DNA from: Thermospira aquatica
Lineage (GTDB): Bacteria > Spirochaetota > Brevinematia > Brevinematales > Thermospiraceae
Reading direction: 5' to 3'
NCBI RefSeq assembly: GCF_023525255.1
Contig: NZ_CP073355.1
Location: forward strand, 496,001-560,000
Length of the DNA stretch: 64,000 nucleotides
Shown: positions 1-64,000 of the stretch, piece after piece
How the letters are laid out: each line of letters starts with the position of its first letter
How positions within the stretch are numbered: position 1 is the first letter of the stretch
Notes under the pieces: model-generated
Database searches by the model: none
What the model saw: the letters and a program-made list of their open reading frames with translations, nothing else
What the model was told of the DNA's origin: nothing
Made by a program: the position numbers and the translations under genes

Positions 1-726
1 TTCATACTGGAGAAAAATCTTCACCACCTGCGGATCAATCTCTCGGATACGCACCCCCTCTTCTTGCTGATAAAGATGGAGGAAATGATTCATGAGAAGG
101 GGAATATCCTCTCTTCGTTGACGAAGAGGTGGCAAAGAGAGGGAAACCACATTTAATCGGTAGTAAAGATCTTCTCGAAACTTTCCCTCTTTTACATACT
201 GCCAGAGCTTACGGTTCGTGGCGGCAATCACACGCACATCCACAGGAATAGTCTCAAGTCCTCCAACACGGGAAATTGTCTTGTCCTCAATCACCCGAAG
301 CATTTTTGCCTGGAGAGAAAGAGACATCTCACTGATCTCATCAAGAAAAATCGTACCCTGATTGGCTAGCTCGAACTTCCCGATTTTTCGTTTTTGTGCC
401 CCGGTAAATGCTCCCTTCTCATAACCGAAAAGCTCACTCTCTAGAAGCATCTCTGGAATCTCGGCACAGTTTATTTTCACAAAAGGACCAAAATTTCTCC
501 GACTTAGCGCGTGGATTGCCTGGGCAAAAACCTCTTTCCCTGTCCCGCTCTCCCCTTCAATGAGGATATTCGCATTGCTTTTTGCTGCTTTTTCCGCCTG
601 TAAAAATGTTTGAATAATTGCCTTTGAATATCCCACCACACCGAGCTTTTCCATCGTATACGTGATACCCACCGCCTCTCTATCGGGCACAGGAAGATAG
701 GATTCTATGCCAGGTATAACCTCCAT
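1..726 (-). CDS. Sigma-54-dependent transcriptional activator, AAA+ domain (3' end outside window)
   Basis: The 242 visible residues are the central AAA+ domain of a sigma-54 (RpoN) activator. This ATPase remodels the closed RNA polymerase-sigma-54 complex. Visible motifs are Walker A GESGTGKE (residues 58-65), the sigma-54-contacting GAFTGA loop (105-110), Walker B GTIFLDE (124-130) and an arginine-finger segment FREDLYYRLNV. Only about 30 residues precede the AAA+ domain, so there is no receiver, PAS or GAF domain and no visible sensor input. The C-terminal part, where a Fis-type helix-turn-helix would lie, is beyond base 1. The start is the ATG at 726, preceded by AAGGAG. It lies on the same strand as rpoN, which fits a local sigma-54 regulon. 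The family is clear; its targets are not visible. Confidence 0.9.
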   Translation of the reverse strand, partial: MEVIPGIESYLPVPDREAVGITYTMEKLGVVGYSKAIIQTFLQAEKAAKSNANILIEGESGTGKEVFAQAIHALSRRNFGPFVKINCAEIPEMLLESELFGYEKGAFTGAQKRKIGKFELANQGTIFLDEISEMSLSLQAKMLRVIEDKTISRVGGLETIPVDVRVIAATNRKLWQYVKEGKFREDLYYRLNVVSLSLPPLRQRREDIPLLMNHFLHLYQQEEGVRIREIDPQVVKIFLQYE

Positions 727-760
727 GGTTTCTCCTTGACTGTAAAAACATCATTTATTC

Positions 761-788
761 ATTATACCACATTCTTAAAAAAAAGCAA
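761..788 (-). promoter_or_regulatory. Sigma-70-type promoter for the sigma-54 activator gene
   Basis: On the minus strand there is a -35 TTGCTT (788-783), a 16-base spacer and a perfect -10 TATAAT (766-761), about 35 bases upstream of the ATG at 726. Confidence 0.6.
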
Positions 789-819
789 GTGGGAAAACAA
801 AAAAGCAACGAAAACGAAC

Positions 820-2778
820 CTATCGTCGTCTGCTTCCCATGACTTTTTGAAGAGTTTCTTCCATCCCCTTGGCCTGTTCATAAGGTGAAATCTTTACCTG
901 ACTTCCTTCCCCGAGTGAAAAAGTCACAAACTGGAAATCACTTTTTACCTGGAGAACAGCGTTTTTAATCTTGATTTTTACCCCAGGATACACCGTTTTA
1001 CTTGCCGAAATCTTGGCTTCAGCAGCAAGCCCATCGATATATTTCTGGATCTCGGCAATCTGATCCTCTGTTTCTTGAAGGATTGTTTTGAGTTCGGTCT
1101 GTTTTGCCACAAGCTCATTGTAAAGAATTTCCTTGTCCGGAGGAAGAGGTCCACTGGCAAGAAGCATGGAATAGTTTGTAACCTGCTTATTGATATCGGG
1201 AAGTTGCTTTTTAATATTGTCTCTCTGCGTAATGAGTGTCATGAGTTTATCCTCTGCATCAGGATCAATCCCTGCCTCAAGAATCGTCTCCGCATAAGCC
1301 TCTGTACCCAAAAACTTCGCATTAATCTCCTGAAAAGCACGGATCCTTCCCCCTCCAATCTGAGAACGTCTTCCACCCTGACAAAAAACCCTTTTTTTGG
1401 AGCTGACATCGCTATGGAGTATGGCTTCCGTTACCACGATATCTCCTTCTGCTCGTATCGTGGCACGCTCAATAAATTTCGCATATAGATCCCCCCCGCA
1501 TACAATCTGAGCCTCATCCTTTCCCTGGATACCCTGTCTGACCACAAGATTGCCTTCAGCAGTGATATGTGCCTTGCCCACGTTCCCTTTGATCTCTACA
1601 TTTCCTCCCGCGTATACCTTAAAGGTATCATTGACATTGCCATAGACAACAACGTTCCCCGGGAAGTTGACATCTCCTGTACTTGGACCGACATCCCCCC
1701 GAACCTCATAAACCGGTTCTACGTTAATACGACCATTTTTAAATACTACCTGCCCGTTAATATCAGAAATAAGTTGGAGTCCATCGGGTGAAAGATGGTT
1801 GTTGTTTCCCGGAAGAAGGGGCACATCTTTTCCATCTCGAGCAGGCAGAACACGTCCAGTAATAGTTTTCCCTGGCTTCCCTTTCCCCGCGGGTTCTTTT
1901 ACGGCCAGGATCTGTCCAGCCACTACTGACTGTACCACATCAAGATCGTGAAAATCCACAGAACCATCTTCTTTCACTTTTACCACGGCCTTATCGCTAT
2001 CCGTTTTGAAATGGTAATGGATCTGGGCATCTTTCCCGTCCTCAGGATAATCTCCTTCTGCCACGATCACCGGCACATTGTACAACTCGTTTTCAAACGC
2101 CTGGGTAATAGCATCCTCTTTTACACCATAAAACACCTTCTTGGCTTTCAGAAGATTAATTACCTCATCGTTTTCAGGGAAACCCCCGCCCTTCTCTGGC
2201 CGGGTAACTACCATAAAGGCCTTCATTTCATCAGTAGAAATCTGAAAAGAGATCTTGGCATCTCCAGGCGTAGGACTGCGATCACCGATTTTTACCCACT
2301 GACCAGAGGCATTTTGAACAGCTTTCCGCAAAAGATTCTCGTCATACCCTGTTATGCCCTTATTGGCAAGAATCGCTTTTGCTACATCAAAATTAACAGA
2401 TTTTCCCTGCCCTTTGGGTGGGGTGACTTTTACCATGAGACTATGGGTTCTCGGTATGACATGAAAGGATCCATCCTCATTAGCTGAAAACTCCACTTCT
2501 GCCTCTCCAGCCCCTCCCAGAAGTTCTACACCAAGAGAAAGTGATTTCGTCTTTTTGACAAGGATTTTCATAGGCTTTCGACCAAAACCAAGAAAACCAC
2601 TTTTTCCCCGTTCAAGAATCTCATATTCCAGATTCAAGAGACTCGTATTCCAGAATTTTGCTGCCTCCTTCAACGCATCCTCGATAGAAAAAGCAAAAAC
2701 CTCCAGCTCTGCTGGCCCTTGATTTGCCGATGTTTCCATCACCTGATCATGTTCCAAGAGTTCTCTCAGTCTATCCAT
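820..2778 (-). CDS. FapA/DUF342 family protein with N-terminal Jag-N-like domain
   Basis: 652 residues. Residues about 25-75 resemble the Jag N-terminal domain (EVFAFSIEDALKEAAKFW, then a GFLGFGRKP loop). The middle is a FapA (flagellar assembly protein A, DUF342) repeat-rich beta domain full of GNV/GDV turns such as GNVVVYGNVNDTFKVYAGGNV, followed by a helical, probably coiled-coil stretch (about 510-590) and a short C-terminal beta region. FapA proteins are linked to flagellar assembly and polar localisation in some bacteria; the exact role here is inferred. The ATG at 2778 follows GGAGGG. The rpoN stop codon TAG runs directly into this ribosome site, so the gene is probably cotranscribed and translationally coupled to rpoN. 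The length is within the usual range for Jag-N/DUF342 fusions. Confidence 0.85.
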   Translation of the reverse strand: MDRLRELLEHDQVMETSANQGPAELEVFAFSIEDALKEAAKFWNTSLLNLEYEILERGKSGFLGFGRKPMKILVKKTKSLSLGVELLGGAGEAEVEFSANEDGSFHVIPRTHSLMVKVTPPKGQGKSVNFDVAKAILANKGITGYDENLLRKAVQNASGQWVKIGDRSPTPGDAKISFQISTDEMKAFMVVTRPEKGGGFPENDEVINLLKAKKVFYGVKEDAITQAFENELYNVPVIVAEGDYPEDGKDAQIHYHFKTDSDKAVVKVKEDGSVDFHDLDVVQSVVAGQILAVKEPAGKGKPGKTITGRVLPARDGKDVPLLPGNNNHLSPDGLQLISDINGQVVFKNGRINVEPVYEVRGDVGPSTGDVNFPGNVVVYGNVNDTFKVYAGGNVEIKGNVGKAHITAEGNLVVRQGIQGKDEAQIVCGGDLYAKFIERATIRAEGDIVVTEAILHSDVSSKKRVFCQGGRRSQIGGGRIRAFQEINAKFLGTEAYAETILEAGIDPDAEDKLMTLITQRDNIKKQLPDINKQVTNYSMLLASGPLPPDKEILYNELVAKQTELKTILQETEDQIAEIQKYIDGLAAEAKISASKTVYPGVKIKIKNAVLQVKSDFQFVTFSLGEGSQVKISPYEQAKGMEETLQKVMGSRRR

Positions 2779-2786
2779 ATGCCCTC

Positions 2787-4085
2787 CTATCGGTACTCCC
2801 TTCGAGCATGTGCAGGGGGAATCCCAAGTATCCCCCTGTATTTGGCAACCGTCCGTCTGGATACCTTTATCCCCTTGTTCTCAAGAATACTCACTATCTG
2901 TTCATCACTTAAGGGATCTGCCTTGTCCTCCTGAGCTACGATCTGGCGAATCATGTCATGAATACTCTTCGTAGAAACATCTTCCTGGGACACATTTTTT
3001 ACCGAAGCTGAAAAAAACTGCTTCAAAGGGATTACCTTTCCTTGAACCTGAATGTACTTATCTTTTACTACCCGGCTCACCGTGGATTCATGAATACCCA
3101 GTTCCTCCGCGATATCCCGCAAACGAAGGGGCTTCTGATAACGTGCCCCCTTAATAAAAAAGTCTTTTTGGTATTCAACCAGGGCATGAATTACGCGATA
3201 AACTATTTCCTTGCGGCTTTCCAGGTTTTCGATCAATGTTTTCGCGCTGTTTAGATTGTTTTTCAAAAACTTTTTGTCCTCTCGAGATAATTTCTCATTT
3301 TCTGCTAGTGAGAGATAATACTGATCCAACCGTACATCAGGAATATAGTATTCATTTAAACGAATAGAGATCTTATCCCCCTCAACATCGACAAACGCTT
3401 CAGGAATAATCGTCATCGCCGATTCTCCCCACCCAGTCACAGGCACAGGCTTGAGTTCTGCGAGGTTTTCAAGCACTTTTTGAAGGTTTTCCTCCGACAA
3501 CTTGTAATATTTTCTTATATGAGAATATAAACGTTTTTCGAGAAGATCGGGAACCTCCTTGAGTAAACGAGCCTCCAGACTCTCGGGACCAAAGGTCTCC
3601 TCCGCCTGAAAAACAAGAAACTCATGCACCCCACGTGAAGCAAGTCCCTCAGGATCAAGGCGCATAATCTTTTGCCGAATCTGTTCTACCTCTTCAAGGG
3701 TATAATCGGTCCCCTGGATGAGATCTTTCACATCCTGACGCAAAAAACCATTGGTATCTAAAGAGGTAAGAAGAAGCATGGCTATTTCTTCTTCTCTCTC
3801 ACTCCAACCCGCAAAATGGATTTGTTCACGCAGATGGTCAAGGAGGCCTTTTGTATCTGCTGCATTTTCAAAAACAAAATCGGGGGCTGTCAGAAAAGAC
3901 TGACGTTTTAATCGCCATTTTCCACCCTCTGGTACCGGATTTTCAAGCTTTATAAGGGGATTTTTTTCCGCTTCTTCTCTTAATTTCTCCCTGAGCTCCG
4001 GCAGAGGAAGCGTTAAAATCTCCATCTGTTGGACAAGCAGAGGCATCAAAATCTGGCGCTGATCCTGAATAAGTTGCTGTTTCAT
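2787..4085 (-). CDS. rpoN: RNA polymerase sigma-54 factor
   Basis: 432 residues from the ATG at 4085. The N-terminal activator-interacting region is Gln/Leu-rich (QQLIQDQRQILMPLLVQQME). The core-binding region follows, then a helix-turn-helix (LRDIAEELGIHESTVSRVV) and, near the C terminus, the RpoN box RRTVAKYRGILGIPPAHARR, which reads the -24 promoter element. Sigma-54 transcription needs an AAA+ activator like the one encoded at 1-726. The open frame extends 19 codons upstream to a TTG at 4142. I prefer 4085 because the family begins with this Gln/Leu-rich segment. No strong ribosome site precedes it, so the start is less certain than the identity. It lies upstream of the FapA-like gene with an 8-base gap. 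Confidence 0.93.
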   Translation of the reverse strand: MKQQLIQDQRQILMPLLVQQMEILTLPLPELREKLREEAEKNPLIKLENPVPEGGKWRLKRQSFLTAPDFVFENAADTKGLLDHLREQIHFAGWSEREEEIAMLLLTSLDTNGFLRQDVKDLIQGTDYTLEEVEQIRQKIMRLDPEGLASRGVHEFLVFQAEETFGPESLEARLLKEVPDLLEKRLYSHIRKYYKLSEENLQKVLENLAELKPVPVTGWGESAMTIIPEAFVDVEGDKISIRLNEYYIPDVRLDQYYLSLAENEKLSREDKKFLKNNLNSAKTLIENLESRKEIVYRVIHALVEYQKDFFIKGARYQKPLRLRDIAEELGIHESTVSRVVKDKYIQVQGKVIPLKQFFSASVKNVSQEDVSTKSIHDMIRQIVAQEDKADPLSDEQIVSILENKGIKVSRRTVAKYRGILGIPPAHARREYR

Positions 4086-4196
4086 TTTCTGCACAAAAAG
4101 TATGCCATATTTTTTATTTTTTTGCAAGTCTTTTAAAGGCAAGAAAAAAAATTTTCAGGTTTATATACCCTGAGAAAAACTTTTTTCTCCAACCAC

Positions 4197-4224
4197 TTGC
4201 AAAAAAATAAAAATGGTGTATAAT
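4197..4224 (+). promoter_or_regulatory. Sigma-70-type promoter for ppdK
   Basis: TTGCAA (4197-4202), a 16-base spacer and TATAAT (4219-4224) lie about 50 bases before the ppdK start, in the divergent rpoN-ppdK intergenic region. Confidence 0.65.
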
Positions 4225-4276
4225 GAAATCACGGGTTTTTGTATAAAAATAAAATATCATATAAAGGGAGGATTTT

Positions 4277-6973
4277 ATGGCTGAAAAACCAAAGTACGTG
4301 TACTTTTTCGGCGGCGGTAAAGCTGAGGGTAACGGTAAGATGAAAGACCTTCTGGGAGGGAAGGGAGCCGGTCTAGCCGAAATGACAAGCATTGGATTAC
4401 CAGTACCGGCTGGCTTCACTATTACAACAGAAGTATGTGAGCTCTATTACAAAAATAACAAACAATATCCTGAGGGTCTCAAAGAAGAGGTTGAAGAACA
4501 TCTCAAAAGATTAGAAAATCTTGTTGGAAAGAAACTGGGCGACCCTGAAGATCCTCTGCTTGTTTCTGTCCGCTCGGGAGCCCCCATCTCGATGCCTGGC
4601 ATGATGGAAACCATCCTCAATCTTGGTCTCAATGACAAGTCTGTTGAAGGCCTCGCCAGAAAAACAGGCAACCGTCGGTTTGCTCTTGATGCTTATCGCC
4701 GGTTTATCATGATGTATGGATCCATTGCCATGGATGTCCCGAGGGAAGAATTTGACAAGGCCTTCGATCACATTAAGGAAACCATGACAAGAAAACGCCT
4801 CAATATCCCTCGCGGACAAAAGGTTCAGGACACCGATGTGAATGAAGAAGAGCTCGAAGCTCTCATCAAAGAATTCAAAGAGATCTACAAGCACCATGTG
4901 AAAAAAGATTTCCCCCAGGATCCTCAAGAACAGTTATGGGGGGCTATCCATGCTGTGTTTGATTCCTGGATGGCTGACAAGGCAGTTACCTACCGCAAGG
5001 TGGAAAAGATCACAGGCATTCGTGGTACCGCAGTCAATGTGGTGCAGATGGTTTTCGGAAACAAAGGAGACACCAGTGGAACAGGGGTATGTTTTACCCG
5101 CGATCCAAGCACAGGAGAAAATACCTTCTACGGCGACTTCCTCCCCAATGCCCAGGGAGAGGACGTTGTGGCAGGTATTCGAACACCTCTCAAACTCTCG
5201 GAATTTGAACGCACAAATCCCACAGCCTATAAACAGCTTGTTGAGGTACGCAAGATCCTCGAAACACACTACAAAGACATGCAGGACCTCGAATTTACTG
5301 TGGAAGAAGGCAAACTCTACATGCTCCAGTGTCGAAGTGGAAAACGTACACCGATTGCTGCTTTCAAGATCGCCGTTGACATGGTAAACGAAGGCCTCAT
5401 CACCAAAGAAGAAGCAATCCTACGTATCAGACCTCAGGATATCGAGGGACTCTTCTACCCCATCATCGACCCCTCTCAAAAAGAAGAACTCAAGAAAAAC
5501 TTCATCGTCCAGGGTATCGACGCCGTTCCCGGTGCAGCAACAGGCCGCGTTGTGTTTACAGCCAAAGAAGCTGAAGAATGGGCTGCTAAGGGAGAAAAGG
5601 TAATCCTTGTTCGACACGAAACCAGTCCCGAGGATGTGGGGGGCATGCATGCTGCTCAGGGTATTCTCACCGCTACCGGTGGGAAAACCTCTCACGCAGC
5701 GGTGGTAGCTCGTGGTTGGGGTAAGTGTTGTATCGTTGGATGTGAACAGATGACTATCGATTATAATAAGGAAGAATTTCGTGTTGGAGATATTGTGGTG
5801 AAAAAAGGTGATGAGATCACCCTCAACGGAAGTACAGGAGAGGTTTTCAAAGGAGCCATGAAATTGATCAAACCCACACCTCCCGAACAGTATTACACCC
5901 TGATGAAGTGGTGCGACGAGATCCGAAGGCTTCGTGTACGCACCAACGCTGATACCCCTTATGATGCCCAGAACGCCCTTGAGATGGGGGCTGAGGGTAT
6001 TGGTCTCTGCCGAACAGAACACATGTTCTTTGATACTGAGGAGAGACGTCTCGCTATTCAAAGCATGATCGTTGCCGATACCTACGAACAACGTGTCAAA
6101 GCCTTGGAGAAGCTTTTACCCTTCCAGAGAGAGGACTTCATAGGAATCTTTAAGGTTATGGACGGGAAACCTGTGACTATCCGTCTCATTGACCCACCGC
6201 TCCATGAGTTTGTCCCCCATGGGTGGAACGGTCAAGAGGTTCTCGCCCAGAAACTCAAGATCCCTGTCGATAAGGTTCGCCAGAGAGTGGCACAACTCGA
6301 AGAAGCCAACCCCATGCTAGGACATCGCGGATGCCGTCTTGCCATCACGTATCCTGAAATCCTTGATATGCAGGTACGGGCTATCATCGAGGCTGCCTGT
6401 GAATGTACCAAACAAGGAATCAAGGTCTTCCCTGAGATCATGGTTCCTCTCGTCATGGACAAAAAGGAATTTGAAATCCTCGAGAAACGGATCCGTGAAG
6501 TAGCAGACAAGATTCTCGAAGAGAATAAAATGAAAATTGAATACAAAGTGGGTACCATGATCGAAGTTCCCCGGGCAGCTCTGCTGGCTGACAAGATCGC
6601 TGAAAAGGCAGAATTCTTCTCATTTGGAACCAACGATTTGACCCAGATGACCATGGGACTTTCCCGAGACGATGCTGGAAGATTTCTGCCAGATTATATT
6701 GATGAAAAGAAAACAGGGATCTTCAAAGCCGATCCCTTCCAATCTCTGGACCAGGAGGGAGTCGGCTTACTCGTAAAATGGGCTATCGAAAAAGGTCGTT
6801 CCACAAGACCAAACCTCAAGATAGGAATCTGTGGAGAACACGGTGGTGACGCCGCTTCAGTGAAATTCTGTCACAAAGTAGGCATGGACTATGTCTCCTG
6901 CTCTCCTTTCCGTGTACCTATCGCAAGACTTGCTGCAGCCCAAGCAACTATTGAAGAAAAAATGGGAAAATAA
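4277..6973 (+). CDS. ppdK: Pyruvate, phosphate dikinase
   Basis: 898 residues, full family length. It interconverts pyruvate + ATP + phosphate with phosphoenolpyruvate + AMP + pyrophosphate, at the glycolysis/gluconeogenesis junction. Domain order is an N-terminal ATP-grasp nucleotide domain (about 1-350), a swivelling phosphohistidine domain with TGGKTSHAAV (catalytic His473), and a C-terminal PEP/pyruvate TIM barrel with FGTNDLTQM and the catalytic cysteine in GICGEHGG (Cys852). The ATG at 4277 is preceded by GGGAGG at good spacing. It is a single-gene unit with its own promoter and a strong terminator at 6996-7028. No PPDK regulatory protein is adjacent. Confidence 0.97.
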   Translation: MAEKPKYVYFFGGGKAEGNGKMKDLLGGKGAGLAEMTSIGLPVPAGFTITTEVCELYYKNNKQYPEGLKEEVEEHLKRLENLVGKKLGDPEDPLLVSVRSGAPISMPGMMETILNLGLNDKSVEGLARKTGNRRFALDAYRRFIMMYGSIAMDVPREEFDKAFDHIKETMTRKRLNIPRGQKVQDTDVNEEELEALIKEFKEIYKHHVKKDFPQDPQEQLWGAIHAVFDSWMADKAVTYRKVEKITGIRGTAVNVVQMVFGNKGDTSGTGVCFTRDPSTGENTFYGDFLPNAQGEDVVAGIRTPLKLSEFERTNPTAYKQLVEVRKILETHYKDMQDLEFTVEEGKLYMLQCRSGKRTPIAAFKIAVDMVNEGLITKEEAILRIRPQDIEGLFYPIIDPSQKEELKKNFIVQGIDAVPGAATGRVVFTAKEAEEWAAKGEKVILVRHETSPEDVGGMHAAQGILTATGGKTSHAAVVARGWGKCCIVGCEQMTIDYNKEEFRVGDIVVKKGDEITLNGSTGEVFKGAMKLIKPTPPEQYYTLMKWCDEIRRLRVRTNADTPYDAQNALEMGAEGIGLCRTEHMFFDTEERRLAIQSMIVADTYEQRVKALEKLLPFQREDFIGIFKVMDGKPVTIRLIDPPLHEFVPHGWNGQEVLAQKLKIPVDKVRQRVAQLEEANPMLGHRGCRLAITYPEILDMQVRAIIEAACECTKQGIKVFPEIMVPLVMDKKEFEILEKRIREVADKILEENKMKIEYKVGTMIEVPRAALLADKIAEKAEFFSFGTNDLTQMTMGLSRDDAGRFLPDYIDEKKTGIFKADPFQSLDQEGVGLLVKWAIEKGRSTRPNLKIGICGEHGGDAASVKFCHKVGMDYVSCSPFRVPIARLAAAQATIEEKMGK

Positions 6974-6995
6974 CAAAACCCGAAGAAAACCCCAC

Positions 6996-7028
6996 GGGCT
7001 GTCTCAGGAGGTGAGGCAGCCCTTTTTT
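6996..7028 (+). terminator. Rho-independent terminator of ppdK
   Basis: GGGCTG-n-CTCA pairs with TGAG-n-CAGCCC, followed directly by TTTTTT (7023-7028), 22 bases after the ppdK stop. Confidence 0.88.
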
Positions 7029-7160
7029 ATGAAACATCCCCTCGAGAAATCTGCCGGCATTTCTCAACAACAATCCAGGAAAACTCTATGGTTTCACCCT
7101 ACGTGACAAAAGTGGCTCTCTTTTCCTCACATTCAGGAAACCCATCAAGATGGAGGTGAT
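7029..7160. other. Non-coding stretch between the ppdK terminator and the first repeat cluster
   Basis: No convincing gene, promoter or RNA is seen here. Open frames are short, lack ribosome sites and show no family resemblance. The whole interval 7029-7698 is gene-free; its recognisable content is the repeat cluster at 7161-7547. Confidence 0.5.
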
Positions 7161-7547
7161 AGCTATTCCCGTGTTGCCGTCATGACAAAATACCTTTTTG
7201 CTATTACCTTGTAGCAGTGGCATTCAAAACCAGGGCGCTTGCCGTCTCTCCAGCAAAAAACAGAAAATGGGATATTCCTTTATCGCAGTCTCATCCACGC
7301 TCATTCAAAAACTGTAAAATGGTAAGAGCTTTTTCTCTGAGTTCCCCACGAAACATGTAACCAGTGTTATTCACGTTCCTAAAGATGGAGAGTTTTGATA
7401 TTACTTTTTTGCAACGAGTTTTCCCCTGGCTCTTCCCTTCTCGCAGTTATCCTTTTTACATAAGCTCTTTCGCAGGAGAAGAAATCTCTCACGTGAGTTA
7501 TTACCTTTTTACAGTGATCCCTTTTCAAAACTGTAACAGGGAAAGAG
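7161..7547. repeat. Cluster of degenerate 20-bp interspersed repeat (about 7 copies, both strands)
   Basis: Degenerate copies of the same 20-mer as in the 19544-20025 array. Forward copies are at 7161-7182 (AGCTATTCCCGTGTTGCCGT), 7200-7219 (GCTATTACCTTGTAGCAGTG), 7271-7290 (GATATTCCTTTATCGCAGTC), 7428-7445 (GCTCTTCCCTTCTCGCAG) and 7496-7515 (GTTATTACCTTTTTACAGTG). Inverted copies are at 7310-7329 and 7528-7547 (AACTGTAACAGGGAAAGAGC). A weaker forward match lies near 7395-7413. Copies are more diverged and less regularly spaced than in the second cluster. Two forward/inverted pairs (7271-7329 and 7496-7547) could fold into hairpins. Confidence 0.7.
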
Positions 7548-7698
7548 CATCGTTGCTGGCAGGAAAAAAGCCCCGACATACCATCTCTGGAGACGAAGCC
7601 TACTACAAACCCCATCTCAACGAATTTTTTCACTTTCCCTGGAAAAATATTTCACTTATACGAGTATGATGCCGTATATTAAGTAAGGGAGGAAGCCT

Positions 7699-8646
7699 AT
7701 GAAAAAAATCGTAGGTGTGATGTTTGTGTTTTTTCTCTCAGGGTGTAATGTTCTTAGCGTGTTTAATATCACCGATCCGACAAAAGAAACAAACGTTGAG
7801 TATCTTCTGGGACTGGGAGAGTATTACATCCAGAATATGGAGTATGATAAAGCCTATCAGATGTATAGTCGTGCCGTAGAACTCGAACCGGATAACGCAA
7901 AAGCTCTCGAGGGTCAAGCAACCGCGGCTCTCTATAAAGAGATTCCTTTCACCAACGTGGTGCTCGCCATTGTGAAAAATAACAGCACCCTTATCCCTCA
8001 AAATGGTCTCTACCGGGCTGCTGGTCTCATATCATCCAACATGCTTACCATCATGCAGGGAAAAGCAAAAGGCCTTGATTCCAACGATGTGCAGATCAAT
8101 ACCGTTTTTTTCCTCATTGGAAACCTCTGGGCTGTGTTTCTCGAACTGGACAGTAACGGTAACGGCAACGTAGAAAACGATACCAGAGATCTCTTTATTC
8201 TCAACCAGGATTTCACCATTGAGAACAATACCACCAATCGCTCCTTTGTCGATCTGGCTCAAGCAGGTATCACCTTTCAAAGAAGACGCCCTCTCATCAT
8301 CAATCTTCTGGATTACAGCGATATTGCCCTGTCCAATATCCTGGGGCAACTCCAGAGCGAACAAACACGAGAGTTTTTTGCCTCTCTTACCAGTGGGTTC
8401 TCTGCCATTCGTTCCTCGGTAGAAGATGTGCTCCAGATGAGCGGTAGCGTCACCAATCTCCTCGGGAACAATGATCCTGATAGCATTACTAACCTTATTG
8501 GAGAAGGAGGATATGCTCCTGGAGACTACACTACTTTTACAAACGATCTTGCCAGTATCGGTATCACCAACTGGCTGGAACTTACCAATAGTTTTCCCGA
8601 TCTGGGTGGTGGCTTCGATGCGATAAGTAATTACTTTGGATTATAG
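7699..8646 (+). CDS. TPR-containing lipoprotein, function unknown
   Basis: 315 residues with a lipoprotein signal: MKK, a hydrophobic stretch and lipobox LSGC (Cys16). Residues about 30-85 form at least one and probably two tetratricopeptide repeats (LGLGEYYIQNMEYDKAYQMY, then A-VELEPDNAKALEG). The remainder shows no family I recognise. The ATG at 7699 follows GGGAGG. It is followed after 6 bases by a beta-barrel gene, and the pair looks like one exported unit: a TPR lipoprotein with an outer-membrane partner. A protein-protein scaffold or assembly role is a guess from the TPR only. Confidence 0.75.
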   Translation: MKKIVGVMFVFFLSGCNVLSVFNITDPTKETNVEYLLGLGEYYIQNMEYDKAYQMYSRAVELEPDNAKALEGQATAALYKEIPFTNVVLAIVKNNSTLIPQNGLYRAAGLISSNMLTIMQGKAKGLDSNDVQINTVFFLIGNLWAVFLELDSNGNGNVENDTRDLFILNQDFTIENNTTNRSFVDLAQAGITFQRRRPLIINLLDYSDIALSNILGQLQSEQTREFFASLTSGFSAIRSSVEDVLQMSGSVTNLLGNNDPDSITNLIGEGGYAPGDYTTFTNDLASIGITNWLELTNSFPDLGGGFDAISNYFGL

Positions 8647-8652
8647 GAGAAG

Positions 8653-9786
8653 ATGGTGAAAAGGTTTCTCTTTTTCCTCTTTCTTTTTCCCCTGGCATGG
8701 GCAACGGAGTGGAAGTTACGTATCCCCACAGACATCCTTGCCACAGGAGGCGCTGGTATTGCAGCCGATGATAAGACAGGGCTTCTTTTTATGAACCCTG
8801 CTGTCTATGCTATCCAGGCAAACCGACATTTTCTTCTGGGTTCCCTGGGAGGAGGAGCCAACTTTTCTCTCTTTGACCTTTATCAGGTATACAATCATCT
8901 CGCTACCAATAACAACGATATCGCTACCCTTACTCCTGATATGTGGCGATCCCTTGCCTCCCTTGGCCTTTATACTTCCCTCATTGGCCCCCTTTATCTC
9001 GGCTACATGGGAGACAGGATAGGCATTGTGCTGTTCAATGATTTCCGTATCTTTGTAAGACAAAAGGCTTCTCCTATTCTTCCCTATTTTGAATGGAAAA
9101 GTTACCTCGATATTGGACTCCAGATGGGGGTGGGGTTTAGTCTTCCTGATGTAAGTTTTCTTCCCCGACAATCACGGCTTTATGGGGGACTTTCAGTGAA
9201 ACTCATTAACCGCTTCCAGTATACTGATGATCGCCTATCGATTCTTGAGCTTATGGACAAGGTTAATAGCCTTTTTTCATTCCAGAGTGGATTCCTCATG
9301 GGGCAGGCTCTGGGTTCAGACTTGGGTCTTCTCTACAAGCAGGATAAATGGCGTGTAGGGCTCGTCATTCGTGATTGGTTCACCACAAGCTTTCAATGGG
9401 TGGCTTATGACGCTCGTTTTCAGGTAATTTCTAATAATGCCGGTATCACCACCTGGTGGCCTTCGGTAGATGTTGGTATAAGCTATCATCTGGGTAATAT
9501 CCTCTCCAGGTATCTTCTGGGTAATATCATCCTCTATGCTGATCTTGTGAATATCACCGATTGGAGAGAAAATGGCTGGTTAAAAACCCGCTTCGGTATC
9601 GAGGGAAGGATACTAGAGTTTATTATAGCAAGAGCAGGCCTTTACAAGGGATACCCCACGCTGGGAGTAGGTCTCGATCTTCCCCTGCTCAAAATCCATA
9701 TCACCTACTACACTGAAGAACTTGGAACCGTCCCCGGTGCTGCTCCTCTCCCCATTCTGACCGCTGAAACCCAACTCATCTTCTAA
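8653..9786 (+). CDS. Probable outer-membrane beta-barrel protein (PorV/FadL-like)
   Basis: 377 residues with a cleavable signal peptide (VKRFLFFLFLFPLAWA) followed by alternating aromatic/hydrophobic beta strands typical of barrels, ending in a hydrophobic strand with terminal Phe (ETQLIF). The early segment TGGAGIAADDKTGLLFMNPA resembles the start of PorV/FadL-type proteins, where a glycine-rich loop is followed by an N-P-A motif. The ATG at 8653 is preceded by AGGAGA and follows the lipoprotein gene by 6 bases, so the two are probably co-translated. Substrate or partner is unknown. Confidence 0.7.
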   Translation: MVKRFLFFLFLFPLAWATEWKLRIPTDILATGGAGIAADDKTGLLFMNPAVYAIQANRHFLLGSLGGGANFSLFDLYQVYNHLATNNNDIATLTPDMWRSLASLGLYTSLIGPLYLGYMGDRIGIVLFNDFRIFVRQKASPILPYFEWKSYLDIGLQMGVGFSLPDVSFLPRQSRLYGGLSVKLINRFQYTDDRLSILELMDKVNSLFSFQSGFLMGQALGSDLGLLYKQDKWRVGLVIRDWFTTSFQWVAYDARFQVISNNAGITTWWPSVDVGISYHLGNILSRYLLGNIILYADLVNITDWRENGWLKTRFGIEGRILEFIIARAGLYKGYPTLGVGLDLPLLKIHITYYTEELGTVPGAAPLPILTAETQLIF

Positions 9787-9814
9787 AAAGACTCTCTCAC
9801 CTTTTTTCATTTGC

Positions 9815-9843
9815 TTGACAGATTTTTTCTCTATACGTATACT
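9815..9843 (+). promoter_or_regulatory. Strong sigma-70-type promoter for panB
   Basis: Perfect -35 TTGACA (9815-9820), 17-base spacer, -10 TATACT (9838-9843), 28 bases before the panB ATG. Confidence 0.8.
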
Positions 9844-9871
9844 TAATGATACGATTTAGTGGGAGGTCCCT

Positions 9872-10666
9872 ATGGTAACCGCTGCCCGGATTCGCAGTTT
9901 AAAGGGCAAACGAAAAATCTCGATGCTTACCGCCTATGACTATTTGACTGCCCGTATCCTCGAAGCTGCTTCCATTGATATCATCCTCGTAGGGGATTCA
10001 ATGGGAACAACAGTTCTCGGCTATCCTACCACGATTCCTGTCTCCATGGATATCATGGTCCCCCATGTTGCTGCCGTCAAGCGGGGAGCTCCTCACACGA
10101 TGGTTGTCGCTGATATGCCTTTTCTCTCCTATGGTCTCTCCGAAGAAGAAGCTATTCGCAATGCAGGAAGGTTTCTCAAAGAGGGTAATGCCGATGCCAT
10201 AAAACTCGAAGGAGGGAGAGAAATCGTCCCCCTCATAGAAAAAATGGTCTCGCTCGGCATTCCTGTTATGGGCCATATAGGACTTCGTCCCCAACAGGTA
10301 CTCAAGGTGGGATACCAGATTGCCGGAAAAAACGACAAAGAGATCGAAGAACTCAGTGAAGACGCCAAAATCCTGGAAAACGCCGGGATCTTCAGTCTTG
10401 TTCTTGAAGACACTACCGAAGAGGCAGCAAGACTCATTACCGACATGCTTTCTATCCCAACGATTGGCATTGGCGCGGGGAGATACACTGATGGTCAGGT
10501 ACTCGTGATCACCGATATGCTGGGATACAACCCGGAAATCAACTACAAGCACAACAAAACCTACGTCAATCTCTACAATACGATTTTTAATGCGGCCGTT
10601 CAATACAAAGAAGAAGTAGAAAAGGGCCTCTTTCCTGCAGAAGAAAATGTTTTTCATCAGAAATAA
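9872..10666 (+). CDS. panB: 3-methyl-2-oxobutanoate hydroxymethyltransferase (ketopantoate synthesis)
   Basis: 264 residues, the normal PanB length. It transfers a hydroxymethyl group from methylene-tetrahydrofolate to 2-oxoisovalerate, the first committed step of pantothenate/CoA synthesis. Visible family signatures are ISMLTAYDYLTARILE, the metal/substrate segment ILVGDSMGTTVLGY, VVADMPFLSY, AIKLEGG, PVMGHIGLRPQ and IPTIGIGAG. The ATG at 9872 follows GGGAGG. It is followed 3 bases later by a DUF4130 gene. panC and panD are not in the window. Confidence 0.96.
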   Translation: MVTAARIRSLKGKRKISMLTAYDYLTARILEAASIDIILVGDSMGTTVLGYPTTIPVSMDIMVPHVAAVKRGAPHTMVVADMPFLSYGLSEEEAIRNAGRFLKEGNADAIKLEGGREIVPLIEKMVSLGIPVMGHIGLRPQQVLKVGYQIAGKNDKEIEELSEDAKILENAGIFSLVLEDTTEEAARLITDMLSIPTIGIGAGRYTDGQVLVITDMLGYNPEINYKHNKTYVNLYNTIFNAAVQYKEEVEKGLFPAEENVFHQK

Positions 10667-10669
10667 CCT

Positions 10670-11395
10670 ATGATAACCCATGATGGGAGTTTTACCGCAT
10701 TTTTTACCGCTTTTCTTGTTGCCCTATCCCGGGGAGAGGATTTTGGCCCCGAAGAGGGGGGACTTTTTGAAACGAAGAGTGTTTCCCCCGATGATAGGCT
10801 CGTTGAACAATGGCTTGCCAGAACAAAACAAGCCTACGGAAGTGAGGTAGTTTCTGATTTTTTAGCTCTCTTTTTTTCCGAAGAAAAAGACCGTGAAAGC
10901 CTTTTTCTTTCCTATGCAAAACTTCTTGAAAAAAAAGGAAAAACCATCCGTAATGCAAGGCAAGAACCCATTATCGCCAGGATAATGAAAATTCGAAGGG
11001 CATACTTTTTTGAAGTGCATCGTTTCCAGGGGCTTGTTCGATTTCGTGAAATCCAGGGATGGCTGTATGCCCCCATTGAACCAACCTACCATATCCTCCC
11101 CTATCTCTGGTCGCACTTCCATCGACGTCTTCCCCGAGAAAAATGGATTATTCACGATACAGGGAGGGATGTGGCCGTACTCTATGATGGTGAAATCCAT
11201 TGGACAAATGGATTCTCTCTGGATGGCACACTTGAAGAACTTGTCAGCGAAAGGGAAAAAGAGATTCAAGCACTCTGGAAAGGATTCTACCAGAGCATCG
11301 CCATCCCTGAACGAAAAAATCCCCGCCAACAGCGTCAGATGATGCCAAAAAAATACTGGAAATACCTCGTAGAAAAAGAAAACAACCCAGCATAA
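10670..11395 (+). CDS. DUF4130 / TIGR03915-type putative DNA repair protein
   Basis: 241 residues. The start THDGSFTAFFTAFLVAL and the C-terminal KNPRQQRQMMPKKYWKYL match the layout of the DUF4130 family, as do the central RFREIQG and LPREKWIIHDTGRDVAVLYDG segments. Members usually sit next to a radical-SAM partner in a proposed DNA modification or repair pair. No such partner is adjacent here. The start at 10670 is 3 bases after the panB stop, without a strong ribosome site, so expression is probably coupled to panB. Function is assigned by family only. Confidence 0.75.
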   Translation: MITHDGSFTAFFTAFLVALSRGEDFGPEEGGLFETKSVSPDDRLVEQWLARTKQAYGSEVVSDFLALFFSEEKDRESLFLSYAKLLEKKGKTIRNARQEPIIARIMKIRRAYFFEVHRFQGLVRFREIQGWLYAPIEPTYHILPYLWSHFHRRLPREKWIIHDTGRDVAVLYDGEIHWTNGFSLDGTLEELVSEREKEIQALWKGFYQSIAIPERKNPRQQRQMMPKKYWKYLVEKENNPA

Positions 11396-11538
11396 AAAAT
11401 TTCCACCTTTCTCCATGCAAGGTTTGCGATCAAGACTCTTCCTCATATTTTCTCAAAAAATTCTTTTTTTGCATCTTTTGATATCCTTTTTGCCTTATTA
11501 AAATGAAACGACAAAATACTTACCACAAGGAGGAAAGT

Positions 11539-11997
11539 ATGAGAAGAACCGTATGGATCATGGTGTTGTCCGGTATAGCCGGGGTTTCGATGTTGTTCGG
11601 CTGGGGACCTGCTGGTGTCCAGGGAGCAAGAAGTTCCGTGAATTACGGTCCAAGAATGGGGATGAGAGGTATAGGCATGATTACCAATCTCTCCCAGGAC
11701 CAGAAGGATAAGATCTTTGCTATCCAGCAGAATCTCGAAAAAGATATTGCTTCCCTGCAGACTGAAGCCAATCAGATCCGCTACGATCTGCACAAAGTGC
11801 TGACGGCTACCAACGTGGACGAAAAGAAAGCAAAAGACCTCCACGCCAAGCTTCAGTCCATCCAGCAAAAGATAGCTGATCGTCGCTTTCAGGCAGAACT
11901 GGATATGCTTAAAGTCCTCACCCCCGAACAACGACAGCAACTCCAGAATCTCCCCGCACCAAACAGGGGAAGAGGCGGCAGAATGGGCAAGTGGTAA
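11539..11997 (+). CDS. Spy/CpxP-like (LTXXQ) periplasmic protein
   Basis: 152 residues from the ATG at 11539, chosen because AAGGAGG lies just upstream. It has an N-terminal signal peptide (RRTVWIMVLSGIAGVSMLFG). The mature protein is a helical, charged region with the paired LTXXQ-type motifs LSQDQKDKIFAIQQNLEKDI and LKVLTPEQRQQLQNL. Spy/CpxP proteins are small periplasmic ATP-independent chaperones or envelope-stress sensors; the role here is inferred. A Gly/Arg/Met-rich tail ends the protein. It is a single-gene unit ending in a strong terminator. Confidence 0.75.
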   Translation: MRRTVWIMVLSGIAGVSMLFGWGPAGVQGARSSVNYGPRMGMRGIGMITNLSQDQKDKIFAIQQNLEKDIASLQTEANQIRYDLHKVLTATNVDEKKAKDLHAKLQSIQQKIADRRFQAELDMLKVLTPEQRQQLQNLPAPNRGRGGRMGKW

Positions 11998-12028
11998 AGC
12001 ACCACCAAACACCAAACCTCCTTACATA

Positions 12029-12062
12029 AAGCCTGGTCAGTCTCCTGACCAGGCTTTTTTTT
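12029..12062 (+). terminator. Rho-independent terminator after the Spy-like gene
   Basis: A perfect 12-bp stem, AAGCCTGGTCAG / CTGACCAGGCTT, with loop TCTC, runs into eight T. Confidence 0.93.
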
Positions 12063-12075
12063 AAAAAAACAAAAG

Positions 12076-12104
12076 TTGAAACTTTTTCTTTTTTTAGCTA
12101 TAAT
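12076..12104 (+). promoter_or_regulatory. Sigma-70-type promoter for the thioredoxin-like/exbD/tonB operon
   Basis: TTGAAA (12076-12081), 17-base spacer, TATAAT (12099-12104). The leader to the first ATG is about 80 bases. Confidence 0.75.
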
Positions 12105-12188
12105 AAAACAGTACGAGAGAAAATCCCCTCTGGAGACTCTCCATCTTTTGGTCGATACAATCAAAAAGAAACAAGCAAGGAGGGTTGA

Positions 12189-12581
12189 ATGCTACGGATA
12201 CACCCCTTACCACAAAATGAAGTTTATCATGCTCTTGAGCATCGAGAGTTTTCTCCAGCGATTACTTCAGGCCCTTCGGCTGTGGTTTTGTCACAGGACT
12301 GGTGTCCGGACTGGCTTGCCATGGAAAAGTGGCTAGAGGCCTGGAAAGATTCCAAGAGAGTAGAACAAGAGATCGATATTTACATCTACCTCTACAACAG
12401 AGAACCCGAGTTTGTAAGATTTCTTGCTCTAAAGGAAAACGTCTGGAATAATTATCTCATCCCGTATGTCCGATACTACTGTGGAAACCATCTCATCGCC
12501 GAAAGCAATTACGTTACCCCCGAAGGATTTCTCAAAAGATTTGAAAACGAGCGATGTACACAACTCAAGGAGAATGTATGA
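12189..12581 (+). CDS. Thioredoxin-fold-like protein with a single cysteine (WCPDW)
   Basis: 130 residues, not closely matched to a named family. The order of elements resembles thioredoxin: AVVLSQDWCPDW (strand and active-site turn, with the second cysteine replaced by Trp), a helix, IDIYIYLYN, then a likely cis-proline strand IPYVRYYCGNHLIAESNYVT and a last helix. One CPxC cysteine is missing, so a normal disulfide reductase role is unlikely; a glutaredoxin-like or structural role is possible. GGAGGG precedes the ATG at 12189. It overlaps exbD by 4 bases (ATGA), a tight coupling to energy-transduction genes. Fold assignment is moderate. Confidence 0.6.
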   Translation: MLRIHPLPQNEVYHALEHREFSPAITSGPSAVVLSQDWCPDWLAMEKWLEAWKDSKRVEQEIDIYIYLYNREPEFVRFLALKENVWNNYLIPYVRYYCGNHLIAESNYVTPEGFLKRFENERCTQLKENV

Positions 12582-12982
12582 GATTCCGAAGAAACGCAAA
12601 ATTTATCAGTGAAATCAATATGACACCGGTGATTGATATTGTCTTTCAGCTTTTAACCTTTTTTATGCTTACCTCTACCTTTATCAAAAGCTCAGCCATC
12701 AACGTCGACCTCCCCAGCAGCAAAACCTCTGACGCTCAGCCCGTGAGAGAAGTGGTGGTTGTCCTCTACAAAGATGGTCGCATCACCGTAAATAACCAAC
12801 CTGTCCAGAAAAATGCTATCACCTCCTTCATCTCAAAATATGCCCAGCAAGACAGCGAGCTCGTGGTAACTGTCCAGGGAGACAAGCGTGTGGATTACGG
12901 TCTTTTGATCGAAGTGATGGATGCTGTTCGCCAGGCAGGTGTCAAACGTCTCAGTCTGGCCACCATCTACAAAGAGGATTAA
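12578..12982 (+). CDS. exbD: ExbD/TolR family biopolymer transport protein
   Basis: 134 residues from the ATG at 12578, preceded by AAGGAGAATGT. One N-terminal membrane helix carries the conserved proton-path aspartate in NMTPVIDIVFQLLTFFMLTS. A periplasmic domain follows (DGRITVNNQPV ... ELVVTVQGDKRVDYGLLIEVMDAVRQAG). ExbD works with ExbB to energise TonB, or TolR with TolQ to energise TolA, using the proton gradient. The gene directly precedes tonB with a 1-base gap, which favours ExbD over TolR. An ExbB/TolQ gene is absent from the operon and from the window. Confidence 0.88.
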   Translation: MRFRRNAKFISEINMTPVIDIVFQLLTFFMLTSTFIKSSAINVDLPSSKTSDAQPVREVVVVLYKDGRITVNNQPVQKNAITSFISKYAQQDSELVVTVQGDKRVDYGLLIEVMDAVRQAGVKRLSLATIYKED

Positions 12983-12983
12983 C

Positions 12984-13781
12984 ATGAAAGCCTCACTTCC
13001 TGAACCCATCTCCTTTCGGCAAAGCCTGGTTGCGTCGATCATCCTTCACCTGATTCTTCTTTTGATTGTGAGTCTTCTTCTCACCAAGTCTCCTTTTAAA
13101 CAGGAGATTGAACCAATCATTGTCACTATAGAGGCTCCATCGGCGATGGCCGAAGGTGCAGAGGCAAGTCCCGCTCCTCCTGTCTCCACCAGTCAACCCA
13201 CCGTTGCCCCCCCGTCACAAAAGACTCCCGCCCCACAAAAAGAAGAAGCCAAGAAAGTACTCGAACAAGCAAAAGAAAAAATAAAAAAAACCACCACCAC
13301 CTCAAAACCTGTCCCTTCTTCAACGCCAACCTCGACACAGGAAACCCCAACCACCCAGTCTTCTCAAAACGTAGAGAGTGAAGACGATATCCTCGCAAAA
13401 AGCATAGAAAAAGCCCTCCAGAGTACAGGGAAAAAAGCTACCGGCACCTCCACCTCTTCAGGAAGTGGGCAGCAGGGAACCGGCTCTGATCCCCTTGGTG
13501 ATGCTGCCTGGAAATCCAGACCACGAAAAACCATCTTCTTCCCTGATATTGCCTCCAAGATTCGAGAAAAGGTTTCCAATCCCCTCATGGGGTACACTGT
13601 CACGGCGAAAATTGTTTTTGACAATCAGGGACTTGCCATCCGTGTGGAAATCATACGCTCCTCAGGAGATCCCTTAATTGATAGCATTTTTCTCTCAGAG
13701 CTCAAAAAAATCCGCGTGGAATCTATTTCCGAGGATAGACTTGATGAGATTACCAAAACCTTTAAGGTTAGTGTGCGTTAA
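12984..13781 (+). CDS. tonB: TonB-like energy transducer
   Basis: 265 residues from the ATG at 12984. It has a cytoplasmic start, one membrane anchor (LVASIILHLILLLIVSLLL, about 15-35), and a long Pro/Thr/Ser/Lys-rich periplasm-spanning linker (about 50-165). The C-terminal TonB-type domain (about 185-265) contains TVTAKIVFDNQGLAIRVEII and RSSGDPLIDSIF. TonB couples the ExbBD proton motor to outer-membrane transporters. No TonB-dependent receptor is seen in the window. It immediately follows exbD. Confidence 0.82.
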   Translation: MKASLPEPISFRQSLVASIILHLILLLIVSLLLTKSPFKQEIEPIIVTIEAPSAMAEGAEASPAPPVSTSQPTVAPPSQKTPAPQKEEAKKVLEQAKEKIKKTTTTSKPVPSSTPTSTQETPTTQSSQNVESEDDILAKSIEKALQSTGKKATGTSTSSGSGQQGTGSDPLGDAAWKSRPRKTIFFPDIASKIREKVSNPLMGYTVTAKIVFDNQGLAIRVEIIRSSGDPLIDSIFLSELKKIRVESISEDRLDEITKTFKVSVR

Positions 13782-13829
13782 AATATCCGAAACATAACCA
13801 TTTGAGAAAAACAGAAGGATACCTCAATC

Positions 13830-14288
13830 ATGTTTCATCTGATACGAAAATACTCCAATCGCAAGCTCTACGACATCGCCACTCGCTCTTTTATCAAACA
13901 AGAGGATCTGATCATGCTCCTCATCCAGGGCGAAGAGGTTCGTATCGAAGACAGTGATACCCATGTGGACATCACCTCTCTTGAAATCCAGAAAGCCCTC
14001 GTCCGTTTTCCTGAACTTCAAAAACTTTATGTTTCTAAAAAACTCTTCCTTCAATCCTCTCAGCCATCTCCTGATACAGAACTTGAGACAGCCACACCCA
14101 ACGGAGAGGGATATGTTCCTGCCGAGATTCGTCTTCTCTACAAGTCTCTTGAATACCTCACTGCCTCACTACGAATCCTTGCCAGCGAACCCGTTTACAA
14201 TACAGCCCTCCATGCAGATCTGGTGGAGAATTTCCTCTTCATCGAAAAGCGCCTCAGAAAACTCAAAAAAAAACATAAGCTTATTTAG
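13830..14288 (+). CDS. PhaR-N-type (PHB/PHA synthesis regulator DNA-binding domain) protein
   Basis: 152 residues. The N terminus LIRKYSNRKLYDIATRSFI followed by DLIMLLIQGEEVRIEDSDT and DITSLEIQ matches the polyhydroxyalkanoate synthesis regulator DNA-binding domain. The C-terminal half is helical and charged, ending in a Lys-rich tail. In other bacteria this domain controls granule-associated genes, but no PHA synthase is nearby, so the target is unknown. The ATG at 13830 follows AAGGA. The next gene begins 3 bases after the stop. Confidence 0.75.
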   Translation: MFHLIRKYSNRKLYDIATRSFIKQEDLIMLLIQGEEVRIEDSDTHVDITSLEIQKALVRFPELQKLYVSKKLFLQSSQPSPDTELETATPNGEGYVPAEIRLLYKSLEYLTASLRILASEPVYNTALHADLVENFLFIEKRLRKLKKKHKLI

Positions 14289-14291
14289 GTT

Positions 14292-15281
14292 ATGGAAATA
14301 CGACTGGCAAAACCAGACGAAACAAACGAACTCATCGAAATGTGTCGATGGTTTACCACTTCTCCCTTTCAATTTGATGATCGCCTTGAAGGGGTTTCGA
14401 GTGGATTTGAGCCCATCTTCGCAAAAAATATGCTTCTCTCACCATCAACCATAACCTACGTCGCTACCGAAAGCCAGAAAATTTTAGGGTTTATTGCCTT
14501 TCATCCCTTGAGTCCTATCTCAGAACATGCCGGAAAACGTATTGCCAACATTCTTCTCCTTGTGGTCAGACCCGAAAACCAAAACCAGGGTATAGGAGGG
14601 AGTCTTGTTGACAGGGCTCTCTCCCATCTTTCCAATCTCCAGGTAGACATAGTAACGGTAGGCACAGACCTCTATAACATCCCCGCCCTTCAGGTTTATA
14701 CTTCCAGAGGATTTTATCCCCGCCTTGTGTGGCACATTTTCCGTTATTACGATCTTTTACCAAAAGACAAAAAAGAACTTCCCTCTCAAACAACCTCTCT
14801 CTCGGCCAATATTCGTCCCCTCTCCCTCAACGAGATTCAACCATTTGAAGAAAGTTTTTCCCGTCCTCTCTCACTCTTACGTGACAAATACGTACATAAA
14901 TCCTCACTCCGAAAATACCTTATCGAAAAATGGAAATCCCAGATAAACCAGGCCAAACTCTTTTGCCTCGGCTATTGTATTAACGATCGCCCCATTGCCC
15001 TCATCACCATCCAGCAAGATACGCTCAGTGAACAAACACTCAAAACAGAAAAACCTGTTTACCGTATTCTTGATGTGCTTACCCTGCCCAGTACTGAGCT
15101 CTCCATCCTGAGGAGTCTTCTTCAAGAGATGACTGTCCGTTTCTCCGCAAGCCTCCTCGAGATATGGATAGACGCTACGGAGAATCTTCTGATCCAGACC
15201 ATCGAGGATGCCGGTTTTCGTCTCGCCTACAGCGGCATCAACCTCCACGCGTACCCTGTACCACCTACAAAAGAACCCTGA
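14292..15281 (+). CDS. GNAT-family N-acetyltransferase, probably two-domain
   Basis: 329 residues. The N-terminal half is a GNAT domain. Its acetyl-CoA-binding motif A is LLLVVRPENQNQGIGGSLVD, and motif B is near NIPALQVYTSRGFYP. The C-terminal half (about 180-320) has a similar secondary-structure order (PIALITIQQDTL ... RILDVLTLP ... IEDAGFRLAYSGINLH) but no clear acetyl-CoA loop, so it may be a degenerate second GNAT domain. The substrate cannot be told. Its last 17 bases overlap the convergent gene on the minus strand. Confidence 0.78.
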   Translation: MEIRLAKPDETNELIEMCRWFTTSPFQFDDRLEGVSSGFEPIFAKNMLLSPSTITYVATESQKILGFIAFHPLSPISEHAGKRIANILLLVVRPENQNQGIGGSLVDRALSHLSNLQVDIVTVGTDLYNIPALQVYTSRGFYPRLVWHIFRYYDLLPKDKKELPSQTTSLSANIRPLSLNEIQPFEESFSRPLSLLRDKYVHKSSLRKYLIEKWKSQINQAKLFCLGYCINDRPIALITIQQDTLSEQTLKTEKPVYRILDVLTLPSTELSILRSLLQEMTVRFSASLLEIWIDATENLLIQTIEDAGFRLAYSGINLHAYPVPPTKEP

Positions 15282-15915
15282 TAGCTCCTCCTATCCTCAA
15301 ACCCCGCAGAAGAAATTGTAATCTCTTTTCTTCCTCATAGGAATCAAGAGTCCCACCATGAAATTCCTTCCAATACAAGTGGACATCCCCCTCTCCCCCA
15401 AGATCCATCCATCCTCCCACAAATCCAACACGAAACCGTCGCCACTGATAGCCTGTGGAGAGAGAAACTCCCCATCCCATGAGTCCTACCCCATTCCCCG
15501 AAGCCCTCTCCACCACCACAGGAGATCCCCAACCCTCATCGAGAAAAAAACGCCGCATCTCAGACTCTCGCAACTCCAGATCAAAGAGATACCCCCATCC
15601 TCCCATCACACGCAAAGCCGTCTCCCACTGTGCCACTCGCATTTCCCAGCCCACTGTCAGCATCCCTGCCACCATATCTCCAGAAAAAACCGGTCTCACC
15701 TCATACCTACCCTGCACACCAATGCCAAATATTCGGTAGTACATGCCTCCCAACTCCCAGAACAGCCCGGAAAAAAGCTTCGACTCCTGCCACGCAGAAA
15801 ATTCAAGCGAAGGTAATCCTCCCTCCGGTACGAAAAAACACGCCTCTCCTCCCAACGAGAGACCATATATTCCACTCGCAAGTATCACTCCTACAACGAT
15901 TGTGCGAATTCTCAT
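15265..15915 (-). CDS. Exported protein of unknown function, beta-barrel-like
   Basis: 216 residues from the ATG at 15915, which overlaps the flippase stop as ATGA and follows a GGAG. A signal peptide (RIRTIVVGVILASGIYGLSLGG) is followed by amphipathic, Gly/Trp/aromatic-rich strands (LFWELGGMYYRIFGIGVQG, MAQWETALRVMGGWGYLFD-like, GWGVSLSTGYQWRRFRVGFV). The end is RIGGAIRVLL rather than a terminal Phe. No named family is recognised; a small outer-membrane barrel is the best guess. It is the last gene of a uvrD-flippase-this gene operon. Confidence 0.65.
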   Translation of the reverse strand: MRIRTIVVGVILASGIYGLSLGGEACFFVPEGGLPSLEFSAWQESKLFSGLFWELGGMYYRIFGIGVQGRYEVRPVFSGDMVAGMLTVGWEMRVAQWETALRVMGGWGYLFDLELRESEMRRFFLDEGWGSPVVVERASGNGVGLMGWGVSLSTGYQWRRFRVGFVGGWMDLGGEGDVHLYWKEFHGGTLDSYEEEKRLQFLLRGLRIGGAIRVLL

Positions 15916-17150
15916 GCTCTTCTCCTCTGCCACAGTATCTCCACAACAAAACAAAACAACAGCCCGTATCCCACACCACCAACAATCAAAAGCGCCTGGG
16001 AAATCGACTCATGCCACACACTAAAGAGAACTCCCTGGGCTATAACCCCCAACCCAATAAGAGCACCATACACAAGACTTTTGTGAACAGTATAAAAACT
16101 CACCAAAAACGAAATAAGGGCATAAGGAATAAACCAGAAGGTATAAGGAGCCAGATACTCCTTCAAACCCGGATAGTTCCCTCCCAGAAACCCCTCCGCT
16201 ATAAGAGAGCGAAAAATCCACACACACCCTGTGTATCCAAGCAGTATCACTACCAGCACACCAAGTCCCCACAAAGTCAAAAGATGGGATCGTTCTTTTC
16301 GCTTTGCCATCACAGGAAGAAAAACCGTCGTAAAAGCCGACGCAAGAAAAAAAGACGCCCTCGCGATAAGGCCAGCCATCGCATACGTTCCCACAACCGC
16401 CTGATTGAGAAAAAACGACCTCACAAGAAGCACATCAAACGACGAAAGAACCATGTACGCTCCCCCTGAAACCATACTTACCACAAACGATTTCCAGAAA
16501 TGCTGGTACCTACCACATCCTGTGTTCGGCAATTCCCTATACCACTGCCAGAGCATCCATCCATACACAAACGCTGCCAACACCATCGGGACCAAATAGG
16601 CAAACATCAGAGAAAAGGCCGTTTTCCACTTCAGAGCAAGCACTATCCCCAAACCCAATTTCATCAACGTTGTCACCGTTGTCACCCAAAAAAGAAGAAG
16701 AAACTCATGCTGAAACTGCAAAACGGCATAGAAAAAAATCTGCACATAATTGACAAGGACAATCACAAAAAGCACCATAAGCACGGCCTTATCTGGCAGT
16801 TTCAACCAGACCTGAAGAAGCGGTATAGCCAGAAAAAGCACAATCTCAAGTACCACCAGTATCTTCATCAAACTCATAAATAAAAAACGAATAAAAGATC
16901 GAATTCCTTGAGGATTTTCTCGAAAGATCTCCCCTAACGACTGGTTCATAAAGAGCTGGAGCCCCATCACCGGCATCGAAAGCAAGGAAAAAAGGGACCC
17001 CATCAACGGACTCAATACCCCATATTCGACGGGCCCAATCAACTTCCCCACCACCATATTAAAAACAAAATTGATACCTCCTGTTACAAAGGTCGCCACC
17101 GTCATAAGCCCGGTATACGCTACCACCTCTCGACGTTTCAACTCTCTCAT
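15912..17150 (-). CDS. Polysaccharide flippase-like membrane protein (MOP superfamily, Wzx-type)
   Basis: 412 residues with about twelve hydrophobic segments. The N terminus (VVAYTGLMTVATFVTGGINF, GKLIGPVEYGVLSPLMG) is typical of polysaccharide/oligosaccharide transporters of the MOP superfamily, which move lipid-linked sugars across the inner membrane. No glycosyltransferase operon surrounds it; the only glycosyltransferase in the window is at 59982-61181. Its ATG at 17150 overlaps the uvrD stop as ATGA. The substrate is unknown, and a MATE-type exporter is a less likely alternative. Confidence 0.78.
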   Translation of the reverse strand: MRELKRREVVAYTGLMTVATFVTGGINFVFNMVVGKLIGPVEYGVLSPLMGSLFSLLSMPVMGLQLFMNQSLGEIFRENPQGIRSFIRFLFMSLMKILVVLEIVLFLAIPLLQVWLKLPDKAVLMVLFVIVLVNYVQIFFYAVLQFQHEFLLLFWVTTVTTLMKLGLGIVLALKWKTAFSLMFAYLVPMVLAAFVYGWMLWQWYRELPNTGCGRYQHFWKSFVVSMVSGGAYMVLSSFDVLLVRSFFLNQAVVGTYAMAGLIARASFFLASAFTTVFLPVMAKRKERSHLLTLWGLGVLVVILLGYTGCVWIFRSLIAEGFLGGNYPGLKEYLAPYTFWFIPYALISFLVSFYTVHKSLVYGALIGLGVIAQGVLFSVWHESISQALLIVGGVGYGLLFCFVVEILWQRRRA

Positions 17151-19384
17151 AGAATTTCCATACTTGAAAGAAAATTTTTGTCTACAAACTGAATAGCCCC
17201 AATATCAAATCGAATCATCACCCGACTTCCGACAATTTTTACAACTTCACCTTCACCCATGAGCCTGTGCCTCACCCTTACGCCCGGTTGAAGATCCTCA
17301 AAACGTGCCTGTTTTCCTGATACGGATGTCTCGAATACTTTTTCTTTTTTTTCTTCATTATTTGCTTTGCGGAAAGTGTCTCGTGCTGCAGTTTTGAAAT
17401 CATCCAACCAGAAGTCCGTTTTTTTTCGCCATTCCCACGCCTCTTTTTTTCGTTGAATCTTTTTTTCCTCAACACAATCCTCTGGAAGATACTCCAAAAA
17501 AGGAGAGGGCCTTGTTTTTATCGTTTCCCCAAAAGCAAACCTCTCTTCTGGCACACAGAGGATAAGCTTTTCTTTTGCCCGTGTTGCTGCCACATAAAAG
17601 AGTCGCCTCTCCTCATTAAGTCCCTGGGGCGTTTCAGTGCTCCTACTCAGGGGAATCAGACCTTCTACCACATCGAGAACAAACACCGCCCTGAATTCCA
17701 ATCCCTTGGAGTTATGAATAGTCATCAACCAAACACAATCGGTATTTTTTACCTCTTCTTCAGCGGTATTGAGCACCACATAATTCAAAAAGTCCATAAT
17801 CGTACTCTCTGGATTGGCTTCCTCAAAAGACCTGGCAGCATCCACGAGAGCCTGAATGTTCTCCCATCGCTCCTCCTCTTTCTGTTGTTTCCAATACTCC
17901 TCAAAAGGAATCACATCAAGCAAAAGCCTCAAGAAGGTTGCTGGCAAAACAGTATCAACAGGTTCTCGAAGTTGTAAAAAAATCTCTGCCATCTCCATCA
18001 GTACCTTCGCTCGAGGACCTATTCCCGGAATAGAAGAGGCTTGCTTCATGGCTTCAATAAGATCGCAGTGATTTTGCTGGGCATAATTTACCAAACGACT
18101 CACCGTTACTTCACCAATCCCTCGAGGTGGTACTTCTATGAGTCTCTCAAACGCCAGAACGTTGAGAGGATTCACCAAAAAGGCAACATACGCCATCACA
18201 TCCTTGATTTCTCTTCGTTCAAAGAAACGCAAACTCCCCACAATATGATAGGGAATTTCGCGCTGGATCAAAATCTCTTCAATCCCTTGAGACTGGGCAT
18301 TAATCCGGTAAAAGATGGCTATATCTTTAAGATTGTACCCCTTTTGCCGGAGGTCAAGAATAGTGTCCGCCACTGTTTGATAAAGGGTCTTTTCGTCCCC
18401 CCCATACAATACGAGTGCAGACTCCCCCTCCCCATTTTCGGTCCAGAGGGTCTTACCCATGCGGTCGTCAATGGCACTGGCAATTTTATTGGCAATCTCT
18501 ACCAGTCGCCTGGTGGCACGATAGTTCTGCTCCAGCTTGATCACCTTGGCCTGAAATTCCTCCTCAAATCGACGCATATTTTTGACAAGAGCGCCACGCC
18601 ATCCATAGATAGACTGGTCATCATCCCCTACAATGAGAATATTGCGGTGTTTTTGTGCTAAAAGGGCAATAATGTCATACTGAATCTTATTGGTATCCTG
18701 AAACTCGTCCACCATAATGTACTGCCAGAGATTTTGATAGGATTCTCTTATCTCTTCATAGTCACGCAAAAGAACATACGTATTGGCTAAGAGGTCGCTG
18801 TAATCCATAAGAGAAGCCGACTGAAGACGCTGTTGATACAATTTAAATACATCGTGAAGATAGGATTGATGCTCCATAGGGAGATTTTTTGGTCCTAGAG
18901 GCTCATCAAAGGTCTTCAGGGCTTCTTTAGCATCAGATATCCAACCAAGCAAAACCTCAGGTTTGTAGAGTTTCACAATAAGAGGAGAGTATTTTTCTGC
19001 AAGAGATTTGACCACCTCACGCATGAGTTTGACCGCATCGCCCTCATCTATCACGTCCCATTGTTTGCCATATCCCAAAAGATGGGCATGTTGCCGAAGA
19101 ATCCGATACGCCATCGAATGAAACGTCCGGATCCAGAGATTCCCTATTGGCTTATGCAAAAGTTTTTCTATACGCTCCTTCATTTCATTGGCAGCCTTAT
19201 TGGTAAAGGTAACAGCGAGAATATTGGTGGCATCAATGTCTCTTGTATGTAAAAGATAGGCAAAACGATGTGTGATCACGCGTGTTTTCCCTGATCCAGG
19301 GCCAGCCAGTACTAAAAAAGCCCCCTCAGTGGCCATGACTGCCTCACGCTGCCTCTCATTGAGGTTTTCAAGAATAGAATCCAT
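17147..19384 (-). CDS. uvrD: ATP-dependent DNA helicase UvrD/PcrA
   Basis: 745 residues, normal for UvrD/PcrA superfamily-1 3'-5' helicases that act in nucleotide-excision and mismatch repair and remove RecA. Visible motifs are the Q-motif LNERQREAV, Walker A LAGPGSGKT, motif Ia VTFTNKAANEM, Walker B IMVDEFQDTNKIQ, motif III GDDDQSIYGWRGA, motif IV LEQNYRAT and, later, LMTIHNSKGLEF and YVAATRAKEKL. A C-terminal Tudor-like tail is visible (GVRVRHRLMGEGEVVKIVGS), as in PcrA. The ATG at 19384 follows GGAGA. It starts the uvrD-flippase-beta-barrel operon, and the 20-bp repeat array lies directly upstream. Confidence 0.95.
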   Translation of the reverse strand: MDSILENLNERQREAVMATEGAFLVLAGPGSGKTRVITHRFAYLLHTRDIDATNILAVTFTNKAANEMKERIEKLLHKPIGNLWIRTFHSMAYRILRQHAHLLGYGKQWDVIDEGDAVKLMREVVKSLAEKYSPLIVKLYKPEVLLGWISDAKEALKTFDEPLGPKNLPMEHQSYLHDVFKLYQQRLQSASLMDYSDLLANTYVLLRDYEEIRESYQNLWQYIMVDEFQDTNKIQYDIIALLAQKHRNILIVGDDDQSIYGWRGALVKNMRRFEEEFQAKVIKLEQNYRATRRLVEIANKIASAIDDRMGKTLWTENGEGESALVLYGGDEKTLYQTVADTILDLRQKGYNLKDIAIFYRINAQSQGIEEILIQREIPYHIVGSLRFFERREIKDVMAYVAFLVNPLNVLAFERLIEVPPRGIGEVTVSRLVNYAQQNHCDLIEAMKQASSIPGIGPRAKVLMEMAEIFLQLREPVDTVLPATFLRLLLDVIPFEEYWKQQKEEERWENIQALVDAARSFEEANPESTIMDFLNYVVLNTAEEEVKNTDCVWLMTIHNSKGLEFRAVFVLDVVEGLIPLSRSTETPQGLNEERRLFYVAATRAKEKLILCVPEERFAFGETIKTRPSPFLEYLPEDCVEEKKIQRKKEAWEWRKKTDFWLDDFKTAARDTFRKANNEEKKEKVFETSVSGKQARFEDLQPGVRVRHRLMGEGEVVKIVGSRVMIRFDIGAIQFVDKNFLSSMEIL

Positions 19385-19543
19385 ATCTTCTCCGCAAAAA
19401 TAGTGTCAAATATTATGGATAAAAAAGGGATTTTTTTCAAGTTTTGTGGTTGCTTCATCAAAACATCATGGGAGTCTCCCATGAAACTCGTTTGGCACAT
19501 GTCTAAAAGATTTTCACGAAAAAAAGTTCTCATGCTAACAATA
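19385..19543. other. Upstream region of uvrD
   Basis: Non-coding. It contains a small near-perfect inverted repeat (CATGGGAGTCTCCCATG, 19469-19485). I could not place a convincing minus-strand promoter with good spacing here, and no gene is seen. Confidence 0.4.
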
Positions 19544-20025
19544 GCTCTTCCCTTGTCGCAGTGTGCCTGTTATGTGAGCTATTACCATGTTGCAGTGAGA
19601 AGAGGGAGCTATAGCTATTACCTTGTTGCAGTGGAAAAACTCTTCCGATGCTATTACCTTGTTGCAGTGTAGAAACTGTCCTTTTGCTATTCCCTTATCA
19701 CAGTTTTACACTCTGCGCTCACACTGTAAAAAAGTAATAGCTCATGTTGAAGATTCCAGAGTAAACATCTCTCCGCATTTTGCTTATCCTACTTGAAACT
19801 TGCTTTTCCCTTATCACAGTCTTAAACTCTTTTCTTACACTCCAACATGGGAAGGACACTTTCTCCTCTCTTGAAAAATAGCTCTTCCCTTATCACAGTG
19901 AGCTGCCTCAGCTCTTCCCTTATCGCAGTAAAAACCATTGCTATTACCCTGTCACAGGGGAAAAAATCCAGCTATTCTTTTTCACAGTTGTAAATCCCGA
20001 GGTAACACTGCAACAAGGGAAGAGC
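19544..20025. repeat. Array of 13 copies of a 20-bp repeat, partly with exact 36-base periodicity
   Basis: Consensus about GCTMTTMCCYTRTYRCAGTG. Forward copies start at 19544, 19578, 19614, 19650, 19686, 19802, 19881, 19911, 19940 and 19971. Inverted copies start at 19722, 19838 and 20006. Two copies (19614 and 19650) are identical: GCTATTACCTTGTTGCAGTG. Starts 19578, 19614, 19650, 19686 and 19722 are exactly 36 apart, leaving 16-base unique spacers, and the last of these is inverted. 19802 to 19838 is again 36. Later copies are 29-35 apart. Spacers share no sequence. No gene is seen in 19385-20224. It resembles neither a classical CRISPR (repeat and spacer too short, orientation mixed) nor an integron attC array. 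Confidence 0.85.
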
Positions 20026-20166
20026 CTCTCATCACGAAAACAAGAGGGCAAAGTCCTGACCTCAAGGGAATTCGGAGTTCAACAAAAATAAAAAACATCA
20101 AAGAAAAAAACGAAAAATTTCGTTTGCCTTGCATCTCCTTCCCCGAGAGGCAAACATGAGCAGAAA

Positions 20167-20199
20167 CTTTAAAGGCATGCATACCGCATGCCTTTAAAG
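20167..20199 (-). terminator. Hairpin terminator downstream of pheT
   Basis: A 14-bp perfect stem, CTTTAAAGGCATGC / GCATGCCTTTAAAG, with a 5-base loop, lies 26 bases past the pheT stop. On the minus strand only a short T-run (TTTCT) follows, so termination strength is uncertain. Confidence 0.65.
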
Positions 20200-20224
20200 C
20201 TATTTTCAGAAAATATTGTGATAG

Positions 20225-22579
20225 CTATCGCAACTCTGCACCAAATTCCTTTTTCAAAAGCTGGACCACCTCATCACGAATGGCATTTGCCTCTTCATCG
20301 GTGAGGGTTTTGTCCTTTTCCTGAACAAGGAAAGAAAAAGTAACACTTTTCTTCCCTTCAGGAAGCTGGGGACCCACATAGACATCCGTGAATTCCACCT
20401 GCCGAATAAGCGGATGAGCCTGTTTAATGGCATTCATCAGTTTCCTGCCAGGAAGTGCCCGATCCACAACCACCGAGATATCTCGTGGGACAGGCGGCAT
20501 AATAGGAATATCCTCCAGACGAGCAAGAGGTTTACGCAAACTCTCAAGGACCTGAAGATCAATTTCTGCAACATACGCCGGATAACGAAACTCAAAAGCA
20601 TCCACCACATCAGGATGAATCTCCCCGGCAAAACCCAGAAGCATTCCATTGACCTCAAAACGTGCCGAATTGAGCGGATGAAGAAAAGCAACATCAGCAG
20701 GAAGAACATCTATCACCCAATTCCCCTGAATATTTACCAACCTTTCCACCTCGGCAGTGATGGTATACACATCCTCACCCGGACCATAACGAAGTAACCC
20801 CAAACAGGATTTTTCCCACTCTTCTACTTTTCCACTTCGCTTCAAAAAGGTTTTCCCAAGCTCATAAAAAAGAAAACTCTCTCGATAGGTCCTGCGAATA
20901 TTGCGATCAAGAGTTTCAATAAGCTGAGGCGTAAGATAAGGTCGCAAGATAGCCGCATCACTACTCAAGGGATTTCGCAAAGAAATAAAACTCTCCCCGT
21001 TCAGTCCAAAACGAGATAACAACTCCTCATTGGTAAAGCTAAAGTTAAACACCTCCGTATAACCAAGGTTCCTCACCAGAGGACGAAGCGTATATTCAAA
21101 CTTTTGTGGCTTTTGCATGGCCTCTACATCTACAGGGGGCTTAAAGAGATTGGTAGGAATGTTGTTGTATCCATACACGCGAGCAATCTCTTCTACCAGA
21201 TCCACAGGTCGAGAGATATCCGATCGAAATGAAGGAACACGCACCTCACAGCCGTTGTCCAGGCTTTTCATGATAGTCATACCCAATCGGCTGAGATACT
21301 TTTCAACCTCATCTGTTTCCAGATCCAATCCGAGATACGAATTCACAAACTCCGTGGAAAGAGAGATCCCTTTTTCCTTAAATGGCACAGGGTACTCATC
21401 TCGAATAGACGATACCTGCATCTCACCCACAGTAAGCCCAATAAGCTGGGTAAGACGTTGCAAAACCGTTACCGTTATCCCATAATCTGCCGTTCGTTCA
21501 AAACGATATGAAGACTCGGTCCTGATACCATAGCGCTTTGCTGTCTGTCTCACAGAAATAGGATCAAAAAAAGCAGATTCCAGAAGCACATGCGTTGTCT
21601 GGTCAAGAATCTCTGTATTTTCTCCTCCCATGATACCTGCAAGAGCTACAGCCCGCTTCTCATCAGCAATCACCAACACATCCTCATTGAGGGTATGTGT
21701 TTCTCCATCCAGAGTGGTAAGTTTTTCACCATCCTGTGCTCGACGAACGATGATCTTCTTCCCCTCCAGACGATCAAGATCAAACGCATGAGTGGGATGC
21801 CCAAACTCGAGAAGAACGTAGTTTGTTGCATCCACCACATTGTTAATAGAACGAATCCCACAGATCTCAAGACGACGGGCCATCCATGCTGGAGAGGGCA
21901 GGATCTTCACTCCACGCAGAATTCGCCCACTGTAACGGGGACAGAGCTTTCTCTCCTGAATAGTAATATCTGGTTCCTCTTTGAGAAGAGGATAATTCTC
22001 TCGTATCTCAGGAAGTTTCAGAGGAAGATCCAGCATAGCTGCAATCTCCCGAGCAATACCAATAACTGAAAGACAATCAGACCGATTGGCCGTCAGTTCA
22101 ATCTCTATCCTGTAATCCGGCTCAGCATATACCCCAAAAACCTCGTTGACAGTTTTTTTATCCTTGCCCAAAATCCAGATATCAGAGCTTTTCTGTTCAA
22201 GTCCGAGATGCTCCTTGGCAATAAGCATTCCCTTGGACACCGTGCCTGAGAAATTTTTTTCTCCCACTGTCACCCCACCCAAAAGAGCTCCTGGTTTCGC
22301 CCAAACAACAAAATCACCCTTTTCTACCGCGCCACTATTCGTGACCAGCACTCCATCCTTGAGGGTATCCAGCTTCACCACCCTGAGGTGGGCAAGTTTG
22401 GGATGAGAAGTTACTTCCACCACCTGAGAAAGGATGATTTTGTCTTTATTGTCCTCATGAATACCAACCGGAGTAACGGATACCACTTCCGGTCCCATCT
22501 GGGTAAGTCTCACCCTGAGATCCTGAGGAGACAGGGAAAAATCCACATATTCCTTGAGCCAATTATAGGTTACTATCAT
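20225..22579 (-). CDS. pheT: Phenylalanine-tRNA ligase beta subunit
   Basis: 784 residues, the standard bacterial length. It forms the alpha2-beta2 synthetase with PheS. Visible domains are an N-terminal tRNA-binding EMAP/OB domain (about 40-150, HPKLAHLRVVKLD, TNSGAV), B3/B4 editing domain (SDCLSVIGIAREIAAML; EFGHPTHAFDLDRL), B5 domains, the catalytic-like core (about 470-680), and a C-terminal anticodon-binding ferredoxin-like domain (PPVPRDISVVVDRALPGRKL). The ATG at 22579 follows AAGGAGGAGG, 10 bases after pheS. It is last in the gyrA-HAD-pheS-pheT run. Confidence 0.96.
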   Translation of the reverse strand: MIVTYNWLKEYVDFSLSPQDLRVRLTQMGPEVVSVTPVGIHEDNKDKIILSQVVEVTSHPKLAHLRVVKLDTLKDGVLVTNSGAVEKGDFVVWAKPGALLGGVTVGEKNFSGTVSKGMLIAKEHLGLEQKSSDIWILGKDKKTVNEVFGVYAEPDYRIEIELTANRSDCLSVIGIAREIAAMLDLPLKLPEIRENYPLLKEEPDITIQERKLCPRYSGRILRGVKILPSPAWMARRLEICGIRSINNVVDATNYVLLEFGHPTHAFDLDRLEGKKIIVRRAQDGEKLTTLDGETHTLNEDVLVIADEKRAVALAGIMGGENTEILDQTTHVLLESAFFDPISVRQTAKRYGIRTESSYRFERTADYGITVTVLQRLTQLIGLTVGEMQVSSIRDEYPVPFKEKGISLSTEFVNSYLGLDLETDEVEKYLSRLGMTIMKSLDNGCEVRVPSFRSDISRPVDLVEEIARVYGYNNIPTNLFKPPVDVEAMQKPQKFEYTLRPLVRNLGYTEVFNFSFTNEELLSRFGLNGESFISLRNPLSSDAAILRPYLTPQLIETLDRNIRRTYRESFLFYELGKTFLKRSGKVEEWEKSCLGLLRYGPGEDVYTITAEVERLVNIQGNWVIDVLPADVAFLHPLNSARFEVNGMLLGFAGEIHPDVVDAFEFRYPAYVAEIDLQVLESLRKPLARLEDIPIMPPVPRDISVVVDRALPGRKLMNAIKQAHPLIRQVEFTDVYVGPQLPEGKKSVTFSFLVQEKDKTLTDEEANAIRDEVVQLLKKEFGAELR

Positions 22580-22589
22580 AGCCTCCTCC

Positions 22590-23615
22590 TTACGCCCTGA
22601 ACTGTTCCAGAAGACGAATATCGTTTTCGTAGAAATGACGGATATCTTTGATTCCGTACACCGTCATGGCCACACGTTCTATACCCAAACCAAAAGCAAA
22701 ACCAGAATACTTTGAGGGGTCAATGCCACAGTTTTTCAACACGGTGGGTTCAACCATACCACATCCCATAAGCTCCACCCACCCCGTGTGCTTACACACT
22801 GGGCATCCCGGTCCATGACATACCGGACAGGTTACCGCCAGCTCAGCAGACGGTTCGGTAAACGGAAAATAATCCGGTCTTAAACGAATCTGGGTCTGTT
22901 CACCAAACATAAGTTTTGCCCAGAGAAGAAGGGTACCCTTGAGGTCGGCAAAAGAGATTCCCTCTCCCACCACCAACCCTTCCATCTGATGAAAGGTATG
23001 AGAGTGCGTGGCATCCACCGCATCCCTTCGATAACAGCGACCGGGAACCACCACAGCAATAGGGGGTTTCTTATTCAACATCGTCCGTATTTGCACAGGT
23101 GAGGTGTGGGTTCTCATAAGCCACCCGTCCTGAACATAAAACGAATCATGGTCATCACGCGCAGGATGATGTTTAGGAATATTCAGCATATCGAAATTGT
23201 ATTCCTCTTTTTCAAGCTCTGGCCCATCAACAACCGTATATCCCATACTCTGAAAGATAGAAACCATCTTTTGAGTAACAAGTGTTAACGGGTGAGGATA
23301 TCCTACGGGCAAGGTCTTCATCGGTAAAGAAACATCAACCACCCCTTCTTTAAGTTTAGCTTCCCGTTTTATGGCCGCAATGCGAGATTCTGCTTCGGCT
23401 ATGAGCCTCTCTATCTCATCTTTAACCTCATTAGCTACCTTACCAAGTTCTTTACGCATCTCAACGTCAAGCGAACCCAGCTGACTCAAAAACTCTTTTA
23501 CTACACCCTTTTTACCAAGAAACTTTACACGAAGCTCTTCGAGGGTTCTTTCCTCTGAAACTTTTACCAAAGCGTCTTTTGCTTCCTGGAGAATCTGTTG
23601 AAGTTTTTCTTTCAT
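22590..23615 (-). CDS. pheS: Phenylalanine-tRNA ligase alpha subunit
   Basis: 341 residues. It has an N-terminal coiled-coil tRNA-binding region (1-95) and a class II aminoacylation core. Motif 2 surroundings are RTHTSPVQIRTML and GRCYRRDAVDATHSHTFHQMEG, and motif 3 is GFAFGLGIERVAMTVYGIKDIR. It also carries a CPVCHGPGCPVC cysteine cluster near 255-270, suggesting a bound zinc; this insert occurs in only some PheS proteins. The ATG at 23615 is preceded by GGAGAAACCT. It lies 18 bases after the HAD gene. Confidence 0.95.
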   Translation of the reverse strand: MKEKLQQILQEAKDALVKVSEERTLEELRVKFLGKKGVVKEFLSQLGSLDVEMRKELGKVANEVKDEIERLIAEAESRIAAIKREAKLKEGVVDVSLPMKTLPVGYPHPLTLVTQKMVSIFQSMGYTVVDGPELEKEEYNFDMLNIPKHHPARDDHDSFYVQDGWLMRTHTSPVQIRTMLNKKPPIAVVVPGRCYRRDAVDATHSHTFHQMEGLVVGEGISFADLKGTLLLWAKLMFGEQTQIRLRPDYFPFTEPSAELAVTCPVCHGPGCPVCKHTGWVELMGCGMVEPTVLKNCGIDPSKYSGFAFGLGIERVAMTVYGIKDIRHFYENDIRLLEQFRA

Positions 23616-23633
23616 AGGTTTCTCCCTGATCCT

Positions 23634-24320
23634 TTATACTTTACCAATATACTTTGCAACTATTTCATAGAGGTTTTCCTCTTCGGGTTTAAAAAGATGC
23701 GCCTGAAAATGTGCCGCCAGCGCACCTTCGTAGTCAATCGTAGGGGTATCTCCAATAAAAAGGATACTTTCTGGTGCCAATCCAAGACAAAAAGCCATAA
23801 TCTCAAAAATGAGAGAATTCGGTTTAAGAACCCCCACCTCATCTGAAAACAGCATCGTATGAAAAAGATTCGCCACTTTTCTTTCTTCAAGCCAGAGCCG
23901 CAGGGCAAACCCGGGCGTTATCCCTGTATTAGAGATAAGCCCTATCTTGATACCATTATCTTTGAGAAGTTCCAGAGCATCAAGGGTATGCGGCATAAAC
24001 TTTGGAGAAAGATGAAGTACCGCCATTGAGTAGAGATCAAACATCTTGTGAAAAAGAACATGATCGTTCACATGGAGTTTTTCAGCGAGATACTTCACCT
24101 GAGAAAACGCTCCAAAAGCCACCTGTCTCTTGTGAAAATCCTCCATCACCTCTTTCATTTCTTGATAAGCAGCAACAACCTCTTTGTGCTTTACCGGGTA
24201 GAGATTTTTTTCAAGCAGAGAGTAGAGACTCTCCTTAATGTAGTTTTCTCGTTGCACCTCCACCCCGGAATCATCAATAAGTGTTCGATAGAGATCAAAA
24301 ACAACTGCTTTTATCTTCAT
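23634..24320 (-). CDS. HAD-superfamily hydrolase
   Basis: 228 residues. Motif I VFDLYRTL carries the nucleophile Asp9; its usual second Asp (DxD) is Tyr here, as in dehalogenase-like and some other HAD proteins. A helical cap domain spans about 15-100. Motif II is IGLISNTG, motif III a lysine in [11 protein letters not shown], and motif [15 protein letters not shown]. Such proteins hydrolyse phosphate or carbon-halogen bonds of small molecules; the substrate is unknown. The ATG at 24320 overlaps the gyrA stop as ATGA, so it is translated from the gyrA message. Confidence 0.85.
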
Positions 24321-26776
24321 TCTTCCCCTCCTGGAATGGTGGTCACACTAAGCACCTCATCACCAGGTCGGAGATCGATAAGTTTCAAAAGATTTGTGGA
24401 TACCTCACTCTGAGGAAACACAATACGACTCCCCTGTCTTGTAATAATCATCACCCTATCCTGAGGCTCAACGAGGGTAAAACCAGCAAGTGTACGGTTT
24501 TTCCCGAGATCCACAAGTTTGAATCCCTTCCCACCACGATTAACAAGCTCCGAAAACTCCTTCGGATTAACACGGCGTCCCCGTCCATCCCTGGAGACAA
24601 AAATAACATCCATCGTCTCATCAGCAATCGCCATGCCCATCACCTCATCTTCAGAGGAAATCACACTTGTTGCCTTTTCTCCCCCTACACCACGGTTATG
24701 AACAGGGAAGAGACTCTCCCGACATCGGAAACCTTTGGCATTGTTTTTCACAATAAAGAGTTTGGCGTTTCCGTCGGTCACCATAGCATCAACCACATGA
24801 TCATCTACTCGAAGCTTGATACCAATAATGCCGGCTCTCGTGATATTCGCAAAATCTGAAAGCATAATACGAGCCATACGTCCCTTCTTGGTAAGGAAAA
24901 GGATAAAATTCTCCTCACTAAACTCTTTCACAGCAAGAACCGCCGTCACACGTTCGTTCTTTTTTTCGATCTCTTCGAGACGAGCGATATTTTTGATGTA
25001 CGTACGGGTAATACGTCCCTCCGTAGCACCAGTAATCTCATACCCCTTCACAGAGTAGACACGCCCACTATCGGTAACAAAAAGGTAGGAATCTTTGAGA
25101 TTTCCACTCACGGTAGCAATGATATAATCATCCGCCTCGAGCCGATTCATATCAGTAATATCACCCTTCTTCCCCCGTGCACCACGAGTGCCTACCTTAA
25201 AGTTCCGACCAGTCTCCCGTACCAGAAAACCTTTGTGGGTAAGCATCAAGATCATGGGCTCATCCTCGATAAGCTCTTCTACATCAATTTTAGCAGTGCT
25301 TATAACCTCAAATCTTGTCCTCCGATCATCACCAAGAGCCTCAAGCATTTCGTCAAGTTCCTTGCCGATAAGAGCATCTCGCTTGGCCGGTTTTTCAAGA
25401 ATCTCTTTGAGTTCTTTAATGAGAGCCTTCAAGTTGTCCTTTTCTTCCTGCAACTTGTGTACCTCAAGGTTGGTGAGTTTCTGAAGTTTCATGTCAAGAA
25501 TTGCCTCTGCCTGCACCTCGGTAAGTTTGAAACGTTTCATGAGAGCTTCTTTAGCAGCGGCTGTATCCCGGGAAGTACGGATGGTATGTATCACCTCATC
25601 GATCGCGTCCAGTGCAATCAGGAGCCCTTCCACAATATGAAGACGCTTCTCTGCCTTGTCCAGTTCAAACTGAGTTCTACGAGTAATCACAAGTCGGCGA
25701 TAGTCAATATACTGTTGAAGAAGATCCTTGAGTCCCAGGACCCTGGGTTGATTATCCACCAGGGCAACCATATTGACTTTGATCCGTGTTCGAAGCGCCG
25801 TCTGCTGGAAAAGCACTGTTTTGATACTTTCAACATTCGCATCCTTATGGAGATCTATTACGATCCGTATCCCTTCTTTTGAGGACTCATCACGGATCTC
25901 CTTGATCCCCCGGAGAATATTCGCGTACTTGGTATTGTTGAGATAGAGATTTGTTATCTCTTCGATAAGAGAAGACTTCACAACACGGTAGGGAATTTCC
26001 GTAATCACCAGGGCTCCCCTCCCCCCTTTTTCCTCATAAATTATTGTCCCGGCAAGATCCACTGAACCATGCCCGTATTGATAAAGAGAAATCATCTCTT
26101 CCTTGTTGAGAATCACCCCTCCTGTAGGAAAATCAGGACCAGGAACAAGTTTGACAAGTTCCTGAACAGAAATCCCAGGATTGGCAAGGGTAGCCTTGAT
26201 GGCGGATGCCACCTCACGAAAGTTGTGAGGAGGGATATCCGTCGCGAGTCCCACAGCAATACCTGTTGTTCCATTACAGAGAAGATTGGGAAAGCGCCCC
26301 GGCAAAACCTTGGGCTCTTTGAGGGTATCATCAAAATTCGGTTTGAAATCTACTGTATCCTTATCGAGGTCCTCAAGCATGAACTCTGCAACACGTGAGA
26401 GTTTAGCTTCGGTATATCGCATGGCCGCAGGCGGATCATCATCAATAGAACCAAAGTTTCCCTGTCCTATGACCAACGGATAGCGCATATGAAACTCCTG
26501 CGCCATCTTGACCATAGCCATATACACTGAAGAATCACCGTGAGGATGGTATTTACCAAGCACATCTCCAACGATACGGGCACTCTTTCGTGTCGGTTTA
26601 TCATGCCATAACGCCAATTCAGACATCACGTAGAGAATACGCCGCTGAACCGGTTTCATCCCATCTCGAACATCGGGAATAGCACGTCCTGTAATAACAC
26701 TATACGCATAGTTAAGGTATGAAGTCTTAATCTCGTCTTCAAAATAGGCGTGAGTAATACCCTGTTCTTTCTCCAT
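24317..26776 (-). CDS. gyrA: DNA gyrase subunit A
   Basis: 819 residues from the ATG at 26776, preceded by AGAGGCAG; the open frame extends further upstream but without similarity. The breakage-reunion domain has [17 protein letters not shown], the quinolone-pocket segment [19 protein letters not shown] and the catalytic tyrosine in [10 protein letters not shown]. The C-terminal half is a beta-pinwheel DNA-wrapping domain. A GyrA-box-like NRGGKGFKL (canonical QRRGGKG) is in its last blade, which favours GyrA over ParC. The residue equivalent to E. coli Asp87 is Met86. gyrB is not in the window. It begins the gyrA-HAD-pheST operon. Confidence 0.93.
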
Positions 26777-26807
26777 AATCTGCCTCTGTCTCTTTGTTTG
26801 GTCATTT

Positions 26808-26836
26808 ATTATACAGGAAAAACACTTTTCTGTAAA
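26808..26836 (-). promoter_or_regulatory. Sigma-70-type promoter for gyrA-HAD-pheST
   Basis: Minus strand: TTTACA (26836-26831), 17-base spacer, perfect TATAAT (26813-26808), about 32 bases upstream of the gyrA ATG. Confidence 0.78.
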
Positions 26837-27000
26837 GAAAAAATATCCCTTTTGAAAGGGACCTGCCTCAAAAGTCCTGTGAAAAGAAAAAACTCCCATA
26901 TTTTTAATGAGAAACATAAGTTTTCTGGCCACAAAAATTTTTTGAAAAAATGATGGCATTTTCCTGTCTTTTTTTGTATACTATAACAAGGAGGAAAATT

Positions 27001-28248
27001 GTGAAAGTTACTCTTGTTACCGTTGGCTGTAAACTCAACCAATTTGAATCAGACGCCCTTGCTCAAAAACTCAGAGAAAGCGGTTTTGAGGTCGTTGGCT
27101 CAATTGATAAAGCCGATGTCGTGGTCATCAACACCTGTACCGTTACCAATAGCGCTGATAGTAAATCCCGACAACACATGAAACAAGCCAAACGAGAGGG
27201 GAAAAAGGTCGTCGTAACAGGGTGCTACGCCACCACAGACGGAGAAGAGATTCTCAACAGAGGACTTGCTGACATCATCCTTCCCAATGACAAAAAGTTT
27301 ACACTTCCTTCCCTCCTGCTCGAATCCCCTGAGGAAAAACAAGAAGATTTCCCCCTTGTTGTAGAATACGAGAGAACACGTGCCTATCTCAAGATTCAGG
27401 ATGGCTGTAACCGTTTCTGTAGCTACTGCAAGATCCCCTATGCCCGTGGCAGGAGCCGGTCTCTTCCCCTCCCCGAGGTGGTGAGACGGTTCCGGGAGTT
27501 GATTTCTGGTGGGTACAAAGAAATCATTCTCACCGGGGTTAATATCAGCGACTACCAGGACAAAGAAGCCACACTCTTCACACTCGTGTCCCGCTTGCTC
27601 GAAGAAAAAGGAGACTTTCGTATCCGTCTTTCCTCTCTCCAACCCGATCAGTTTGAAGAGGCCTTTCTCACGCTCCTGCACCATCCCAAACTAACCCCAC
27701 ACTTTCACCTTTCCCTCCAGTCAGGAAGCTCTGAGGTGCTTCAGCGGATGCGCCGTCATTACACCGCCGAGTTTTTCCTCACCCTCTGTGAGAAAATTCG
27801 CCTTGCACGCAAGGACACCGCGCTTACCACGGATATCATTGTAGGTTTCCCCAAAGAAACAGAAGAAGAGTTTCAAAAAACTGTAGAACTTGTCCAAAAA
27901 GTCCGTTTTAGTCGAGTCCACCTTTTCTCATATTCCCCTCGAGCCGGCACATGGGCTGCCTCTCAAGCTCAACTCCCCGAGGAACTCAAAAAACGTCGCC
28001 TCCATGAACTCGAGCAAAAAGCCATAGCCTCTGCAGAATCATGGGTAAAAGAAACGCTCCTCGGAAAACCCTCCACGGTTCTCGTTGAAGAAAGTACAGA
28101 CGAATATTCCTACGGGTATACCGAACACTACCTCTACGCCAGGGTTAAAGGAAACTTCCCCCAAAACAGTTTCATCCAATGTATGCCTACCGATACCTGG
28201 ATCCATCAAGGCGCTGTCAGTATAAAAGGGGAGTCACCGTCTGCATAG
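27001..28248 (+). CDS. mtaB: tRNA t6A37 methylthiotransferase
   Basis: 416 residues. It is a radical-SAM methylthiotransferase that converts t6A to ms2t6A at position 37 of ANN-decoding tRNAs. The N-terminal UPF0004 domain begins VTLVTVGCKLNQFESDALAQ, with cysteines for the auxiliary cluster (also NTCTV and GCYAT). The radical-SAM motif is CNRFCSYCKIPYARGRSRS. A C-terminal TRAM-like region follows. VGCKLNQ identifies MtaB rather than MiaB. The start is a GTG at 27001, chosen because AAGGAGG is at ideal spacing and the family N terminus begins there. It is a single gene. Confidence 0.93.
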   Translation: MKVTLVTVGCKLNQFESDALAQKLRESGFEVVGSIDKADVVVINTCTVTNSADSKSRQHMKQAKREGKKVVVTGCYATTDGEEILNRGLADIILPNDKKFTLPSLLLESPEEKQEDFPLVVEYERTRAYLKIQDGCNRFCSYCKIPYARGRSRSLPLPEVVRRFRELISGGYKEIILTGVNISDYQDKEATLFTLVSRLLEEKGDFRIRLSSLQPDQFEEAFLTLLHHPKLTPHFHLSLQSGSSEVLQRMRRHYTAEFFLTLCEKIRLARKDTALTTDIIVGFPKETEEEFQKTVELVQKVRFSRVHLFSYSPRAGTWAASQAQLPEELKKRRLHELEQKAIASAESWVKETLLGKPSTVLVEESTDEYSYGYTEHYLYARVKGNFPQNSFIQCMPTDTWIHQGAVSIKGESPSA

Positions 28249-28356
28249 TTTCCCCCGCAAGCAACAATTCTACCTTTCATCCAAAATAGAGAGAGTACCT
28301 TTTGCATCCTCATACATTTCCTGCACAAAAATTTTTTTCTCCTTTCTCCAAAAAAC

Positions 28357-28385
28357 TTGAAAAAAACTTTTCAAAGTGATATACT
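28357..28385 (+). promoter_or_regulatory. Sigma-70-type promoter for the two exported proteins
   Basis: TTGAAA (28357-28362), 17-base spacer, TATACT (28380-28385), 39 bases before the ATG at 28425. Confidence 0.75.
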
Positions 28386-28424
28386 ATGATGAATGAAATG
28401 GTATATTCACCGAAGGAGGAAGAT

Positions 28425-28781
28425 ATGAAAAGAATAGCTCTTGTTTTCATGGTTACATCACTTGTCGTCCTGGGATTCGCCGATCTCTCAAGAAAACCTC
28501 AGACCAATATCACGGGTCTTCTCATTGTCCTGGGCAATGAACCCTTTACCTCTTTTGGCATCAAAGTGGATGAAACCAATACCGTGATAATTCACCCCCT
28601 CTTTCAGAACAAGGTCAAAAAACTCTCTCAAGAAACTTACGAATGGAAAGGCTACATGTATACCGGGCAGGAGTTGATCGATGGATCTACGTCTGCTTCC
28701 CTCAAAAAAGCCAATGCGCTTGTGCTTTCCAACCAGACCTACTTCTTCCCGATGAAATGGAAAAAAATAAAAAGAAAATAA
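28425..28781 (+). CDS. Small exported protein of unknown function
   Basis: 118 residues from the ATG at 28425, with GAAGGAGGAAG directly upstream. The signal peptide KRIALVFMVTSLVVLGFA is probably cut after GFA. The mature part is beta-rich and ends in a very basic tail (MKWKKIKRK). No family is recognised. It forms a two-gene unit with the next lipoprotein, whose start is 1 base after this stop, so the two may act together in the envelope. Confidence 0.65.
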   Translation: MKRIALVFMVTSLVVLGFADLSRKPQTNITGLLIVLGNEPFTSFGIKVDETNTVIIHPLFQNKVKKLSQETYEWKGYMYTGQELIDGSTSASLKKANALVLSNQTYFFPMKWKKIKRK

Positions 28782-28782
28782 C

Positions 28783-29334
28783 ATGTATGGCCGTTTTTTC
28801 ATCCTGGGAGTTTTGCTTCTTGTAGGATGTGCCAGCCCTTCTCAGAAACCCTCGAGCACTTCCTCAGCCGATGTGTATCATTTTAATCTTCGCCCCTATG
28901 ATCGCATTCCCGGAATAAACCATGAACTCTACAATTATCTCTTTAACATCATACGAAACAAACTCATCTTTTACGTCCTTGAAAGCAACCCTCAAGCATC
29001 CGAACCCTTTGGTGTTGTTCTGGAACTGGATATTTCTTCCCTGGGACGAAGTCTCGCAGAACGAAGAAACGCTCCCGTCATTCGCGGATGGTTTCTCTTT
29101 GAAAACGACGCTGTGCCGGTTGACTCCCTCTTCCTTGAACAATACCGGGCCAAAAATCTTCCTGACACTTACCAGGATCTGGCCAAAGCAAGTTTCTGGG
29201 TGGAGAAAAAAGACGACAGGGGAACCTACCGAGTTTTCGTCAGATACTGGAACAAAACGGTGATACGCGAGTTTCTCCATGAGGTAAAACAAACAAGGAA
29301 CTCTTATGTGATCACTTCCACCGAAAATCTTTAA
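28783..29334 (+). CDS. Lipoprotein of unknown function
   Basis: 183 residues. It has a short basic start, a hydrophobic stretch and a lipobox LVGC (Cys16), then a Ser/Thr/Pro linker before a folded domain. The folded part includes FGVVLELDISSLGRSLAER and RVFVRYWNKTVIREFLHEV. No named family is recognised. There is no clear ribosome site of its own; translation is probably coupled to the upstream gene. It converges on the cyclic-nucleotide-binding gene with a 17-base gap and no visible terminator. Confidence 0.65.
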   Translation: MYGRFFILGVLLLVGCASPSQKPSSTSSADVYHFNLRPYDRIPGINHELYNYLFNIIRNKLIFYVLESNPQASEPFGVVLELDISSLGRSLAERRNAPVIRGWFLFENDAVPVDSLFLEQYRAKNLPDTYQDLAKASFWVEKKDDRGTYRVFVRYWNKTVIREFLHEVKQTRNSYVITSTENL

Positions 29335-29351
29335 AGATTTTTGTGTGTTGC

Positions 29352-30605
29352 TTACGCACCCGACTTTTCTGAAAACACACTTCCCAATTTATACTGGAGA
29401 TCCCTGTCCAGATATCGCAAAAGCAGATTTCTTGGCCTTTGAAGCTGGGAAACATCCTTACAAACAATCTTTTGATTGTCAAGATCAAAAAGCGTTTTGT
29501 TTGAAAGTATATTCTGAAGTATCCGATAACCTTCCGGATTATTGAGCGCCGTAAATTTCAAAAGATCTTCAAACGTCAGAGAAAAGGTATACCGAAGTTT
29601 AGGAACAATGTCTACACGCGACTTCAGCGCCTGGATATACAAAGCATCATAAAGACGAGTTTCATAATCCGTAATCATCATGTTAAAAATATGTCTCTGC
29701 AAAAACCATATACGATCCGAAAGTAAGGTAATAATCTTTGTTGCTATCTGGGGATGCTTCTCTACGAGAGTACCAAAATTCTCTTTTGAAATAGACATGA
29801 GAAGCACTCTGCCAGAGGCAACTGCTGTCGCATTTCTCGGTTTATTTTCAAGAATCGCCATCTCTCCAAAAATATCCCCGGTCTTTAAAACATTGAGTAA
29901 GATCTCCTGGTTATTCACCACCTTGATAATTTTCACCTCTCCATTCTGGATAATGTACAGATTGTTCCCGATCTCATTCTCGAGAAAGATAATATCTTTG
30001 TCTTCAAAGGTAACATAGAAATCCTTCACATCCGGTTCATGAAACTCTAGTTGTTTCCCGTGCTGTTTATACAAGCGCAGTATCGCCTCCTTTGCCTGAG
30101 CAATCTTTGTTCCCGAAGGACACTGCTGACAATAGCGAACGTATCCATAAATAGCCGCTTTATAATTACGCATTTTGTTCTCGTAAAAATATGCCAGATC
30201 GTAGAGATGAACAGGGTCTTCAAAAATCTGTTTTTGCCCCGATATCAAAGTAAGAATTCCATCATAAAGACGTAATTTCTGGCTAAAAAAACGCAAGATC
30301 TTCATTGCGATAGGCGTATTCTGTTGAATTAAAATGTCAAACTGATCCCTGCGAATCTGAATGAGCGTGGTATCTTCAAGCGCTTCAATCGTATAGAGAT
30401 TGGGCCGACGGGCCATGCAATCTACAACCCCAAAAAAATCCCCCACCCCCAAGGTTTTGTTTTCCTGGGCAATATGGGACATAAAACTATTGGTCTGTTT
30501 CACACTCCCCTGTTTAATAATATAAAAGGAATCCTGTGGCGGCTGTCCCTCAACAAGGGGTATAACTCCCTTTTTAAGTAAAATGGTTTGAAAAACGTCG
30601 GCCAA
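29352..30605 (-). CDS. Protein with two cyclic-nucleotide-binding domains
   Basis: 417 residues. Two cNMP-binding (Crp/Fnr-like) beta-roll domains lie at about 10-125 (SFYIIKQGSVKQTNS ... GVGDFFGVVDCMARRPNLYTIEAL) and 205-325 (NLYIIQNGEVKIIKVV ... GDIFGEMAILENKPRNATAVA). The second has the intact phosphate-cassette pattern GEMAxxxxxPRxAT; the first is altered (GVVDCMARRPNLYT). They are joined by a helical TPR-like linker. The C-terminal 90 residues lack an obvious recognition helix, so DNA binding is unproven. The start is a TTG at 30605, because AAGGAGG lies 8 bases upstream inside the end of trpB; the first in-frame ATG is 41 codons later. It is probably coupled to trpB. Confidence 0.85.
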   Translation of the reverse strand: MADVFQTILLKKGVIPLVEGQPPQDSFYIIKQGSVKQTNSFMSHIAQENKTLGVGDFFGVVDCMARRPNLYTIEALEDTTLIQIRRDQFDILIQQNTPIAMKILRFFSQKLRLYDGILTLISGQKQIFEDPVHLYDLAYFYENKMRNYKAAIYGYVRYCQQCPSGTKIAQAKEAILRLYKQHGKQLEFHEPDVKDFYVTFEDKDIIFLENEIGNNLYIIQNGEVKIIKVVNNQEILLNVLKTGDIFGEMAILENKPRNATAVASGRVLLMSISKENFGTLVEKHPQIATKIITLLSDRIWFLQRHIFNMMITDYETRLYDALYIQALKSRVDIVPKLRYTFSLTFEDLLKFTALNNPEGYRILQNILSNKTLFDLDNQKIVCKDVSQLQRPRNLLLRYLDRDLQYKLGSVFSEKSGA

Positions 30606-30606
30606 A

Positions 30607-31781
<1,175 letters not shown>

Positions 31782-31785
<4 letters not shown>

Positions 31786-32741
31786 CGACTTCTCCACACA
31801 CGATAGATTTTATCTGTGATCTGCTTGGTAACATCAAGAGCAGCCAGATCTTCTTCCGGTGTTTTGATAGGAGTACGATTATGCAAAATACAATCAATAA
31901 AATGCTGTTGTTCAAGCTTTAAAGCATTATCCCTATGAACAAACACACGCTCCACAAGACTTTCTTGCCTGTATTTAAGCTCCTCCCTCCCCACCTCATA
32001 CTGCGCCTGGGGCTGACGAGTAATGGTAATTTCCTGCGTATCATAATTCAGAAAAATATACGCATCTGCCTGAGAAACCGCCAGATGCCTCATCTTTGCC
32101 TGGGTTACACGACTTGCTGTAATCGAAGCCACTACCCCATTTTCAAAACTAATAAGGGCACTCGCCACATCCTCAAAATTCGAGTAGATTCTTTCTCCGT
32201 ACGCCTCCACATAAGCCACAGGAGATCTGGCCAGAGAGAGCACAATATCCACATCATGAATCATAAGATCCAGAACCACACCCACATCACGAATACGACT
32301 CTGAGGACCCATTCTCTGAGCCTGTATCAGATAAGGCTTTTGTACAATCTTTGTTAGTTCCTGAACTGCCGCGTTAAAACGCTCCACATGTCCAACCTGA
32401 AGTACAAGCTTCTTTTGAACAGCAATATTAAAAAGCTTCTCTGCAAAATACAACGTCTTGGTAATTGGTTTTTCTACCAGCACATGTTTCCCTTTCAGTA
32501 AAGCCGTAGAAGCGTATTTATAGTGAAGATACGTTGGCACAGCAATAATCACAGCATCAACAGTATTTAAAAAACTCTCATAGTCTGTATAAGCCTTCAC
32601 CCCATATTTCTGTCCCAGGGCTTTTACCTCTGACTCATTGATATCACAAATCGAAGAAAATTGAATCCCTGAAATCATAGAGAGCGTATTGATATGGTAT
32701 TTTCCCATATGCCCTGTTCCAACAATGCCAATCTTCAGCAT
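31782..32741 (-). CDS. Gfo/Idh/MocA-family oxidoreductase
   Basis: 319 residues from the ATG at 32741, preceded by GGAGGAAGG. The N-terminal Rossmann domain has [14 protein letters not shown] and the conserved HVLVEKPIT (EKP) motif. The C-terminal alpha/beta domain has [17 protein letters not shown], whose H-D-x-D pattern is typical of sugar dehydrogenases in this family. It probably oxidises a sugar or inositol-like substrate with NAD(P); some members act in nucleotide-sugar pathways. The substrate is unknown. It is first in an oxidoreductase-trpB-cNMP-protein operon. Confidence 0.85.
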
Positions 32742-32772
32742 AACCTTCCTCCAATGAAGCTCTTCATATACT

Positions 32773-32801
32773 ATTGTAAGGCAGAAAAATATTTTTTTCA
32801 A
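32773..32801 (-). promoter_or_regulatory. Sigma-70-type promoter for oxidoreductase-trpB operon
   Basis: Minus strand: TTGAAA (32801-32796), 17-base spacer, TACAAT (32778-32773), about 32 bases upstream of the ATG at 32741. Confidence 0.6.
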
Positions 32802-32809
32802 AGAAACTA

Positions 32810-32842
32810 TAAAAAAAACCGGTCTGCCTGGTGCAGACCGGT
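32810..32842 (-). terminator. Rho-independent terminator of the rpoBC operon
   Basis: A perfect 10-bp stem, ACCGGTCTGC / GCAGACCGGT, with a 5-base loop is followed on the minus strand by eight T, 11 bases past the rpoC stop. Confidence 0.92.
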
Positions 32843-32853
32843 CTGTGAATCTC

Positions 32854-35800
32854 TTAAACCTTTTCTTTAATCTTAAGCTTGATGTTCTGGTAGGTACGGA
32901 TACCTGTTCCTGCAGGAACAAGCTGACCCACCACCAGGTTTTCCTTGAGACCTTCCAACTTATCCACAGCTTTGCGGAGTGCTGCACTCGAAAGCACCTT
33001 TGGTGTCTCCTGGAAAGACGCTGCCGAGAGAAAACTCGTCGTCAACAACGATGCCTTGGTGAGTCCCAAAAGCACAGGGCGGGACTTCGCTGGTTGCCCT
33101 CCCTGCTCAAACACCCGGGCATTCTCAGCATAGAACTGGTTTTTCTCTATGAGCTGTCCCATGATAAAGTTGGTATCACCTGGATCAATAACCTCTACTT
33201 TGCGAAGCATCTGACGGATAACCACACTAATGTGCTTCTCACTGATATCTACACCCTGCAAGCGATAAACCTCCTGGATCTCATCCAGCAAGAATTCATT
33301 CACCGCTGTGTATCCCATCACACGGAGAATATCATGAGAACTGACCACACCATCGCAGAGAGGCTCTCCCGCATTGACCTTATCCCCAACTCGCACATAG
33401 ATATTGCGACCCAGGGGGATAACATGGTTAAACACCTCGCCATTTTTCGCACGGACGCCCACAACATACTTGCCCTTCCGCTGTTCTACAAACTCCACTA
33501 CTCCACGAACCTTGGCTATCACCGTAGGCACCTTTGGCTTACGAGACTCAAAGAGTTCCGTCACACGAGGCAGACCTCCGATAATATCTTTGGTTCGACG
33601 TTTTGCTAGTGGTCGTCGAGCAACAACATCACCCGCTTTTACCACGGTACCCTCTTCAACAGCAAGCTGTGTGCCCGCCATCACGGTAAAGTGTTCCACA
33701 GTTTCTCCAGCATCATTGACAAGCATGATCATATGCTTATTCTTTGTCTCGACACCATCAACAATCTCAACAGCGTACATCACCCGACCACCCTTTTCAG
33801 CAATGTACAAATCATTGTAAGGATCAAAGGTGGCAATCTCATTTCCTCTTGGAACAACATCCCCGACCTTATAGAAGATAAAAGAGCCTATTTTGAGATT
33901 GTATTCGTAGGTATTAGCCTCACACACATGGATACCATCTTCCCTCACATACACTACTACCTTGCGACCAAACTTGGCTTCTGTTCCATCCTTGAGTGTA
34001 AAAAGAGATGTCTCACTAAAAAACTCTTTTCCATCCAGAGCTGTTAAATCTCCTCCAGGTAAAATCTCATCCCTCTTAAAACTCTTAAGAATCTTACGGA
34101 CGTTGATATATCCTTTTCTCGCACAGATACGGGCTGGCCGACTATTAAATTCTCTCTCGATGAGATTATCCGGCATCTTGACAATCACCACATCATAGTT
34201 AAGTTTAAGCTGATTCTCTTCAAGCTGAGCAGCGGCCACACCACCAATATGGAAGGTTCTCATGGTCAGCTGTGTACCCGGCTGACCAATAGATTCAGCT
34301 GCGATAATACCCACAGCTTCACCGATATTCACCAGTCGTTTCACGGAGAGATCCCAACCATAACAGAGGGCACACACACCTCTCTGAGCTTCACAGGTAA
34401 GCACACTGCGAATACGAACAGTTTCTATACCAGCCTCTTCAATTTTGTTGACCTTCTCTTCATCCAGAACCTCATTAGCAGCAGCAATCAACTCACCCGT
34501 TCTCGGATCATACACATTCGTGAGGACCACCTTACCAAGAACACGTTCCTTGAGGGGTTGAATAATCTCATCTCCCTCTCTGATAGCCCCAATATCCAGT
34601 CCCCTTACCGTCCCACAATCATGCTCAGTCACTACCACATCCTGAGCAATATCTACCAGCTTACGTGTCAAATATCCTGCATCAGCGGTCTTTAACGCAG
34701 TATCTGCGAGACCTTTTCGTGCACCATGGCTCGAAATAAAGTACTCCAGCACTGAAAGACCTTCTTTAAAATTTGACTTAATAGCCAGTTCGATAATATC
34801 TCCACTGGGTTTTGCCATGAGACCACGCATCCCAGCCAGCTGACGGATCTGTTCACGGCTTCCACGAGCACCGGAATCCATCATGATATAGAGAGGGTTA
34901 AATCCACCCTGACTCTTTTTCAAGGCCTCTTCCACCATCTTTTTAATCTTCTCGTTAGCAGTAGCCCAATTATCAATCACCTGGTTGTAACGCTCTTCTG
35001 GAGTAATGAGACCTTTCTTCGCATTCTGATCAATTTTTTCTATCTCTTTTTCTGCTTTCGCCACAAGATCATATTTTGCATCAGGAATCTCCACATCAGC
35101 GAGAGAAATGGTCATACCTCCGAGCGTCGCATACTTGTATCCAATAGCCTTGAGATTGTCAAGGAAAAATGCCGTCTCTTTAATTCCATAGAGACGATAA
35201 CATTGAGAAATCAAATTCTCTATCTTTTTGCCCGTGAGTGTATCGTTCACAAAACGCAGTTTCTCAGGCACAATCTCGTTAAAAATCACACGTCCTACAG
35301 AGGTTTCAATCCATTCACCCTGAAATTTGTAACGAATACTATCATTCAAACGCACAATACGCCTGTCCAAATTGATGAGCAATTCTTCATAACTGTCAAA
35401 AGCTTTCAAGGCCGTATTTTCAGTCCGCTGCGCCGGTTTCGTAAGATAATAAATACCCAACACCATATCCTGTGTCGGATACACAATAGGCTTCCCATTT
35501 GCCGGGTTCAACAAGTTTCTTGAAGAAAGCATCAACATCCATGCCTCAATCTGAGCCTCAGGAGTAAGCGGCACATGAACCGCCATCTGGTCTCCATCAA
35601 AGTCTGCATTATAGGCATGACAGACAAGCGGATGAAGCTGAATAGCTTTTTCCTCGATCAAAACCGGTTCAAAAGCTTGGATACCCAAACGATGGAGTGT
35701 GGGAGCTCGGTTGAGAAGCACAGGATGATCCTTGACCACCTCCTCAAGAATAGCCCACACCACTTCATGTTCACTCTCAATCATTCGTTTGGCTGCTTTT

Positions 35801-36951
35801 ATATTGTTCGCATAGCCCTGTTCCGTAAGTCCACGCATCACAAAGGGTTTAAAAAGCTCTAGAGCCATCTGTTTTGGAAGTCCACACTGATGAAGTTTGA
35901 GATTTGGCCCCACAATAATCACGGATCGACCAGAATAATCCACTCGCTTTCCCAGAAGATTCTGTCGAAAACGTCCCTGTTTCCCCTTCAGAATGTCGGA
36001 CAACGACTTAAGAGGACGATCTCCTGAGCCTGTTTTGGGATGAGAACGTCGCGAATTATCAAACAATGAATCCACAGCATCCTGGACCATTCTCATCTCA
36101 TTCTTGACGATAAGATCAGGAGAATGAAGCGACAGAAGTCTCTTGAGACGGTTATTGCGGTTGATCAACTGACGATAAAGCTCATTGATATCCGAACTCG
36201 CAAACCTTCCCCCTTCCAGAGCCACCATAGGACGCAAATCAGGGGGAATAACAGGAATAACGTCCAGAATCATCCATTCAAGCTTATTCCCTGAAGCACG
36301 AATCTCCTCCAGTATCTCCAGACGCTTCAGAACCTTCTTATCAATCTTACTACTGGATTTACTCATGATCTCAGCCCGAAGCATGGCAATCTCGTTATCC
36401 AGATCCATATTCTGAAGGATCTTCTTGATAGCCATGGCTCCAGTATCTGCAACAAAGGTTTCCTGGTATTTTTCTCTGTATTCTTCATACTCATCATCGG
36501 TCAAGACCTGTTTAGGCAAAAGATCTGTTTCACCGGGATCAATAACAATATATTTTTCAAAATAGAGAATACTTTGCACATCAGAAGATGTAATATCCAA
36601 AATAAGCGCCAGTTTGCTGGGAACAATACGGTAATACCAGATATGTGCCACCGGTGTTGCCAGAGCAATATACCCTGTTCTCTGTCGTCTCACCTTGGAT
36701 TCTGTAATCTCCACACCACAACGATCACATACTACACCTTTGTAACGTATAGACTTAAATTTTCCACAGTTACATTCATAGTCTTTGATGGGCCCAAAGA
36801 TCCTTTCACAGAAAAGCCCATCACGATCGGGTTTTTGCGTTCGGTAACCAATCGTATCCGCTTTTTTTACCTCACCGTAAGCTGTCTTTTTAATAAGCTC
36901 AGGTGAGGCCAGTTGTATCGAAATCGAACCAAAAGGTGATGATATCTTCAT
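32854..36951 (-). CDS. rpoC: RNA polymerase beta' subunit
   Basis: 1365 residues, full length for a bacterial beta'. Visible are the N-terminal zinc ribbon ([20 protein letters not shown]), the zipper/rudder region, the catalytic [15 protein letters not shown] with three metal-binding aspartates, the bridge-helix/trigger-loop area ([32 protein letters not shown]), and the second zinc site ([13 protein letters not shown]). It follows rpoB by 21 bases and is the last gene of the ribosomal protein-rpoBC operon. Confidence 0.98.
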
Positions 36952-36972
36952 ATACCCGTCTCCTTCCCTCCA

Positions 36973-39900
36973 TTATACAAGGTGGAATTTCGTTGCATCA
37001 TTAATTTCTCGCTCACGCTCATTCAGATAGACACGCTGTCCTTTCTGGTCATACACACGCACATCCAGTGCCAATCCCTTTAATTCCTGCACAAGCACAT
37101 TAAACGACTCAGGGACTCCCATATAATTCAAGTACTTAGCCTTGATAATACCCTCATACGCCTTCACACGCCCTTCAGTATCATCAGACTTGATTGTCAA
37201 CATTTCCTGAAGGAGATTGGCAGCACCATACGCCTCCAATGCCCAGACCTCCATTTCTCCGAGACGCTGACCACCAAAATTTGCCTTTCCACGAAGTGGT
37301 TGCTGGGTCACCAACGCATACGGTCCAACAGAACGAGCATGGATCTTGTCGTCCACCATGTGATGAAGTTTAAGCATGTACATCACACCAACAAACACAG
37401 GGTTCTCAAAATATTCCCCGGTAAGCCCATTACGGAGCATAAATTTCCCTGACTTAGGAAGCTTCACTTGGTCAAAGTATCGCTCTATCTCTTCATCTGT
37501 TTCACCATACTGTTTGCGTTCTCTGTACAGATCCTCTCGAATTTTAGCATTCGCCTCTTCAATCTCGCGTTCAATGTCTTCCAGAGAAGCTCCTTCGAAC
37601 ACTCCACATTCATAATACTTGTGAAGCTTCAAACCAGCAAGCCCTAAAATGGTCTCAAACAGCTGTCCAATATTCATACGGCTCGGCACACCAAGTGGGT
37701 TCAATACCACATCTACGGGCGTTCCATCAGGCAGGAAAGGCATATCCTCTTCCGGCAGTACCCGAGAAATCACACCTTTGTTACCGTGACGACCTGCCAC
37801 CTTATCACCGGGTTTAATCTTTCGCTTTTTCGCGAGATAAACCTTCACCATCTTGAGAACACCGGGAGCAAGATCATCCTTGTTCTCCGCGGAGAAAACC
37901 TTAACATCGACCACAACCCCACTCTCACCATTCGGCACACGAAGAGAAGTATCCTTCACATCCTTGGCCTTCTCTCCAAAGATAGCATGAAGCAATCGAA
38001 ATTCCGGCGTCTCATTCGGCTCATTCTTGGGAGTTACTTTACCCACAAGAATATCACCGGGCTTCACATACGCCCCAACACGGACAATACCATTCTCATC
38101 AAGGTTTCGCAAAGCATCCTCACCCACATTCGGAATCTCGATAGTGATCGATTCACTCCCAAGCTTTGTTTCTACGGCCTTACACTCGAGAACCGTCATA
38201 TAAATCGAAGAAAACTCATCATCTTTGAGAAGCCTTTCACTGATAAGCACAGCATCCTCATAGTTGTAGCCATTCCATGGCATAAAGGCCACAACAACAT
38301 TTTTTCCTAAAGCCAGCTCGCCATCCTTTGTCGCAAAACCATCAGCCAGAAGATCGCCCACCTTCACCTTATCCCCGGCATTCACAACGGGTTTTTGGTT
38401 GTAGGTAGTATCCTGGTTAGTCCTGCGGAATTTGAGCAAGGGATACTCATGCTTATTCCCCTGGTTGTCCTCCACTATGATCTTGGTGGAGTCCACCTTT
38501 TTGACAGTACCATCTACCGTACTCATCACAATAGCTCGTGAATCACGGGCCACATAGTACTCCATACCCGTCCCCACAATTGGCCTGCTCATGTTCAAAA
38601 GAGGAACAGCCTGACGCTGCATGTTCGATCCCATGAGAGCACGGTTAGCATCATCATGTTCAATAAACGGAATCAAAGCTGCCGACACAGAGAGAATCTG
38701 CTTGGGAGAAATATCCATGTACTGGATCTTTTCTCTCTCCACTAACATAAATTCTCCCTTATAACGGGCTTCCACCACCTCTTCCTGAATCATCAGAGAA
38801 TCTGTAAGTTTGGTGTTCGCCTGAGCAATATAGAAAACCTCTTCTTCTGTTGCCGAGAGATAATGAACCTCTCCCGTAATCTTTCCATCCTTCACCACCA
38901 CATAAGGAGTCTCAATAAAACCATACGCATTCACTCGCGCGTACGTAGAAAGAGAGGCGATAAGACCAATATTTGGACCTTCAGGAGTCTCAATAGGACA
39001 CACTCGACCATAATGCGTGTTGTGGACGTCACGTACCTCAAATCCTGCACGATCACGAGACAGTCCCCCGGGTCCAAGCGCAGAGAGACGTCGCTTGTGT
39101 GTCAATTCAGACAGAGGATTCGTTTGATCCATAAACTGTGAGAGCTGACTCATCCCAAAGAAATCGTTTATCGCTGAAACAATTGGCTTGATAGCAATAA
39201 GACTCTGAGGAGAGATATCCTCATTATCACGACTGAGAAACTTTTCATGGATGGCCCTTTCCACTTTCGTAAAAGCCTGGATCAACTGATTTACCAGCAA
39301 TTCATTTACATTTCGCACACGACGATTGCCAAGATGATCAACATCATCGAGCGGTTCCTTCTGAGCAGCAACCTTTAATAGATGCTGGAGAGTTCTGATA
39401 ATATCCTCAAAAGAAAGGGTTCGCTGTTCCACCAGAGCCTGTTTCTCTTCAGGAGAGAGTTCCGGGTACAACTTGAGCACCATTTTATATCGCCCAACCT
39501 CACCCAGATCATAAAACTTACGATGGAAAAGCATGTTCTGCAATTCTTTCACAATAGCTTCCAGAGAAGCTGCTTCTCCAGGGTGAAGCACGGAGTAAAC
39601 CTTTTTGATAGCCTTCTGGTAGTTATCCTTGGTGTCATCCTTTTCCAGAGTGAGAAGAAAAGGTCGATTCTCAAGAGCTGATCGTGGATCAATCACCGAG
39701 ATAAACTGGATACCTTTTTGGTACAGAAGGTTCACATAGTTCGGTGTTAACTTTTCCACAGCCCCAAGAATCACATTGTTTTCACTGTCAACAACATCTT
39801 CAGCAAGATACTTTCCAACCAGTTTGGTAATAGCTTCACTTTTCTCAACCTTGGTCAGATCCAGTTTTCGAGTCTTAAAAAAGGCGCTGACAATCTCCTG

Positions 39901-40527
39901 GGTAGACATCCCGAGAGCACGCAGAAAAACAGAGACAAGAATCTTTCTCCTCGCGTCAACACGAACATACATGAGATCTTTACGTTTATCAAGAATAAAC
40001 TCAAGCCATGCACCCTTTTCTGGAACGATCTTTGAAGAGTATTCCTTGTTTTTGTATGCAAAAAGAACACCTGGAGACTTATAGATCTGATTGATAACAA
40101 CCCTTTCAGCACCATTGATGATAAAAGTCCCTCGAGGTGTCATCAGAGGAAAATCACCAATATAAATATCCTTTTCTTTAATCTCTCCCGTTTTCCGATT
40201 AATCACCCGGAAAACAGCCTTGAGCGGAACCGCATACGAAAGGTTTTTGTCAAAACATTCACTTTCAGTGTAACGAGGAGACTCAAGATCATATCGCACA
40301 TAATCAATAACAATATCCGGATCACCACCTTTCCGTCCCTGGGAAGATAACTCGATTGGGAAAAATGTCCGAAAAACTAACTCCAAACCCTTCTTTTCTC
40401 GCTTTTCAGGCTCGACTCCGGCCTGTAAGAAATCCTCATAGGCCTTGAGTTGAATCTCCAGCAAATCAGGAAGATCAATCCACTCTTTTTTTCTGGAAAA
40501 ACTCACCCTCTGTGGCTTTATCGGCAT
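36973..40527 (-). CDS. rpoB: RNA polymerase beta subunit
   Basis: 1184 residues. It has standard features: protrusion and lobe domains, the rifampicin-pocket segment FFGMSQLSQFMDQTNPLSEL followed by THKRRLSALGPGGL, the conserved VAFMPWNGYNYEDA, GDKVAGRHGNKGVIS, and a C-terminal clamp contacting beta' (GGQRLGEMEVWALEAYGAA). The position equivalent to E. coli Ser531 is Ser482. The ATG at 40527 begins MPIKPQRVSFSRK. About 120 bases separate it from rplL, with a hairpin in between that may adjust the ratio of L7/L12 to polymerase. Confidence 0.98.
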   Translation of the reverse strand: MPIKPQRVSFSRKKEWIDLPDLLEIQLKAYEDFLQAGVEPEKREKKGLELVFRTFFPIELSSQGRKGGDPDIVIDYVRYDLESPRYTESECFDKNLSYAVPLKAVFRVINRKTGEIKEKDIYIGDFPLMTPRGTFIINGAERVVINQIYKSPGVLFAYKNKEYSSKIVPEKGAWLEFILDKRKDLMYVRVDARRKILVSVFLRALGMSTQEIVSAFFKTRKLDLTKVEKSEAITKLVGKYLAEDVVDSENNVILGAVEKLTPNYVNLLYQKGIQFISVIDPRSALENRPFLLTLEKDDTKDNYQKAIKKVYSVLHPGEAASLEAIVKELQNMLFHRKFYDLGEVGRYKMVLKLYPELSPEEKQALVEQRTLSFEDIIRTLQHLLKVAAQKEPLDDVDHLGNRRVRNVNELLVNQLIQAFTKVERAIHEKFLSRDNEDISPQSLIAIKPIVSAINDFFGMSQLSQFMDQTNPLSELTHKRRLSALGPGGLSRDRAGFEVRDVHNTHYGRVCPIETPEGPNIGLIASLSTYARVNAYGFIETPYVVVKDGKITGEVHYLSATEEEVFYIAQANTKLTDSLMIQEEVVEARYKGEFMLVEREKIQYMDISPKQILSVSAALIPFIEHDDANRALMGSNMQRQAVPLLNMSRPIVGTGMEYYVARDSRAIVMSTVDGTVKKVDSTKIIVEDNQGNKHEYPLLKFRRTNQDTTYNQKPVVNAGDKVKVGDLLADGFATKDGELALGKNVVVAFMPWNGYNYEDAVLISERLLKDDEFSSIYMTVLECKAVETKLGSESITIEIPNVGEDALRNLDENGIVRVGAYVKPGDILVGKVTPKNEPNETPEFRLLHAIFGEKAKDVKDTSLRVPNGESGVVVDVKVFSAENKDDLAPGVLKMVKVYLAKKRKIKPGDKVAGRHGNKGVISRVLPEEDMPFLPDGTPVDVVLNPLGVPSRMNIGQLFETILGLAGLKLHKYYECGVFEGASLEDIEREIEEANAKIREDLYRERKQYGETDEEIERYFDQVKLPKSGKFMLRNGLTGEYFENPVFVGVMYMLKLHHMVDDKIHARSVGPYALVTQQPLRGKANFGGQRLGEMEVWALEAYGAANLLQEMLTIKSDDTEGRVKAYEGIIKAKYLNYMGVPESFNVLVQELKGLALDVRVYDQKGQRVYLNEREREINDATKFHLV

Positions 40528-40569
40528 AGATTATCTCCATTCCTGTATTTTATGGTATAAATACAACAT

Positions 40570-40599
40570 CCCCTTCTTCTCCCGAGAGAAAAGAAGGGG
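40570..40599 (-). promoter_or_regulatory. Hairpin in the rplL-rpoB intercistronic region (possible attenuator or processing site)
   Basis: CCCCTTCTT and AAGAAGGGG form a 9-bp stem around a 12-base loop, 46 bases after the rplL stop. No T-run follows on the minus strand. It is therefore more likely an attenuator or RNase site than a full terminator; other bacteria have partial termination at this location. Confidence 0.5.
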
Positions 40600-40645
40600 G
40601 AATTTTCAACATGGGATACGACACAACCTTTGTAGAGACAGATAG

Positions 40646-41035
40646 TTACTTAACCTCAACCACAGCACCGGCAGCTTCCAGAGCAGCTTTGATCTTGTCG
40701 CCCTCAGCCTTTTCAACATTCTCTTTCACAGCTGTCTTACCGCCACTCTCAACGAGATCCTTAGCTTCCTTCAAACCAAGACCAGTAAGTTCACGAACTA
40801 CCTTGATAACCTCAATCTTCTTCGCACCTGGATCCTTAATGAAAATAGAAACTGTGGAAGGCTCTTCAGCAGCAGCTGCAGCAGCACCACCGGCAGCAGG
40901 CATAGGACCAGCAAAAGCCACAGGAGCAGCAGCCTTTACATCAAACTTTTCTTCAATAGCCTTGCGAAGCTCATTGAGTTCCAAAACCGTCATATTAGAA
41001 ATCAAATCAATCACCTGATTAATCTTGTCTGACAT
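40646..41035 (-). CDS. rplL: 50S ribosomal protein L7/L12
   Basis: 129 residues from the ATG at 41035 ([20 protein letters not shown]). It has an N-terminal dimerisation domain, a flexible Ala/Pro/Gly-rich hinge (about 45-65), and the C-terminal factor-binding domain [20 protein letters not shown]. It forms the ribosomal stalk that recruits translation GTPases, bound through L10, whose gene is directly upstream. Confidence 0.97.
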
Positions 41036-41054
41036 ATATTCTCTCCTTATAAGA

Positions 41055-41576
41055 TTATTTTCCTTCTTGTTTTTTCTCGAGAGCCTCAATAGTGCCAACA
41101 AAGGTTGTCAAAATAGAATTCAAAGCGCCCGCGAAACTTCCCACAACACCACTTATACCACCAGCAATCATCGCCAGGAGTTCCTTTCTTGAAGGTATCT
41201 TGGACATCTCGATAACACTCTTTGCATCCATTACCTGACCATCAAGGTAACCTGTTTTGAGCGCCAATTTTTCGTTATTCTTGATGGCATCGGTAACAAT
41301 CTTCAAAACAGAGAGGATATCGTTATCCGAATATACCACAAAAGACATCCCTTTGAGATAGTTCTTCATTGTGGTAATATTTCGAGCCTCAAGTACCTTC
41401 TGGAGAAGGCGGTTTTTCATCACTTTTACCTTACCGCCGCCTTTCTCAATCTGTCGACGAAACTCTTCCATCTCCTTGACCGTAACACCAGAGAAGTTGA
41501 GAACCACAAGACCATCCATATTGGCCAATTCCTGAATCATGTTCTGAACCAGATCGACTTTCCACTGTTTTGGCAT
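41055..41576 (-). CDS. rplJ: 50S ribosomal protein L10
   Basis: 173 residues from the ATG at 41576, with AAGG just upstream; an in-frame GTG lies 6 bases earlier. The N-terminal rRNA-binding domain has [19 protein letters not shown] and [13 protein letters not shown]. The C-terminal helix ([10 protein letters not shown]) binds L7/L12. L10 is the usual autogenous repressor of the rplJL message; no leader structure is assigned here. Confidence 0.95.
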
Positions 41577-41594
41577 ACTCACCTTCCTTCACCC

Positions 41595-42305
41595 TTAGGA
41601 GATTTTCTTGTGGTCAACCTTGACAGATGGCCCCATTGTCGGAGAAAGCGCCATGGTAGCAATATAATCACCCTTGAGATCGTTTGGCTTGTTCTTCATA
41701 ATAACATGATGAACAGCCTTCACATTTTCAATAAGCTTCTCTGTATCAAGAGATTTTCTTCCCACGACAACATGCACATTCCCTGTCTTGTCAGCACGAA
41801 TCTCAACCTTACCAGCCTTAAACTCCTTGACACCCTGGGCAATATCCAGTGTAACCGTTCCTGTCTTGGGGTTAGGCATCATCTTCGCTCGTCCAAGAAT
41901 GGGAGCAATCTTACCAAGAATCTTCATCATATCAGGGGTTGCAAGCACAGCATCAAAATCCATCCAACCACCTGCAATCTTTTCAACAAGATCCTCAGCA
42001 CCAACATAATCAGCACCAGCCTTTTGAGCTTCAGTCGCTTTCTCACCTGTAGCAAAAACCAAAACGCGAACCTGTTTCCCGATAGAATGGGGCATCACCA
42101 GAACGTCGCGTATATTGTGCTTCTGTTTAATATTGAGGTGATAACTTACACGAATGGGCTCATCAAACTTGGCAGTTGCCAGCTCCTTCACAATCGCACA
42201 AGCTTCTTCAAGAGAATAAAGCTTGGCAAGATCATACTTCTCCACAAGAGACAAATATCGTTTAAAACCCTTATAGAGAATTCCGCCTTTCTTTAAAACC
42301 TTCAT
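41595..42305 (-). CDS. rplA: 50S ribosomal protein L1
   Basis: 236 residues from the ATG at 42305; its GGAGG ribosome site is formed by the last codons of rplK. Signatures are [49 protein letters not shown] and GPSVKVD near the C terminus. It binds 23S rRNA at the L1 stalk. In other bacteria L1 also represses the rplK-rplA message. Confidence 0.96.
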
Positions 42306-42306
42306 A

Positions 42307-42744
42307 CTATTCCTCCACCTCAACGCCCATATTACGCGCAGTTCCCGCAATAATCTTCATGGCAGCCTCAATGCTCTTTGCATTCAGGTCGGGCATTTTG
42401 ATCTCAGCGATCTTCTGAAGCTGGGCTTTTGTGAGTTTCCCCACTTTTTGCTTGTTTGGAGCTCCAGAACCACTTTCGATACCAAGCTCCTTTTTGATCA
42501 GGTTTGAAGCCGGAGGCGTTTTGGTGATAAACGAGAACGTACGATCCTCATACACCTCAACAACAACCGGTATCACAAATCCTGCCTTGTCCTTTGTCGC
42601 CTCATTGAACTGCTTACAAAACTCCATCAGAGGCACGCCTTGAGGACCAAGAGCGGTACCTACCGGAGGAGCAGGATTTGCCTGACCCGCAGGAAGCTGC
42701 AACTTTACCACCGCTTTGATTTTTTTCTTCTTTGGTGCAGCCAT
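42307..42744 (-). CDS. rplK: 50S ribosomal protein L11
   Basis: 145 residues, typical. Visible are [36 protein letters not shown], and the C-terminal rRNA-binding segment with [19 protein letters not shown] and GTARNMG. It forms part of the GTPase-associated centre. Lys-rich start [11 protein letters not shown]. Located between nusG and rplA as in most bacteria. Confidence 0.97.
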
Positions 42745-42764
42745 GCGTTTCTCCTTACCTTAAC

Positions 42765-43328
42765 TTAACCAATTTTTTGGACCTGGGTATACTCCAGTTC
42801 CAGGCGAACAAGTCGCCCAAATATTTCGACCGAGACAGCTAACATATTTTTATCATTGATGACTTCGAGAACCTCGCCTTCAAATCCAGCAAAGGCACCC
42901 TCCATCACCTTCACCCTATCCCCGACCGAGTACACACTTTCAAGTTTACCAGAAAGGGACTTGATCTCTCCCGTTTGTTCAAAAATCTGCTTCACCTCAT
43001 CATACGAGAGAGGTTTCGGGCGTTTATTTCCACCCCCAGAGGAGAGAAACATGTTTACACCATTGATACTGCGTATAGCCGTGTAAACCTCTTTCCATTC
43101 AACCTCATCTTCAGGAATATCAAGCTCTACCAAGATATACCCTGGATAAAGAAGACGCTTCTTCTCTATCTTTTTACCCTTTCGCTCTACAACATAGTCC
43201 TCTTCAGGCAACTTTACGTTCAACAAAACATTGCGAAGAACATCTTGATTCTTCTTCGCCTCAAGATCCCTGTAGACCTTTTTCTCAAAGCCTGTATTCA
43301 CTTGAATTACATACCAACCGCGAGCCAT
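42765..43328 (-). CDS. nusG: Transcription termination/antitermination protein NusG
   Basis: 187 residues. The N-terminal NGN domain begins GWYVIQVNTGFEKKVYRDLE and includes KRLLYPGYILVEL. The C-terminal KOW domain has GDRVKVMEGAFAGFEGEVLEV. NusG binds the polymerase clamp and links it to Rho or ribosomal S10. It starts 2 bases after secE ends. Confidence 0.97.
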   Translation of the reverse strand: MARGWYVIQVNTGFEKKVYRDLEAKKNQDVLRNVLLNVKLPEEDYVVERKGKKIEKKRLLYPGYILVELDIPEDEVEWKEVYTAIRSINGVNMFLSSGGGNKRPKPLSYDEVKQIFEQTGEIKSLSGKLESVYSVGDRVKVMEGAFAGFEGEVLEVINDKNMLAVSVEIFGRLVRLELEYTQVQKIG

Positions 43329-43330
43329 AT

Positions 43331-43576
43331 CTACTTCACCGACAACATAATAAGAGTATTCACACCCCAGTCAATCAAAGACAAAAAGGCTGCCAGAACA
43401 ACAATAAAAACCACAGTTACCCAGGCACCCTGGATTGCAAACTCTTTGGTAGGCCACGTTACTTTACGCAATTCCTCACGAGCTTCCTTCACAAAATTCC
43501 GATTAACTATCAAAACAACAATAGCCACCAGTGCCGTTATTCCAATAATAATCCAACTCATCAAAGCCGTCGTCAT
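43331..43576 (-). CDS. secE: Preprotein translocase subunit SecE
   Basis: 81 residues. It contains the conserved cytoplasmic amphipathic helix and the membrane segment of SecE (EELRKVTWPTKEFAIQGAWV, followed by TVVFIVVLAAFLSLIDWGVN). An extra N-terminal hydrophobic helix (MSWIIIGITALVAIVVLIVN) precedes it, making a two-helix form. SecE clamps the SecY channel. The ATG at 43576 follows AGGAGT. It lies between tRNA-Trp and nusG. Confidence 0.94.
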   Translation of the reverse strand: MTTALMSWIIIGITALVAIVVLIVNRNFVKEAREELRKVTWPTKEFAIQGAWVTVVFIVVLAAFLSLIDWGVNTLIMLSVK

Positions 43577-43597
43577 GACAACTCCTTTTTATACATT

Positions 43598-43670
43598 CAG
43601 GCCAGGAGGGACTCGAACCCCCAACCAACGGTTTTGGAGACCGCTACTCTACCAATTGAGCTACTGACCT
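43598..43670 (-). tRNA. tRNA-Trp (anticodon CCA)
   Basis: 73 bases on the minus strand. The acceptor stem AGGTCAG/CTGGCCT pairs with one G-T. The D arm is AGCTCAATTGGTAGAGT; the anticodon arm GCGGT-CTCCAAA-ACCGT gives CCA; the T arm contains GGTTCGAGTCC. The CCA tail is not encoded. Position between rpmG and secE is the classical one. Confidence 0.96.
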
Positions 43671-43677
43671 GTAAAAA

Positions 43678-43833
43678 CTATTTCACCTCTTTGTGCGCCA
43701 CATGCTTGCGGCAGCGAGGACAATACTTTTTAAGGTGCAATTTCACACGCTGCTGCATCATTGTCTTGGTCTTGGTTGTGGAGTAGTTTCTCTCTCCACA
43801 CGCTTCACATTCCAGGGTGACAATCTCAGCCAT
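43678..43833 (-). CDS. rpmG: 50S ribosomal protein L33
   Basis: 51 residues, read directly from the minus strand between the two tRNAs. It starts [19 protein letters not shown] and ends [16 protein letters not shown]. Two CxxC pairs (CEAC, CPRC) make the zinc-binding type of L33. A ribosome site (AAAAGGAGTAG) precedes the ATG at 43833. Confidence 0.95.
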
Positions 43834-43853
43834 ACGCTACTCCTTTTAGGATA

Positions 43854-43926
<73 letters not shown>

Positions 43927-43945
43927 AAAAAATTTCAGGAACAAT

Positions 43946-43975
43946 ATTATATACCAAAACTGTCTCTTTTGTCAA
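43946..43975 (-). promoter_or_regulatory. Sigma-70-type promoter for the tRNA-rpmG-secE-nusG-rpl-rpoBC operon
   Basis: Minus strand: perfect TTGACA (43975-43970), 18-base spacer, perfect TATAAT (43951-43946), 20 bases before the tRNA-Thr 5' end. Confidence 0.85.
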
Positions 43976-44077
43976 GAAAAATAAGGGAAGAAAAGAAAAA
44001 AATATTTTATTTTAATTCTTCTTATTCGTTACACCCTCTCATAAATGAAATTCAAAGGGATCACCAAAGACAAACTT

Positions 44078-45448
44078 TTATCCCTCCAACACAAACTCAA
44101 TCTCCCAGACAGTCCCATTGTCTTCTTTTCTCTCGTATTTTCCACCGAGTTGCTCAGTTACCAGCATAGTAACAAGCATTATTCCCAATCCTTGAGAAGA
44201 AGCATCCATCCTCTCCTCCATCCCCACACCATTATCACGTACTACCATAGAAACTTTCCCATCGTGCTCATGAATAGAAACAGCAATCTCCCCCGAATCG
44301 CGTCCTCGAAAAGCATACTTATACGCGTTGGTCAAAAGTTCGTTCATTACAATCCCAAGAAATACCGCCTTTTTGGCTGCAATCGTAACATCCGCGATAT
44401 CAAGAGACAGTCTTATCCTTCTCTTCTCATCAAAAATATCACAAACCAGACGAATCACCTCTTCAATATACGCTTTCAAAGAAACCGTCTGATAACTCCC
44501 TTTCGTCAAAAGATTTTCATACAAAACCCGAATACTCTCTACCCTCCCAATGGATTCCTGAAGGAACTGTTTTGCCTCCGGGTTCTCTGTCGCATTTGCC
44601 TGGAGAGAAAGAAGACTCACAACATTCGTTATGTGATTTTTAATACGATGAAATGCCTCTCTCAGCAGCACCTCTTCCTCAGCTATTTTCTTTTTGAGAG
44701 CCTCTTCTGCTTGTTTTATGTCGCTAAGATCTCGAAACTCTGTAGAACGCACAAGTTTCCCTTTATAATAAACATTGCGGCCCTGAATAAGCAGGGGGTA
44801 CTTTGTTCCATCTCTGCGAAGTCCTACAGCCTCGTAGGGCTTTTCATATCCTGAGAGAATCTTTTGCATCACATCCTCTCGAGACTCTTCAGCTATAAGG
44901 AGAAGCCCATTCATCCCGATGAGTTCCTCTTTTGAGTACCCCGTCATCCTGCAAAGAGCCTCATTACACTCAAGAATAACCCCTCGACCATGAATACCTA
45001 TCCCTCCCATGGAGGCTTCCGCAAGAGATCGAAAACGCTCTTCACTTTCCTTAAGCTTTTCTTCGGCACGACGGTGTTCCATCTTTTCCTGAAAAAGCCT
45101 CAAAGCCATATTGATAGAAACATCCAAGACAACTGGAGAAGAGCTTTTCAGTATATACCCATACGAAGTAATTTTCTCCGCTTTTTCCACCACCTCGGGC
45201 TCTCCATGAGAGGAAAGAAAAATAATAGGAATATCTCTCACCTGCAAAATCTGCTGGGCTGCTTGTATACCATCTATCCCCCTGCCCAAATCAACATCCA
45301 TGAGGATGATATCAAAATCTTGATTTTCCTTAGCAACGAGACGGATGGCGTCCTCCCCTGTTGTGACATGGGTAACGGTATACCCCTCTTTTTTTTCTGA
45401 CATCGCGATAACGACTTCGTCTTCTACTAACAAAAGAGAAGCGTTCAT
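44078..45448 (-). CDS. Soluble REC-PAS-histidine kinase (HisKA_2/HWE-like)
   Basis: 456 residues from the ATG at 45448 (ASLLLVEDEVVIAMSEKK); the frame continues upstream to a GTG at 45532, but the receiver domain starts here. Domain order: receiver (1-115) with the phosphoacceptor Asp in IILMDVDLG and the lysine in GYILKSSS; PAS (about 145-260, ILECNEALCRMTGYSKEELIG); kinase with His in REAFHRIKNHITNVVSLLSL and ATPase boxes MNELLTNAYKYAF, VRDNGVGM, GLGIMLV. There is no membrane helix. It looks like a cytoplasmic sensor with its own input receiver. Helix 1 of the receiver is a few residues shorter than usual. No partner regulator is adjacent. Confidence 0.88.
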   Translation of the reverse strand: MNASLLLVEDEVVIAMSEKKEGYTVTHVTTGEDAIRLVAKENQDFDIILMDVDLGRGIDGIQAAQQILQVRDIPIIFLSSHGEPEVVEKAEKITSYGYILKSSSPVVLDVSINMALRLFQEKMEHRRAEEKLKESEERFRSLAEASMGGIGIHGRGVILECNEALCRMTGYSKEELIGMNGLLLIAEESREDVMQKILSGYEKPYEAVGLRRDGTKYPLLIQGRNVYYKGKLVRSTEFRDLSDIKQAEEALKKKIAEEEVLLREAFHRIKNHITNVVSLLSLQANATENPEAKQFLQESIGRVESIRVLYENLLTKGSYQTVSLKAYIEEVIRLVCDIFDEKRRIRLSLDIADVTIAAKKAVFLGIVMNELLTNAYKYAFRGRDSGEIAVSIHEHDGKVSMVVRDNGVGMEERMDASSQGLGIMLVTMLVTEQLGGKYERKEDNGTVWEIEFVLEG

Positions 45449-45794
45449 CCCTTGTTTTTTCTCCTTGAACTTTTTCCTATCCGTAAAATGTTTAAAAAAA
45501 TAAAAAAGCCCCAATACAGACATTATAATCACGTTTCTCTTTTATGTCAAAAATTAAAAAGTTTATTTAAAAAACTTCAATAAAAAACACCCCCATTTTT
45601 ATTCTATTCAGAAAAAAATTTCAAAAGAAAAATGAAATAATCATAACCTTAGAGGAAGCCCCACGTGTTTCCTTGTTGTATTTTTTGCAAGTACCCCAAT
45701 TTTTGTTGACATAAAGAAAAAAAAGCAGTATACTATTTAAGATATAAAAGTTAAACGCCGATACTAGTAGGGAACTTTTTTGGGGAGGACTTCC
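45449..45794. other. AT-rich divergent intergenic region
   Basis: It separates the sensor kinase (minus) from the ATPase-like gene (plus). It contains the plus-strand promoter at 45706-45734 and a 60-base leader. No gene or structured RNA is recognised in the rest. Confidence 0.5.
45706..45734 (+). promoter_or_regulatory. Strong sigma-70-type promoter for the ATPase-fold gene
   Basis: Perfect TTGACA (45706-45711), 17-base spacer, TATACT (45729-45734). Confidence 0.82.
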
Positions 45795-46421
45795 ATGTCT
45801 CAAAGTCTCTACAAATATGAGATTATTGGACGAAAAAACGAAAATACTATCATCATGAGACTCGAAGATGGACGAGAAATCCAGGTGAAACAACTCGCCA
45901 AAGTAGACGATAGCCATGCACTCTTTAACACCCATGGCATGTACTATAAAGAGTTTCCAAGTGACTTCTCCAAGGTAAGAGCGTACACTTCTTATATCAT
46001 CCAATACGCGCCTGATCTCTACAAGGAAGTAAACCTGCTCGAACAGCAGATCAGTGAAATCGTCAAAAATGGTATCGAACACGGAAACAAAATGGATCCA
46101 AATAAAAAGATCAAAGTATGGTTTGACTTTAACAAACGGGCAAAGGTCATTGTGGAAGACGAGGGCAATGGATTTCCTTTAATGAACGAATGGAATCAAT
46201 TTGCTATAGATAGAACTATCTGTCTGGTAACCCAGGACTTTGAGCATTTTGCCGATCTCATTGCGTGGAAAGGTCCAGAATCAACAGAAATGGACGGTGG
46301 AAACGCTCTTTTCGCCGCTCTCGAATACTGGAACGGTGGTTTTCTTTACAACCAGCGGGGAAATCGTTGTGTCGCCGTTCGATACTTCCCCGACAATGCG
46401 GAATACCGAAAGTATGTGTAA
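45795..46421 (+). CDS. Histidine-kinase-like ATPase-fold protein (anti-sigma/RsbW-like), function unknown
   Basis: 208 residues from the ATG at 45795, after GGGGAGGA. The N-terminal 75 residues are uncharacterised. The rest is a GHKL-type ATP-binding fold: N box EQQISEIVKNGIEHGN (about 97-112) and G1 box VEDEGNGF, with a likely lid region MDGGNALFAALEYW. A His phosphoacceptor domain and membrane helices are absent. RsbW-type serine kinases and some spirochete proteins share this layout. No sigma factor or anti-anti-sigma gene is adjacent, so the partner is unknown. It overlaps the proposed capA start by 8 bases. Confidence 0.7.
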   Translation: MSQSLYKYEIIGRKNENTIIMRLEDGREIQVKQLAKVDDSHALFNTHGMYYKEFPSDFSKVRAYTSYIIQYAPDLYKEVNLLEQQISEIVKNGIEHGNKMDPNKKIKVWFDFNKRAKVIVEDEGNGFPLMNEWNQFAIDRTICLVTQDFEHFADLIAWKGPESTEMDGGNALFAALEYWNGGFLYNQRGNRCVAVRYFPDNAEYRKYV

Positions 46422-47541
46422 AAACAGTACGTGTAAAAAAAGAAAAAAAGCCTTTTCCTTTCCGGGGAAAAGGCTTTTTTTTCTTGGAATATTTTCTATC
46501 CTGGGTGTTTCAATGACCAGTACCATAGAATCCTCTGATCCATCCTCATACCCCCGAGAAAGTGCTGTAAGGATTTTTTTGGCAGGAGATGTCAATTTTT
46601 CACGCTCCATTACCAATCTTGTAGAAAGAGACATTGATCCTCTCTTGTATGTGAAAAGAATCATAAGAGAGGCAGACATTGCCATTGTCAATCTTGAAAC
46701 TACCATCGCCACCAACGGTACTCCTCAAACCAAAACCCATGTTTTTCGCAGCCCCCCTGAGGTTCTTCGTTTTCTCACCAATGCTGGTGTCGATATCGTG
46801 TCTCTTGCCAACAACCACGCAATGGACTATGGAGCAGAAGCGATGTTCGCCACGAGAAAACATCTCCAGGAGTATGGCATTCTTTTCACCGGAGCAGGGA
46901 GTAACTGGCAGGATGCCAGCCGTCCTCTCATACTCACCCAAAAAAACATCACTCTTGCCATCCTCTGTACGGGATTCCAGAAGCCTGAAGAGCTCCTCGC
47001 TACGGATAAACGTCCAGGAACTGCTGGCCTGAGATGGAAACGGATTCTCTCTCTGGTCACCCATCTGGAAAAAGAGGTGGATTATCTCATTTTTTTTGTT
47101 CACTGGGGATGGGAATACGTTGCCCCTCCGCTTGCCGATGAACAAATCTCTCATGCGCACGCTCTTATCGATGCCGGCGTGGACGCTATTATAGGTCACC
47201 ATCCTCACCTTATCCAGGGATTGGAGATCTACAAAGGCAAACCTATCTTTTACAGTGTGGGAAACTTTCTTTTCCCCCAATGGGAAATCAAAGAAGCTCG
47301 CGCCGCTTTCGCGGTAGTACTCGATCTCCAAAAGACAAACACCACCATCATCACCCATCCCTACCTCATTCCCATCTACCGGCTTTCCACGACTCTTCAG
47401 CCTATCATAGCCGGTGGAAAAGAAGAAGAGGAGGTTTACCAGCTGGTTACCTCTCGTTCTTCTCTGCTGGGAAGCAACTGGATCCTCCAGAAAGAACGAA
47501 AATCCTGGGTGCCGTTCTGGAGAGTTGTCCCTAAACCCTGA
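46414..47541 (+). CDS. CapA-family (poly-gamma-glutamate synthesis-type) exported metallophosphatase-like protein
   Basis: 375 residues if started at the ATG at 46414, which overlaps the upstream stop. That start gives a signal-peptide-like N terminus: basic KKRKKAFSFPGKR, then hydrophobic LFFLGIFSILGVSM. A later ATG at 46513 would drop it, and neither has a good ribosome site. The body is a CapA domain: IFLAGDVNFSRS, IAIVNLETTIA, VDIVSLANNHAMDYG, FFVHWGWEY, IIGHHPHLIQG and FYSVGNFLFPQ carry the metal-ligand pattern. CapA proteins are linked to polyglutamate capsule export, but many have unknown roles; no capBC is seen. A terminator-like hairpin lies within the first codons. Confidence 0.75.
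   Translation: MCKNSTCKKRKKAFSFPGKRLFFLGIFSILGVSMTSTIESSDPSSYPRESAVRIFLAGDVNFSRSITNLVERDIDPLLYVKRIIREADIAIVNLETTIATNGTPQTKTHVFRSPPEVLRFLTNAGVDIVSLANNHAMDYGAEAMFATRKHLQEYGILFTGAGSNWQDASRPLILTQKNITLAILCTGFQKPEELLATDKRPGTAGLRWKRILSLVTHLEKEVDYLIFFVHWGWEYVAPPLADEQISHAHALIDAGVDAIIGHHPHLIQGLEIYKGKPIFYSVGNFLFPQWEIKEARAAFAVVLDLQKTNTTIITHPYLIPIYRLSTTLQPIIAGGKEEEEVYQLVTSRSSLLGSNWILQKERKSWVPFWRVVPKP
46445..46482 (+). terminator. Terminator-like hairpin after the ATPase-fold gene, inside the start of capA
   Basis: AAAAAGCCTTTTCC pairs with GGAAAAGGCTTTTT around a 7-base loop and runs into eight T (46475-46482). It starts 24 bases past the 46421 stop. It has the form of a strong intrinsic terminator, yet lies within the proposed signal-peptide codons of capA. 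Confidence 0.8.
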
Positions 47542-48955
47542 TTTCAGCCGGAATATCCTCTTCGTTGGAATACCGAGACAAAACAGGGTCTACATGTTCA
47601 GCAATAAACTCCTCAACCTGCCAGGGCGCCCTTCCTACATACTGGGAGAGATCGCGTATCCTCGCCCAGATCTCCTCTGGTATGGGAAAATGTCCTGACT
47701 CCTTCATTGCTTGAAGCATGTCAAACTCCCGTCCCTCACGAACGGCTGCAACCTGCTGCATGGCATACTCACGAATCACCTCGTGAAGTTTCTGTCTGTC
47801 CCCTCCCCTTTTAACAGCCTCCATCAGAATATTCTCTGTTGCATAAAAAGGAAGATTCTGCATCATGATCTTATGTATCACTTCAGGATAGACCTTTAGC
47901 CCTGAAAAAAGCCTTTGGCACAGGATCAAAATTGCATCAATGGCAAGAAACCCTTCTGCCATAGAGATACGACGATTGGCAGAATCATCCAGGGTCCGTT
48001 CAAGAAACTGATTAGCATAGGTGTAGGAGGCGTTTTGAACATCATTGATCACATAACGAGCTAACGCGGTAATGCGTTCAGCAAGAATAGGATTCCTTTT
48101 GTAAGGCATAGCCGAAGATCCAACCTGCTTCTTGTCAAAGGGTTCCTCAACCTGCCAGGAATGCTGCATGAGGCGAATATCGTTACAAGCCCTGTGAGCT
48201 GTCGTCGCGATGTTGGAGAGAAGCTGAAGGATATGAACATCAAACTTTCTTGTCAGGGTTTGCCCGGAAACGGGCACCACTTTCTCAAAACCAAGCTTTT
48301 GAGCTACCAGATGATCAAGTTTTCGCACCTTTTCCCGATCACCATCAAAAAGCTCCATAAAACTTGCCTGAGTCCCCGTTGTTCCCTTCGCACCTCGAAG
48401 CATCAGTTTCTCCATACGGTACTCAATCTCCTCAAGATCAAGGAGGAAATCATACAACCATAAGCTGATACGTTTTCCCAGGGTGGTAGGTTGCGCGGGT
48501 TGAAGGTGCGTGTACCCCAAAACGGGAAGTTTTCGGTACTCCCATGCCATAGTGCGCAGGGTGCGTATCACACTCACCAGGCGTTTACGGACGAGTTTCA
48601 GGGCACGCCGATAAAGAATCACATCCGTGTTGTCAGTGACAAAACACGAGGTCGCTCCAAGATGAATAATTCCCGCAGCTTTCTGAGCAACTTCACCATA
48701 AGCACGGATATGGCTCATCACATCATGGTGAATCTCCTTTTCAATCTCCCGTGCACGCTCCAGGTTAAGATTTTCGCGGTTCTTTTTGAGATCTTCTATT
48801 TGCTCATCGGTTATAGGAAGTCCCAGCTCTTTCTCTGCCTCGGCAAGAGCAATCCAGCAATCTCTCCACGTAAGAAATTTCGTTTCTTCGGAGAAGATTT
48901 CCAGCATTTCCTTCGAAGCGTATCGGGTCTCCAGGGGATTTTGATACACGGCCAT
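47531..48955 (-). CDS. purB: Adenylosuccinate lyase
   Basis: 474 residues. It splits SAICAR and adenylosuccinate in purine synthesis. Fumarase/aspartase-superfamily signatures are LGATSCFVTDNTD, YTHLQPAQPTTLGKR (catalytic His region), GAKGTTGTQASF, and the signature loop VGSSAMPYKRNP with the catalytic Ser. The ATG at 48955 follows GGAGGGATAG formed by the end of icd, so the two are coupled. Its 3' end overlaps the convergent capA gene by 11 bases. Confidence 0.95.
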   Translation of the reverse strand: MAVYQNPLETRYASKEMLEIFSEETKFLTWRDCWIALAEAEKELGLPITDEQIEDLKKNRENLNLERAREIEKEIHHDVMSHIRAYGEVAQKAAGIIHLGATSCFVTDNTDVILYRRALKLVRKRLVSVIRTLRTMAWEYRKLPVLGYTHLQPAQPTTLGKRISLWLYDFLLDLEEIEYRMEKLMLRGAKGTTGTQASFMELFDGDREKVRKLDHLVAQKLGFEKVVPVSGQTLTRKFDVHILQLLSNIATTAHRACNDIRLMQHSWQVEEPFDKKQVGSSAMPYKRNPILAERITALARYVINDVQNASYTYANQFLERTLDDSANRRISMAEGFLAIDAILILCQRLFSGLKVYPEVIHKIMMQNLPFYATENILMEAVKRGGDRQKLHEVIREYAMQQVAAVREGREFDMLQAMKESGHFPIPEEIWARIRDLSQYVGRAPWQVEEFIAEHVDPVLSRYSNEEDIPAEIRV

Positions 48956-48957
48956 GA

Positions 48958-50187
48958 CTATCCCTCCATGTTTTCCACGATAGCTTTGGTAAACTCACTG
49001 GTCTTTACCTCACGTGAGCCAGGCATCTGGCGGGCAAGATCATAGGTGACAACGCCACTGGCAATAGTCTTCTGAAGTCCCTGTTCAATCAGTTGAGCCG
49101 CCTCAATCCAGCCAAGATACTCAAGCATCATCTTCCCGGAGAGAATCACCGAACCCGGATTGACTTTGTCCAGCCCTGCATATTTTGGAGCTGTCCCGTG
49201 TGTTGCCTCAAAAACTGCGTAAAAGTCACCAATATTTCCACCGGGTGCCATACCAAGTCCCCCAACCTGCGCTGCCACTGCATCCGAGAGGTAATCCCCA
49301 TTGAGGTTCATCGTCACAAGGATATCGTATTCATCAGGACGGAGCAGTGCCTGTTGAAACATGTTATCAGCTATCCTGTCCTTGATCACGATCCTGTCTG
49401 TTGGACCGGTAAGCTCGGATTCAAGGATGATCTTGTCACCAAATTCCCGCCTGGCAAGTTCGTAACACCAATTTTTGAAAGCCCCTTCGGTGTATTTCAT
49501 GATATTGCCTTTGTGAACAATCGTGATAGATTTTCGATGGTTGGCAATCGCGTATTCAAGAGCCTTCCTCATGATGCGTTCACTTCCAAACCGACTCATG
49601 GGCTTAATACCGATCCCTGAGTCAGGACGAATCTTTTTCCCTGTCCTGCTCTCAATATAGGCTATAATATCTCTTGCCTCGGCAGTATCCATAGCCCACT
49701 CAAGCCCAGAATAAACATCCTCGGTGTTTTCACGAAAGATAATCATATCTACCTTTTCAGGATTTTTGACAGGGCAAGGAGTCCCCTGATAGTATTTTAC
49801 AGGACGGATACACGCATAAAGGTCTAGCACCTGTCGTAGCGTGACATTGAGACTTTTGAAGCCCTCCCCTACAGGGGTCGTAAGGGGTCCCTTAATAGCT
49901 ACATAATACTCCTGAATAGCCTCCACCGTCTCATCCGGAAGATAGGTTCCATACAGTTGATTAGCCTTCTCTCCCGCGTACACCTCCATCCAGACTATCT
50001 TCCTCCGACCATGATAAGCTCTGGCTACAGCCTGATCAAAAACATACTGCGAGGCACGCCATATATCCGGACCTGTCCCATCCCCTTCAATAAAAGGAAT
50101 AATAGGAGTATCAGGAACTACCAGCGTATTATTTTGTACCGTTATCTTCTCTCCTTCCACAGGAACGGAAATTCTCTGATATGCCAT
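48958..50187 (-). CDS. icd: Isocitrate dehydrogenase (NADP-type)
   Basis: 409 residues from the ATG at 50187, after AAGGAGGAAGGAG. It oxidises isocitrate to 2-oxoglutarate. Visible: [14 protein letters not shown], the substrate serine segment [56 protein letters not shown], and [13 protein letters not shown] with [12 protein letters not shown]. Length and the KYTEGAF motif fit the E. coli-like NADP enzyme; coenzyme choice is inferred. 2-Oxoglutarate made here is the acceptor used by the split glutamate synthase at 53980-59330. Confidence 0.93.
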
Positions 50188-50429
50188 CTCCTTCCTCCTT
50201 AAAAATTGCCCAATATGATGAAGCAAAAAGAGATTTTTTGCAAGAAAGCGAAAAGATGAGACTATTGTAAGGGTTGTTCCAGTAGATTCGAGAAAAACGT
50301 TTTTGAGATCAAGAAGACCTCTTTTTACCAAAAAGACAATGAAGCTCATCGTAGAACCTTTGTCTTTTGTCAAAAATTCCTCGTATCCCCAAAAAATGAT
50401 CGTTTTGTAAAAATTGTGACAAATGCCTA
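50188..50429. other. Intergenic region between icd and the beta-barrel pseudogene
   Basis: No gene is recognised. It must hold the icd-purB promoter, but I see no convincing minus-strand -35/-10 pair at good spacing (a TACAAT lies near 50265). The rest of the gap to 50645 is promoter and leader, listed separately. Confidence 0.4.
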
Positions 50430-50458
50430 TTGACATTTTTGCTCGCAAAAGGTATGAT
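50430..50458 (+). promoter_or_regulatory. Sigma-70-type promoter for the interrupted beta-barrel gene
   Basis: Perfect TTGACA (50430-50435), 17-base spacer, TATGAT (50453-50458). The leader to the ATG at 50646 is about 180 bases. Confidence 0.75.
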
Positions 50459-50471
50459 AATATTGTCCTGA

Positions 50472-50515
50472 AAGGGAAAACTCTTTTTCTCCATTCACAA
50501 AGCTCGTTTTCCCTT
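50472..50515 (+). other. Possible leader hairpin upstream of the beta-barrel gene
   Basis: AAGGGAAAAC (50472-50481) and GTTTTCCCTT (50506-50515) are a perfect 10-bp inverted repeat around 24 bases, just after the predicted transcription start. Function unknown; no known riboswitch is recognised. Confidence 0.5.
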
Positions 50516-50996
50516 AAGCGACAACAAGTGAAATCCCAAAATCTCTGGCTTGGCTAACTTTCCAGAAGATACAGGGACTTCCTGCTATAATTTTACAAAA
50601 GATACAAGAGACCACTATTCTAACCTATACAAAAAGGAGGAAGATATGAAAGAAAAACCTTTGTTGTTTACTTTTTTGGTGTTGAGTCTGACAGGATTGT
50701 CAATCACCTGGTCAAAGACAAATTACTCTCACCTTTTAGGACATCATTATGGCCTCTCAACGGCAGGGGGACTGTTTTACCGGCATTATGTGGGAACCAA
50801 TTTTTCCTGGCAGGTAAGTTTTTACCCTATGTACATGAATGATCCTACGATTGCAAGCGAACCCTCTTTTCTTTTCTCTTTTGGAAACATGGAACAACTT
50901 TTCTTGCATTTTACCCAGCTTAACACCAGCTCTATGAAAGGGCAATTGTTTCTCTGGGCTGGAGGAAGTATCCAGTATCAAAAAGGGGGTTCTTAT

Positions 50997-53067
50997 CCCA
51001 ACTTGCAACATTTTACCCCAAAAATCCTCCAATTTGGGTTATCTTAAGCTCTTAACCCCTTGATTTTTATGAATATCGTTTCTGGAAATTAGTATGTAGT
51101 CCCTAAATAATAGTTTCTACTTGACATTACTGCCACTCCTATGCTATACTCTACTCATGTTCGTTAAACCTATATCCATACCTAACAGAAAGACTGGTAA
51201 ACGGTATACCTACTACCGCCTCTGTGAGAGTTATCGCCTCGGTAATACTGTAAGACATAGAAATATTCTCAACCTTGGTAAGCTCGAAGAACTTCCTGAT
51301 AGATCAGACCATAAAGTTCTTGCTGACAGGATTGAACAGATTGTTTACAAGAGGCCTTCCCTTTTTGTTTCACAGATACCTGAAAAGATAGAAAACCTTG
51401 CTCAGCATTATGCCAGAATTATCATAAACAAGGGGTTACTGGATATACCAAAGGAATCCCTAAGCACAGAGGCAGCAGATGAGGGTCTCATGACTATCAG
51501 GAGGTAGATGTAAACAGTCTTGAGCATAATGATGCTCGTGAGGTTGGTGCTGAGTGGTTATGCAGGCAGGCACTTGAGGAGTTAGGGTTATCGAGATATT
51601 TTCTGGGTGAATTGGGTGGGAAGATGGATTAAGATGGCGATGATATACATAACTGCCCGTGCGGTATTTCCTGCTTCTGAGCACAAGACAGAGGAATGGC
51701 TGAAGGAAAACAGTGGGTTAAGTGAACTTTATGGGGTAGAGCCTGGGCGTGTAAGCAGGCACCATCTTTACAAAGTGAGCCGAAAGCTTTATCAAGCCAA
51801 AGAGGAGATAGATCGATGGATGGCCAGACGCACTGGGGAGTTATTTACACCGCAAGACAAGATAATACTCTATGATCTAACGAATCTCTATTTTGAGGGG
51901 AGAAGAGGGATAGTGAGAAGGCGAGGTTTGGTCGGAGCAAAGAGAGGCGTAATGATGCAAAGCTTATGGCATTGGGATTGGTGACAGACACGATGGGTTT
52001 CATCCGATACAGCCATATCTATGAAGGAAACATCAGGGACAGTAAGACTTTGAAGAAGACTATTAAAGACATGGAGGAGCGATATCCTTCGGAGGGTCAC
52101 TGTCCTGTGATAGTAATAGATGCAGGGATAGCCACTGAGGAGAATCTCAGGATGTTACGGAGCAAAAGAGGGACTATGTATGTGTATCCCTTGCGAAGAT
52201 GAAAGACCGTCATATAGCTGAGATAGAGGAGAAGGGCAGAAGGCTTACAGACAGGAGAGGCAATGAGATTTTTGCCCAATGGGTAGAAGTTGAAGGATAT
52301 GAAGACAGGTTTTGTATATAAAGAGCAAGGGGAAGGCGCTCAAAGAGCAGAGCATGGAAGAGGAACTCTCAAAGAGGTATGAAGAGGGGCTGGAGTCTAT
52401 CAAGCGGGGGATAGAGAGGAAGGGAGGGATAAAGAGGATAGAGAAGGTATATGAGAGGCTTGGGAGGTTAAAAGAGAGATACCCCTCGGTGAACCGTCTG
52501 TACGAGGTGAAGATAAAGGAGAAGGATGGGATAGCGACGGAGATTAAGTGGAAGAGGGTGGAAGGAGTGAAGGTGCCTGGGGCATACTTTATCCGCACCA
52601 CCCTCAAGGGGGAAGATGAAGAGACGATATGGAAGATATACAACACATTGAGGGAGATAGAGGGAACATTCAGGGTATTGAAGAGTGATCTGAAGATGAG
52701 ACCAGTGTTTCATCAAAAAGACATCTATTCAGAGGCACACATCTATGGGAGTATCCTTGCGTATATGGTTGTAAACACCATAAGGCAAAAGCTCAAGGCG
52801 AAGGGGATAAGAGATGATTGGAGTAATATAGTCAGGAGGATGAACACGCAGAAGCTTATTACCAGTGAGATGAAGACGAGGACAGGGAGGACGATTTACA
52901 TAAAGAAATGCAGTAAACCCATCGTTCGTGTAAGGGAGATATATCATGCCCTGAACTATAAGGAATGTCCCTTCTTTCAGAAAAAATCCGTGTTACCTAA
53001 AAGGGAGAATCGAAAAAATGAAAGCCTTGATACATCTTAGTTTTAGAGCATTAGGTTGCAAGTTGGG
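50997..53067 (+). mobile_element. Decayed insertion sequence, IS4-superfamily (IS1634-like), 2071 bp
   Basis: Its ends are 13-bp perfect inverted repeats, CCCAACTTGCAAC (50997-51009) and its complement (53055-53067). It is flanked by a 4-bp direct duplication TTAT (50993-50996 and 53068-53071). One transposase reading region fills the interior. It sits inside a beta-barrel gene. The transposase is broken, so the copy cannot move on its own. Family assignment rests on the protein motifs; the duplication length and exact subgroup need comparison. Confidence 0.88.
51157..53040 (+). pseudogene. Transposase of the insertion sequence, broken by five frameshifts
   Basis: A DDE transposase of the IS4 superfamily. 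It starts at the ATG 51157 (FVKPISIPNRKTGKRYTYYR). Coding continues in successive frames with shifts near 51490, 51630, 51900, 52168 and 52316, then runs open to 53040. Catalytic residues are still readable in the pieces: first Asp in IILYDLTNLYFEG, second Asp in PVIVIDAGIATEEN, Glu in NTLREIEGTFRVLKSDLKM. Read across the shifts, the coding content is continuous. This suggests decay by small insertions and deletions, or less likely sequencing errors. A promoter is not needed for an inactive copy. Confidence 0.85.
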
Positions 53068-53281
53068 TTATGAAAATGGAGAATGGCATACAACCGAATC
53101 CTATAGATTTGCTCTTGGAGGAGGCCCGGGTATCGAGGTAATTCTTTATGACCACTTTGTTTATACCCTCGGGGGAGGATATGCTTTCTTTGCGGTATTG
53201 CAAAATAACAAAGAAACAAGAGTAGATGTGAACTTTACTTTTGAAGTCTCTGCCGGCTATCTTTTTTAAAAGGAGGAAACC

Positions 53282-53941
53282 ATGAAAAGATATATTTCTT
53301 TTATTCTTGTATGTTTTTTGGCCATAAGTATAGGCTGGACTGAAAGTGTGGTGACTTCTTTCGAAACAAATACCAACGATCCTACAGTATCAACGAATGG
53401 ATCCACCCCTCTGTCAGAAACAACCGCAACCGACCAGGAAAACACTCCCTCCTCTTCTCAAGCATCAGAGAACACCAAAATCAACACAGAGGAAACCACC
53501 TTTCGCCATATGCTGGGTTTCCATGGGGGGATGTCTTCAGGTGCGGGGCTCTGTTATCGCCAATATGTGGGAAAAGCCTTTAGCTGGCAACTTTCTTTTC
53601 TCCCATTTTACACAAGTAGAGACTGGAATGGTAAATCTTCTGGTTTCTTGATTGGAGGCTTTTTTGCTCAATGGTTTCTAAGCGATTTCGCTCATCCTGC
53701 CATTTCTCTGGAAGGACGATTTTTTATCTATGCAGGTGCCATAGCAGGATATTTTGTAGAATCAGAGGGTGGAAACGACTATACCCTGGGAGGGGGAGGT
53801 GGTATAGGCTTTGAAACGTATGTTCTCAAAAATATTGTCTTTACCACCGCGGTAGGTTATAACACTGGTTTTAATCGCCTCATCCAGCATATCAATAGTT
53901 CCATGTTATCGTTTGAAGGGACTATAGGCTATAGATTCTAA
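53282..53941 (+). CDS. Outer-membrane beta-barrel protein, paralogue of the interrupted gene
   Basis: 219 residues. A signal peptide (KRYISFILVCFLAISIGWTES) is followed by a 45-residue low-complexity Thr/Ser/Asn/Glu-rich spacer absent from the neighbour, then a barrel domain (HMLGFHGGMSSGAG ... LSFEGTIGYRF) with C-terminal Phe. AAAGGAGGAAACC precedes the ATG at 53282. It is a tandem duplicate of the gene upstream, and its transcription may depend on the promoter at 50430, now separated by the insertion. Function unknown. Confidence 0.75.
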   Translation: MKRYISFILVCFLAISIGWTESVVTSFETNTNDPTVSTNGSTPLSETTATDQENTPSSSQASENTKINTEETTFRHMLGFHGGMSSGAGLCYRQYVGKAFSWQLSFLPFYTSRDWNGKSSGFLIGGFFAQWFLSDFAHPAISLEGRFFIYAGAIAGYFVESEGGNDYTLGGGGGIGFETYVLKNIVFTTAVGYNTGFNRLIQHINSSMLSFEGTIGYRF

Positions 53942-53947
53942 CATAAT

Positions 53948-53981
53948 AAAAAGAGGCTGTCATCAGACAGCCTCTTTTTTT
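53948..53981. terminator. Bidirectional terminator between the barrel gene and the glutamate synthase operon
   Basis: AAAAAGAGGCTGTC / GACAGCCTCTTTTT with a 4-base loop. The plus strand ends in seven T, and the minus strand reads into a T-run too, so it can serve both convergent units. Confidence 0.92.
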
Positions 53982-55278
53982 ATTCTTTTGCAAGAAGTTC
54001 TTTAAAAGGTTTTCCGTAAACAAAAGCACGGTAACTTTTGGGCAGGTCTACAAATGAAAAATCTCGACGGAGAAGCTTATCTTTGTACTTGGAAACCGGG
54101 ATATCCTCGTAAATCAATCCTTTCACAATGCCTGCTCGGGTAATATCGTTTACAAAAACCGCTCCCATGATACGATTATCCTTTATGACAAACTTGCGGT
54201 ACGTCACTCCATCATCATAGAGTTTCTCTAAAATCTCATAGTCGGCGGGATTTTGAGGATTGGTTTCTCCATAGGAAATGGTGTACAGATCCTCAAAGTA
54301 CAAAGAGTTCATCGGAATAGACCCATCATACTCAAGGGGTTTCCCCACCATTGAAAGCCCGGCAAAATACCCCATCTTGCGAGCCACCGGCCAGATAGCG
54401 ATAACCATGTTTTCTTTCGTAAGAAAGTTGTACCCTTTGGCCACATCCCCCGCTGCATAAATATCCGGAAGATTGGTTTGCATAAATCGATTTACCTCAA
54501 TACCACGGTTCACCGTAATACCAGCCTCTTCAGCAAGCTTGGTCTCCGGTGTAACCCCAATAGAGATGTACACAAGATCGGTATCTATCACATCCCCTGT
54601 GGAGAGTTTAACCTGACGAACACGATTGTCGCCAAGAATTTCTGTGACACTGGCATTGGTGTAGATCTTTACTCCATGTTTCTGCATCTTCTCTGCCATG
54701 AGACGAGAACTTACCGGATCAAGAGCTCGCCCCAAAATAATAGGAGCCAACTCTACCATAGTAACCTCTACCCCAAGATGAACAAGGGCTTCCGTGGCCT
54801 TCAGACCAATAAGCCCACCACCGATCACCACTGCTTTCTTTGCACCACGTTTTAATACCTGTTCACGCATGACTTTTGCTTCATCAAGAGTAAAAAAGTG
54901 CATTACTCCATCAAGCTCCTTGCCGGGCATGGGAGGACTGATGGGTTTTCCTCCTGTGTTAATGAGGAGATACTCATAGCCTATCTCCTCACCTGAAGCA
55001 AGTTTCACTGTCTTGGATTTTGGCTGGATAGCTACCACTTCTGCATTGGTAAGAACCTTAACATTTCGCATTTCACTGTAGGACTTGCCACGGTAAAAGA
55101 TCCCATCATCATCTATTTTTCCCATGGCGTAGTCTACAATGGCTGGTCTTCCATAAGCCACGTAAGGCTCTTTCGTAAGAGTCATGATAGTACCATCTTT
55201 ATCATATTGGCGGATAGCCTCTATCATTCCGATAGCTCCCGCTGAATACCCAATCGTGAGATATTTTGCTTTGATCAT
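53980..55278 (-). CDS. FAD/NAD(P)-dependent oxidoreductase of the split glutamate synthase cluster
   Basis: 432 residues of the pyridine nucleotide-disulfide oxidoreductase fold. The N-terminal FAD region (YLTIGYSAGAIGMIEAIRQYD) has a relaxed GxGxxG. The NAD(P) site is VVIGGGLIGLKATEALVHLG. The second FAD motif is TNLPDIYAAGDVA. No CxxxxC redox pair is visible, so it is of the NADH-oxidase/ferredoxin-reductase type. It is the last of five genes with the glutamate synthase pieces, 12 bases after the iron-sulfur gene. By position it probably passes electrons from NAD(P)H to the synthase through the ferredoxin subunit; that is inferred. Confidence 0.85.
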   Translation of the reverse strand: MIKAKYLTIGYSAGAIGMIEAIRQYDKDGTIMTLTKEPYVAYGRPAIVDYAMGKIDDDGIFYRGKSYSEMRNVKVLTNAEVVAIQPKSKTVKLASGEEIGYEYLLINTGGKPISPPMPGKELDGVMHFFTLDEAKVMREQVLKRGAKKAVVIGGGLIGLKATEALVHLGVEVTMVELAPIILGRALDPVSSRLMAEKMQKHGVKIYTNASVTEILGDNRVRQVKLSTGDVIDTDLVYISIGVTPETKLAEEAGITVNRGIEVNRFMQTNLPDIYAAGDVAKGYNFLTKENMVIAIWPVARKMGYFAGLSMVGKPLEYDGSIPMNSLYFEDLYTISYGETNPQNPADYEILEKLYDDGVTYRKFVIKDNRIMGAVFVNDITRAGIVKGLIYEDIPVSKYKDKLLRRDFSFVDLPKSYRAFVYGKPFKELLAKE

Positions 55279-55290
55279 ACGCTTTTCTCC

Positions 55291-55821
55291 TTAGTCGATG
55301 AGGTTAAGGTCTTCACCAGCAACATACTCATGGTAAGAGCCCCGCAGCGGTGTTTCTTTTGGAAGCTTTTCATCCCTGTCCTCAAAAACCAGGGCATCAT
55401 TGGGACAGGCCTGCACACACGCTGGTCCCTCTGCACGTCCCTCACAAAGATCACACTTGTCTGAGACACGCAAGCCAAGCTCTTTATCTACGCGGGTAGT
55501 AATGGAACCCTGAGGACAAGCCATAATACACATCCAGCATCCGATACAGCGTTCCTGATCAACTTTCACCAGTCCTGTATCATCATAGCGCCACATCGCG
55601 CCCACGGGACAAGCCTCCACACACTCGGCATGTTCACACATACGACAGTTAGCAGAAAAAGAAAGGGGTCCGCGCATCTGGACTTCTATTTTGGAATTTA
55701 CCTTGGGCTTTTCCGAAAAAGCCACAAAGATATTTTTCGATTTTGAATGCTCGAGAATACAGGCCACCTCACAAAGGTGACAGGCAACACAGTACTCTTC
55801 TCTCGGATAAACTCTTTTCAC
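55291..55821 (-). CDS. Polyferredoxin-type electron-transfer subunit (four 4Fe-4S sites)
   Basis: 176 residues. The cysteine groups of a DmsB/HycB-like four-cluster ferredoxin are visible: CVACHLCEVAC, CRMCEHAECVEACPVGA, CIGCWMCIMACP and CDLCEGRAEGPACVQACPNDA. There is no signal peptide or membrane segment, so it is cytoplasmic. It lies between the flavin reductase and the synthase core genes, 14 bases from the latter. A role carrying electrons to the glutamate synthase FMN domain is inferred from context. Confidence 0.88.
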   Translation of the reverse strand: MKRVYPREEYCVACHLCEVACILEHSKSKNIFVAFSEKPKVNSKIEVQMRGPLSFSANCRMCEHAECVEACPVGAMWRYDDTGLVKVDQERCIGCWMCIMACPQGSITTRVDKELGLRVSDKCDLCEGRAEGPACVQACPNDALVFEDRDEKLPKETPLRGSYHEYVAGEDLNLID

Positions 55822-55835
55822 AGCTTCCTCCTCGA

Positions 55836-57368
55836 TTACATACCAATACCGGCCATTTTCAGACCCAGCACTTCCATTTCTTCTTTGGTCATACCAACAG
55901 CCCGGAGTCTTTCTCTATTTCCACGCAAGCTCTCAATGGCATTCAGTCCCATACTTCCGAGAACCTCTTTCATCTCAATCTGCCAGGCACGAAGCATGTT
56001 GGAAACACGTTCGGTGGCGATTTCAGGGTTCTGTCGTTTTGCCAGGAAGGGATCGTTGGTGGTAATACCCCATGCACAGCGGCCAGTATGACACTGCTGA
56101 CACATTGTACACCCAACAGCAATGAGCGCTGCGCTAGCGACATACACAGCATCTGCACCGAGAGCAATAGCCTTGAGCGCATCTGCGGCGCTTCGGATAC
56201 CTCCCGCAGCCACCAGACCTACGTTTTCACGTATACCCTCCTGACGAAGACGGTCGTCAACGACGGCAATAGCAAGTTCGATGGGGATACCCGTATGCTC
56301 ACGAACAATGGTTGGTGTGGCACCCGTTCCTCCACGGTACCCATCCACAACAATCACATCGGCCCCTGCCCGGGCAATCCCTGAAGCAATGGCTGCAATA
56401 TTATGCACGGCAGCCACCTTGACACTTACCGGTTTCTCATAACGGGTAGCCTCCTTGAGGGCATAGATAAGCTGACGAAGATCCTCGATCGAATAAATAT
56501 CGTGGTGGGGCGCAGGAGAAATAGCATCACTTCCCACCGGAATCATACGCGTCTTAGAGATCTCTTCAAGCACCTTCTCTCCAGGAAGATGTCCACCAAT
56601 ACCTGGTTTTGCTCCCTGCCCAATTTTGATCTCTATCGCTCCACCTGCTTTGAGATACTCCTCGTGAACACCGAAACGCCCTGAGGCTACCTGAACAATG
56701 GTATTGGGCCCATACTTGTAGAGACTTCGATGCAGCCCCCCCTCTCCTGTACTCCAGTATGTTCCATAAGCCTGAGCGGTAGCAGCCAAAGCTTTTTGTA
56801 CATTGAGGTTAATTGAACCAAATGACATTGGACCAAAAATGATGGGAATATCCAGTTTCATAAGAGGAGAAAGTTTTGTTGTAAGTTCTACTTTGTTGGC
56901 ATCACGAGAGACATTCACCTCTCGCCCACGGTTGCCCATATACGTACGAAGTTCCATCGGTTCACGAAGGGGATCGATAGAAGGGTTGGTCACCTGACAG
57001 GCATCAAAAAGCATCCTATCAAAATACACAGGCTGGGTCTGCATATCGTTTCCCATACCGGTAAGACCGATCGCACCACTCTCTGCATTGAGGTAGATAT
57101 TGCGAATCTCGCGCTTGGACCAGTAACCATGAGAACGAAAAGCGCTTGGATTTGGCTGAATAGAAATCGCATCCGTAGGACAATAGGCCTCACATCGATG
57201 ACATCCCACACATTTACTGTGAATAGAATCTATTCTCTCCCGATCAGGATCCCAAAAGTTTGCCTCAAAGGAACACTGGGTCACACAACCCTGACATTTG
57301 ATACAACGGTCCTGATCGCGAACAACACGAAAATCGTAGAAATTCGTAACAATTGGCTGATAAAGCAT
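55836..57368 (-). CDS. Glutamate synthase FMN-binding core (archaeal type)
   Basis: 510 residues. It begins with a two-cluster ferredoxin domain (CIKCQGCVTQC and CVGCHRCEAYCP, about 17-60). The FMN-binding TIM barrel typical of GltB domain 2 follows: PIIFGPMSFGSINLNVQKAL, STGEGGLHRSLYKYG, KIGQGAKPGIGGHLPGEKV, VIVVDGYRGGTGATP, GLVAAGGIRSAADALKAIALGAD, and a cysteine cluster GCTMCQQCHTGRCAWGITT for a 3Fe-4S site. It makes glutamate from 2-oxoglutarate and glutamine-derived ammonia. Amidotransferase and GXGXG domains are on separate genes directly upstream. The start at 57368 gives MLYQPIVTNFYDFRV; the upstream ribosome site is AGGAGG. Confidence 0.93.
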   Translation of the reverse strand: MLYQPIVTNFYDFRVVRDQDRCIKCQGCVTQCSFEANFWDPDRERIDSIHSKCVGCHRCEAYCPTDAISIQPNPSAFRSHGYWSKREIRNIYLNAESGAIGLTGMGNDMQTQPVYFDRMLFDACQVTNPSIDPLREPMELRTYMGNRGREVNVSRDANKVELTTKLSPLMKLDIPIIFGPMSFGSINLNVQKALAATAQAYGTYWSTGEGGLHRSLYKYGPNTIVQVASGRFGVHEEYLKAGGAIEIKIGQGAKPGIGGHLPGEKVLEEISKTRMIPVGSDAISPAPHHDIYSIEDLRQLIYALKEATRYEKPVSVKVAAVHNIAAIASGIARAGADVIVVDGYRGGTGATPTIVREHTGIPIELAIAVVDDRLRQEGIRENVGLVAAGGIRSAADALKAIALGADAVYVASAALIAVGCTMCQQCHTGRCAWGITTNDPFLAKRQNPEIATERVSNMLRAWQIEMKEVLGSMGLNAIESLRGNRERLRAVGMTKEEMEVLGLKMAGIGM

Positions 57369-57385
57369 GCTTTTCCTCCTCTGCC

Positions 57386-58216
57386 TTAACGATCACGGAC
57401 AGATCGAGTATAGGGATACCCGTTGTCCTCGTATGATGAAGGCACCAGCTGTTTTCGATTCGTGAGCGTATGCCACCCTGGTACATAGTGTTTTCCATAG
57501 GGACGCTTACTCACCGGAATGAGTTTGGTAAACGGCACCTTGAGAATCTCTTTCATATCATAGCCAAACTCTCTACAAAAGTTTTCAAGAAGAGGTTTCA
57601 GGATCTTCTCATCCTCACTGTCAATATCAAAAGGCTTAGCCTCTTTCCCCAGGGTTGAGGGATCGACTTTACCCCGGATATAAATGCGTCCACCATGCAT
57701 ACCCGTAGAGAGATAATCTCCTGTAAGAGCATCACCCCTGGATGTGTTCAAGCCGAGAAGAACAAGCACCCCTCCGGCCATATACTCGCCAAAAAAGTCT
57801 CCCGCACACCCACCAATAACCGCCTTGGGAATAAAGTCCATATACTCCTTCATGTGAATACCCACACGATAACCAACATCGCCTTTGATATAGACCTCTC
57901 CACCCCGCATCCCATAAAAAAGCACATCCCCGGCATCACCATGAATAAAGATTTTTCCGGCATTCATCGTATTTCCAACACCATCCTGAGCATTTCCATA
58001 CACACGAATAGTGGGACCATTCATAAAAGCAGCGAGATCATTTCCCGGTGTGCCATGCACTTCGATAAGAATATCCTCCCCTCGAAGACCATCACCAATG
58101 AAACGCTGCCCCAAAACATTGTCAATACGAATGTGCTTTTCGCCATTCTGTACTGCCTCATAGACAAGGGTGTTGAGTTCCCTGTAGTGGAGATTTTTTG
58201 CATCTATAACTTTCAT
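57386..58216 (-). CDS. Glutamate synthase GXGXG (alpha subunit C-terminal) domain protein
   Basis: 276 residues from the ATG at 58216, after AAGGAGA. A right-handed beta-helix with repeated G-x-x-G-x-x-x-G turns: AVQNGEKHIRIDNVLGQRF, NAGKIFIHGDAGDVLFYGMR, GGEVYIKGDVGYRVGIHMKE, GGCAGDFFGEYMAGGVLVLL, STGMHGGRIYIRG. In one-piece GltB this domain braces the ammonia tunnel. Here it is a free subunit between the amidotransferase and FMN-core genes. A C-terminal extension (about 225-276) is outside the core fold. Confidence 0.92.
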   Translation of the reverse strand: MKVIDAKNLHYRELNTLVYEAVQNGEKHIRIDNVLGQRFIGDGLRGEDILIEVHGTPGNDLAAFMNGPTIRVYGNAQDGVGNTMNAGKIFIHGDAGDVLFYGMRGGEVYIKGDVGYRVGIHMKEYMDFIPKAVIGGCAGDFFGEYMAGGVLVLLGLNTSRGDALTGDYLSTGMHGGRIYIRGKVDPSTLGKEAKPFDIDSEDEKILKPLLENFCREFGYDMKEILKVPFTKLIPVSKRPYGKHYVPGWHTLTNRKQLVPSSYEDNGYPYTRSVRDR

Positions 58217-58226
58217 GGTTTTCTCC

Positions 58227-59330
58227 TTATTCTTCGTAGCCTTTGAGAAAAGCAAACACAGGTTCACCCGCTCGTGGATGCCAGATGCGATCGAGATCGG
58301 GTTGAATCAACCGGATGGAAGCCTCTTCACTGGATACATAGACTGAATCTCCTTTGTACCCAACCACCATCGGTCTCAATTTACCACGGTCTGCAATAGC
58401 CATAAATCCCCCCTCAAACCCAATGATAAAAGCAAAAGGACCATTGAAAAGGAGACCTCCATAAGAAGACCGCAACCGAATATGAAGATCACGTTCCTCA
58501 GGAGAAAGCTTATCAATATCCTTCCAAAACTTTGAGGCAAACACCGATGCCACAGCCTTCCAGGGAAGTTTATGTCGGCGCCGGAGAAGATCAACACCAT
58601 ACGCCACAACCTCGGTATCTGTTCTCATCGAACACTCGTACCCAAAACTTTCAAGATAACGGCGATTGATACCATACGAAGAAATCTCTCCATTATGAAC
58701 CACCGAGTAATTCAACATTGTGAAGGGATGGGCCCCTCCCCACCATCCAGGGGTATTTGTCGGGAAGCGACTATGCGCTATCCACGTGTGCGCCTTGTAT
58801 TCATCGAGGCGAAAGAAATCCCCAATATCATGGGCTTCTCCTACTCCCTTAAAAGCACCCATGTTCTTTCCACTTGAGAGAACAAAAGCCCCGTTGATAT
58901 ACTTATTGATAGCAATAACCTTCTCTCGCACATAATCATCCGCTTCTTTGAACTGAAGATAGGTTTCAGGTATCTTACAGAAATAACGGTAGAAGAGAGG
59001 GGGATTGGTGATGTTCTTGTTGGGTCTGGTAGGGATCTGTTCCTCCAGATCAATGGCAAAAGAAGACTTGATAAAACTCTCCGTCTCCTTGCGAGCCTCA
59101 TTGTTGTCGTACATCATGTGCAGGGCATAGTGATCCTTGTAGGATTCATACAGCCCGTACACAGCGAAGCCGCCACCAAGTCCATTTCCGCGCTCCCTCA
59201 TGTGCTCAATAGCACGGATAATATTGTTTCCATCCTCCTTGCGTCCATCGCGGTGAATAAACCCGATGAGTCCACAACCGGATGTGTCTTTTTCCCCATA
59301 GGGGATGACGTCCTCATAGGTATAGGGCAT
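58227..59330 (-). CDS. Glutamate synthase class-II glutamine amidotransferase subunit
   Basis: 367 residues from the ATG at 59330, after AAGGAGAG. The Ntn-type glutaminase domain has its nucleophile cysteine in DTSGCGLIGFIHRDG (Cys20) rather than at residue 2, so a propeptide or internal arrangement is implied, as in the archaeal-type family. Other motifs are WIAHSRFPTNTPGWWGGAHPF, VVHNGEISSYGINRRYLE and MRTDTEVVAYGVDLL. It releases ammonia from glutamine for the FMN core. First gene of the five-gene cluster. Confidence 0.9.
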   Translation of the reverse strand: MPYTYEDVIPYGEKDTSGCGLIGFIHRDGRKEDGNNIIRAIEHMRERGNGLGGGFAVYGLYESYKDHYALHMMYDNNEARKETESFIKSSFAIDLEEQIPTRPNKNITNPPLFYRYFCKIPETYLQFKEADDYVREKVIAINKYINGAFVLSSGKNMGAFKGVGEAHDIGDFFRLDEYKAHTWIAHSRFPTNTPGWWGGAHPFTMLNYSVVHNGEISSYGINRRYLESFGYECSMRTDTEVVAYGVDLLRRRHKLPWKAVASVFASKFWKDIDKLSPEERDLHIRLRSSYGGLLFNGPFAFIIGFEGGFMAIADRGKLRPMVVGYKGDSVYVSSEEASIRLIQPDLDRIWHPRAGEPVFAFLKGYEE

Positions 59331-59368
59331 ATTTTCTCTCCTTACCTTCTGAAAATGAAAGGGCATAC

Positions 59369-59397
59369 AGGATAAAGGGAAAAAGCAAATATTGCAA
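59369..59397 (-). promoter_or_regulatory. Possible promoter for the glutamate synthase cluster
   Basis: Minus strand: TTGCAA (59397-59392), 17-base spacer, TATCCT (59374-59369), 39 bases upstream of the first ATG. The -10 is imperfect. Confidence 0.45.
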
Positions 59398-59981
59398 ATT
59401 TTTTCCTATTGTTTCTACAAAAAAGAACGTCTAGAGTGTATACTTCATTGTGTGTGATAGACAAAAGATAATCACATGTGTGATAATTAAATAATAAAAC
59501 CATCACAGGAGGCAAGATATGACTACCACGAAGAATATAGAGCTATTCACACCAAATTTGGCGAGCTTACAGCCATACGTGTTCCAAAAACTTGGAAAGC
59601 CGCAGCTGAGAAATATCTTTACCCGTTATTAAGGTGTCAAAATGAGAAGTTTTTGAAAAGAATGTTAAAAAAATTGGGAGTACTATTTTCAGCTTTACTA
59701 TGAGCAACACTCATGCATAAGAGAAAATATTCACAAGGAGGTTACCGTATGACCAGACACAATTTTCTTGACACAATGAGAACACCATAATACAAGAATA
59801 AGTTTTATATGTAACCAGAGAGACGAAAAATAGGGAAAACGCAAAAGACCTGATCTCTTCCTTTGCACCAACACCTACGCAGAGAAAATTTTTCACATAA
59901 GGGAAGCCGGAGTATCCCTAAACCCCAAACTTCCCTCGTTGTCACACACGTCAGCACTCAAAATAGCGACAAGACACTCCT
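59398..59981 (+). other. Gene-poor interval with two short ribosome-site-led reading frames, probable remnants
   Basis: AGGAGG precedes an ATG at 59520 that opens a 37-codon frame (MTTTKNIELFTPNLASLQPY ... FTRY). The same DNA in another frame stays open longer (YDYHEEYRAIHTKFGELTAI onward, to the stop ending at 59703) but has no start codon. A second strong AAGGAGG precedes an ATG at 59749 with only 12 codons. TGTGTGATA occurs twice near 59452 and 59474. These look like decayed gene starts. No family is recognised. Confidence 0.4.
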
Positions 59982-61181
59982 TTATTTATCAAGAAGATGT
60001 TCATCCCAGAGTTCATTCAGATTGTCTGGATAAAGCTCGAGAACCTTCTTGTAGAGTTTTTCCATACGGTTGACATGGTTCTCGGCACTGAACTTCGAGG
60101 AAATACGAAGCGCCTCTTCAGAGAAAAGCTTCAGCTTTTTTTCATCCGTGATGAGGTCTTCAACTATCGCGGTCATGGCTTCGTCGGTATCCGCCATATA
60201 GCCGTTTTTCCCTTCTTCAATGAGATCGAGATAGCTATCGTCTCTTCGGGCAACAGAGGGAACACCACAGATCGCAGCCTCAATAAGGGTCATAGGGTGA
60301 ACCTCCGAAAGCGAAGCTGTCACAAAAAGATTCGCGATAGAGTACAGGCGGTACACCTCCTTCCAGTCAACAAAACCGGTAAAAACTGTCTGCCCTGCCA
60401 AACCCAAATCGTTGGCACGCTTCTGAAGCTCTTCATGAGCCGGACCATCCCCAACAAACACCATTTTCACATTTTTGTGTTTTTTCATCACCGGCTCCAT
60501 GGCGTGGTAAAGCTCAATTACTCGTTTTTCCGGTCCAATACGACCAACAAAGATAAGAATCTTGTCCTCAGGAGAAAGCGAATATCGCTTCCGAAGATCG
60601 TGCAGCTCTTCTTGAGTCATGGGTTTTTGTTTAAACTTTACCATATCGATACCATTGGGAATAATCTGCACAGGAATTTCTGGTACCACAAGGTTATCGT
60701 ACTTTTTTGCTTTAATGGAAGGCGCTACAATCACACTCGTGCCTTTCATATAGAAGCGGAAATACGTTCTCCAGATAGATTTCATCCCGAGAATGAAAGA
60801 ATAGTTGCTGTACATCTCCCACATCGTATGGGTAGTCGAGATCCGGGGTATACCCAGTTTTCTGGCAGCGTGTTTAGCCGCAAGTCCTACCATAAACTCG
60901 GTATGAGAGTGGATAAGTTCTACCTTGTGTTCCTTCAGAAAATTAATAACCTTCTTGTTGTTGACCAGGGCTGCTCCAAACCCCTGCTTCGATCCAAAAT
61001 CAAGCTCAAGCTGGGGAATAAGGAGAACATCCGGATCCTTATTCTCATAGCCTTTCACCAATACAGAAACAATACAAACATGATGCCCCTTTTTTTCAAG
61101 ACCTTCCTTTAGCTGTAGGGCAGAAGTAATAACTCCATTCTTCATCGGGGTAAAACAATCAAGGAAAAGGGCAATATTCAT
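59982..61181 (-). CDS. Group 4 glycosyltransferase (possibly diacylglycerol glucosyltransferase)
   Basis: 399 residues of GT-B fold. The acceptor-side start is MNIALFLDCFTPMKNGVITS, followed by HSHTEFMVGLAAKHAARKLG. The donor domain has ILIFVGRIGPEKRVIELYHA, the GT4 motif SLSEVHPMTLIEAAICGVPS (E-x7-E) and GKNGYMADTD. The N terminus and HSHTEF segment resemble 1,2-diacylglycerol 3-glucosyltransferases that make glycolipids, but the acceptor is not provable from sequence. No signal peptide; probably a peripheral membrane protein. The ATG at 61181 is preceded by AAGGAGG. Monocistronic. Confidence 0.85.
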   Translation of the reverse strand: MNIALFLDCFTPMKNGVITSALQLKEGLEKKGHHVCIVSVLVKGYENKDPDVLLIPQLELDFGSKQGFGAALVNNKKVINFLKEHKVELIHSHTEFMVGLAAKHAARKLGIPRISTTHTMWEMYSNYSFILGMKSIWRTYFRFYMKGTSVIVAPSIKAKKYDNLVVPEIPVQIIPNGIDMVKFKQKPMTQEELHDLRKRYSLSPEDKILIFVGRIGPEKRVIELYHAMEPVMKKHKNVKMVFVGDGPAHEELQKRANDLGLAGQTVFTGFVDWKEVYRLYSIANLFVTASLSEVHPMTLIEAAICGVPSVARRDDSYLDLIEEGKNGYMADTDEAMTAIVEDLITDEKKLKLFSEEALRISSKFSAENHVNRMEKLYKKVLELYPDNLNELWDEHLLDK

Positions 61182-61201
61182 AGACTCCTCCTTGTATTTT
61201 T

Positions 61202-61230
61202 ATCATACAGAGAAAAGAAAAAAAAAGCAA
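61202..61230 (-). promoter_or_regulatory. Sigma-70-type promoter for the glycosyltransferase
   Basis: Minus strand: TTGCTT (61230-61225), 17-base spacer, TATGAT (61207-61202), 21 bases before the ATG at 61181. Confidence 0.6.
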
Positions 61231-61444
61231 GGAGAAAATAGCAAAAAGAAGAACCATACGCTGAAAAAATACCTGTCAGCAGAAAAAATGGTGGTTTCTT
61301 TCCCCCGTCTGGAAAGCTCAAACACATAAAAGGGTAAAAATTGTCTCTTTTGAGCGTATTCAGCAAAAAAACTCTAAAATACAAAAAAACTATTTCTTCT
61401 TTTTCTTATGAATTCTCCAAAAATTCCGATATCTTATAATAACT

Positions 61445-62425
61445 ATGATTACGGTAAGTCATATTGTTTTATCCGAAAAAGAACAATCGATACAAAGTCG
61501 GATTGTTCATGTACAGGTTATAGAACGAAGGGAAGATACCTTGCGAATCAGGGTGAATCAAATGGAAACACTTGCGCGTACAACCGAACCGGTGGGAGAC
61601 GAGTTTCTCGCCCTGGCTGAGATTGTAGAGAGTGAGCATGGTGCAACCATAAAACTTACGCCCCTTGGATGGTTAGAACAAAAAGAACGTCTTTCCCTCC
61701 ATGAAAAGCGCAATCTCCTCGCTACGGTAAAAGAACATCTCGTTCTCATGGGACTCTCACCGTGGGAGGAATACCTTCCATGGGCATACACTTTAACCAA
61801 ACATGGCCTTCCTCTCAAGCAATCCCTTCTTCAGCAACTCGTGAGCCTTTCAAGACGATACGATAGCGCTACGATAAACTGGATACTGGAGGCGATGCGC
61901 CAGGGATTTATTCTGTCCGAAGAAAGCGCAGACTTCTTGAGACATCTCACATCATGGATCTTCTCCTCCATGCCTGACGAAGAATTTCCCGATACCGCCG
62001 AAAAGGTTAAAAAACTGTTTTCTTCGGAGAGAAATATTCCCCTCTGGCTTATAGAAATCTTTGGAGAAGCCCCATGGGTACGCTCTCTTCTTTTTTGTGT
62101 GAGATGGGAGAACACGTTAGCCCTTGCCCGTCATCAAAAAGAAAAAAACACCCTTTATTTTCTGATTGAAGAGGCGACATTGGGGCGATGGTATGTGCTT
62201 CTCGAATGGACAGAGCAAGCAATTACTGTGGGGATACGTATGGATCCTGGAATATGGGAGGTTTATAAAGACGATCTCGAAAAGTGGGCTCAAGAGAGCG
62301 AAAAACGATGGAACATGATCACCCCCCGGCGTGTAAACGTCAAAATTTTTCCATGGGAAAACCCGTGGGAGTTTTTTCTCTCAGAGGAAGAACCATCCAT
62401 GCGAGGTATTAACCTGTATGTATAA
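61445..62425 (+). CDS. Conserved hypothetical protein in the YlqG/FliK-like position
   Basis: 326 residues, no recognised domain. It is cytoplasmic by sequence, mostly helical and Trp-rich in the C-terminal half (LGRWYVLLEWTEQAITVGIR, VNVKIFPWENPWEFF). In several bacteria a gene of this size, related to flagellar hook-length control proteins, precedes the small FlhB-like gene (B. subtilis ylqG-ylqH). The following gene here is that FlhB-like protein, so a YlqG-like assignment is inferred from position. The ATG at 61445 has no ribosome site, and TATAAT lies only 4 bases upstream (61435-61440). Confidence 0.6.
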   Translation: MITVSHIVLSEKEQSIQSRIVHVQVIERREDTLRIRVNQMETLARTTEPVGDEFLALAEIVESEHGATIKLTPLGWLEQKERLSLHEKRNLLATVKEHLVLMGLSPWEEYLPWAYTLTKHGLPLKQSLLQQLVSLSRRYDSATINWILEAMRQGFILSEESADFLRHLTSWIFSSMPDEEFPDTAEKVKKLFSSERNIPLWLIEIFGEAPWVRSLLFCVRWENTLALARHQKEKNTLYFLIEEATLGRWYVLLEWTEQAITVGIRMDPGIWEVYKDDLEKWAQESEKRWNMITPRRVNVKIFPWENPWEFFLSEEEPSMRGINLYV

Positions 62426-62451
62426 CCGATATACATCGAAGGAGGTAAAAA

Positions 62452-62703
62452 ATGAATAAAGCTGTTGCCCTCAAATACGAACCAGAAATGGATGCTGCCC
62501 CCAAAATCCTTGCCAAGGGAGAAGGAGAGGTAGGAAAATACATCCTTGAACTCGCCCAAAAAAATCACGTGCCCATTTACAAAAATGATAAGCTGCTTGA
62601 ATCTCTCTATCGTCTCAAACAAAATGAAGAAATTCCCCCGGAACTCTATCAAATAGTTGCAGAAATTTTCAGTTTCGTGTATGCTTTAAAGAGCAAAAAA
62701 TAA
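62452..62703 (+). CDS. FlhB C-terminal-domain-like protein (YlqH/FhlB type)
   Basis: 83 residues matching the cytoplasmic C-terminal domain of FlhB/EscU export-gate proteins: AVALKYEPEMDAAPKILAKG, a HVPIYKNDKLLESLYRL segment and IPPELYQIVAEIFSFVYAL. The autocleavage motif NPTH and the FlhB membrane part are absent. Such free-standing domains can replace or regulate the FlhB C-terminal part in type III flagellar export in other bacteria. The ATG at 62452 follows GGAGG; spacing to its neighbours suggests an operon. Confidence 0.9.
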   Translation: MNKAVALKYEPEMDAAPKILAKGEGEVGKYILELAQKNHVPIYKNDKLLESLYRLKQNEEIPPELYQIVAEIFSFVYALKSKK

Positions 62704-62724
62704 AAAAAACCAAGGAAAGCTTAT

Positions 62725-63912
62725 ATGCCAGAGATGAGACGTATCCCCCTCTCTGACCTGCGGCCGGGCATGATTTTTGACAAATCTCTTTTTGACAGCA
62801 ATTACAATATCATCCTGCCAGCAAGGAAACCCCTGGATCGAGCCACAATTGGCATGTTGTACAACCGTGGCATCACAGAGGTGAGTACAGCAGGAGAACT
62901 TGTTGAAGTAGTTGATGAATCCAAAATCCACCCCAAAAAACACCCAACTCAAACGGAAACAGACGCTCAAAAAAAGGTTATTATAGACAAAGATGCGGCA
63001 AAACACATCGAATTCTACAAAAATGCCGTCACCAAAATCAATAACCTCTATCAAAGGTACAAAAAAGGAGAGAGTCTTGACATCAATCAGCTTCAACAAC
63101 TTGCTCATGAATTTGTCAACACCATCATGGCTGAAAAAAAAGTAGAGGTCTGGATTAATCTCATCAATGCGGCTGGTCGAGGGGATTATCTTTCTCTTCA
63201 CATTATCAATACGACGATTCTTGCGCTTCTTTTAGGCAAAAAACTGGGATACTCCGCTGTCAAACTCATCAACCTCACCATGGCAGCTCTGTTGTTTGAT
63301 ATTGGAATGCTGAAAATCCCGGCATACATTGTTGAGAAAGAGGAAAAGCTTACCCCGGAAGAATTTAATCAGATCAAAACCCATCCCATTCATAGTTATC
63401 AAATTATCGCCCGTGAACTCAGTTTGCCTGTGGAGATCGCCCGTGTGGGCCTGGAACACCATGAACGCTTTGATGGCACAGGCTATCCCCGACACCTCAA
63501 AGGACAGGAAATCTCTGAAATGAGTCGCATTATGGCTATAGTAGACACCTACGAGGCTCTCACCAAAAAGCGATCCTACCGTGAAAAGAAAGAATCCTAC
63601 GATGCCATGAGACTCATCCTCGGTGAAGGCTCTCGAAAGTTTGACCCTGAAATCTTAAAGGTTTTCCTCTCACTTATGTCCGTATATCCTGTAGGAAGCT
63701 ATGTACAGCTTAACAACAAATGTATAGCTCGTGTCGTTGCTTCCGACAGTGTTTCCCCATTTCGTCCTACGGTGAAGATAGTCCGAGACGAGTTCGGGGA
63801 TACCGTCGAGGATGGAGAGATTATTCGACTTGCCAAAGAAACAGATCTCTACATCGTCAAGGTTGTTTATTCCAGTGAGATCCAATCAGAGAACAATGCT
63901 TCCCTCAGTTAA
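62725..63912 (+). CDS. HD-GYP-domain protein with altered HD motif (FD)
   Basis: 395 residues. An N-terminal DUF3391-like region (about 5-75, RRIPLSDLRPGMIFDKSLFD ... LYNRGITEVST) is followed by a charged linker and an HD-GYP domain (about 150-320). HHERFDGTGYPRHLKGQEIS and IVDTYEALTKKRSYR are well preserved. The metal-binding HD pair is replaced by Phe191-Asp192 in AALLFDIGMLKIP, and the usual GKIGIP is GMLKIP. HD-GYP proteins hydrolyse cyclic di-GMP; this one may be weak or inactive and act as a receptor. A 75-residue beta-rich C-terminal tail follows. The ATG at 62725 has only a weak AAGGAAAG site. Its end overlaps yraN by 17 bases. Confidence 0.88.
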   Translation: MPEMRRIPLSDLRPGMIFDKSLFDSNYNIILPARKPLDRATIGMLYNRGITEVSTAGELVEVVDESKIHPKKHPTQTETDAQKKVIIDKDAAKHIEFYKNAVTKINNLYQRYKKGESLDINQLQQLAHEFVNTIMAEKKVEVWINLINAAGRGDYLSLHIINTTILALLLGKKLGYSAVKLINLTMAALLFDIGMLKIPAYIVEKEEKLTPEEFNQIKTHPIHSYQIIARELSLPVEIARVGLEHHERFDGTGYPRHLKGQEISEMSRIMAIVDTYEALTKKRSYREKKESYDAMRLILGEGSRKFDPEILKVFLSLMSVYPVGSYVQLNNKCIARVVASDSVSPFRPTVKIVRDEFGDTVEDGEIIRLAKETDLYIVKVVYSSEIQSENNASLS

Positions 63913-64000
63913 CCATTCCACACTAGGCAAATGGGCCGAGGAAGAGGCTGTCCGTTATCTCAAAAGTCAGGGCGTAGAAATTCTCGCCCAAAATTATCGA
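63896..64000 (+). CDS. yraN: YraN/UPF0102 family protein, N-terminal part
   Basis: 35 codons are in the window and the gene continues past it. The visible start LGKWAEEEAVRYLKSQGVEILAQNYR matches the family pattern G-x-x-x-E-x-x-A-x-x-x-L followed by G-x-x-I-L-x-x-N-Y-R. YraN proteins resemble Holliday-junction/archaeal resolvase-type nucleases; the exact role is unsettled. It starts inside the end of the HD-GYP gene, so is likely coupled. Proximity to the FlhB-like gene matches an arrangement common in other bacteria (rnhB, ylqH, yraN). Confidence 0.85.
   Translation, partial: MLPSVNHSTLGKWAEEEAVRYLKSQGVEILAQNYR

Follow-up and report, generated by a model that had tools for sequence, protein, structure and literature searches.

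MITEs are non-autonomous derivatives of insertion sequences. Within the IS1595 family of insertion sequences, a DDE motif and an 8-bp target duplication are usual (PMC8101967). REPIN/RAYT systems combine a short sequence, dispersed in hundreds of copies that lie mostly between genes, with a single-gene transposase-like family beside which its clusters sit and with which the motif varies (PMC3116915). Here, we describe an intergenic cluster of a 20-bp motif from a spirochaete genome. It probably belongs, as a decaying copy without a transposase, to a family of array-ended elements whose origin is an IS1595-type insertion sequence, and we compare it with these three systems.

The window, that is, the whole 64-kb stretch of DNA analyzed, corresponds to positions 496001 to 560000 of contig C1, the single 2,515,453-base contig of the source genome (G000). 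A sequence-only reading of the window had placed a second cluster of the motif between the ppdK gene and a TPR gene, and had tied that claim to whether a matrix built from the array at 19.5 kb would score the cluster better than shuffled DNA. The matrix was derived solely from the 19.5-kb array and its 11 copies, so the test of the second cluster is not circular. It found eight copies in the ppdK-TPR gap, six on the plus and two on the minus strand, scoring 12.5 to 27.4 bits. The eight sites above 11 bits clearly exceed the shuffled sequences (mean, 0.025; maximum, 2, in 1,000 dinucleotide shuffles), and a second cluster of the same motif is confirmed. The features concerned are as follows, with bit scores of single copies taken from the 19.5-kb-array matrix.

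4277 to 6973, plus strand: pyruvate phosphate dikinase (PPDK, ppdK) gene, left neighbor (Pfam PF01326, PF00391, and PF02896)
7162 to 7548, no strand: gene-less cluster found by motif scan, outermost copies inward-facing, without the transposase-like gene; absent from the equivalent junction of congeneric genome G001
7162 to 7181, plus strand: motif copy at the left outer end of the cluster, 19.9 bits, core change at position 17
7200 to 7219, plus strand: motif copy, 27.4 bits, one mismatch to the searched 20-mer
7271 to 7290, plus strand: motif copy, 21.0 bits, core change at position 2
7310 to 7329, minus strand: motif copy, 22.8 bits, inverted relative to the 7271 copy with a 19-nt spacer
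7397 to 7416, plus strand: most decayed motif copy, 12.5 bits, three core changes, below 15 bits with the genome-wide matrix
7429 to 7448, plus strand: motif copy, 24.6 bits
7497 to 7516, plus strand: motif copy, 24.0 bits, core change at position 2, inverted pair with the 7529 copy across a 12-nt spacer
7529 to 7548, minus strand: motif copy at the right outer end of the cluster, 21.5 bits
7699 to 8646, plus strand: TPR-like protein gene, right neighbor (TPR_1 and TPR_14, both slightly under the Pfam cut-offs)
19544 to 20025, no strand: second gene-less cluster in the window, 11 copies above 15 bits, bounded plus to minus, highest mean score of 43 clusters

The cluster lies 12.0 kb from the 19.5-kb array, as had been estimated, and takes up only part of the gap (7162 to 7548 of 6974 to 7698) that it was said to fill. 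The original count of about seven copies on both strands was right as to the strands; the number is eight, or seven when a genome-wide matrix is used and copies above 15 bits are kept. The cluster had also been described as older or decaying. Decay is indicated by its mean score, the sixth lowest among 43 clusters with at least four repeats, and weakly by core changes, which affect four of the eight copies (three of the seven above 15 bits) versus 34% of the 646 other copies that exceed 15 bits, a small difference; greater age would be one interpretation of that decay. No direct repeat was found at the tips of the cluster (7162 and 7548). When the cluster itself served as query, it gave 12 short matches besides itself. 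An Rfam search across the 64-kb window returned two tRNAs and nothing else. At 20167 to 20199, 3′ of the phenylalanyl-tRNA synthetase beta gene, the window holds a perfect inverted repeat whose 14-base arms stand 5 bases apart.

In the 2.5-Mb genome, a strict pattern of the motif, whose consensus we summarize from the motif table as WGCTMTTMCCTTRTYRCAGT, has 427 matches, and the reversed control pattern has none. The proposal that the family is dispersed and not the result of local duplication holds, for a family much larger than the window could show. Our sample comprises stretches fetched around matches plus the window. It covers 364 strict matches, leaving 63 of the 427 outside, and contains 653 copies above 15 bits; all cluster counts are counts within this sample. 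Both window clusters are purely intergenic, as had been stated, but across the sample 65 of the 653 copies fall inside open reading frames (ORFs) of at least 120 aa, which were picked mechanically and some of which may be spurious. The scan for further clusters and their gene context, suggested by the sequence-only reading, ties the family to a transposase-derived gene: of 46 sampled clusters, 16 contain the gene and 30 are gene-less. One of the 30 is a detached cluster part, counted there because about 2 kb of other DNA interrupts a gene-bearing element (C1 1558684 to 1560753; the query regions matched by the two parts overlap by 5 bases, as an insertion would leave them).

Most clusters are bounded by inward-facing copies. 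The outermost copies are arranged plus to minus in 33 of 46 clusters, plus to plus in eight, minus to minus in four, and minus to plus in none, and one cluster begins with the gene (binomial P = 1.4e-11 for end polarity across 45 clusters). Of the gene-less clusters, 20 of 30 run plus to minus; the gene-bearing element is their putative autonomous partner. Copies 5′ of the gene mostly point inward (157 of 181), and 3′ of it orientation is mixed (71 of 135 inward, 64 outward). A palindrome, TTAAACGTTTAA, or most of it, occurs within or beside motif clusters (L041 2259 to 2270; G000 C1 161271, 1309276, and 1327049).

Because the arrays are built of short units, plain functionless tandem repeats or products of slippage might be invoked. 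This is the least probable of the explanations that we weighed. Neighbors in the same direction, which make up most neighboring copies, are separated by diverse spacers (169 distinct in 389 instances), copies lie on both strands, and tandem neighbors are no more alike than shuffled ones (15.23 versus 15.23 of 20 positions; 281 pairs); the polarity of cluster ends and the constraint on the motif core, described below, also count against it. Very improbable, too, are REP-like hairpin elements moved as single strands. Spacers of 14 to 18 nt do recur between facing neighbors (41 of the 68 distinct spacers not exceeding 60 nt) and between most inverted pairs in the stretches read from a second congeneric genome, G002; outward-facing neighbors are rare in that range (15 distinct). 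However, the arms of inverted pairs are less complementary than shuffled partners (14.41 versus 15.01 of 20 positions over 68 distinct pairs, without correction for descent), the predominance of tandem neighbors is not what such elements would give, and the flanked gene matches the IS1595 type, with no Y1 or HUH match among the Pfam and NCBIfam matches. The unmatched arms speak against a hairpin or RNA-structure reading of the motif.

The IS1595-type transposase-like gene occurs at 16 places in the genome, all within motif clusters; 13 copies are open and full length (92 to 100% identical to the query protein) and three are broken. In the two copies scanned, the zinc ribbon PF12760 (Zn_ribbon_IS1595) exceeded its Pfam cut-off (E = 2.5e-11 and 3e-9), PF12762 (DDE_Tnp_IS1595) scored 23 to 24 bits, under its cut-off of 27, and the NCBIfam IS1595 model NF033547 scored 63 bits, under its cut-off of 75. 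Searched against the whole genome at E up to 10, PF12762 revealed no IS1595 gene besides these 16 places and exceeded its cut-off at only one of them, a broken copy.

We aligned 33 and then 35 related proteins and counted columns from the printed alignment. In the group containing the resident proteins, eight rows from Brevinematales and eight from Paenibacillus or Cohnella, the first catalytic aspartate (D1) is missing in 15 of 16 (L075 keeps it) and the second (D2) in all 16, with L069 having an Asp one column off D2. The 19 other rows, Paenibacillus filicis L083 included, keep D1 in 18 cases and D2 in 16. Locus L138 has an open 260-aa frame without D1 or D2. A structure model of a Cohnella relative (mean pLDDT, 67.7; 42 to 50 for the other four models), has a zinc ribbon, then helices, and then a strand-helix order that we name RNase-H-like. 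Its first Foldseek match was the ISCth4 transposase (E = 2.3e-3), followed by others that included retroviral integrases, all above E = 0.001; a sequence search of solved structures gave three matches (best E = 0.33), none convincing. Judging from the alignment, the resident proteins seem to have lost the cutting residues.

If so, a different, catalytically competent transposase could be spreading the arrays through the same sites, an account to which the missing residues and the presence of other insertion-sequence-like genes near arrays both lend something. We regard it as improbable, since the genome search for DDE_Tnp_IS1595 yields the 16 places only and since the form of the motif tracks the IS1595-like gene in both G000 and G002. 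A second dispersed element of about 1.4 kb, often near motif clusters, was recorded at eight places on C1 (36075 to 37514, 40359 to 41772, 227471 to 228880, 577282 to 578748, 782583 to 784007, 1402395 to 1403834, 1816715 to 1818108, and 2370529 to 2371918); where read, it carries an ORF of 385 to 410 aa that looks integrase-core-like by eye.

Whatever its role, the 266-aa IS1595-like protein is under purifying selection, given a dN/dS ratio of 0.11 among the 13 intact copies (mean dN, 0.028; mean dS, 0.25). The sites appear constrained as well. Core columns vary less than spacer columns in three sets of aligned paralogous gene-less arrays (8 of 187 versus 66 of 297) and in gene-bearing arrays (9 of 225 versus 130 of 582), counts that are uncorrected for relatedness of rows; of the five rows of gene-less set A, one comes from a gene-bearing cluster, and two or more share a duplicated neighborhood. 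At the loosely defined motif positions, variation exceeds that of the spacers in four of five sets, the 3′ set being the exception with less. The core signal is partly ascertainment, because copies are recognized by their score; the core-versus-spacer contrast persists when a column is counted as motif if any row was called.

Duplication of larger segments is also evident. A 4.6-kb inverted duplication, 97.7% identical, joins C1 432500 to 437061 and 1341431 to 1346007 and includes a gene-bearing motif cluster, and two gene-less clusters (at 39.3 and 423.6 kb) share similarity that extends well past the array. A domesticated protein that no longer moves DNA might explain the family: the arrays would be its binding sites in the genome and serve the host, for instance by insulating genes or bridging loci that lie far apart, with selection keeping the present copies and segmental duplication and recombination spreading them. 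These duplications would fit, as would the absence of D1 and D2 across the group, the purifying selection, the constrained core sites in gene-less arrays, and the lack of target duplications reported below. We nevertheless consider domestication unlikely, if far from negligible. Hugely different copy numbers among congeneric genomes and the three broken gene places of 16 fit a mobile family better than a host system, and the window cluster is missing from the matching junction in G001.

That junction has the same order as in the window, with the end of ppdK, a terminator-like hairpin, and the TPR gene, and its gap is 247 nt versus 725 here, 478 nt shorter. The outer parts of the G001 gap align to the window (scores 33 and 38 versus shuffled maxima of 22 and 23), whereas the window cluster does not align to it (23 versus a shuffled maximum of 25), and the 3.9-kb junction locus in G001 has no motif and no site above 1.4 bits. 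The alignable parts stop near 7032 and restart near 7623, which leaves the edges of the extra DNA unplaced; the G001 junction is therefore not a clean empty site, and the difference reflects either a gain of the cluster here or its loss in G001. The gene preceding the TPR gene in G002 is a different one, and that stretch has no motif.

G002 has instead three full-length related genes, 42 to 44% identical, flanked by a motif variant of their own (GCTATTACC..RTTTCAGC) whose copies stand in related order. Strict matches to the G002 form number 266 in G002, five in G001, and two in G000, and matches to the G000 pattern number 427 in G000, two in G002, and one in G001. Each matrix scores its own copies far above those of the other genome: the G000 matrix gives G002 copies 15.0 bits versus 26.8 for its own, and the G002 matrix gives G000 copies 8.9 versus 28.7. 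G001 has two related genes yet few motif copies (five of the G002 form), and a related gene without D1 or D2 in G007 has no array within the flanks covered.

Direct marks of transposition were sought at the cluster ends. Across the 33 clusters bounded plus to minus, no target-site duplication emerged beyond chance (best mean match, 0.37, versus a null maximum of 0.39 in 100 permutations). In 52 long matches between gene-bearing clusters, which provide 104 ends, similarity stopped no more than 2 bases from a motif copy's outer tip in 36 cases and equally close to its inner tip in 19, was 3 to 9 bases off either tip in 24, and ended elsewhere in 25. These counts favor outer tips only mildly, and such breakpoints are not specific for transposition, because recombination between arrays would end there too. 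In the 40 nt outside these same clusters, purines make up 58% on the left and pyrimidines 60% on the right, a bias that is absent 200 nt farther out in 44 clusters and that possibly represents a target preference.

Taken together, we favor a decaying gene-less member of an array-ended, IS1595-derived element family as the explanation of the window cluster. The motif would be the recognition site of the IS1595-like protein, with its zinc ribbon and helix-turn-helix, and arrays of sites would jointly act as element ends. Inward-facing sites could then bound a mobile segment, and gene-less clusters might be moved or copied in trans. As for the chemistry, the protein without D1 and D2 may have an unrecognized active site, another enzyme may do the cutting, or the spread may lie in the past, through an ancestor or recombination, with the protein today merely binding its arrays. 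On sequence evidence, we hold that the motif is a recognition site more firmly than that the segments are mobile. The missing D1 and D2, the absent target duplications, the many breakpoints away from outer tips, the unplaced edges at the G001 junction, the mixed 3′ orientation, the partly biased constraint test, and the exceptions in G001 and G007 all weigh against the favored explanation.

Related arrangements extend to Paenibacillaceae. Cohnella nanjingensis, from a second phylum, has 43 matches, in clusters, of a motif of its own, TATCCCNTTCGNTCAG, and six other genomes searched with this pattern had 6, 0, 1, 0, 0, and 4 matches. Ten places with more than one match were fetched, three single matches being excluded; nine of the ten clusters are inward-bounded, two of them enclosing a related gene (L203 and L209), and the tenth meets a contig end. 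A rough screen of the 900-nt flanks, using five mononucleotide shuffles for each locus, found at least five copies of a 16-mer at 11 of 16 group loci versus 2 of 19 others (L078 and L085); three of those 11 are simple tandem repeats. Group members without a flank array are L129 and L130, three to four copies occur at L135, L065, and L066, and Paenibacillus profundus has a weak shared motif. We rejected the arrays of P. ferrarius (L069), P. psychroresistens (L075), and P. apiarius (L063) as the same architecture, as they are simple tandem repeats of other sequence, lying beside the related genes at L075 3291 to 3592 (26 bases), L069 1996 to 2243 (about 26), and L063 1745 to 2190 (86).

Across spirochaetes and Paenibacillaceae, we tentatively suggest a broader pattern, which is a serious possibility rather than a probable one: a transposase relative with a DDE fold but no catalytic aspartates may be kept alongside dozens to hundreds of putative binding sites that co-evolve with it and are clustered in arrays, whether the system is mobile or genome-organizing, as a DDE-type counterpart of RAYT/REPIN that works on double-stranded site arrays. 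If this is true, transposase-derived proteins can lose their chemistry and yet retain genome-wide arrays of co-evolving binding sites, independently of the RAYT/REP route. Protein-site specificity, mobility, and host function can all be put to a direct test with the gene, its motif, and a sister species whose motif has diverged, and junk-like intergenic repeat clusters become explicable from the rest of the genome.

A literature search of partial coverage returned no title or abstract describing these arrays. With the IS1595 zinc-ribbon group, the family shares Zn_ribbon_IS1595, a C-terminal QRYLDEFCFRFN stretch, and the RNase-H-like fold of the modeled relative. Its putative ends, however, are long arrays of a 20-bp motif in place of one pair of terminal inverted repeats; the outermost copies are inverted in 33 of 46 clusters, but as members of arrays. 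Compared with the IS1595 features given in PMC8101967, the 8-bp target duplication was not found here, and D1 and D2 are missing. As judged from sequence, the family is IS1595-derived but, by its catalytic residues and target duplications, falls outside IS1595. Like MITEs, its gene-less copies bear the inverted ends of a presumed parent and are dispersed between genes; unlike MITEs, they have a variable number of internal sites and no target duplications that we could find, and the presumed parent enzyme lacks catalytic residues. With REPIN/RAYT (PMC3116915) it shares the hundreds of clustered, mostly intergenic copies of a short sequence beside a single-gene transposase-like family, and the joint variation of motif and gene. 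It differs in that the gene is of the IS1595 type and not a tyrosine (Y1, HUH) transposase, in that inverted arms are not selected to pair, and in its long one-way arrays. The family thus resembles RAYT/REPIN in layout but is not a member of it.
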